Assembly (NCBI GenBank): GCA_007135085.1
Contig: SLJM01000118.1
Location: 1-34,466, forward strand
Direction: 5' to 3'
Origin: Myxococcales bacterium
GTDB lineage: Bacteria; Myxococcota_A; Bradymonadia; Bradymonadales; Bradymonadaceae
Length of the DNA: 34,466 nucleotides
In this document: piece after piece, positions 1 to 34,466 of the stretch
Layout of the letters: each line of letters starts with the position of its first letter
Numbering within the stretch: the stretch's first letter is position 1
Position numbers and translations under genes: made by a program
The notes under the pieces: model-generated
What the model was told of the DNA's origin: nothing
The model's input: only the letters and a program-made list of their open reading frames with translations
The model's database searches: none

Positions 1-1573
1 AATCAAACTCGTCGTCCTGTTCGTCCTTGGCTTCGACCTGCTGGTCCGCGGCCGGTTCGGGGGCGGGTGCGAAGTCGAAATCAAACTCGTCGTCCTGTTC
101 GTCCTTGGCTTCGACCTGCTGGTCCGCGGCCGGTTCGGGAGCGGGTGCGAAGTCGAAATCAAACTCGTCTTCCTTGTCAGCTTCTGCCGACGATGGTTCT
201 CCCCTCCCGAGATTGAGGTCGAAGTCGTCTTGTGCTTTTGGGCCGGTCAACGCTGCTTCTCGCTCGAAACCACTTTGCTTTTGCTCCGGCTGGGACTCTT
301 CGGCGTCACCGGTCAACGGAGGGGGAGCGAAATCAAATTCGGGATCGATCTGGTTGGACGACTCTGGTTCTTCCGATTGAAGTGGGGGAGGTGCAAAATC
401 GAAGTCATCGGCCCCAGCATCGTCGGACGGAGCATCGTCGAGGTGGTCGAATCGGGCCGGATTCGCGACCTCGGCGGTGCCTGGTGCCGGAATTCGATCC
501 TGCGATGAACCTTCGTCTGACCGGTTCGAATCATTTGCTGGATCATCGCCATCGGGGGCTTTGAATTCACGCTTGGTGGGACGGTCGTGGACATCCTTTG
601 GGGCGTCATGCTCCGGTGACTTGACCCCGTAATCCTCCCAGGGAGTCGAGATCGACGAGCCCAGGGCGAAATCAAAATCGGCTTCCTCGTTGACCTCGAG
701 GTTCGGGCGGGGCCCTTCTGAAGTAGGGGCCTCGAGTGGATTTGCCGTTGCTTTGAGGGTTGGCGGCGGGCCGTGGCTGACGCTGGCATCGCTATCGGAG
801 GCGGCACTGGAGGTCGTGCTCAGCGCCCGAAGCTGGGCGGGATCAAATTGTCGAGTCGCTTCGCGGTCGCCGGAGAAGGTGGACGCCGCCTTGTTGACCA
901 CAGGACCGGGCTCGGAGTCGAAATCGTGGTGAAGAGCGGACTCGGCGCTTCGCTGCTGCGTCGTCGATGGGGGTGGCACGGGGGTGTGGTCCGCTCCGAA
1001 GGCGTCTACCACAGGAGGGACGGAGTCCTGGGATTCTGGACCGTTCGTATCGTAGAGGGCGTCCAGTTCGTCCAATTCGTCGGCGTCTTCAAAATTACCA
1101 AAATCGCCGAAATCGTCGAGGTCACCGAAGTCGTCGATCAGTTCCGCACTGGAATCCAGATCGAAGAAGGCTTCGTCCCCCTCGCCGAGATCCTCAAGGT
1201 CATCGAGATCACCAAGGTCATCGAGGTCATCGAGGTCATCGAGGTCATCGAGATCGTCGGCGACACTGATAAAATCAGCGTCGCCGAAGGCGTCGAAGTC
1301 GTCAAAGAGGCCGGCAACTCCATTGTCGCCGTCGGTTTCATTCTCCAGTTGTCGCCGGTGGTCGGCAATCCAACTCTCGAGTTGGTTGAAATGGGCTGGC
1401 TGCGGGCCCTCGGAGAAGGCGGCGATAAGCTCGGCAGATCGATCGTCGTCCAGACCGTTCATGCGCAATACACGCAGGAACGCCAGCACGTCTTCGGGGC
1501 TTCCATTGCCTATGGCCGATTCCAGGGAATCGAGGAAGGTCGTTAATTTTGCGATGTCTCGCTCTTGGCTCAT
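1..1573 (-). CDS. Acidic repeat protein with FDFA motifs (partial, C-terminus beyond window)
   Basis: The minus-strand frame is open from ATG at 1573 to the window edge, at least 524 codons; I checked every triplet and found no stop. I do not recognise a family. Residues about 1-80 are a plausible small helical domain (starting MSQERDIAKLTTFLDSLESA). A strongly acidic stretch rich in DDL and FGD follows (about 85-165), then low-complexity Pro/Ser/Asp sequence. The short motif FDFA recurs, often as FDFAPPPL or FDFDFAPAPEP, and ends in a 26-residue tandem repeat at the window edge. No signal peptide or membrane segment is seen, so it is probably cytoplasmic and largely disordered. It lies 50 bp downstream of a DnaK paralogue on the same strand and is probably co-transcribed with it. 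A role as scaffold, client or co-chaperone of that DnaK is inference. Confidence 0.8.
   Translation of the reverse strand, partial: MSQERDIAKLTTFLDSLESAIGNGSPEDVLAFLRVLRMNGLDDDRSAELIAAFSEGPQPAHFNQLESWIADHRRQLENETDGDNGVAGLFDDFDAFGDADFISVADDLDDLDDLDDLDDLGDLDDLEDLGEGDEAFFDLDSSAELIDDFGDLDDFGDFGNFEDADELDELDALYDTNGPESQDSVPPVVDAFGADHTPVPPPSTTQQRSAESALHHDFDSEPGPVVNKAASTFSGDREATRQFDPAQLRALSTTSSAASDSDASVSHGPPPTLKATANPLEAPTSEGPRPNLEVNEEADFDFALGSSISTPWEDYGVKSPEHDAPKDVHDRPTKREFKAPDGDDPANDSNRSDEGSSQDRIPAPGTAEVANPARFDHLDDAPSDDAGADDFDFAPPPLQSEEPESSNQIDPEFDFAPPPLTGDAEESQPEQKQSGFEREAALTGPKAQDDFDLNLGRGEPSSAEADKEDEFDFDFAPAPEPAADQQVEAKDEQDDEFDFDFAPAPEPAADQQVEAKDEQDDEFD
2..175 (-). repeat. 78-bp tandem repeat (26-residue protein repeat)
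   Basis: Two essentially complete copies (2-79 and 80-157) and the start of a third (from 158) lie in phase with the acidic repeat gene; the array may continue left of the window. Each unit encodes 26 residues containing EFDFDFAPAPEP followed by AADQQVEAK. The copies are nearly identical at the DNA level, which suggests recent duplication or ongoing copy-number change. Confidence 0.9.
1216..1251 (-). repeat. 9-bp tandem repeat encoding DDL units
   Basis: Four perfect copies of GGTCATCGA, flanked by degenerate copies on both sides. On the coding strand they give consecutive Asp-Asp-Leu units in the acidic repeat protein. The unit is a multiple of three, so slippage would change length without breaking the frame. 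Confidence 0.9.
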
Positions 1574-1623
1574 GGCAACGAAACCGGTTTGGACCGGAGC
1601 TTAAAGTCAGTAAAATGGCGGGT

Positions 1624-3435
1624 TTAAATACTCTGGACGGCTGCACGTACCGACTGGAGCAGTTTTTCAAGGTCTTCGCCTGCGCTGGCCAGGCTGTCGG
1701 CATCTCCCGAATCCAGGCAGTTTCGAGCACCGGCAACTACGTCGGCGGCTCGGTCTTTTAGCTTCGCCACCAGGTCCGTATCAGCGCCGCCGTTAGCGAG
1801 TAATTTCTCGACTTCGCGAATGCTCTTGCGGATGCGATCGCGCTGGGATTCCAATTCTTCGCTGCGCTTGAGTTCGACGAGGTAGTCCTCGTTTTCGGAG
1901 ATCATAGCCTCGATCTCGTCCTCGGTCAGACCGCTGGTGGCGGTGACGGTAATCGACTGTTTTTTGCCCGTCTCCATGTCGGTGGCGTGAACGGAGACGA
2001 TGCCGTCGGCGCTGATCTCGAAGGTGACCTCAATCTCCACTTCACCGGCCGGGGCGTGGCGCAGTCCGCTGAGGACGAATTCGCCGAGCAATTCGTTTTG
2101 CTCGGCCCGTTCACTCTCGCCTTGAAGGACGACGATCTTGACCGAGGTCTGACCGTCGCGCACGGTGGTGAAGATATGGCTGTGGCTGGTGGGAATAGTG
2201 GAGTTGGCCTCGATGAGCACTTCGAAACCGCCGCCGTGAACCATGAGCCCCAGGCTGTGAGGGGTGACGTCGAGCAAGAGCACGTCGCCTCGACCTTCGA
2301 CCAGAGCATCTCCCTGGACGGCAGCGCCCAGGGCCACCGCTTCGTCGGGGTGGACCTGTTTGGAAGGGGGCTTTCCGAAATAATCGGCCACATCTTGCTG
2401 GATTCGGGGCATGCGCGTCATGCCACCGACGAGGATCACGTCGTCGATATCTTCGACTTCCAGCCCCGACTCCTGGAGGGTGGCCTGGCAGATTTTGATG
2501 GTGCGTTGGACCAGGTCGATGACCAATTCTTCGAATTTTTCTCGACTCAACGTGGTCTGCAGGTGGAGGGCCTCGCCATTATCCATGCTGTGGATGAAGG
2601 GAAGGCTGATCTCGGTCTCGTCCATGCTGGATAGCTCGATCTTGGCCTTTTCGGCGGCATCTCGCAGACGCTGCAATGCCATCTGATCGTTTCGCAGGTC
2701 GACCCTGTGTTCTCGGGCAAATTCAAAGGCCAAATGTTCGATGATCCGGGCGTCGAAATCCTCGCCGCCCAGGAAGGTGTCGCCCGCCGTGGAGAGGACG
2801 TCGAAGACTCCTTCGTGGATGTCGAGGATCGAGATATCAAAGGTCCCGCCACCGAGGTCGTAGATAGCGACCGTGGCGTCCAGATCCTTTCCGAACCCAT
2901 AGGCCAGCGCTGCGGCGGTGGGCTCGTTGATGATCCGGATGATGTCCAGGCCGGCGATACGGCCGGCGTCTTTGGTGGCCTTGCGCTGGTTGTCGTTAAA
3001 ATAGGCCGGGACGGTGACCACTGCTTTTTCGGGCTCTTCACCGAGGAAGTCCTCGGCGACGATCTTCATCTCCTGAAGGATGATGCTCGAGATCTCGGGC
3101 AGGCTGTATTCTTTGCCTCGCAGCTTGATCCGAGCGTCGTCGTGGGGGCCCTGGATGATCTCGTAGGGGCAGGTCTCGATGCAATGACGGACCTCCGAGG
3201 AGTCCCACTTTCGGCCGATGAGGCGCTTGGCGGCATAGACGGTATGCTCGGCGTTGGTGATGGCCTGGCGTTTGGCCATCTGGCCAACCAGACGGCGCCC
3301 GCTGTCGGTGATGGCCACAGCGCTGGGGGTGGTCTTATAACCGCCCTTATTTGGAATGACCTGAGGGCTTCCCGCCTCGACGACGGCCACACAGGAGTTG
3401 GTGGTGCCCAGGTCGATGCCGATAATGCGTTCCAT
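1624..3435 (-). CDS. dnaK: DnaK/Hsp70-family chaperone paralogue
   Basis: ATP-driven chaperone of 603 residues. The N-terminal nucleotide-binding domain has the phosphate-1 motif [11 protein letters not shown] (6-16), [15 protein letters not shown], the phosphate-2 motif [10 protein letters not shown] and the adenosine motif [10 protein letters not shown]. The interdomain linker VLLLDVTP and a beta substrate-binding domain follow. The helical lid is shorter than in E. coli DnaK (about 638 residues), and the usual acidic EEV-type tail is missing; the protein ends in AAVQSI. The ATG has an AGGA site about 7 bases upstream. It follows a J-domain gene by 101 bp and precedes the acidic repeat gene; no grpE is present. 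Family membership is certain. Whether this is the general housekeeping DnaK or a specialised paralogue is not; context and tail favour a specialised one. Confidence 0.95.
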
Positions 3436-3536
3436 ATGCAGTCCTATAGTGCGTTGACAATGAGCATGTGCTTCGCAGCGGGGAGTAATATTTCTTCAGA
3501 GGAGAAGACGGACCCGTTGCGTCGCCGGTCGCCCCG

Positions 3537-4649
3537 TTAACTCCGAAGGCGATCGATGCGAGCTCTTAGATCGGCGTCGTCCGGTGCCGACTCCAGGGCC
3601 TGTTCGTAATGGTAGATGGCGTCGTCCAACTGTTCTCTTTGTTCATAAACTGCACCCAATAATTTGAGGGCTTCCAGTGAATCGGGCGAGATCTTTTGGG
3701 CCGCTCGTGCAAAAGCGGTAGCGTCTTCCAGGTGATCCGGTTGATCCAGTAATGAGCGGGCAATTCGCAGAGCTACTTGCTCGTCACGCTTTAAGGTCAA
3801 TGCCTTGCGATATTCCTTGAGGGCTGCCGATATATGGCCGTTGTCGAAGGCTTTATCGCCCCGTTGAATGAGCACCTTAAAGGCCATATCCCGTTTGCGG
3901 CTGTCGTTCATCGCCTCACGGGGCTCGCTTCGACGCGATGCCGGCGTCGAGGCCTGCACGGGAGTGGCGTGGCTTTCTCGTCCCCTGGCGAGAATGGCGT
4001 CGTATTCTTTTCGTTTATTCCGATTCGACAGGGTCTGATAGGCCTTGGTCACGCGTTGGAAAATTCGCTCTATCAGGGGCTGAAAATCGCCCAGGATCTT
4101 CTGATAAAACCGATCCGGGTGGTAGCGCTTTGACATCTTAAAATAGGAACCGCGCAACTGGCGGCGTCGAGCGTCGCGCTCCACGCCGAGCAATTGGTAG
4201 TGATCCACCGAGTCGAGCTGAGCGTGGACGAAGATGATCTCCCGTTTGAAGTCGTCGTCGAGCTCCACGGACTGCTCCAGGAGTTCCTGGTCGAATTCGA
4301 AGTCCGAAAAGGGCAGGGGAAACCGACCCTTAATAGAGACTGCAACGTCGCCGTCGTCGTCGCTGTCCGATTCGGTGGTGGTGTCGGCCTTCGACTTGCT
4401 TTGCTCTTGTTCGGTCTCTTCGGCGTTGCTAATGGGTAACTCGATGAGACCGTAACCGTGCAGGTTTTTGACACAGGTCAGGGTTTTGTCTTTTCCCAGA
4501 CCGCTGGTCTTAGCAATCGAATCCACTGTGCTGGACCCATCGATACGAGAGAGGACGAAAAATTCCTCCGGCGTCGGCTGAGCGTTGAGTGACTGTAGAT
4601 CGACGCCCGGAGCCAGCTCGGGAACCCAATTCTCATCGATGTCGACCAT
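3537..4649 (-). CDS. J-domain protein with N-terminal winged-helix-like region and C-terminal TPRs
   Basis: Probable cytoplasmic Hsp40-type co-chaperone of 370 residues. Residues about 25-72 (EEFFVLSRIDGSSTVDSIAK...HGYGLIEL) look like a small winged-helix or PilZ-adjacent module seen in deltaproteobacterial proteins; that resemblance is from memory. An acidic Ser/Glu/Asp linker follows. The J domain spans about 149-218 and carries the essential HPD at 177-179 (YHPDRFY), so it should stimulate Hsp70 ATPase. The C-terminus (about 245-370) is TPR-like helical repeats, ending in DDAIYHYEQALESAPDDADLRARIDRL. No Gly/Phe region or zinc-finger domain is present, so it is not a classical DnaJ. The J domain sits in the middle rather than at the N-terminus. 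The dnaK paralogue follows on the same strand and is the obvious partner. Confidence 0.9.
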   Translation of the reverse strand: MVDIDENWVPELAPGVDLQSLNAQPTPEEFFVLSRIDGSSTVDSIAKTSGLGKDKTLTCVKNLHGYGLIELPISNAEETEQEQSKSKADTTTESDSDDDGDVAVSIKGRFPLPFSDFEFDQELLEQSVELDDDFKREIIFVHAQLDSVDHYQLLGVERDARRRQLRGSYFKMSKRYHPDRFYQKILGDFQPLIERIFQRVTKAYQTLSNRNKRKEYDAILARGRESHATPVQASTPASRRSEPREAMNDSRKRDMAFKVLIQRGDKAFDNGHISAALKEYRKALTLKRDEQVALRIARSLLDQPDHLEDATAFARAAQKISPDSLEALKLLGAVYEQREQLDDAIYHYEQALESAPDDADLRARIDRLRS

Positions 4650-4971
4650 ATGAATGAACCCGTCTCTTGTGGTGGCGGCTCACGCGCTGCCCGAGATCGA
4701 TGAAGCATCGTCGGGCCTCGCCAGGGGACGTTCCAACGGAACGCCTGGAACTCTCGACAAAAGCGAATATCAAAAGCTGTGTGATGCAGTGAACTGCACC
4801 TGTGAGGATACTGCGACTTGGCAGGCAAAGGCAAGGGTTGAGCCGCGCTCCTTTCCTATGCCGACGTGGAGGCCCTGAGACCCGGAAGGTCGGCAATCCG
4901 CACAATACCTTTTGTTACGAAAGTGAAGAAATTTCAAGCCTCCCCGACAAAGATAATTGATCGGCCAGGGG
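4650..4971. other. 322-bp non-coding stretch upstream of the J-domain gene
   Basis: No credible gene or RNA is seen between argD and the J-domain gene, both on the minus strand. The stretch holds three inverted repeats: CGTTCC/GGAACG with a 3-base loop (4729-4743), TGCAGT-GA-ACTGCA (4785-4798) and TGCCGAC/GTCGGCA with a 23-base loop (4859-4895). It is the likely control region for the J-dnaK-acidic protein unit and also the 3' flank of argD. Confidence 0.6.
4766..4793 (-). promoter_or_regulatory. Candidate promoter of the J-dnaK unit
   Basis: On the minus strand, TTCACT (4793-4788) and GATATT (4771-4766) are spaced by 16 bases and match the sigma-70 consensus at four of six positions each. 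The -35 element lies inside the inverted repeat TGCAGT-GA-ACTGCA (4785-4798), a placement typical of a repressor site. Sequence match only. Confidence 0.3.
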
Positions 4972-6171
4972 CTATAACTTCTGGAGAGCCCGCTCCAGAC
5001 GTCGCAGAGCCTGCTCCACGTCGTCTTCACTCACCACCAGGGGGGGCACAAAGCGAAGGGTATTCCCCCCGGCAGAATTGATGAGCAACCCCTCGTCGCG
5101 CGCCAGAGAGACGATTTCACCGGCTTTCTCCCCGCATTCGGCGCCGACCATCAATCCCACGCCGCGTACGTCGCCGATGACATCGTAGGTCTGGGCCAAC
5201 TGGCGCAATCCCCGGCGCAGTTGCTCTCCTCGTTGCTGAGCGTTTTCCAAAAGATTCTGTTCGTCGATCACCTCCAGGACAACTCGTGCTGCCCGTGTGA
5301 CCAGGGGGTTGCCGCCGAAGGTAGAGGCGTGACTTCCCCGCTTGAATCCCTGCCAGACCTCGTCGGTGGCCAAGGTGGCGCCGATGGGCACGCCGCCGCC
5401 GAGGCCTTTGGCCAGAGACATGATATCCGGGGTGACCTCGAAGTGCTGGTAGGCAAAGAGTGAACCCGTTCGCCCCACACCGGTCTGGACTTCGTCAAAG
5501 ATGAGAAGGGCGCCGGTGTCATCGCAGAGTTGGCGTAGGGTCTTCAAAAATTCGGGATCCGCCGGTCGGACCCCGCCTTCGCCCTGAATGGGCTCGACCA
5601 CCACGGCGGCCACGTCGTCGCCCATGCGATCCTCGAGGGCGGAGGCGTCATTAAAGGGGAGGTATTCGAATCCGGGCACCAGGGGAGCAAAGCCGTCGTG
5701 GTATTTGGGCTGGCCCGTGGCGGTGATCGCCGCAAGGGTTCGCCCGTGAAAAGAGGACTTCATCGACAAGATGGTGGTCTTGTCCGGGTTTTCCGCCACT
5801 CGCGATTGATAGCGGCGGGCTAATTTAAAGGCCGTCTCGTTGGCTTCGGCGCCGGAATTGCAAAAGAAGATTCGGTCTGCAAAGGAGCGCTGTGCCAGGG
5901 CCTCCATCAATTCGATCTGCTCCGCCGTATAAAACATATTCGATACATGGAGGAGCCGATCGACCTGGTCATGGAGAGCCTCGGTCAGCCGGGGATGAGC
6001 GTGACCGAGAGAGCATACGGCAATGCCCGCCAGAAAATCGAGATAGCGATTGCCCTTTCGATCGGTGAGCCACACCCCTTCGCCCTGTTCGAAGACGATC
6101 GGCGCCGGGGCATAATTGGGGCTGTTGCGACGATCGCCGATGGCGAGCAACTCATTTTGGTCAGCAGTCAT
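4972..6171 (-). CDS. argD: Acetylornithine aminotransferase (class III PLP aminotransferase)
   Basis: PLP-dependent transfer of an amino group from glutamate to N-acetylglutamate semialdehyde in arginine synthesis; the same enzyme type can serve the lysine route. At 399 residues it has the usual length. Visible motifs are CNSGAEANETAFKLAR (cofactor phosphate binding), SSFHGRT, VVEPIQGEGGV, LIFDEVQTGVGRTG (the Asp contacts the pyridine nitrogen) and the Schiff-base lysine K255 in SLAKGLGGG. The ATG has AAGGA 7 bases upstream. No other arg gene is nearby. ArgD is favoured over ornithine or GABA aminotransferase by the N-terminal sequence and by the phrase THRE-like HASTFGGNPL, but close paralogues cannot be fully excluded. 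Confidence 0.88.
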   Translation of the reverse strand: MTADQNELLAIGDRRNSPNYAPAPIVFEQGEGVWLTDRKGNRYLDFLAGIAVCSLGHAHPRLTEALHDQVDRLLHVSNMFYTAEQIELMEALAQRSFADRIFFCNSGAEANETAFKLARRYQSRVAENPDKTTILSMKSSFHGRTLAAITATGQPKYHDGFAPLVPGFEYLPFNDASALEDRMGDDVAAVVVEPIQGEGGVRPADPEFLKTLRQLCDDTGALLIFDEVQTGVGRTGSLFAYQHFEVTPDIMSLAKGLGGGVPIGATLATDEVWQGFKRGSHASTFGGNPLVTRAARVVLEVIDEQNLLENAQQRGEQLRRGLRQLAQTYDVIGDVRGVGLMVGAECGEKAGEIVSLARDEGLLINSAGGNTLRFVPPLVVSEDDVEQALRRLERALQKL

Positions 6172-6244
6172 GAATCATCCTTGAGAGGCCGAAAATAACG
6201 GCCATGGGGCAATGCGAATTTCGCGGGTCGAAGGCAAAGGGGGC

Positions 6245-7666
6245 TCACAGGATATAGCGGCTCAGATCTTCGTCCTCTAAGATGCCCTCCAGGCGTTGAC
6301 GTACATAATCAGAGGTCACCTCGAATGTGGTGTCCTCTCGATCGGGGGCCTCAAAGGAGAGCAATTCGAAGACTTTTTCCATGATCGTATGAAGTCGTCG
6401 GGCGCCGATATTCTCCAGAGTTTCGTTGACCTTAAAGGCCATGTCGGCCAGGGTGTCGATGGCATCGTCGCCGAAGGTGACTTCGATTCCCTCCGTCTTG
6501 AGCAGCTCCACATACTGGCGGGTCAGGCTATTGCGCGGCTCCGTGAGGATACGCTGAAAGTCGTGCTTGGACAGGCTCTGCAATTCGACGCGGATCGGAA
6601 ACCGGCCCTGCAATTCGGGAATCAGATCCGATGGCTTCGATAGATGGAAGGCCCCGGCGGCGATAAATAAGATGTGGTCCGTCTTGACCACTCCGTATTT
6701 GGTGGTCACCGACGATCCCTCGACGATGGGCAGCAGGTCTCGCTGCACGCCCTCGCGGGAGACGTCGGGGCCCTGCTTGGACTCGCGGCCGGCGATCTTG
6801 TCGACCTCGTCGAGAAAGATGATCCCCGATTGTTGGGTGCGCTTTAAGGCCTCCCTGGTGATCTCGTCCATGTCGATGAGCCGTGAGGCCTCTTCTTTGA
6901 CCAGGGCGCGCATGGCGTCTTCGACCTTGACTCGCTTCCGTTTGCGCCGCTTGGGGAACATATTTCCAAAGACGCTGCCCAGATCCATCTCCTCCATGCC
7001 CTGTTGGCCGGAGAAGACCTCGATGACCGGGTTATGGGAGTCCGTGAGTTCGATCTCGATATATTCGTCGTCGAAGTCGCCGGCACGCAGCCGCTGTCGC
7101 AGCAATTCGCGTTTGTCTTTGGGCGCGTCGTCGCTGTGTTGGACGACGCCGTCATGGCCGACGACGAAGGTCTTTTTCTTGTTGTGGCTATCGTCGAGGG
7201 GAGCCCGTTCGGTGATGGCGCTTTCCAGTTGGTCCAGGATGCGATCTTCGGCGATATCGCGGGCCCGGGATTCGACCTGTTCCTCGGCCTCCGATTTAAC
7301 CAGATTGATACCCAATTCCAGAAGGTCGCGGACCATGCTCTCCACGTCTCGGCCCACATAGCCCACTTCCGTAAATTTGGAGGCCTCCACCTTCAGAAAA
7401 GGTGCCCGGGCCAGGTTGGCCAGGCGGCGGGCGATCTCCGTCTTTCCGACCCCGGTGGGCCCGATCATGATGATATTTTTAGGCATCACCTCGTCGCGCA
7501 GATCCTCGTCGAGTTGACGGCGCCGCCAGCGGTTTCGCAGAGCCACGGCGACGGCTCGTTTGGCGTCTTCCTGGCCGATGATATAGCGATCGAGGGCGGC
7601 CACGATCTCGCGGGGAGTCAGCTGGGCGCCTTTTCGATCGTCCGATCGGGAAGGGGAGTAAGTCAT
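6245..7666 (-). CDS. hslU: HslU, ATPase subunit of the HslUV protease
   Basis: AAA+ unfoldase that feeds substrates into the HslV peptidase ring. I start it at ATG 7666, giving 473 residues. An upstream in-frame extension exists but lies antisense-like across hslV and has no family sequence, so I exclude it. Visible are the N-terminal LTPREIVAALDRYIIGQ, Walker A GPTGVGKT (69-76), pore motif GYVGRD (102-107), a charged I-domain (about 110-245) with a basic PKRRKRKRVK stretch, Walker B FLDEVDK (284-290), and the C-terminal LSRYIL tail that docks into HslV. It follows hslV by 50 bp and is co-transcribed. Confidence 0.96.
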   Translation of the reverse strand: MTYSPSRSDDRKGAQLTPREIVAALDRYIIGQEDAKRAVAVALRNRWRRRQLDEDLRDEVMPKNIIMIGPTGVGKTEIARRLANLARAPFLKVEASKFTEVGYVGRDVESMVRDLLELGINLVKSEAEEQVESRARDIAEDRILDQLESAITERAPLDDSHNKKKTFVVGHDGVVQHSDDAPKDKRELLRQRLRAGDFDDEYIEIELTDSHNPVIEVFSGQQGMEEMDLGSVFGNMFPKRRKRKRVKVEDAMRALVKEEASRLIDMDEITREALKRTQQSGIIFLDEVDKIAGRESKQGPDVSREGVQRDLLPIVEGSSVTTKYGVVKTDHILFIAAGAFHLSKPSDLIPELQGRFPIRVELQSLSKHDFQRILTEPRNSLTRQYVELLKTEGIEVTFGDDAIDTLADMAFKVNETLENIGARRLHTIMEKVFELLSFEAPDREDTTFEVTSDYVRQRLEGILEDEDLSRYIL

Positions 7667-7691
7667 GGGATGTTCCGTCGTTTCAATAGGC

Positions 7692-7712
7692 CGCCCCCAG
7701 GTGGAGGGGGCG
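7692..7712 (-). promoter_or_regulatory. Stem-loop between hslV and hslU
   Basis: CGCCCCC and GGGGGCG form a perfect 7-bp GC-only stem with a 7-base loop, filling most of the 50-bp gap between the two protease genes. There is no T-tract, so it is not a complete terminator. It could tune the HslV:HslU ratio by attenuation or RNA processing; that is inference. Confidence 0.5.
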
Positions 7713-7716
7713 ATGA

Positions 7717-8253
7717 TCAAGCCGATGAAGTGGTGAGTTCTTCGATGGTCAGCGAGTCGTTGGTAAAGACACAGATCTCGGCGGCGATTCGCAGGGATTC
7801 CTCGCAGATGGTGGCGGCGTCCAGATCGGCGTGGCGAAGCATGGCTCGGGCGGCGGCCAGGGCAAAAGATCCACCGGAGCCGATGGCGATGATGCCCTCT
7901 TCGGGCTCGATGACGTCGCCGGTGCCGCTGATGAGCAGCGTCTTTTCGGCGTCGGCGGCCACCAGCAGGGCCTCTAATTTGCGCAACATCCGATCCGTTC
8001 GCCACTCCTTGGCCAGCTCTACGGCGGCCCGGGTCAGGTTGCCGTTGAACTCCTTGAGCCTGGCCTCCAACTTTTCGTAAAGAGTGATGGCGTCGGCCGT
8101 CGATCCAGCAAAGCCGCACAGGACGCGTCCCTCATAGAGGCGGCGCACCTTGCGGGCCGTATGCTTCATCACTACCTTTTCACCCATGGTGACCTGGCCG
8201 TCGCCGGCGACGACGACCTTGTTGCCTTTGCGAACGCTGACGATGGTAGTCAT
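7717..8253 (-). CDS. hslV: HslV, proteasome-like peptidase subunit
   Basis: N-terminal-threonine peptidase of 178 residues, the usual length. The mature protein begins at Thr2 ([10 protein letters not shown]), the catalytic nucleophile. Other family blocks are [34 protein letters not shown] and [16 protein letters not shown]. It works with HslU as an ATP-dependent two-ring protease of the cytoplasm, degrading misfolded or regulatory proteins. It starts 3 bp after the xerC stop codon and lacks a strong ribosome site of its own, which suggests translational coupling to xerC. Confidence 0.96.
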
Positions 8254-8256
8254 AGA

Positions 8257-9222
8257 TTACCCGTGGTCATCGGAGGGAAGTGAGCTGGCATTTCGACGCC
8301 GTGAGGACTTTCGAGAGCGCTCTCGGCGGGCGCGAGGATGGGCAGCATCGTAAACCTCCATGAGCCTGTCAATCGACACATGGGTATATCGTTGGGTGGT
8401 CGATAAATTGCGATGGCCCAGAAGCTCTTGAATGCCCCGAAGGTCGGCGCCGGAGTCCAATAGATGGGTGGCATAGGAGTGGCGAAGCCCATGGGGGGTG
8501 ATCGATGTGTCGAGATCGCAGGCCTTGAGATGCTCTTTGAGCCGACGCCGCACGGAGCGGGCGCTTAAGCGATTGCCGCGATAGCTCAAAAATAAGGCCC
8601 CGGCCGGGGTATTTCCATCGACTAATTCGTGGCGGCGCGCCATATAGCGCACCACGGCGCGGGCGCTCTGTTTACCAAGAGGAACACGGCGCTCCTTATT
8701 GCCCTTGCCCACGGTCTGCACCCATCCCTGATCGACGTCGACGTCGCCGATATCGAGGGCCACCAGCTCCGAGACCCGCAGGCCGGCTCCATAGCCGACC
8801 TCCCAGATCGCCAGATCGCGAACGCCGAGCACGTCGTCTCCCACGTGGCGCTGCAAGAGCTGGAGGATCTGGTCGACCCCCAGAAAATTCTGCAGTGGTT
8901 GGCTGACCTTCGGCGTCGATAGAAGGGAAGCCGGATCGGCGTCGACGTGGCGCTTCTTGAACAAGAATTTCCAAAACGAACGCAGTGAAGAGATCTTTCG
9001 AGCCAGCGATGCGGCACCGTTGTCGTCGAAGCGGTCGGCCACAAAGCCCCGCAGATGTCTCAGGGTCAGCTCAGCGGGGTCGGGATCTTGGAGGTCATGG
9101 TGGTCGGCCAGAAAGTCGGCCAATTGGCCCAGGTCGGAGCGGTAGGCCCGCAGCGTCTCGTCGCTCGATCCCCGCTCGACGCGCAAATAGTCGATAAATT
9201 GGTCGATCCGTCGCGAGAGCAA
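8257..9222 (-). CDS. xerC: Tyrosine recombinase XerC/XerD-type
   Basis: Site-specific recombinase of 321 residues that resolves chromosome dimers. The N-terminal SAM-like core-binding domain (about 1-95) is followed by the catalytic domain with R149 (GAGLRVSEL), K173 (GKGNK), H244-x-x-R247 (HGLRHSYATHLL), H270 (LLGHRNL) and nucleophile Y279 (TQRYTH). A basic, Ser-rich tail of about 25 residues (ERSRKSSRRR) extends beyond the usual end. The start is TTG at 9222, supported by AAGAGG 8 bases upstream. Placement directly before hslVU matches the codV-clpQ-clpY unit of Firmicutes and similar xerC-hslVU clusters. XerC is favoured over XerD by context; sequence alone does not separate them. Confidence 0.92.
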   Translation of the reverse strand: MLSRRIDQFIDYLRVERGSSDETLRAYRSDLGQLADFLADHHDLQDPDPAELTLRHLRGFVADRFDDNGAASLARKISSLRSFWKFLFKKRHVDADPASLLSTPKVSQPLQNFLGVDQILQLLQRHVGDDVLGVRDLAIWEVGYGAGLRVSELVALDIGDVDVDQGWVQTVGKGNKERRVPLGKQSARAVVRYMARRHELVDGNTPAGALFLSYRGNRLSARSVRRRLKEHLKACDLDTSITPHGLRHSYATHLLDSGADLRGIQELLGHRNLSTTQRYTHVSIDRLMEVYDAAHPRARRERSRKSSRRRNASSLPSDDHG

Positions 9223-9281
9223 ATCCGTATCCTCTTATTTTTCGCCGCCTGATCTGTGGCCAGCCCCTCGTCGAGCCCACT

Positions 9282-11465
9282 TCAATTGGTGGCTCGCTCC
9301 ACTTTGTAGACGCCCTTGATCTTTTCGATATTTCGCATCGCCTTCTTCAACTGGTCCCGGTTATGAACGAGGACCTCGAAGGTGTTGACCGCGCGCCGAT
9401 CGTCGGTGGTCACACATTGGGCCTGGCTGATATTGACCCCCGCTTTGGTGAAGGACTGGCTGATATTGGCCAATAGGCCCGGCTTGTCGGTGCAATAGAC
9501 GCGAACGCTGACCGGACGGCGCGCCGAATCGGGCACCTCCGTATCATTGGCCCAGCGCACGTCGATCTGGCGCTCTTTTTCCAGGTGGCTCACCCGTGAG
9601 CACTCCCTGGTGTGGACTGACAGGCCGCGGCCGCGGGTGACGAAGCCGATAATATCGTCGCCGGGCACGGGATTGCAGCATTTTGCGTAGGTGACCATCA
9701 CGTCTTCGATGCCGTCGAGGACCACTCCTGTCCTTCCTCGGTCGACGATCTTATTCCAGATCTGGCCCAGCTTGCCGGCGCTTTCCTTTTTCTTCTTCTT
9801 CTCCGCCTCTTCGGCGTCGCTGTCGCCGTAGATCTTGTCGACGATGATATCGGCCTGGGCTTTGCCGTAGCCGATCTCGCCGAGCATTTCTTCCAGGGTC
9901 CCAAAGCGGCTCAACTCCAGCGCCTCGTCGAGCTTTCCAGAGCGCTCCCAGGCGCGGATATTGGTGTTGTATTGCTTGAGCTCTTTGTCCAGCAATTCCC
10001 GTCCCAACTGTCGGCTGCGCTCGCGCTGTTCGGTGCGCACCGTCTTCTGGATCTTGGTGCGGGCCCGTCCGGTCTTGACGAAGGAGAGCCAGTCCTTGTT
10101 GGGGCGCTGGTTCTTATGGGTCAAGATCTCGACGATATCGCCGTTTTGTAGCTGGGTTTTCAGGGGCACCATCTTGCCGTTGACCTTGGCCCCCGAGCAG
10201 TGGTGGCCCACCTCGGTGTGGATGGCGTAGGCGAAGTCGACGGTGGTGGCCCCCGAGGGAAAGCTCAAGACATCTCCCTGGGGGGTAAAGACGTAGACCT
10301 CGTCGTGGAAGAGGTCGATCTTGACCGATTCCAAAAACTCCACCGGATCTTCGTGATCCTGGTGCTCTTCCATCAGACGGTGGAGCCAGGCAAATTTCTC
10401 GTCGTCCCGATCGGGGACGGCCTTGCCCTCTTTGTACAGCCAGTGGGCGGCGATACCCTCTTCGGCCACCTTATGCATGGCCTGGGTGCGGATCTGGATC
10501 TCGATGCGCTCCTGATAGGGACCGATCACGGAGGTGTGCAGCGATTGATAGCCGTTGGGCTTGGAGATGGCGATATAGTCCTTAAATCGCCCCGGAATGG
10601 GCTTCCACAAATTGTGGACCAGCCCGAGGGCCTCATAGCATTGAGCCCGCTCGTCGACGATAATTCGAAAGGCCAACACGTCGAAGACCTGCTCGAATTC
10701 GATCTGCTGGTGGCGCATCTTGCGATAGATGCTCCAGAAATTCTTGGGCCGGCCGTAGATCTCGGCCACGATTTTATGCTCCCGCAGCAGATCGTCGAGG
10801 ATGCTGATGACCTTGCGAATAAAGCTCTGGCGCTGTCTCTTTTTGGAGGCCACCTTTTCGGCGATCTCGTAATAGGCCTCGGGAAAGAGGTATCGAAACG
10901 ACAGATCTTCGAGTTCGGTCTTGACCCAGTGCAACCCCAGCCGGTGGGCCAGGGGAGCATAGATGTCCATCGTCTCCTGAGCTTTGCGCTCCTGGCCTGA
11001 GGACGACATATATTTGAGGGTGCGCATATTGTGGAGGCGGTCGGCGAGCTTGACCAGGATGACCCGCAGATCGCGGGACATAGCGATGATCATCTTGCGG
11101 ATATTCTCGGCCTGGGCTTCCTGGCGAGTATTGAACTCGAATTTCGATAATTTGGTCACCCCGTCGACCAGAAAAGCGACGTCATCGCCAAAGCGAATGC
11201 GCAAGTCCTCGACGGTGGTCTCCGTATCCTCCACGGTGTCGTGGAGTAGCCCCGCCACCAGACTGGCCACGTCCAGGCGCAGATCGGCAATGATGTCCAT
11301 CACCTCCAGGGGATGGGTCAGATAGGGCTCCCCGCTTTTGCGGGTTTGCCCCTCGTGCATACGCCGGGCGTACTCGTAGGCATCCCGAAGTTGGGGAATG
11401 TTGGGGTCCGGGTGGTAACTGCGGACCTTCTTGACGATCGATTCGAGGCGATTTTCCAGTTGCAT
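9282..11465 (-). CDS. rel: RelA/SpoT-family (p)ppGpp synthetase/hydrolase
   Basis: Stringent-response alarmone enzyme of 727 residues, the usual length for a long RSH protein. The HD hydrolase domain has YLTHPLEV and LLHDTVEDT (H75-D76), so hydrolase is probably active. The synthetase domain has YGRPKNFWSIYRKM, RIIVDERAQCYEALG and DYIAISKPNGYQSLHTSV. TGS (VYVFTPQGDVLSFPSGATTVDFAY), helical, zinc-finger-like (TYAKCCNPVPGDDIIGFVTRGRG) and ACT domains follow, ending at VYKVERATN. Both active sites look intact, indicating a bifunctional Rel/SpoT type rather than synthetase-only RelA. ATG at 11465 follows GAGGAG at a rather long spacing of about 12 bases. A Lys run (EKKKKKES) sits in the helical linker. 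Confidence 0.95.
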   Translation of the reverse strand: MQLENRLESIVKKVRSYHPDPNIPQLRDAYEYARRMHEGQTRKSGEPYLTHPLEVMDIIADLRLDVASLVAGLLHDTVEDTETTVEDLRIRFGDDVAFLVDGVTKLSKFEFNTRQEAQAENIRKMIIAMSRDLRVILVKLADRLHNMRTLKYMSSSGQERKAQETMDIYAPLAHRLGLHWVKTELEDLSFRYLFPEAYYEIAEKVASKKRQRQSFIRKVISILDDLLREHKIVAEIYGRPKNFWSIYRKMRHQQIEFEQVFDVLAFRIIVDERAQCYEALGLVHNLWKPIPGRFKDYIAISKPNGYQSLHTSVIGPYQERIEIQIRTQAMHKVAEEGIAAHWLYKEGKAVPDRDDEKFAWLHRLMEEHQDHEDPVEFLESVKIDLFHDEVYVFTPQGDVLSFPSGATTVDFAYAIHTEVGHHCSGAKVNGKMVPLKTQLQNGDIVEILTHKNQRPNKDWLSFVKTGRARTKIQKTVRTEQRERSRQLGRELLDKELKQYNTNIRAWERSGKLDEALELSRFGTLEEMLGEIGYGKAQADIIVDKIYGDSDAEEAEKKKKKESAGKLGQIWNKIVDRGRTGVVLDGIEDVMVTYAKCCNPVPGDDIIGFVTRGRGLSVHTRECSRVSHLEKERQIDVRWANDTEVPDSARRPVSVRVYCTDKPGLLANISQSFTKAGVNISQAQCVTTDDRRAVNTFEVLVHNRDQLKKAMRNIEKIKGVYKVERATN

Positions 11466-11572
11466 CAGGTCGGGAACTCCTCAGCCCTCGGAATTTGGCG
11501 CCACTGTCATACATACAAAACATGTGGCAGGCCCAAAACATTCTGCGACCCATAGAGTAACGCACTCAGGCA

Positions 11573-11603
11573 CGCTCGACTAGAGCGCTTCGCCTGTCGA
11601 GCG
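11573..11603 (-). terminator. Stem-loop just after the SDR reductase gene
   Basis: CGCTCGAC (11573-11580) and GTCGAGCG (11596-11603) form a perfect 8-bp stem with a 15-base loop, three bases past the stop codon of the minus-strand reductase gene. No T-tract follows, so it is a weak intrinsic terminator or an RNA-stabilising hairpin. It separates that gene from the rel promoter region. Confidence 0.4.
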
Positions 11604-11606
11604 GGC

Positions 11607-12719
11607 CTATCCCATTATTTCGACGCCCAGGGGCATCTCGAGTTCGAGATCGGAGATCTGGATATATTCGATGAGCTTGTCCACGTAGGAGGGGAGGGGA
11701 GGACAGAGGTTGCGGCCGTCCAGGGCCTCCAGGGTGTTCATGGAGTTATAGATGGTGAGCTGGTTGAAATCGTCCATGAACTGACGGGGGTTGCGGGTAA
11801 AGCGCTCCAGGTAGGGAAATTTCATGACCAGCCGGGTCAGGCGGTAGGGCAGAAGTCCCACCGGAGCTCGCCGTCCGGCCCGCTGGGCGACCAATTCGAA
11901 GACGCTCCGTGCCGAGAGGGGATTGGGATCGCAGAGGTGGAAGGTGCGCGACGCCGTGTCGTCGCGCAGGCTGATGCGGTGCATGGCCTCGCAGACGAAG
12001 TCGATGGGAACCAGATTCAGCGGCTTATCTCCTTTGCCCGGCAGGGGAATGGGCAAAATGGAGGGCATATTGACGATGGCGTTGATCAAATAATAGGGCC
12101 CGGCCATGCGATCGATCTCGCCAGTATGGGAGTCGCCGACGATGATGCTGGGACGGAAGATGGAGATCGGCAGATGATGCATGGCCTCCCGCATAGCGCG
12201 CTCGGCCTCGAATTTTGATTCCTCGTAGGCGTTTCGGAAATTCTGCCCCTGAGCGAGCTCGTCCTCCATGATGACGCCCGTGCGATCACCGGCGACGAAG
12301 GCGGTGGAGAAGTGATTGAGGCGCACCAGGTTCTGCATCTCGTAGGCCGTGTCCAAGACGTTCTGGGCACCGGCGACGTTGACCTCGAAGGCCTCGGAGC
12401 GCTCCACGCCCAGAAACCAGATGCTGGCGATGTGATAGATGTCGGTCACCCGGGCGACCAGCTCCAGATATTCACGGCCGCTCAGGCCCAGGTCGAGGGC
12501 CACCACGTCGCCGCTGAGCAGATGAATACGATCCCGGGGTGCCTCCATATCGCGCAGTTGGCGATCGGCTTCATCGATATAATCGGGGCGGACCACCAGG
12601 CGGAGGGTAGCCTCCGGTTCATTTTCGATGATCGTGGCCACCAGCTTTCGGGCCACAAAAGAGGGAAAACCGGTGATCAAGATATCCCGATGGCGATCCT
12701 GCGAGTTGTGGTCACTCAT
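11607..12719 (-). CDS. Extended SDR / thioester-reductase-like NAD(P)-binding protein
   Basis: Probable NAD(P)-dependent oxidoreductase of 370 residues in the extended short-chain dehydrogenase superfamily, closest in pattern to the NAD-binding_4 (fatty acyl-CoA or thioester reductase) group. The N-terminal Rossmann motif is ILITGFPSFVARKLV, a variant of TGxTGFxG in which the last glycine is Ala. The acid after strand 3 is in LLSGDV. The catalytic pair is Y165 and K169 (NAYEESKFEAE), with an upstream Ser in HFSTAFVAG. FRPSIIVGDSHTGEID matches the family's substrate loop. No membrane segment is clear. Its start overlaps the coaE stop by 4 bp (ATGA), so the two are translationally coupled. A CoA-thioester substrate would fit the coupling but is unproven. 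Confidence 0.8.
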   Translation of the reverse strand: MSDHNSQDRHRDILITGFPSFVARKLVATIIENEPEATLRLVVRPDYIDEADRQLRDMEAPRDRIHLLSGDVVALDLGLSGREYLELVARVTDIYHIASIWFLGVERSEAFEVNVAGAQNVLDTAYEMQNLVRLNHFSTAFVAGDRTGVIMEDELAQGQNFRNAYEESKFEAERAMREAMHHLPISIFRPSIIVGDSHTGEIDRMAGPYYLINAIVNMPSILPIPLPGKGDKPLNLVPIDFVCEAMHRISLRDDTASRTFHLCDPNPLSARSVFELVAQRAGRRAPVGLLPYRLTRLVMKFPYLERFTRNPRQFMDDFNQLTIYNSMNTLEALDGRNLCPPLPSYVDKLIEYIQISDLELEMPLGVEIMG

Positions 12720-13372
12720 GAGTTTTCCCGTGGCTGGCTGGCCGTGCCGTGAGTTTCGATGAGGTCGTCGATGCGCTGCTTTAGCTGTTCAACCTGCTGC
12801 TTCGTATCTTCCAGGTCCCCGTCGTTGTCGATGACGAAATCGGCGGCCTGGAGTTTTTCGTCGAGCGCCATCTGGGCGTCGATACGCTGTTGGGCCTGCG
12901 CCTGGTCGAGATTGTCGCGGCGGCGAAGGCGCTCGTGCTGGGTCTGCTCAGAACAATGTACCACGATCAGGGAATCCAGGAAGCGATGGGTTCCGGTCTC
13001 CACCAGAAGGGCGGCGTCGTAGATCACCCATTGATGGCTTCGCTCAAATTCTTCGCGGGCCCGAGCAAACATCGCTTCGGCGATTCGCGGGTGGGTGATG
13101 GCGTTGAGCGTCGCCCTTGCCTGGTGGTCCTGGAATATTCGGTCGCCGAGCTTATTTCGGTCAAGGGTGCCGTCGTCGGCGATCACTTCATCGCCGAAGG
13201 TCTCAGCGATCTCTCGCAGAGCCGGTGTGCCGGGAGCCACGATCTCTCTGGCCAGTTGATCGGCGTCGATGACGGGGACCCCGGCATCGCGAAAGAATTG
13301 AGAGACCGTCGACTTGCCGGTGGCGATTCCCCCGGTCAGGCCGATGATGACTCCTGGTTGATTCGTTGACAC
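12716..13372 (-). CDS. coaE: Dephospho-CoA kinase
   Basis: Last step of coenzyme A synthesis: phosphorylation of the 3'-hydroxyl of dephospho-CoA with ATP. The P-loop is GLTGGIATGKS (11-21). Also visible are VIDADQLAREIVAPG, the helix with HPRIAEAMFAR, and the DAALLVETGTHRFLDSLIVV block, where GVPLLFE is the common form. The LRRRDNLDQAQAQQRIDAQM segment is the LID. It has 218 residues, about the usual length, with a Gln/Asp-rich C-terminal extension. The start is GTG at 13372. It overlaps the downstream SDR gene by 4 bp. Confidence 0.94.
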   Translation of the reverse strand: MSTNQPGVIIGLTGGIATGKSTVSQFFRDAGVPVIDADQLAREIVAPGTPALREIAETFGDEVIADDGTLDRNKLGDRIFQDHQARATLNAITHPRIAEAMFARAREEFERSHQWVIYDAALLVETGTHRFLDSLIVVHCSEQTQHERLRRRDNLDQAQAQQRIDAQMALDEKLQAADFVIDNDGDLEDTKQQVEQLKQRIDDLIETHGTASQPRENS

Positions 13373-13444
13373 CTGGCAGACCCTCGTATTAGTGATTCAC
13401 CGCAGCAATTGGTAGTTTTTCGGCATACCACCATCAGGGAACTC

Positions 13445-15841
13445 ATGCCAAGTCCACGCCGTTTATCGAGAGAGCGAAACCGCCGTCGCAGGTCCGATCG
13501 TTGGTGGATAAAAGCATTCAATTTACTGGGCACCCGCTGGTTTGGAGCAGTGGCCTGGCTATTGGCGGCCCTTCTCTGTCTGTCCATGGTCGTCATGGGG
13601 CCGGCCGGTTTATTCGGGGCCGACCTGTGGGACGTGCGCGCCGAGCCGGAAACGGCGCGGGGACTTGCGCTGGCCTTGATGGTCGGGCTGTGCGCTCTGG
13701 CCGCGATGTGGTGGAACCGTATCGACCACAATAGTGAGCCCGAAGGCGTTTTGGACAAGGAGGATATTCCGGCAGCTTCACCCTGGTGGGGGCGGTCGGC
13801 GGTGATCATGATGGTCGCCGGGGCGACGGTTTTGGCCGGGTTTTGGCTGGCCTCTCATCGCCATCTGCCGGCGGGCGAATTGCTCTTGCCCCTCGGCGAA
13901 TCGGTGGAGACCGTCACGGTCGCTCAGGGCGACCGTGACATCCAGGTGATGCTGCCCCTGCGAATGTCTCTGGTGGCCGCCGAATTCGGTCCGGAGCCAG
14001 CCGCGCAGGTTCGCTTTTTTCGGCCCCGACAGGACGACGTCGAACCCCGGCGGTTTGTACCCGGTCAGACCCTGGACGTGGAGGGGATGCGCTTTGCCTT
14101 TAGCGGGTTTGCCCCCGGACAATCGCGCCTCCGCGCCACTCTGGCCGACGAGCAGGGCCGCCAGCAGGTGGGCGGGGCGGGCGGTGCCATTCGATTCCAT
14201 GAGGACGGACCGATCTATCGAATCGTCGACATGACGGCCAATCATCTGGGCGTTTTCGCCCCCGGGGCCAGGGCCAGCGAGGCGAACGTGCAGCTTCTGG
14301 TGCTTGCCCGGAGCTATCCCCTCGAGGTGCTCGGCCCGGCTGTCAAATTGGCCGACGAGAGGGGACGAGAATTCTGGGTTTATCAGCGCGATCCCTTCGC
14401 TCAGGCCCAGGGGATCACCCTGGAGAAGGTCGAAGAGATCCCGGCGGCGGTGATGACCACCACGGAGGTGCGCCCGGTCTGGCCCTTTCCGCTGGGAATA
14501 TTGCTCCTGTTGATTGGCTGGGGTTTGTTCCTGATCGTCCCGGAGTGGACAACGCGGCGGGGGCAGGGACAATATCAATTGTGGAGTATCAACGCCGCGG
14601 AGTCCCTGGGGGGGGACGACAGGGCGCATGGGCCGCTGTGGAAGAAGCTCATCGCTGCCGCACTGGTGCTGCTGGGCCTGGGAGGTGCTGCTATTTCGGG
14701 CGCGTCGCCGGCGGCGTTGATCGCCATGGCCGCCGTCATCGCCCTGGGGGCCGTCGCCTTTGAAATCCGCCGGTTGAGTCCCGAGGTGCTGGCCGCGGCG
14801 GCGATTCCCCTGGGGGCTGTGCTGGGCGGATTCGTCGCCTTCGGCCCCGGCTGGGGTGGAGTAGCAGTGGATGCCCAGGCGGTACTCTGGGCGGCCATGG
14901 GCGGGGGCTGGTTGGCCATGGCGGCAGGGTTGGTAATCGCCGGGATTCGCGCCGAGCGTGGCCGTGGGGCGAAGACGGGCGGAGCCGTCACCGCCGGCCT
15001 GGCCGTCTGGGCGACCCTGGGCGGAGCAGTGGCCCTTCTGGCGACTCGGGGCCGTGTGGTAGGTGAATCCTTCGCGGTTCCCCTTCGCACCGGCGATCGG
15101 GCTTTGACGTGGTCGATCCCCGATCTGATCGCCACTTCGGAGTTAGAATTGGCAGCTGTGGCTCCTGCCGGCACCGTGGCCTTTATGGCTCTTGCGGCGG
15201 CCATGCTGGCGACCCTGGCCGTGGCCGGCCAGGTCTTTGGCAGTCTTCGCACCACTCTTTTCGGCTGGGGCGCCTCGGCGCTGGCGTCGACGTCGGCCCT
15301 GTTGACGTTGGTCGGCGTGGGCAGCGCAACGTTGCCAATGCCCGGGACCGGAGGGTACGAAGAAGCAGCACGGCAATGGCTGCGGGTTCGCGACCTTCCT
15401 ACCTGGCTCGTCGATCGGGGCGGCTTCAACGATCACGGTCCATTGAGCCTGGATATGGCGGCGATGGCCCCGGAGGTTCTGCTCTTGAGCAGCGCCGCTT
15501 TTCTGTCCGCTGCCTTCTTTGCGATCACCCTCGTCGGCCGCCGCGGTGACAGCGGGGCGGCGCCTCTGTCGCCGCTGGCCGGTCGCGATACCTATCTGCG
15601 GGCCCTGACGGTCGGGGTCGTCGCCTGGGCGGCGGGCCTGGGCTTGGCCTGGGTGCGTGTTGGCGCCGCGGGGCTGACCACTTACGGAGAATGGCTCGGG
15701 CTGGGGGCGATCTGTTTTGCCCTGGGCCTCCTCGTGCTTGGCTGGCGCCGGGGCCCCTCTTCCATCGAAGGGCTCGCCGGCACCTTTGGCCCGGCACTTT
15801 CCCTCGCTTTTCTCATCTGGGTCGGTGTATTGCTGTTCTAA
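13445..15841 (+). CDS. Large polytopic membrane protein, distantly ResB-like
   Basis: Integral membrane protein of 798 residues from ATG 13445, preceded by AGGGA at 5-7 bases; a TTG 36 bases upstream is a weaker alternative. A basic N-terminus (RRLSRERNRRRR) is followed by three membrane helices and an extracytoplasmic beta-rich region of roughly 210 residues containing IQVMLPLRMSLVAAEF and GREFWVYQRDPF. Some eleven or twelve further hydrophobic helices fill the C-terminal half, which is very Ala/Gly rich. The order of helices, beta domain and helix recalls ResB of cytochrome c maturation, and the C-terminal half could correspond to a degenerate CcsA-like part. The tryptophan-rich WWD haem motif is not seen, so the function is not assigned. 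engB follows by 44 bp. Confidence 0.75.
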   Translation: MPSPRRLSRERNRRRRSDRWWIKAFNLLGTRWFGAVAWLLAALLCLSMVVMGPAGLFGADLWDVRAEPETARGLALALMVGLCALAAMWWNRIDHNSEPEGVLDKEDIPAASPWWGRSAVIMMVAGATVLAGFWLASHRHLPAGELLLPLGESVETVTVAQGDRDIQVMLPLRMSLVAAEFGPEPAAQVRFFRPRQDDVEPRRFVPGQTLDVEGMRFAFSGFAPGQSRLRATLADEQGRQQVGGAGGAIRFHEDGPIYRIVDMTANHLGVFAPGARASEANVQLLVLARSYPLEVLGPAVKLADERGREFWVYQRDPFAQAQGITLEKVEEIPAAVMTTTEVRPVWPFPLGILLLLIGWGLFLIVPEWTTRRGQGQYQLWSINAAESLGGDDRAHGPLWKKLIAAALVLLGLGGAAISGASPAALIAMAAVIALGAVAFEIRRLSPEVLAAAAIPLGAVLGGFVAFGPGWGGVAVDAQAVLWAAMGGGWLAMAAGLVIAGIRAERGRGAKTGGAVTAGLAVWATLGGAVALLATRGRVVGESFAVPLRTGDRALTWSIPDLIATSELELAAVAPAGTVAFMALAAAMLATLAVAGQVFGSLRTTLFGWGASALASTSALLTLVGVGSATLPMPGTGGYEEAARQWLRVRDLPTWLVDRGGFNDHGPLSLDMAAMAPEVLLLSSAAFLSAAFFAITLVGRRGDSGAAPLSPLAGRDTYLRALTVGVVAWAAGLGLAWVRVGAAGLTTYGEWLGLGAICFALGLLVLGWRRGPSSIEGLAGTFGPALSLAFLIWVGVLLF

Positions 15842-15885
15842 GTGCTGGCCCCCCAATCGAATTGACTCAATCCTGGAGAGAATAA

Positions 15886-16476
15886 ATGGCCTGGCAGGTA
15901 AAAACAGCAGATTTCGTCACCAGCGCCACCGGGCCCGAGGGCTTTCCCGAAGGGGATCGGCCGGAGATCGCCTTTGGTGGGCGCAGCAACGTGGGCAAAT
16001 CGAGCCTGATCAATACTCTGGTGGGCCGCAAAAAACTGGTTAAAACCAGTAAGCGACCGGGGCGTACGCAGCTCATCAATTTCTTCAATATCAACGACAA
16101 ACTCTACGCCGTCGACCTGCCGGGCTATGGATTTGCCAAGGTGCCCAAAGAGGTCAAAGATGCCTGGGGGCCGATGATCGAGGGTTATCTGAGCAATCGA
16201 CCCAGCCTGCGAGCGCTGGTGGTGGTCATGGACCTTCGCCGCGGGGTTCAGGAAGACGATTGGGAGCTCATTATGGCCGCTCCCCATTTCGGTATCCAGC
16301 CGGTGATGGTCTTTACAAAGGCCGATAAATTCAAAAAGAACGCCCGCGAGCAGAGGCGGCGGGAGCTGGCAAAAGATATTGAGGCCAATCCTGGGGACCT
16401 GATCTTGTTTTCGAGCACCACGGGACTCGGTCGCGATGAGTTGTGGAAGCGATTGCTCTATCTTGCGGGATTATAG
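15886..16476 (+). CDS. engB: Ribosome biogenesis GTP-binding protein EngB (YihA/YsxC)
   Basis: Small GTPase of 196 residues needed for late assembly of the large ribosomal subunit. Motifs: P-loop GRSNVGKSS (32-40), G2 with KRPGRTQLINFF (57-67), G3 DLPGYG (77-82), G4 TKADK (144-148) and G5-like SSTTGLG. The family signature YGFAKVPKEVKDAWGPMIEGYL is present. ATG 15886 has GGAGAG at a spacing of about 6 bases. It is probably co-transcribed with the upstream membrane protein gene. Confidence 0.95.
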   Translation: MAWQVKTADFVTSATGPEGFPEGDRPEIAFGGRSNVGKSSLINTLVGRKKLVKTSKRPGRTQLINFFNINDKLYAVDLPGYGFAKVPKEVKDAWGPMIEGYLSNRPSLRALVVVMDLRRGVQEDDWELIMAAPHFGIQPVMVFTKADKFKKNAREQRRRELAKDIEANPGDLILFSSTTGLGRDELWKRLLYLAGL

Positions 16477-16719
16477 GTGCTGGAGCGCCTTTGAGCGGTG
16501 ATGGGCTGCATCGGAGTAAAAAAAGTTGGGGTTAAGTGGTTGATCCATCGCAGGTTAGATTGTATGGCATGGCCCGTCGTCGTCCCCCCTTGGTCCAGAC
16601 TCGTCATGAAACTTCGTCGTGAGGCAAATTCAGCGCCGAGAGGTCAGTGGGATGGGAGCCAAAGCGCTGAAGAGCTGAAGGGCAGGTAACATGGCGAATC
16701 AGGGCTGCATATCCAGCCG

Positions 16720-17703
16720 ATGGAGTCGCCCGTGAATCACGAGCTGAAGGTTTTCTCAGGAAGCAGCCACCCCTCCTTTGCCAAAGCAATCTGCGATCAT
16801 CTCGGGATGAGTGTGGGCAAGAGCCACACCGTCAAGTTCAGCAACGAAAATATGATGGTCCAGATCGAAGAGAATGTCCGCGGTTGCGACGTCTACGTCG
16901 TTCAAACCTCGGCCAGTCCGGTCCATGAACACCTCTTCGAATTATTGATCATGATCGACGCCATGCGTTCGGCTTCGGCCGACCGAATTACGGCGGTCAT
17001 GCCCTATATCCCCTATATTCGAAGCGACAAAAAAGATCGGCCCCGTATCTCGATTACGGCCCGACTGGTCGCCGATCTGCTCAAGACCGCCGGCGCCGAT
17101 CGGGTGCTGACCATGGATCTGCACTCACCGCAGGCCCAGGGGTTTTTCAGAATGCCCGTCGATCAGCTTCTAGGGGCCGGGCCGATCTGCGATCGCCTGC
17201 GAAAGGAGGATACCAGCGACTGGGTATTGGTGGCCGCCGACGCCGGGGAAGCCAAAGATCTGGGCCGCTATGCCAATCGCCTCGATCTTCCCATGGCGAT
17301 CATCGACAAACGCCGCGAGGGAGATGATGAAAATCCCAAGGCGGTCAGTCTGATTGGCGATGTGGACGGGAAGGTAGCCGTCGTCGTCGACGATGAGATC
17401 GCAAGCGGGGGAACCCTGATTGAGGCGGTGGAGTTTTTGAAAAAGCACGGCGCCACCCGGGTGCTGGCCACGGCGACTCACCCCATCTTTAGCTCCAACG
17501 CCGCCGAGCGAATCGACGCCTCCTTTTTGGAGCGCGTCGTCGTCACCGACACGGTGCCCCTTCGCGAGGATCAGTTGTGCGACAAGGTGGAGGTCATCTC
17601 GGTGGCTCGCCTGTTCGCCGAGGCTATCACCCGCATTCACGACGGGCGCTCGGTGAGCCAGCTCTTCAGCCAGGCCAAGGTCTCGGAGCTGATGAACGAC
17701 TAA
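16720..17703 (+). CDS. prs: Ribose-phosphate pyrophosphokinase (PRPP synthetase), divergent type
   Basis: Makes PRPP from ribose 5-phosphate and ATP for nucleotide, His and Trp synthesis. It has 327 residues. KVFSGSSHPSFAKAICDHLG starts the first domain. The catalytic flexible-loop region reads MPYIPYIRSDKKDRPRISITARLVADLL where common enzymes have PYFGYARQDRK. DLHSPQAQGFF matches the DLHADQIQGFF block, and the PRPP loop is VVDDEIASGGT (222-232) instead of DDMIDTAGT. Acidic pair D224-D225 is kept. ATG 16720 has no ribosome site; GTG 16732 (starting M-NHELKVF) has GGAG at 6-7 bases and may be the true start. A small stem-loop (TCCATG/CATGGA, 17710-17730) lies between prs and the convergent phosphatase gene. 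Confidence 0.88.
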   Translation: MESPVNHELKVFSGSSHPSFAKAICDHLGMSVGKSHTVKFSNENMMVQIEENVRGCDVYVVQTSASPVHEHLFELLIMIDAMRSASADRITAVMPYIPYIRSDKKDRPRISITARLVADLLKTAGADRVLTMDLHSPQAQGFFRMPVDQLLGAGPICDRLRKEDTSDWVLVAADAGEAKDLGRYANRLDLPMAIIDKRREGDDENPKAVSLIGDVDGKVAVVVDDEIASGGTLIEAVEFLKKHGATRVLATATHPIFSSNAAERIDASFLERVVVTDTVPLREDQLCDKVEVISVARLFAEAITRIHDGRSVSQLFSQAKVSELMND

Positions 17704-17718
17704 ATTCATTCCATGGCT

Positions 17719-18603
17719 TCAAGGCATGGACGGACGGCGCTTGTTGTCGTCCAGGCCGGCGAAGAATTCGGCCAGTGATTGGTCCGGATCGTAGAGATCG
17801 AGAAATTCTTCGAGGTGGGCGTCACGGGGAAGCCTCTCCGTGGCGTCTGCCCATTTTAGAAAGGGCACCAAGAAGGGGCGGGCGAATTTGACTTCCTCGT
17901 ATAGAAGGGCCGCCGTGATCCCTCCTTCTTCCAAAAAGCCGGAGGTCCGGTAGTGATCCAGAAATCGCTGGCGCGGGTAGGCGACGCGTCGAAAGGTGAC
18001 CTCCCACTGATCGGCCTGGCCTTCGAGGATGGCGTATTGGGCATGCCAGTCGCCGTTGAAGGGCAATCCCACGGAGCCGACGTTGACGATCATCCCCCGG
18101 GGGCTGTCGTATTCTAAGGGGCGATGAGTATGAGCGCAGACCAGGATTGTGCCGTCGATGGCCTGTAGGAATTGCTCGAGCCGTTGCTCGGGCGTCCAGG
18201 CGCCGATACCCTCGCTGTGGGAGTTGGGGCTGCCGTGAAAGATCTGCATTGACGGCGCCAATTTGGAGTGGAGCGAGAAGGGAAGGGATTCGATAAAGGC
18301 CACGGCCTCTTCGTCGAGCTCGCGGGCCATCCACCGTGAGGCGGCCCATTCTTCGTCCTCCCACCAACTCAGGGGGACGTTGTCGCGGCAGAAGTTGAGC
18401 AGGTAGTCCTCGTGATTGCCCCGCACACAGCGCCAACCAAGGTCGGCCACGCGATGGACCACCTCACTTCCCTGAGGGCCGCGGCCCACCAGGTCACCGG
18501 CGACGATGACCTCGTCGACCTGGCGAGCTTCCAGATCGTCGATCACCGCGTCGAGGGCGAAACGATTTCCGTGAATGTCGGCGACGACGGCGATGCGATC
18601 CAT
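17719..18603 (-). CDS. Metallophosphoesterase (calcineurin-like)
   Basis: Di-metal phosphoesterase of 294 residues. The metal-ligand motifs are complete: D9-x-H11 (VADIHGN), GDLVGRGP with D37, GNHE (62-65), and the C-terminal CAHTHRP and VNVGSVGLP. The layout matches the YfcE/diadenosine-tetraphosphatase-like group (DUF2436-type naming avoided as uncertain). Residues about 215-294 form a C-terminal extension (ATERLPRDAHLEEFLDLYDPDQSLAEFF) of no clear homology. No signal peptide. It begins 5 bp after the HNH gene stop, so the two are one transcription unit. The substrate is unknown; phosphodiesters of nucleotides are typical. Confidence 0.88.
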   Translation of the reverse strand: MDRIAVVADIHGNRFALDAVIDDLEARQVDEVIVAGDLVGRGPQGSEVVHRVADLGWRCVRGNHEDYLLNFCRDNVPLSWWEDEEWAASRWMARELDEEAVAFIESLPFSLHSKLAPSMQIFHGSPNSHSEGIGAWTPEQRLEQFLQAIDGTILVCAHTHRPLEYDSPRGMIVNVGSVGLPFNGDWHAQYAILEGQADQWEVTFRRVAYPRQRFLDHYRTSGFLEEGGITAALLYEEVKFARPFLVPFLKWADATERLPRDAHLEEFLDLYDPDQSLAEFFAGLDDNKRRPSMP

Positions 18604-18608
18604 GTAGC

Positions 18609-19115
18609 TCAGATCCAGAGATAGGGTTTCCAGTCCTCGGGGTGCTCGTCGAGGTTACCGGCGCCGGCCGAAAAGGGCCACCACCGAGGCTCGCTGGGCT
18701 TGTTGAGCAGAGGCATATTGGCCTCCGCCGGGGTTCGCGAGCACTTTCGCCGATTGCAGGGCTGGCAGCTGGTCACGATATTGGTCCAGCTCGTCTCACC
18801 GCCACGGCTTCGTGGAACGACGTGATCGAAGGTCAGCTTGTTGGCCGAGAATTTATCGCCGCAATATTGGCATCGAAATCCGTCGCGTCGATAGACGTTG
18901 GCCCGCGAAAAATGAACCCGCTGATGGGGAATTTTCACGCGCCGCTGCAGCCGCAATACGGAGGGCAGATCGAAGGTGCGCGTCGCCGATCGGATCTTGT
19001 CCGAATGGGCGGCGAGCATCTCCGCTTTGCCGAGCAAAAGGAGGGTGATGGCCTTTTTCCAATCGACGATGGAAAGCGGCTCGTACGAGGCGTTCAACAG
19101 GAGGGCGGGTTGCAT
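18609..19115 (-). CDS. HNH endonuclease family protein
   Basis: Metal-dependent nuclease fold of 168 residues. I start at ATG 19115, which has GGAG 6 bases upstream; an earlier in-frame start at 19142 lacks support. The beta-beta-alpha HNH core has zinc-binding CQYC (82-85) and CQPC (117-120), the catalytic His in FDHVVPRSRGG (H98) and Asn in SWTNIVTSC (N112). The N-terminal MQPALLLNASYEPLSIVDWKKA is typical of the widely conserved bacterial HNH protein of unknown cellular role. These single-copy proteins are not linked to restriction or introns. It precedes the metallophosphatase gene by 5 bp. Confidence 0.9.
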   Translation of the reverse strand: MQPALLLNASYEPLSIVDWKKAITLLLLGKAEMLAAHSDKIRSATRTFDLPSVLRLQRRVKIPHQRVHFSRANVYRRDGFRCQYCGDKFSANKLTFDHVVPRSRGGETSWTNIVTSCQPCNRRKCSRTPAEANMPLLNKPSEPRWWPFSAGAGNLDEHPEDWKPYLWI

Positions 19116-19241
19116 GTCAGCTCCGCTGCAAAAATTCGTCACGGGGAACCCGAACCCGGGGAGGAAGCTGTCGGCAGGTCTTAACGATAGCGAACTCTGA
19201 ATCTATTTCCCAGTCGTTGTAAACGGCATCGCCGATACCCT

Positions 19242-19994
19242 TTATCCGACCCCCATGGGGGCTCTGGCGAGGACGATGACTTTGACGGTCGAAAAGCCGG
19301 CCCGTCGCAAGGCGCGGGCCCCCTCATCGGCAGTGGCTCCGGTGGTCATGACGTCGTCGAAGAGTATTGCTTGACCTCGGGGCGCAAAGCCGGGCCCATA
19401 GTCGAAAGCGGAGCGGATATTTTTCCGACGTCCGTCATAGGTCAGCCCCGCTTGTTGTTCGGTTGCACGAGTCTTTTTCAACCCACTATCGATAATCGTC
19501 GGCACCGGGGCGCCTTTGAGCAAGAGGCGAAGTGCCATAGAGGGCACGTGAAAGCCGCGGCGGCGAAGCTCCGACGGATATGAAGGAACGGGGATGAGCC
19601 GCGATTTGTCTTCGACTTCTCGGAGTTGATCGACAAACCAGGGCCGAGCCTGCCGACAGAGTGCGCGCAGCGCCGGAAAGTCGGCTCCGTATTTGATACG
19701 CCGCAGGGCGTCGGCTACGGCACCTTCGTATTCCCACAGGGCGCGGGCCGTATCGAAATGGGGTCGATTCTGGCGACAGCGGCTGCATTCGCTTGCTCCG
19801 TGGCGGGGCGTCTCGAAACTCTCCATCGGCACCTGACAGATCGCACAGGCCGGCGCCGCGATGGGATGCACCGTGGGCTCACAGATCTCGCAGAAGCCGG
19901 CGCCGCCGGTGACATGGCCGTCACAGCCGGCGCAGGATAGGGGGAAGAATCGGCGAAAGCTGTGGCGGATTGTCGATGTGGTGATCGGGGTCAT
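19242..19994 (-). CDS. comF: ComF-family phosphoribosyltransferase-like protein
   Basis: ComF-type protein of 250 residues from ATG 19994, which has GGAG at 8 bases; an upstream in-frame start at 20057 is less likely. The N-terminus has four CxxC pairs (21/24, 35/38, 50/53, 70/73), a double zinc-ribbon, then WEYEGAVADALRRIKYGADF, IPVPSYPSELRRRGFH, KKTRATEQQAGLTYDGRRKNI and the PRPP-binding loop ILFDDVMTTGATADEG. In competent bacteria ComF helps imported single-stranded DNA enter recombination; in many others its role is undefined. Being alone, without com genes, it says nothing firm about competence here. Confidence 0.9.
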   Translation of the reverse strand: MTPITTSTIRHSFRRFFPLSCAGCDGHVTGGAGFCEICEPTVHPIAAPACAICQVPMESFETPRHGASECSRCRQNRPHFDTARALWEYEGAVADALRRIKYGADFPALRALCRQARPWFVDQLREVEDKSRLIPVPSYPSELRRRGFHVPSMALRLLLKGAPVPTIIDSGLKKTRATEQQAGLTYDGRRKNIRSAFDYGPGFAPRGQAILFDDVMTTGATADEGARALRRAGFSTVKVIVLARAPMGVG

Positions 19995-20115
19995 CGGCGG
20001 TTCTCCGAAATCGGACAGGGGACCGGGCTCGGATCTATTATCGACTATTTTCCTCACTGTTTTGCGTCGGATGGGATTTTTTTCCGGGAGTCGAGGGGGG
20101 CGGCAGTTGTGGAGC

Positions 20116-20135
20116 CGATAGCCTCCCTGCTATCG
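20116..20135. promoter_or_regulatory. Inverted repeat in the comF-rlmH divergent gap
   Basis: CGATAG (20116-20121) and CTATCG (20130-20135) are perfect 6-bp arms around 8 bases, inside the 190-bp gap between the divergent genes comF and rlmH. This is a usual place for a shared operator, but no regulator can be named. Confidence 0.3.
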
Positions 20136-20170
20136 CTGTGAGTGCAAAAATACGAGCTACCATCACTGGA

Positions 20171-20184
20171 AAGTTGGACAACTT
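20171..20184 (+). promoter_or_regulatory. Palindrome overlapping the rlmH ribosome-binding site
   Basis: AAGTTG-GA-CAACTT is a perfect 6-bp inverted repeat ending one base before the rlmH ATG. The only Shine-Dalgarno-like bases (GGA) lie at its centre. It may be a repressor site or limit ribosome access. Confidence 0.4.
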
Positions 20185-20646
20185 ATGAAGATCACTATCG
20201 TCGCCGTGGGAAAACTTCGGGATAAATCGCTAAAAGCCCTGTGCGACGACTACCGATCGCGGCTGGGCCATCACGTTCAGGTCAAGAGCAGGGACGTGCG
20301 AAAGGCCAGGGGAAGTACCACCAAAGCGGTGATGATAGAGGAGGCCGAAAACCTAAGGGCCGCCACCCCCGAGGGCGCAGTGACGGTGGCGCTCACCGAA
20401 GAGGGGAAGCAATTATCCAGCGTTGAGGTGGCCCAGAAGATGGACCGCTGGATGGTGGAGGGCCGAAAAGACGTGGTCTTTTATATCGGCGGCGCCCACG
20501 GCCTTGCGCCGCAATTAAAGCGCGAGGCCCACCAGCGCTGGTCCCTGTCGAAGATGACCTTTCCCCACGACATGGCCCGTATGTTGTTGTGGGAACAGCT
20601 CTACCGGGCGATGACCATTATACGTGGCGAGCCCTATCATAAATAA
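20185..20646 (+). CDS. rlmH: 23S rRNA (pseudouridine1915-N3)-methyltransferase RlmH
   Basis: SPOUT-class methyltransferase of 153 residues, the standard length (E. coli YbeA 155). It uses SAM to methylate pseudouridine 1915 in helix 69 of the assembled ribosome. MKITIVAVGKLRDKSLKALCDDY opens the protein, FYIGGAHGL is the SAM-binding knot and the diagnostic end is LLWEQLYRAMTIIRGEPYHK. It usually follows rsfS in one operon; here rlmH and rsfS are convergent, so the ancestral neighbours have been rearranged. Confidence 0.96.
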   Translation: MKITIVAVGKLRDKSLKALCDDYRSRLGHHVQVKSRDVRKARGSTTKAVMIEEAENLRAATPEGAVTVALTEEGKQLSSVEVAQKMDRWMVEGRKDVVFYIGGAHGLAPQLKREAHQRWSLSKMTFPHDMARMLLWEQLYRAMTIIRGEPYHK

Positions 20647-20714
20647 TTCCCGGCTGTGGCCAGGACGTGACCGCTGCCTATCGAGATGACGCGATCTCGA
20701 TTGTGCGGGTCGTC

Positions 20715-20745
20715 CCCGCCCAGCTGAGGCTGGGGGCTGGGCGGG
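20715..20745. terminator. GC-rich stem-loop after rlmH
   Basis: CCCGCCCAGC (20715-20724) and GCTGGGCGGG (20736-20745) form a perfect 10-bp stem with an 11-base loop. It lies 68 bp past the rlmH stop with no T-tract. A second, shorter hairpin (GGGGC/GCCCC) follows near 20759-20775. It may be a factor-assisted terminator for rlmH or a REP-like element. Confidence 0.45.
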
Positions 20746-20837
20746 TGAAAGGCTCCGCTGGGGCTAATGGCCCCGCTCCGCCCCGGACCACCGAGGTTGG
20801 TGGGTAGCCTTGAATATGACCGGATTATCGAGGTCGT

Positions 20838-20917
20838 TCCGACATCCGACATCCGACATCCCGACATCCCGACATCCCGACATCCCGACATCCCGACACC
20901 CGGACATCCGACATCCG
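20838..20917. repeat. 7/8-bp microsatellite between rlmH and rsfS
   Basis: Units run TCCGACA three times, TCCCGACA five times, then one CCCGGACA, one TCCGACA and a partial copy. The period alternates between 7 and 8 bp, so no reading frame is kept and it is not coding. It ends 12 bp before the rsfS stop codon, in the 3' flank of both convergent genes. No unique spacers occur, which excludes a CRISPR array. Confidence 0.9.
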
Positions 20918-20929
20918 AAACCAGACGGT

Positions 20930-21376
20930 TTATTCGAAGCGCTCGGCGTCGAAGTGGCCGTAGAGCTCGGTGGGGGCGTCCTCGAGTTCGAGGCGCGGGG
21001 CCTCGGACCACATGCGCTCCAGGTCGTAGTCGCGGCGCGACTCTTGATGAAAGACGTGGACGATGATGTCACCGTAGTCCAGCAGGGCCCACTGGCCCTG
21101 GTCCATGCCTTCCTGGCCCATCGGGGGGCGTCCGGCCTCGCTCATGGCGGCGTCGATGCGGCGGGCCAGGGCGTTGACGTGGCGTTCGGAGGTGCCGGTG
21201 CAGACGATGACGAAATCGGTGTAGCTGACGCGGCCTCTGAGATCGATGACGACCGTGTTGAGAGCTTTTAGCTCCCAGGTAACGGCGGCGATATCCTTGG
21301 CCACCTCCATCAGTTCCTGGTCGAGCTCGTCGTTTTCACCGGGCGTAAGGTCGGTCGCGGCGCTGTCCGTGTTCAT
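20930..21376 (-). CDS. rsfS: Ribosomal silencing factor RsfS
   Basis: Binds ribosomal protein uL14 and blocks subunit joining, lowering translation in starved cells. It has 148 residues with an N-terminal acidic extension of about 20. The core reads VTWELKALNTVVIDLRGRVSYTDFVIVCTGTSERHVNALARRI, then QWALLDYGDIIVHVFHQESRRDYDLERMW, which is the RsfS signature. ATG 21376 has AAGGAG at 6 bases, an excellent site. It follows proA by 68 bp on the same strand. In many genomes nadD lies between proA and rsfS; it is absent here. Confidence 0.95.
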   Translation of the reverse strand: MNTDSAATDLTPGENDELDQELMEVAKDIAAVTWELKALNTVVIDLRGRVSYTDFVIVCTGTSERHVNALARRIDAAMSEAGRPPMGQEGMDQGQWALLDYGDIIVHVFHQESRRDYDLERMWSEAPRLELEDAPTELYGHFDAERFE

Positions 21377-21394
21377 TCGTCTCCTTGGGGAAGG

Positions 21395-21456
21395 CGCAAG
21401 ATTTTGCTTGCGAGTTATCGGGGAAAAGCTCCCCGAATTCGGGACTATTCCCGAAT
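21395..21456 (-). promoter_or_regulatory. Three consecutive stem-loops between proA and rsfS
   Basis: In the direction of transcription, ATTCGGGA/TCCCGAAT forms a perfect 8-bp stem with a 4-base loop (21456-21437) holding part of the proA stop codon. CGGGGA/TCCCCG follows with a 5-base loop (21435-21419), then CGCAAG/CTTGCG with a 6-base loop (21412-21395). Together they fill the gap up to the rsfS ribosome site. No T-tract follows, so partial termination, processing or mRNA stabilisation are the options. Confidence 0.6.
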
Positions 21457-22734
21457 CTGTCCACTACCTAAAATAACGAATTTGGTGGTCGTCAATTCCC
21501 GCAGACCCATCGGTCCGTAGGCGTGTAGTCGGGTGGTGCTAATACCGATTTCGGCGCCCAGGCCAAGTTGTCCGCCGTCGCTAAAGCGCGTCGAGGCGTT
21601 GACCATGACTACCGAGGAGTCGATCTCGGTGACGAATTGTTGGGTCTGGGCGTAATCATTGGACAAAAGCGACTCGGTGTGGCGAGAGCCGAAGCGGTCG
21701 ATATGATCGATGGCTTCATCGAGATCGTCGACGACGCGAACCGCCAACTCCAGGGCCAGAAATTCGGCGGCATAGGCCTGGTCGTCGGCCGGTGAGTACC
21801 CTTGAATACCCGCGGCGTCCGCCGCGGCGGCGCTGGTGGGGCAGAGGTGAAGTTGTACGCCGGCGTGGTCCAATTTCTGCAATACTCTCGGAAGGTGAAC
21901 GTCTTGTGCGCTCTTCAAGAATAGCAAAGTCTCCACGGCGTTGCACACCCCGGTGCGCTGGGTTTTTGCGTTGAGTACGATTTGGTCCACGGCAGAGCCG
22001 TCGGCCGAGCCGTCGACGACGATATGGCAGACCCCTTCGTCGTGTTTGATGACCGGGATATGGGAGTGCTCGTCGACAAAGCGAATCAGCCCCTTGCCGC
22101 CGCGGGGGATGATGACGTCGATATCATCGGCCAGGGTGAGCATGGTCTGCACGGCCTGCCGATCCGTGGTGTCCACAAACCCCAGGGCGGCGACGGCCTC
22201 TTCGGGCAGACTGCTCTGGCCCAACCCCTTGCGAAGGGCCTCGACGATGGCCCGGTTGGAGCCAAAGGCGTCGCTTCCGCCTTTTAGGAGCACCCCGTTT
22301 CCGCTCTTGAGACAGAGGGCGGCGGCGTCGCTGGTGACGTTGGGCCGCGATTCGTAAATGATGCCGATAACGCCAAGGGGAATGCGGCGCCTGGCGACCT
22401 GCAGGCCGTTGGGGCGGGTCCACATCTGGTCGTCGCCGCCGATGGGATCGTCGAGGGCCACGATCTCCTCGATGGCCCGGGCCATCGATTCGATGCGCTC
22501 CTGGTCGAGCACCAGGCGATCGATGAAGGCGGCGTCCAGCCCGCGGTCGCGGGCCTGGGCCACGTCGGATTTATTGGCCGTGATAATGGCCTCTGTGTCC
22601 TCTCGCAGGGCCTGGGCCATGCAGCGCAGGGCGTCGTCGCGGTCGGCCGTGGATTGCCGGGCCAGCCGGCGGGCCGCTCGGTTGACGGCGGCGGCCTGGT
22701 CGATAAGAGATTGGCGATCGAATGCAGAACTCAC
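21445..22734 (-). CDS. proA: Glutamate-5-semialdehyde dehydrogenase (gamma-glutamyl phosphate reductase)
   Basis: Second step of proline synthesis: NADPH-dependent reduction of gamma-glutamyl phosphate. It has 429 residues. The N-terminal NKSDVAQARDRGLDAAFIDRL, the PLGVIGIIYESRPNVTSDAAALCLKSGN block and LKGGSDAFGSNRAI are diagnostic. The catalytic cysteine is in QRTGVCNAVETLL. The C-terminus has SVVMVNASTRFSDGGQLGLGAEIGISTTRLHAYGPMGL. The start is GTG at 22734 with GGAGG close upstream. proB is not in the window. Confidence 0.96.
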   Translation of the reverse strand: MSSAFDRQSLIDQAAAVNRAARRLARQSTADRDDALRCMAQALREDTEAIITANKSDVAQARDRGLDAAFIDRLVLDQERIESMARAIEEIVALDDPIGGDDQMWTRPNGLQVARRRIPLGVIGIIYESRPNVTSDAAALCLKSGNGVLLKGGSDAFGSNRAIVEALRKGLGQSSLPEEAVAALGFVDTTDRQAVQTMLTLADDIDVIIPRGGKGLIRFVDEHSHIPVIKHDEGVCHIVVDGSADGSAVDQIVLNAKTQRTGVCNAVETLLFLKSAQDVHLPRVLQKLDHAGVQLHLCPTSAAAADAAGIQGYSPADDQAYAAEFLALELAVRVVDDLDEAIDHIDRFGSRHTESLLSNDYAQTQQFVTEIDSSVVMVNASTRFSDGGQLGLGAEIGISTTRLHAYGPMGLRELTTTKFVILGSGQIRE

Positions 22735-22894
22735 ATTTCCTCCGACGGATTGAACCAGGCACGACCTCGGTGGTCGCCCTGATTTCCAGAGCTGAGATGG
22801 CCGATTGTACGGCCCGCGTGCGCCGCGTCAACCACGGGCGCGACCGCTTGAGGTCTGGAAATTTTTGAAGAGGTAAAAAAACTGGCTTGATGCC

Positions 22895-22923
22895 TTGACA
22901 AGAAATTTTCGGTGAATAACGTA
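22895..22923 (+). promoter_or_regulatory. groESL promoter
   Basis: A perfect -35 TTGACA (22895-22900) lies 31 bases upstream of the CIRCE operator. The -10 element is weak; TAACGT (22917-22922) at 16-base spacing is the best candidate. The placement puts the start site next to or in the CIRCE, as in other HrcA-controlled groESL operons. Confidence 0.6.
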
Positions 22924-22930
22924 CCCGGCG

Positions 22931-22957
22931 TTAGCACTCCCTTGATGCGAGTGCTAA
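22931..22957. promoter_or_regulatory. CIRCE operator (HrcA binding site)
   Basis: TTAGCACTC - 9 bases - GAGTGCTAA is an exact match to the consensus CIRCE inverted repeat. It lies 60 bp upstream of groES. HrcA repressor binds CIRCE and releases it on heat stress, so the groESL operon should be HrcA-controlled. hrcA itself is not in the window. Confidence 0.96.
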
Positions 22958-23016
22958 ATGAGGAAAGCGAGTAATTTTTCCGCAACAACCAACCCAAAGA
23001 CCAAGAGGTGATGTCC

Positions 23017-23307
23017 ATGAATATCCAGCCTTTGTACGACCGCGTGCTGGTGCAGCGCGTCGAAAGCGACGAGAAGACCGCCTCGGGAATCATCATCCCC
23101 GATACGGCCAAAGAAAAGCCCCTGGAGGGCGTGGTGCGAGCTACCGGCAAGGGAAAAGTCGCCGACAATGGTGAGACCATCGCCCTGCAAGTCAAAGAAG
23201 GGGACAAAGTTCTCTTCGGCAAGTACTCGGGCACGGAAGTGGCCATCGGCGGAGAAGATCATCTGATTCTTCGCGAAGACGAAATTCTGGCGATCATCAA
23301 CGAGTGA
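23017..23307 (+). CDS. groES: Co-chaperonin GroES
   Basis: Heptameric lid of the GroEL chamber, 96 residues. I choose ATG 23017, with AGAGGTGA ending 5-6 bases upstream, over GTG 23008 and ATG 23011, because it gives the standard length and N-terminus [15 protein letters not shown]. The mobile loop [16 protein letters not shown] and the end [10 protein letters not shown] are typical. groEL follows by 95 bp. Expression should follow the upstream CIRCE. Confidence 0.97.
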
Positions 23308-23387
23308 TCGCGTCGCTCGCCTGGGGCGCTGAGGCCTGAATTGGCAACGCCTGTCGACGAGCATTTAATTGAAATGAAGTAACCTAG

Positions 23388-25067
<1,680 letters not shown>

Positions 25068-25097
25068 TGCCCATCAGCTCACGCTGAAGTCTGAGAA

Positions 25098-25138
25098 AAC
25101 CCCCGCTGTCACGAACGTGGCAGCGGGTTTTTTTTTTT
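25098..25138 (+). terminator. Intrinsic terminator of groESL
   Basis: CCCGCTGTCAC (25102-25112), GAAC loop, GTGGCAGCGGG (25117-25127), then eleven T residues. The 11-bp stem has one G-T wobble. It lies 34 bp past the groEL stop and is a textbook intrinsic terminator. Confidence 0.95.
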
Positions 25139-25193
25139 GGCGGGGTGAGTGTGGAAGGAGGGCGCCTTCGTTCATAAATAGGCGGCCCTCCAG

Positions 25194-25637
25194 TTAAGCC
25201 CGTTGGTGAGCATGCGCTGAAGGGTTGCCGAAACCCTCGCTGAAGACCTCGCGGCCCCACCAGCCGCGGCCGTCGGCGGCGAAGAGGTATAACTCGGGAG
25301 CGCCGTCCGGTCCGGTACCCTCGACGAGAACCACGTCGACCGAGAGGCGGCGAAAGATCTCGTGGCCCAGAAATTTCAGGGCTTCCCTGCGGCGTTGGGA
25401 GTCATCGTCTTTGATGTCGACGGTGATCACCGCCCGTTTTCGGTCATGAGAGGCCATGACGTCCACGGTGCCGATGGAATAATCTCCCCGCTCCAGGGGC
25501 CAGCCCGGCAGGGCGTCCAACTCGATGGAGCCCTCCTGGAGAGGCTGTTCCTCACGGCGGCGCAGCGCTATGGCGTGAACGGCGGCGCCGATGACCAGCG
25601 CCAAGAAAATAGTCCAGAATAGCAGGTTGGTAGCCAT
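25194..25637 (-). CDS. Small membrane-anchored protein of unknown function
   Basis: I take ATG 25637, giving 147 residues; the frame extends upstream but that part resembles no protein and overlaps the kinase promoter region. The N-terminus is one hydrophobic helix (LLFWTIFLALVIGAAVHAIAL, about 5-25), followed by a soluble domain with alternating strands and charged helices (DYSIGTVDVMASHDRKRAVITVDI). No recognised family. It has a weak ribosome site. It lies between the groESL terminator and the divergent kinase gene. Confidence 0.65.
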   Translation of the reverse strand: MATNLLFWTIFLALVIGAAVHAIALRRREEQPLQEGSIELDALPGWPLERGDYSIGTVDVMASHDRKRAVITVDIKDDDSQRRREALKFLGHEIFRRLSVDVVLVEGTGPDGAPELYLFAADGRGWWGREVFSEGFGNPSAHAHQRA

Positions 25638-25868
25638 ATCGCTTATTCGGCGAGGATGGTTGAAGGCTGTCGTAAATAAATGATAAGTTCGGGCATGGCG
25701 TGCGTTTTTTCGATAACTTGATGCATTGTTGCAATGGTGTCGAAGCGCGCCGGACACCACGAGGTGATGGAATATATCAGGTTTGACGTCTTTATTTGAG
25801 CATCTCGTGACGTGGTCTGCCCAACCAGGATGGTAGGCAGAAATCTCCTCCATGAGGACCAGAGCTTC

Positions 25869-27602
25869 ATGAATCAAGAATTATTGCCGCCGTCGGTGCG
25901 AGCATTGCTCGCCAGGGGGGCTTTATTTGAAGGCAAGTATAAATTGCTCCGCCCCCTGGGAGAGGGGAGTTTTGCATCCGTTCTTCATGCCCGCCACGAG
26001 GCGATGGATCGGGAGGTGGCGCTCAAATTTTTGCGGTCGGATGTCATGAAAGCTCACCCCGAGGTGGGGGAGCGATTTATGACCGAGGTCCGTTTGGCCA
26101 GCCGACTAACCAGCCCCCATACGGTAACGATCTTCGACTTCGGGCGCACCGAGGAGGGGGTCCCCTATATGGTGCTCGAATATGTTCGGGGCAAAACTCT
26201 GGACTATGCCATTGAAAAATACGGGGGGCTGGGCCTGAAGCGCTCGATTCGAGTGGCCCTGCAGATTCTGGAGAGCCTGGAGGAGGCCCACGCCAATAAT
26301 ATTATTCACCGCGATCTGAAGCCGGCCAATATCATGGTCGGAAAGGGGCTTAAGAAAGAGCGCGGTAAGCGGCGGGTCCACGCCAAGGTGCTCGACTTCG
26401 GGGTGGCCAAATTGGTGGAGCAATCCGAAGAGGGATTGAGGAGCACCGAATCAGGGCGTCAGTCGACCCAATTTATCGGCACACCCCGCTATATGAGCCC
26501 GGAACAGATCTTGGGAAAAGAGGTCAAGCCGGCGAGCGATCTCTACAGCCTGGGCCTGATCTTCTACGAGATGTGTACCGGACTGGACAGCGTGGGCGGT
26601 GATAATGTGGCCAAAGTCGCCCAGGCCCACCTGGCCGAAGAGCCGCTGGAATTAGAAGGGCTGGCCGAGCTGCCCTCGGTGTTGCAGTCAATCGTTCGTC
26701 GGGCCACGGCGCGGCACAGCAAAGACCGCTTTCAGTCGGCAGCCGAATTTCGAGAGGCTCTGGAAGAGGCCGTCGAACTGGGCAAGCGCAAAAATGTGGA
26801 GGCTAAGACCGTTGCCGCCGTGGCCGATGGAGGCCCACAAAAAGAGAAGAAGCAGAAGGCCAAGGAGAGGCGTTCCGACGTCTTTTCAGGGCGAGGATAT
26901 GTGGAGCTGCCGGAAGAGGCGGTGGAGCCCAGGCGGCCTTCAACTGGAGCAGGTGTGCGACCGCCGACGCCGTCGACGAGGCAGGCCACACCACGCCACC
27001 CCTCGCCACGTCCCGGTGGAGCAGGCGGTGCGGCGACTCCGAGCAAAGAGATAGGGCGGCCGAGCAGCGGCACCCTCGATCTGGATATGGATACGGTGGA
27101 GCAGCAAAAGCGCGAGATTGCGCGCAAACGCCATGCTTCATTGAAGCGACAGCGCCAGGCCGAGCGGGACAATGGAAAGATCTGGCGATGGACGGCGAGC
27201 CTGACCGTCATCGCCGTGGCCACATTCTTGAGTTTTGTCCTCGTCGGTGGTGCGATGGGAGCATTGGCGTTGCCGATGCGCTTTGGAATCGCCCTGTTGC
27301 CCGCCATTTTGGCTTTGTTATGGGCGGTCTTTTCGGAAACGAATTATCAGGATACTCTCAGAGGTGTGATCAAGCCCTGGGCTCAGCGGTCGGTGCTAAT
27401 GGTCCTGCTGTCATTGGCCGTTCTCGCCGTGATCATGCCAGATGCGGCGAGGCGCTCGCTATTAGATGATCCCCTGTGGTTTATGAACGGTTGGCCCGAT
27501 GCTTTGAGGGCCAGCGGCCTGGCCATTTTGGTCGAGTTGATCTGTGACGGCGCCGCCTGGCTTCTGGGGCTGATGACCCATATAATTCCCTGGTCCCCGT
27601 AA
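25869..27602 (+). CDS. Membrane-anchored Ser/Thr protein kinase 1
   Basis: Hanks-type (PknB-like) kinase of 577 residues from ATG 25869; upstream in-frame ATG 25830 and GTG 25812 are alternatives. Catalytic features are complete: Gly loop LGEGSF (30-35), ATP lysine K53 (VALKFL), HRDLKPAN (147-154), DFG (176-178) and the MSPEQ form of the APE motif (209-213), with GTPRY before it. The kinase domain ends near 310. A Pro/Arg/Ser-rich linker with basic residues (ERRSDVFSGRG, ATPRHPSPRPGG) follows, then a C-terminal domain with about four hydrophobic helices from about residue 435. The kinase is therefore cytoplasmic with a C-terminal membrane anchor; no PASTA repeats. A second kinase follows directly. 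Confidence 0.93.
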   Translation: MNQELLPPSVRALLARGALFEGKYKLLRPLGEGSFASVLHARHEAMDREVALKFLRSDVMKAHPEVGERFMTEVRLASRLTSPHTVTIFDFGRTEEGVPYMVLEYVRGKTLDYAIEKYGGLGLKRSIRVALQILESLEEAHANNIIHRDLKPANIMVGKGLKKERGKRRVHAKVLDFGVAKLVEQSEEGLRSTESGRQSTQFIGTPRYMSPEQILGKEVKPASDLYSLGLIFYEMCTGLDSVGGDNVAKVAQAHLAEEPLELEGLAELPSVLQSIVRRATARHSKDRFQSAAEFREALEEAVELGKRKNVEAKTVAAVADGGPQKEKKQKAKERRSDVFSGRGYVELPEEAVEPRRPSTGAGVRPPTPSTRQATPRHPSPRPGGAGGAATPSKEIGRPSSGTLDLDMDTVEQQKREIARKRHASLKRQRQAERDNGKIWRWTASLTVIAVATFLSFVLVGGAMGALALPMRFGIALLPAILALLWAVFSETNYQDTLRGVIKPWAQRSVLMVLLSLAVLAVIMPDAARRSLLDDPLWFMNGWPDALRASGLAILVELICDGAAWLLGLMTHIIPWSP

Positions 27603-27683
27603 GAAACGCGACAGGTACGGGGGGGCAGGTTGTGGAGGTCGTTCAAAACCATAGTTAGAGAGCCATCAACTTCGGAACGAATC

Positions 27684-29318
27684 GTGACCAATCCGCACCG
27701 ACAGCTTCAAGAACTCATCCAGACCGGCGATTTGTTGGCCGGGCGCTACCGGATTGGCCGTCGTGTAGGCGCCGGGGCCTATGGAATGATCTTTTTTGCC
27801 GTCGACGAGCAGACCAGGCGGGAGGTGGCGGTCAAAGCCATTCCCCATGAGGCACGCCAGCGAAGCGAGACTGCCATCGGTCGCTTCCAGCGCGAAATGA
27901 AGGTCATCGGCAGCCTGAAACACCAAAATATCATCTCACTCTACGATTGGGGGCAGAGCGAGGTGGGCATGATTTATATGGTGCTTGAATATGTCGATGG
28001 CGAGACCCTGGATCGAGTGGTGCGAAACAATCCAATGGGGTTGAATACCGCTCTGGACACGACTCGGCAATTGGTCGATGCCCTGGGCGCGGCCCATGCA
28101 AAGGGGATCATTCACCGCGATCTGAAACCGGCAAACGTCATGCTCGTCCCCTCCGAGCGGCGTGGGTATCTGGTCAAGGTGCTTGATTTCGGGATGGCCA
28201 AAGTGCTCGAGCCACTGGACGATGAATCACTGGTCGATCTGACCCGGGAGGGGATGGCCGTGGGCACCCCTCGTTATATCGCTCCTGAGCAGGCTCGAGG
28301 GCTGGAAGTGGGGCCCTGGACCGATTTTTATGCGGTGGGCCTGCTGATGTACGAGATGATCACCGGCTTTCAGGCCGTGGAGGCCTCGACGGTGGAGGCG
28401 GCAGTGGCTGCCCATGTGTCGCGCAAACCGCTGGAGCTTTCTGCCATTGATATGGTGCCTCCCCTGGTGCGACCGGTGTTGTTCAAACTCATGGAAAAGG
28501 ATCCGGGGCGTCGCTACCGCTCGGCCGAAGAAGTGCTTCGGGCCCTGGATTCATTGTCACCCCCGAGGAGTGCTGAATACGTCGATAGCTCCAGGGGAGA
28601 GATCGGTCCTGCGCTGGGTGAGGTAACCGGCGATTTTCCCGGCGCCGGGGGATACGGATATTCCCAGGGTAAATCAACGGTTGAGCCTCAATTGTCGAAA
28701 GCGGGGCAAGGGGAAATCGAGCTGACACCGGAGTCCAATCAGGATCTGGACTTAGAGCTCGATTATGAGGGCTATCGCGGTGGGGAGCGTCAAATCGAGC
28801 TCGACGCTGAACGTTCAGCCGAGCCCGACCTCGATTACGAGCGGTATCAGAAATTTGCTCCCGCCAAAAACGACCCTATCGCTCGTCGCCGAAGCGCCTG
28901 GCGAGATCGATGGTTCCGACCGCCTCGCAGGGTCGGGGAATGGATCGAAGGGTCGGTATCGGTGGCGTTGGTGCCCCTGGCGGTGATCACTGTGGGAGCT
29001 CAGGCATCAGAGCTGGAATATGGGCTGCGTCTGGCCGTAAGCGTGGCGCCCCTTGTATTGGCGTTGCTCCTGGCCGCCTCCCGCCGTGGAGGAGAATGGG
29101 AGCGATCATTTGGGCGCATCGGCTGGATCTGTTGTTCCCTGGCGATCGCCGCCGCTCTTGTGATGGGGCCCGACGAAGTAGCTACTGAATTGTTGCGAAG
29201 CCCGGCCTGGATCTTGCGACCTGTCGAGGGACTTCCAGGCATGGCGCTGGCAGAGAGCCTGGTGACCTGGCTGTCCCAGAATTGGGCTGCGCTGTTGCGA
29301 GCTGTCCTGCCGATCTGA
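27684..29318 (+). CDS. Membrane-anchored Ser/Thr protein kinase 2
   Basis: Second Hanks-type kinase, 544 residues from GTG 27684 (GGA about 8 bases upstream); TTG 27630 is an alternative. Motifs: VGAGAYG (28-34), ATP lysine K51 (VAVKAI), HRDLKPANV (144-152), DFG (168-170), and GTPRYIAPEQARG (194-206). The linker (about 300-420) is acidic with repeated short LDLDYE/ELDAE phrases (LDLELDYEGYRG, EPDLDYERYQ), unlike the basic-Pro linker of kinase 1. The C-terminus has about three hydrophobic helices (VALVPLAVITVG, LVLALLLAA, WICCSLAIAAALVMG). The kinase domain is close enough to kinase 1 to suggest old tandem duplication. Substrates unknown. Confidence 0.92.
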   Translation: MTNPHRQLQELIQTGDLLAGRYRIGRRVGAGAYGMIFFAVDEQTRREVAVKAIPHEARQRSETAIGRFQREMKVIGSLKHQNIISLYDWGQSEVGMIYMVLEYVDGETLDRVVRNNPMGLNTALDTTRQLVDALGAAHAKGIIHRDLKPANVMLVPSERRGYLVKVLDFGMAKVLEPLDDESLVDLTREGMAVGTPRYIAPEQARGLEVGPWTDFYAVGLLMYEMITGFQAVEASTVEAAVAAHVSRKPLELSAIDMVPPLVRPVLFKLMEKDPGRRYRSAEEVLRALDSLSPPRSAEYVDSSRGEIGPALGEVTGDFPGAGGYGYSQGKSTVEPQLSKAGQGEIELTPESNQDLDLELDYEGYRGGERQIELDAERSAEPDLDYERYQKFAPAKNDPIARRRSAWRDRWFRPPRRVGEWIEGSVSVALVPLAVITVGAQASELEYGLRLAVSVAPLVLALLLAASRRGGEWERSFGRIGWICCSLAIAAALVMGPDEVATELLRSPAWILRPVEGLPGMALAESLVTWLSQNWAALLRAVLPI

Positions 29319-29515
29319 GCCAGCGCGTGCGTCGACATGCCCGCCGATTTGGCCTCGTCAGGGGGGGCAGTGTCCGTCGGTCTGTCGATGAGGCGGCCGG
29401 TTCGGAAAAATGAAGCACGGCGGTGAGCAAATCTTGGGTTTATGGAATGAAGGCGGGGGCATCGACGTTCATGTGGCGCGTCCGTCGAGGTCGGCAGCTG
29501 TGAGCAGTAGTGGAC

Positions 29516-29544
29516 TTGACACCGAAAGTGTCGGCCATGTAGGC
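29516..29544 (+). promoter_or_regulatory. Candidate promoter/operator of the parvulin gene
   Basis: TTGACA (29516-29521) is a perfect -35 hexamer about 75 bp upstream of the lipoprotein gene; the -10 is weak (TGTAGG at 16 bases). The inverted repeat GACAC-CGAAA-GTGTC (29518-29532) overlaps it, as an operator might. Sequence match only. The rest of the 276-bp gap after kinase 2 shows nothing clear. Confidence 0.35.
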
Positions 29545-29594
29545 GTTCAGCCACCACATACGAAGCATTGCCAAGCATTGAACGAGGAGAATTC

Positions 29595-30854
29595 ATGGGT
29601 TCGTACAGTAAGAAGTTGATCGCCCTCGCCATGAGCGCGGTCGTTGGAATAGGCCTGGTGGCCTGTGATTCCAATGGGGAAAGCGAGCAAGTCCAAGAGG
29701 AAGAAGAGACGACCCAGGAGCGGACCTTTCGGGAGCTGACCGACGAAGATCTGGAGTCGCTGCCGTTTTTCGCCACCGGGCCGATCGCCACGGTAGACGG
29801 CGACGAGGTCACGGCGGAGCGGTTCAACGACGCCGTCTTCGAGCAGGTCGAGCGTCTCCCCTTCCCGATTCAGCCCAGCATGGTCGAGGAGTTTCGATCG
29901 CAGGCTGTGGACGCTGTGATCAATCAATTTCTCATCGACCGGCGCCTGGCTGAAGAAAATATCGAGGTCACCGACGAAGATGTGGATGCATTGATCGAGC
30001 AATTCAAAGCCGGCATGGGCGGCGATGACGAAATGTACAAGATGCAGCTCGAGATGATGGGCATCGACGAAGACGACTTCCGCGAGCAGCTCGTCGAGCA
30101 TGCTCGATTGGAGAAATTCCTGGAGCAAGAATACGACCTGGGCATCGACGAAGAAGAGCTTCGTCAGATGTTCGAGCAATTCAAGCACCAATTCGAGCAG
30201 GGCGATCAGGTCCACGCCCGTCATATTCTCGTCAAGGTCGATCAAGACGCCGATGATGAAGCGGTGGCCGAAGCGGAAGCACGGGCTGCCTCGATTGCCG
30301 AACAAGCGCAGGCCGACGACGCCGACTTCGAAGAGTTGGCCCGTGAATATTCGGAAGGGCCCACCGCCGATAGAGGTGGCGACCTCGGGTTCTTCTCCCG
30401 TCAGGATATGGTCCCCGCCTTTTCCGACGCTGCCTTCTCGATGGAGGCCGGTGACGTCTCCGAGCCGGTTCGCTCACCCTTTGGATTCCACGTCATCCAG
30501 GTCGTCGATACCAAAGAGGGACAGGAGGCGGACTTCGACGAAGTGCGTCCCCAGCTTGAATTGCGCGCCAAAGAGCAGCAATTCCGTGAGCATTTCCAGA
30601 AGTTCATCGACGAGCTTCGCGACGGCATCGAGATCGAAGAGCTCGCCGACAATATCGAGCTCAACGTCGATCCTCAGGCGGCCCCGCAGGGCATGCCCCC
30701 CATGCCCCACGGCGCCGGCCAGGGTCAGCAGCTGCAATTGCAGCAGGGCGCCGGTGAGGGCGGTGAGGTCCAAATCGATCCGGAGCAGCTGGAAGCATTG
30801 CAGCGTGAGTTGCAGCTCCAACTCGAGCAGGGCCACGAAGGTCATAATCACTGA
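29595..30854 (+). CDS. Parvulin-type peptidyl-prolyl isomerase lipoprotein (SurA/PrsA-like)
   Basis: Envelope foldase of 419 residues. ATG 29595 has GAGGAG at 6 bases. A signal peptide ends in lipobox LVAC with Cys24, so it is probably lipid-anchored. SurA-like helical N-domain (about 65-200) is followed by one parvulin domain (about 206-306: QVHARHILVKV, LAREYSEGPTADRGGDLGFFSRQDMVPAFSDAAF, SPFGFHVIQV). The Gln/Gly-rich tail ends GHEGHNH and could bind metal. Overall composition is very acidic. The role would be cis-trans isomerisation or holding of exported proteins outside the inner membrane. Context: follows the tandem kinases; convergent with the spermidine-synthase-like gene. Confidence 0.9.
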   Translation: MGSYSKKLIALAMSAVVGIGLVACDSNGESEQVQEEEETTQERTFRELTDEDLESLPFFATGPIATVDGDEVTAERFNDAVFEQVERLPFPIQPSMVEEFRSQAVDAVINQFLIDRRLAEENIEVTDEDVDALIEQFKAGMGGDDEMYKMQLEMMGIDEDDFREQLVEHARLEKFLEQEYDLGIDEEELRQMFEQFKHQFEQGDQVHARHILVKVDQDADDEAVAEAEARAASIAEQAQADDADFEELAREYSEGPTADRGGDLGFFSRQDMVPAFSDAAFSMEAGDVSEPVRSPFGFHVIQVVDTKEGQEADFDEVRPQLELRAKEQQFREHFQKFIDELRDGIEIEELADNIELNVDPQAAPQGMPPMPHGAGQGQQLQLQQGAGEGGEVQIDPEQLEALQRELQLQLEQGHEGHNH

Positions 30855-30874
30855 GCTTTGTGAAGTGAGTTAGG

Positions 30875-30913
30875 AAAAACCCCGCGGTGGCAGATGCTAC
30901 TGCGGGGTTTTTT
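30875..30913. terminator. Bidirectional intrinsic terminator overlapping a coding end
   Basis: A-tract, CCCCGCGGTGGC (30880-30891), AGAT loop, GCTACTGCGGGG (30896-30907), then six T. The 12-bp stem includes two G-T wobbles. The 5' A-tract makes it usable on the other strand. The stop codon of the convergent minus-strand gene (30897-30899) lies inside the stem. Confidence 0.9.
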
Positions 30914-33869
30914 GTTGGAAGGCCAGGTAGGCTTCGAAGGCCTGGGAGTAACGCCTTCTGCGCTCCAGGGCGTGGCCGTAGAGGAGTTGGAAGGCCGGTT
31001 CGTCGCCAAAGGATTCTTCCAGGCGTTGGGCCTGACGCAGGGCGAGGCGGTTTTGTCGTTCGAGAACCAGTAGCGCCAGGTGAAAGAGGCCGACTTCGCC
31101 GTCGTAGCCGTCTCCGTCGTGGGGACGCTCTTGATGAAGCCGGTCTAAGACGGCCCGTCTATATGGGGAGTCCTTGAGTTGGTGCAGATTCTGAGCAATC
31201 GAGCTGTCCGAGTCCGGCCAATGATGTGTGATTTCCTCTAGTATTGAGAGTTCGCCCGCTTCGAGCACTGCAGATAGGTTGTCGATATGGGGAGTGTCGT
31301 CGAATGGGCGGCCCTGATAGGCGTATCCGGCATCATTGAGAAGTTCGGCTGCAAGTTCCTGTTTGCCGGCGATCCAGATAGCCCTGGTCAGAGCGGCAAC
31401 CCGCTCCTCGGTCCATTGGGGACCGTCGGGCCAGTCGTCGAGGTGCTGACGAGGATCGCCGTAGTCGGGGACTCGGAAATACCAGTTGGCGAAAAACTTC
31501 TGGCCTTCTTCGTAAAACCACACGTCTTCAGGAGCCCGGAATTCGAGATAGCCGTTGTCGTCGGTGTTGAGCGTGGCGCCGTTGGCGAACTCGGCCAACT
31601 GAGCCTGGTTCATAAAGAGGAGGCCCAGAATATCGTGAGCAGAGGTGACGCCCACGTGCTGGAGCTCGGCGCGCACGGAGTCGATCTCCCAGGCCTCGGC
31701 GTATCCTCGAGGGGGCAGCGGTATGGGGCGGTCGCTGCCGATGAGGATGATATCTGTGCTCTTTGGCTTTGAGGAAAAGGCCTGTACGTGGGGAAAGACG
31801 GACCGGAAGGTCTCAAAGACGGTGCGCACGTTGTCGGGATGCATCTCGTAGAGTTGGACCCACTGCGCATAGACGCCGTCGGGGTTTAGCTTCCCCCGAG
31901 CCCGTTCGAAAAATTCGACGGTAAATAGCGATGACACTCCGGCGATCCAGGGATTGGAGGGCTCGGAGATGATGACGTCAAAGGTCTTCGGGGAGTATTC
32001 GACGTAGTTTCGGCCGTCACTCTCGATGAGGTGGAGCCGCTCGTCGTCGAGGGGGCGATTGTTGACGTGTTCGAAAAACCGAGATGCCTCGACCATGGTT
32101 CGCTCGATCTCGACCACCTCGAGTGCGGCCAGCGGCCACTGCAGGCTTGCTCCGGCGGTGACGCCACTTCCAAAGCCGATCATAGCCACTTCTTCGCCGC
32201 CTGGCTCGACGTCGTCATAGGCGGCGCGAATAATCAGTGGCAGCAGGCCCACCATGACCTGGGTTTCCATATCGGCGCCGTCGCTGGCCTCGGGCTTTCC
32301 GTTGGCCCTCAAGGTGATCGTATCGCCCTGACGCTCCACGGAGGTGGTGGCTGTGAGGCCGTCCTCGTAATAGAGAATTTCCGGGTCGTAGCGCTCAAAA
32401 CTACGCTCCGAGAAGACATCCCGGGCCATCTGGGCGCGAAAGATCCCCGACGTCATTCGCGCCTCGTCCAAAGAAGGGGCGGCCAGATAGATGCCCAGCG
32501 AGGCAGCTCCTGCGGCGACGAAGGCGGCGAATCGCCGACCTGTGGAATGAAGTTTTAGATCAGCGCCTGCCAGGGTCAGCGCCGCCAGGGCGTTTAGGCC
32601 GATCATGGCGGCGATGGCGTTTTGAAGACCCAGCCAGGGCATCAAAATGAATCCGGCGGCGAAACTTCCGATGATCGCCCCCGTGGTGTTGAAGGCGTAG
32701 GCGCGGCCCACGTCGGCGCCGGTTGTGGATGCCTTTCCCGTGACGGCGCGGATCACAAGGGGAAAGCTCATTCCCTGGAGCATGGAGGGGATGGTGACCA
32801 CCAGGGCGACCAGGCCAAATTGGAAAAAGTAGATCTCCGCAGCCGTGGTCGTGGGCTCGCGAATGCGCTCGAAGAGCCAATAGGGCACCCGGTTGAGTGT
32901 AAAGAAGCTAAGGGCCGCCGTGGAGGCCACCCCGAATTGGAGCAAGGCGAACCAGAAAAGGGGGCGACGAATATATTTGAGAAAGGGAGAGAGCAGGGCG
33001 CTTCCCAGGGCGATGCCCACCAAAACCGCCGTCAGGACCAGGGTGAACGAATAGGTCGAGCTTCCAAGGGTGATCAGATATGCCCGGGTCCACAATACCT
33101 GGTAGCTCATGGCCACCACGCCGGTGACGGCGAAGACGACCAGGGTCAGGGCGATGGCCCACCTGGGTAGGGAAACGCTCGAGGTCGAGCGCCCAGCAAT
33201 ATTCGCCCTGTCGAGCCCTTCCTGGGGGGGAGGCGTTTTTTCCGGCGGCCCCGTCTTTTCTAGAGAGCGGGCAGTGAGCAGGACAATGACGGCCAGGGCC
33301 ACATTGACCGCTGCAAAGACCTGGTTGGTCGCCGCCAGGCCCAGCGCCGGCAAGAGGGCGAAGCCGGCGAGGAGGCACCCCAGGCAGGCGCCGAAGGAGT
33401 TAGCTCCGTAGAGGAGGCCGATGCTTCCCTGGAAGAGCTCTTCTCGACGGGCTATCCACTGGCTCATCAATGGCAATGTGGCGCCCATCATGGTCGTCGG
33501 GACAACCAGGATCGCAAAGACGGCTAGAAAGCGGAGCAGACTAAAGAGATAAAAGTCCTCGAGGAAATGCTCGAAGAGCAGCCCGTAGAGCGAGGGAAAG
33601 GTGCCCAGCATCACCGGGACCAGCAGGGCATAGAGTCCGATGCTTCCCTCGAGGATACCATAGAGTCGAAGCTGGTCGCCCAGCCGGTGGGCCAGTTTTC
33701 CGCCGACGTAGCTTCCCAGGGCCAGGCCGGCCATAAAAGCGGTGAGCAGCGTGCTGATCGCAAAGCTGGTGGTGCCGAAGACCTGTTGGAGCATCCGTGC
33801 CCAGATGACCTCGAAGACGAGGCTGCTGAAGCCGGAGAGGAAGAAGAAGAAGAAGACGACGCGGTGCAC
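30897..33869 (-). CDS. Fused polytopic membrane / spermidine-synthase-like protein with C-terminal helical repeats
   Basis: Protein of 990 residues. The N-terminal half has two sets of membrane helices (from FFFFFLSGFSSLVFEVIWARML, and again from VVAMSYQVLWTRAYL) typical of the MFS-like fused spermidine-synthase family. The cytosolic methyltransferase-fold domain (about 505-700) has VAMIGFGSGVTAGASLQWP (SAM loop), VVEIERTMVEASRFF and DVIISEPSNPWIAGVSSLFTVEFF. The polyamine-synthase acids in DD/DA are replaced by SEPSNP, so true aminopropyltransfer is doubtful. The C-terminal 200 residues are helical, TPR-like (VLDRLHQERP, QLLYGHALERRRRYSQAFEAYLAF). The start is GTG at 33869. Divergent from the Rrf2 gene; convergent with the foldase. 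Confidence 0.9.
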   Translation of the reverse strand: MHRVVFFFFFLSGFSSLVFEVIWARMLQQVFGTTSFAISTLLTAFMAGLALGSYVGGKLAHRLGDQLRLYGILEGSIGLYALLVPVMLGTFPSLYGLLFEHFLEDFYLFSLLRFLAVFAILVVPTTMMGATLPLMSQWIARREELFQGSIGLLYGANSFGACLGCLLAGFALLPALGLAATNQVFAAVNVALAVIVLLTARSLEKTGPPEKTPPPQEGLDRANIAGRSTSSVSLPRWAIALTLVVFAVTGVVAMSYQVLWTRAYLITLGSSTYSFTLVLTAVLVGIALGSALLSPFLKYIRRPLFWFALLQFGVASTAALSFFTLNRVPYWLFERIREPTTTAAEIYFFQFGLVALVVTIPSMLQGMSFPLVIRAVTGKASTTGADVGRAYAFNTTGAIIGSFAAGFILMPWLGLQNAIAAMIGLNALAALTLAGADLKLHSTGRRFAAFVAAGAASLGIYLAAPSLDEARMTSGIFRAQMARDVFSERSFERYDPEILYYEDGLTATTSVERQGDTITLRANGKPEASDGADMETQVMVGLLPLIIRAAYDDVEPGGEEVAMIGFGSGVTAGASLQWPLAALEVVEIERTMVEASRFFEHVNNRPLDDERLHLIESDGRNYVEYSPKTFDVIISEPSNPWIAGVSSLFTVEFFERARGKLNPDGVYAQWVQLYEMHPDNVRTVFETFRSVFPHVQAFSSKPKSTDIILIGSDRPIPLPPRGYAEAWEIDSVRAELQHVGVTSAHDILGLLFMNQAQLAEFANGATLNTDDNGYLEFRAPEDVWFYEEGQKFFANWYFRVPDYGDPRQHLDDWPDGPQWTEERVAALTRAIWIAGKQELAAELLNDAGYAYQGRPFDDTPHIDNLSAVLEAGELSILEEITHHWPDSDSSIAQNLHQLKDSPYRRAVLDRLHQERPHDGDGYDGEVGLFHLALLVLERQNRLALRQAQRLEESFGDEPAFQLLYGHALERRRRYSQAFEAYLAFQQKTPQ

Positions 33870-34005
33870 GGCTCGAATTTCCAGGTTGGGGGTTGGCCCA
33901 AAACGCAGAGCAGAGGGTGAACGTCCCGGCGGCGTCGCGCAAGGGTTGACGGGAATAGAGTTTAGATTTAATGATTGTTGAGTAGATAGGTCGGGTTTGT
34001 GAACT

Positions 34006-34011
34006 TATACT
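34006..34011 (+). promoter_or_regulatory. Candidate -10 element of the Rrf2-family gene
   Basis: TATACT lies 26 bases upstream of ATG 34037 in the 167-bp divergent gap. No good -35 is at the right spacing (TAGATA at 17). A repressor or activator could substitute. Weak evidence. Confidence 0.25.
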
Positions 34012-34036
34012 TTACCGAATCAGTCGACAATCGCTT

Positions 34037-34466
34037 ATGAGGCTATCTAACCGCGCCATATACGGACTTCGTGCCGTGGTGGACCTCGCCTACCACGGCG
34101 ACGGCGAACCAATGCAGGTGCGCGATATCGCCGAGCGGGGAAAGATTCCGAATCGCTTCTTGGAGCAGATTTTTCAGGAGTTGAAGCGAAGCGATATCGT
34201 GGCCAGCAAAAGAGGACCTGGTGGCGGCTACTTACTCGTCGCCGACCCGCAGGTGTTGACCTTAGCGGAAGTGCTGGACGCTCTCGATGATCTGCCCGAG
34301 GTTCCGGAAGTGGCCTGTGGCGAGGAGATCGAAGGGGCAGCGCGATTGGCCGACGAGGTCTGTCGGGAAGTGGTGGAGCAATTGGTGGAGAAGCTCGAGG
34401 CCGTGACGATCAGTGAGTTGGTGAGAAGAGGCGAGGAGTTGGGGTTGGCTCGACAGGGATACGAGG
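34037..34466 (+). CDS. Rrf2-family transcription regulator (partial at window end)
   Basis: Open from ATG 34037 to the window edge, 143 codons seen, nearly a whole Rrf2 protein. The winged-helix opens MRLSNRAIYGLRAVVDLAY, with VRDIAERGKIPNRFLEQIFQELKRSDIVASKRGPGGGYLL, the Rrf2 hallmark. In IscR three cysteines (92, 98, 104) and a His bind [2Fe-2S]. Here only C94 and C109 are seen, so the ligand set is altered. It may regulate iron-sulphur or cysteine genes, or be a cluster-free relative. Gene neighbours beyond the window would be decisive. The start lacks a clear ribosome site. Confidence 0.9.
   Translation, partial: MRLSNRAIYGLRAVVDLAYHGDGEPMQVRDIAERGKIPNRFLEQIFQELKRSDIVASKRGPGGGYLLVADPQVLTLAEVLDALDDLPEVPEVACGEEIEGAARLADEVCREVVEQLVEKLEAVTISELVRRGEELGLARQGYE

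Follow-up and report, generated by a model that had tools for sequence, protein, structure and literature searches.

Polar hub proteins of the FimV/HubP type are very acidic in one region, have TPRs at the C-terminus and carry LysM or FimV-type conserved domains. The FDF motif of EDC3-type proteins binds DDX6, and in some eukaryotic co-chaperones short acidic tails are bound in the groove of a TPR domain. Recent in-frame tandem units extending a disordered region are described for Borg-element proteins and others (available part of PMC9879509). Extra DnaK-type genes with special roles (SglK, StkA and MXAN_3016 of Myxococcus xanthus) are described in Myxococcota (available part of PMC8265645), and in the available part of PMC4319316 stkB is SCP2-like and stkC PhaE-like, neither being of the TPR/winged-helix type.

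The gene described here is the third gene of a chaperone trio at the left edge of a 34,466-nucleotide window (the whole stretch of DNA that was analysed). Like FimV/HubP, its product has a very acidic region and a C-terminal TPR part, but it has a C-terminal winged-helix-like domain and is tied to J protein and DnaK genes; its TPR portion hit a solved part of FimV at E 0.059, no FimV or LysM row was obtained for P0001 (the window protein), P0004, P0005 and P0006 in the Pfam and NCBIfam scans, and a search for HubP/FimV in the open library covered was empty. With EDC3-type proteins it shares a short FDF word, there a docking site for DDX6; the EDC3 side is eukaryotic and was compared by motif, and EDC3/LSM14 Pfam models gave no row in the scans, where short motifs rarely score. 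DnaK's own acidic C-terminal tail likewise includes an aromatic word, as in DDVIDAEFEE of the paralogue L072, but it belongs to DnaK itself and is present in one copy, without an array. In contrast to Borg-type repeats, the tandem units here lie in a bacterial chaperone-cluster gene, are centred on one acidic-aromatic word and occur in three genera. No named Pfam or NCBIfam family was matched by the third protein (weak TPR rows at most), no paper joining DnaK, TPR, Myxococcota and DnaJ domain was found in the open library covered, and the sole match there for Bradymonadales together with DnaK concerns, in its available part, enrichment culturing.

The coordinates of the trio and of the features within its third gene are given in Table 1. 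On the same strand, upstream of the third gene, lie the genes of DnaK, of the J/TPR protein and then of a class-III aminotransferase and an AAA protein. The arrangement J-DnaK-third gene was recovered in 17 family genomes (that of the window included) among 21 searched; in the other four, the contig ends at the gene (G003, G016) or no match was obtained (G005, G012). Outside the taxonomic order, DnaK is directly upstream in 17 of 20 loci (hand-picked among the matches) and the J protein too in 16 of those 17. The three loci without an upstream DnaK are L102 and L105, where none is seen, and L086, where the contig breaks off. With the first alignment, 18 of the 21 family genomes gave a match to the C-terminal part of the third protein, as did 23 genomes among the 26 of the order, which include those 21. 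By a broader alignment, the core domain was matched in 53 of 57 genomes at class level and, at phylum level, in 137 of 237 genomes drawn at a completeness of at least 90, the two sets overlapping and some matches being other carriers of the winged-helix part. The frames of 13 inspected third proteins from outside the order were 199-814 residues long, several being short (199 to 341), and no FDF array was seen by eye in these 13. Since these distant trio orthologues have short linkers and no array, the FDF words are taken not to be part of the core function; as judged by sequence comparison, the widely conserved core of the third protein is its folded C-terminal end (TPR-type helices and winged helix). 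In L014, two convergent genes (1227-2663 and 2682-4478) lie beyond the third gene; their products are a protein of 478 residues that has no Pfam row and one with a weak HEAT-repeat row. L015 and L018 have similar genes in this position.

Table 1. Features of the trio in the window, all on the reverse strand.
Feature	Position	Strand	Description
Third gene of trio	2..1573	-	Long acidic protein; first 524 N-terminal residues present, mostly linker; left edge cuts gene
N-terminal domain, residues ~1-78	1340..1573	-	Four helices predicted for the same region in the L063 relative; alignment of relatives
FDFA sites, n=5	665-676, 392-403, 326-337, 146-157, 68-79	-	Four of five followed by Pro
FDFALG	659..676	-	Part of DFALGSSISTPWED
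FDFAPPPL copy 1	380..403	-
FDFAPPPL copy 2	314..337	-
Tandem array, 78 bp (26 residues)	1..174	-	In frame, with FDFDFAPAPEP; cut by contig end
FDFDFAPAPEP array copy 1	131..163	-
FDFDFAPAPEP array copy 2	53..85	-
Trio DnaK, 603 aa	1624..3435	-	Pfam PF00012, E 1.4e-213
J/TPR protein	3537..4649	-	Winged-helix-like domain at the N-terminus, HPD-containing J domain and TPRs
Winged-helix-like domain of J/TPR protein, residues ~1-72	4434..4649	-	hhalign and AF2
J domain, residues 149-217	3999..4205	-	PF00226, E 1.2e-15
TPR region of J/TPR protein, residues ~263-358	3576..3863	-	Pfam TPR rows; TPR structures in fold search

Three further features of the window were recorded. About 10 copies of an 8-bp direct repeat (CCGACATC) lie, apparently between genes, at 20839-20916; a 9-bp repeat at 25008-25061 is ordinary and codes for the Gly-Gly-Met end of a GroEL-type chaperonin; and two adjoining Ser/Thr protein kinase genes (25812-29318) follow the chaperonin gene.

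The architecture of the third protein was predicted with AF2 for a 640-residue relative (9 sequences, mean pLDDT 57.6, pTM 0.30). A helical N domain at residues 8-85 (helices 8-22, 26-38, 44-54 and 59-85; pLDDT 93-97 in the block of residues 11-70) is followed in the model by a linker at 86-508, mostly with pLDDT <50 and with one short helix at 420-430, and by a C-terminal side consisting of three helices (509-572) and a winged-helix-like end (579-639). The acidic, Pro/Ser-rich linker of the third protein is predicted to be disordered. For the J/TPR protein (mean pLDDT 79.4), the winged-helix-like region was modelled as three helices with short strands. When the third protein's C-terminal domain (25 sequences) was compared by hhalign with the domain at the N-terminus of the J/TPR protein (12 of 17 sequences, the search pattern having missed G006, G018, G011, G007 and L068), the probability was 97.5% (E 7.8e-12, 48 columns); by profile, the two domains are homologous. 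Kinship of the N domain with the N-terminal TPR of distant orthologues was considered as well, and at an hhalign probability of 1.2% this homology is unsupported. No match was obtained for the model of the relative with Foldseek at E up to 0.001. In the VIA rows, its C-terminal part met TPR proteins and GATOR1/SEA winged helices at Z ~8-10, the N domain being barely covered; these matches are common folds, and nothing was therefore built on them.

The sequence to the left of the window, which the preliminary description had pointed to as the next thing to obtain, most likely lies on contig C290 of the same genome, with an array unit and the C-terminal part. The first 111 bases of C290 are the reverse complement of window positions 1-111, and the window edge is thus most likely a contig break inside the 78-bp array, with the rest of the gene on C290. 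The first frame of C290 runs from an FDFDFAPAPEP unit through FDFDFAPPPL and a long low-complexity stretch to the folded C-terminal part; its opening unit is identical to the second full 26-residue unit of the window and is perhaps the same physical copy as the last one there. The continuation was aligned to the relatives at 52-62% identity, which independently supports membership of the trio family, and it has the C-terminal TPR-type helices and the DHRAGFLLSQIDG..FEDILD..SM winged-helix-like domain by which the core family is recognized. Its matches to the A5 core profile (E 2.3e-50) and to the A1 profile of relatives hold by construction, the C290 sequence being one of nine rows in A5 and also a row in A1. 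The contigs of the congeners G001 and G002 also break in the array, their ends sharing 35 and 62 bases, respectively, and the copy number in this genus is thus a lower bound.

Within the window, the repeated FDFA words of the preliminary description were all located (FDFAPPPL twice, FDFDFAPAPEP twice and FDFALG once), and its near-identical 78-bp copies at the edge were recovered by TRF (period 78 bp, 2.2 copies, 97% matches). A single base in 78 separates the two full 26-residue units, which are therefore very recent copies. FDFA was counted 6 times in the linker against 0.03 expected from 500 composition shuffles, the count comprising five sites of the window and one from its hypothetical join with C290. 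That the motif is kept while the linkers diverge holds for FDFALG, the two FDFAPPPL and the array contexts, but not among the array copies alone, which are near-identical in their linkers too and so prove nothing of the kind by themselves. Forms like FDFALG (DFALG, DFAMG or DFSLG) were seen by eye in G001, G015, G017, G019 and G020. FDFAPP is encoded at three places in the genome, each of them on one of the two contigs that carry this gene, and the exact DFDFD pattern occurs 6 times in the genome, in 5 frames elsewhere, three of which are by eye RuvB-, NuoF- and aldo/keto reductase-like. That FDF serves as a docking code throughout the genome was rejected for these two exact patterns, the only ones tried.

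Across the family, 17 linkers were compared; G003, with just 97 residues, G004, with just an N-terminal piece, and G005 and G012, with no match, are not among them. The linker of this genome (G000) was composed of the window protein and C290 with the 36-residue overlap removed, its copy number being minimal; those of G001 and G002 were two contig pieces set end to end with the 35- and 62-base overlaps kept, so that the junction is artificial and at least one site of the word profile given below is an artefact. The linker end was set at the SFVLEE-type island where found, otherwise at 150 residues before the protein end. FDFA is present in 2 of the 17 linkers (this species and one site in G015) and is thereby ruled out as the conserved word that it had been taken for. 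FDF is present in 13 and absent from four (G013, G006, G018 and G016), and the word that is kept approximates to [DE][DE]FD[FL][DA][LF]G, FDFA-Pro being, by sequence, its local form in this species. The related word F(F)PPP[LI] is present in 7 of 17 linkers (G000, G001, G002, G015, G017, G019 and G020).

The restricted occurrence of FDFA and the four linkers without FDF are in keeping with neutral repeat turnover, in which the acidic linker would need length and charge only, the arrays would result from replication slippage and the F residues from ancestry. So are the unit sequences and lengths, which differ between congeners, the very recent age of the window copies and the distant orthologues without array. 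Taken singly, FDF exceeded the composition shuffles at 0.05 in 10 of 17 linkers, G019, G020 and G008 having FDF but not above that level. An excess of FDF remains with the arrays collapsed, which stands against turnover: 25 FDF were observed against 2.80 expected, the maximum in 2000 shuffles being 10, and they were found in 11 of 15 linkers; composition shuffles ignore low-complexity clustering, and G017 was left uncollapsed, but G017 and G020, congeners of G019, are outside these 15. The same shuffles bear on salt adaptation, in which the acidic linker would reflect a saline habitat and FDF would be a by-product of its composition. Asp and Glu make up 15-34% of the 17 linkers and the group is described from saline environments in the available part of PMC7460792; however, shuffles that keep the composition do not reach the observed FDF rate, and acidity leaves the phenylalanine unexplained, so that this account is considered highly unlikely.

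A word with limits is a second point against turnover. The family word was obtained as [DE][DE]-F-D-[FL]-[DA]-[LF]-G-[FP] from 45 distinct sites in 11 linkers. The sites (54, of which 45 are distinct), two of which are the EFFELAESL island, were chosen by F[DE][FL] and an acidic context, and the linkers left out were G013, G006, G018 and G016 (no FDF, G018 holding one DFDL), G017 and G020. Positions -4 to +2 were used in the choice of sites, and positions -1 to -3, which are mostly D/E, thus carry an acidic context that was part of that choice. Positions +3 to +6 after the first F were not so used and reached 1.67, 1.88, 1.21 and 1.08 bits, respectively, against a floor of ~0.5, related copies inflating these values; the word has its limits at about -3 to +6. 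Of the features by which a multivalent short-linear-motif docking protein is recognized, a motif enriched beyond composition and bounded was thus found, and retention of exact FDFA in the orthologues was not.

Other parts of the linker are conserved as well. The islands EFFALAESLA, YRGEP and NPFxxxxPTGVR, and also SFVLEE, are kept across genera at least as well as the FDF word. In an unbiased three-letter count of 15 linkers, YRG was found in 13, NPF in 12 and FDF in 11, and by excess YRG, NPF, TRQ and FDL outrank FDF, which is therefore one conserved feature among several; the collapse of arrays in this count missed G001 and G002 partly and G019 wholly, and for FDF the count of 25 against 2.80 is preferred. 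These islands indicate that the linker is not free spacer throughout, which again argues against neutral turnover. A further island, VHxRPTxx, was observed in the window protein P0001 (DVHDRPTKREF), in two congeners and in the distant orthologue L096, whose linker is otherwise unlike; it is perhaps a candidate phosphorylation site.

TRF arrays with an F[DF]F core were found in three genera with unit lengths of 48-120 bp, namely 78 bp in this genome, 48 in G001, 60 in G002, 75 in G020 (three units, the last without the core) and 120 in G014. Family arrays without the core are one in G018 and two very short ones in G013, and diverged copies were seen by eye, without a TRF array, in G019, G017 and G010. 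The periods of at least 15 that were printed by TRF are all multiples of three, i.e. in frame. Three of 6 genus-level arrays carry the core (P ~0.003 under the null of an array anywhere in the collapsed linker, with the genera taken as independent, hand-set floors and few events). The 4.2-copy array of G014 sits inside a contig of 8,047,206 bases, and the assembly artefact that the preliminary description had allowed for is thereby ruled out for the family, the copy number in this genome remaining a lower bound. The gain of arrays may be plain slippage in a tolerant linker, which suits neutral turnover, but the recurrence of core-bearing arrays in three genera does not, and on the whole that account is judged to be rather unlikely.

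The partners named in the preliminary description, DnaK and the J/TPR protein, are not supported. In favour of direct docking of the FDF words on the trio's own proteins, the three genes form one cluster in all 17 testable family genomes, and the model of the J/TPR protein matches acidic-tail-binding TPRs, among many others. Against it, genomes whose third protein lacks an FDF array retain the J/DnaK pair, and the TPR is a common fold, so that a match says nothing about the ligand. Negatively charged residues disfavour DnaK binding (available part of PMC8215388), and by the substrate peptide rule of DnaK (a hydrophobic core with basic, not acidic, flanks) the FDF words fail, with D/E mostly at -1 to -3; being acidic, they are unlikely to dock in the DnaK substrate groove, a place which is therefore disfavoured. 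Docking on the trio's own DnaK or J/TPR protein is accordingly regarded as improbable.

The trio DnaK lacks the acidic tail with which its paralogue L072 (G000:C178, same genome) ends (DDDDDDDDVIDAEFEEAN), and this difference suggests a reading in which the acidic-aromatic words of the neighbouring gene replace the missing C-terminal tail in trans. Of 37 trio DnaK frames inspected by eye, 35 have no acidic tail and the other two, L091 and L097, end early, and MXAN_3016 and SglK of M. xanthus are described without a C-terminal tail in the available part of PMC8265645. However, tail-less trio DnaKs are also present where the third protein has no acidic array, the acidic end of L070, another paralogue in this genome, is shorter (the frames of L071 and L073 stop earlier), and the likeness between the L072 tail and the FDF words was judged by eye only. 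Replacement of the tail in this manner is hardly probable. The wider proposal, in which a tail-less Hsp70 paralogue and a separate partner gene carrying a multi-copy acidic-aromatic tail in trans would occur in Bradymonadales relatives, with amplification independently in several genera tuning client or partner avidity, is very doubtful.

As to multivalent docking as first proposed, what stands is that the word is set off from a disordered background and amplified in frame in three genera; the letters FDFA do not, and the DnaK groove is disfavoured. A docking role of the FDF words is plausible from the sequences, and the preferred reading, lineage-specific multivalent docking words in a chaperone-module adaptor with a putative partner, is given an even chance. 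Each FDF word would dock weakly on a folded partner, and avidity would rise as the word is amplified. The third protein would then act as a multivalent adaptor gathering a partner or client near the specialized J/DnaK pair, to which it may be tied via the winged-helix-like domain that it has in common with the J protein.

An orphan disordered protein now has a genomic setting: its gene forms a trio with those of DnaK and a J protein, and this trio is also met far outside the family. From genome to genome, the same protein has between 0 and ~9 array copies of one word (both counts being lower bounds), and this natural series is a ready-made test of how bacteria may tune avidity by repeat number in a chaperone cluster.
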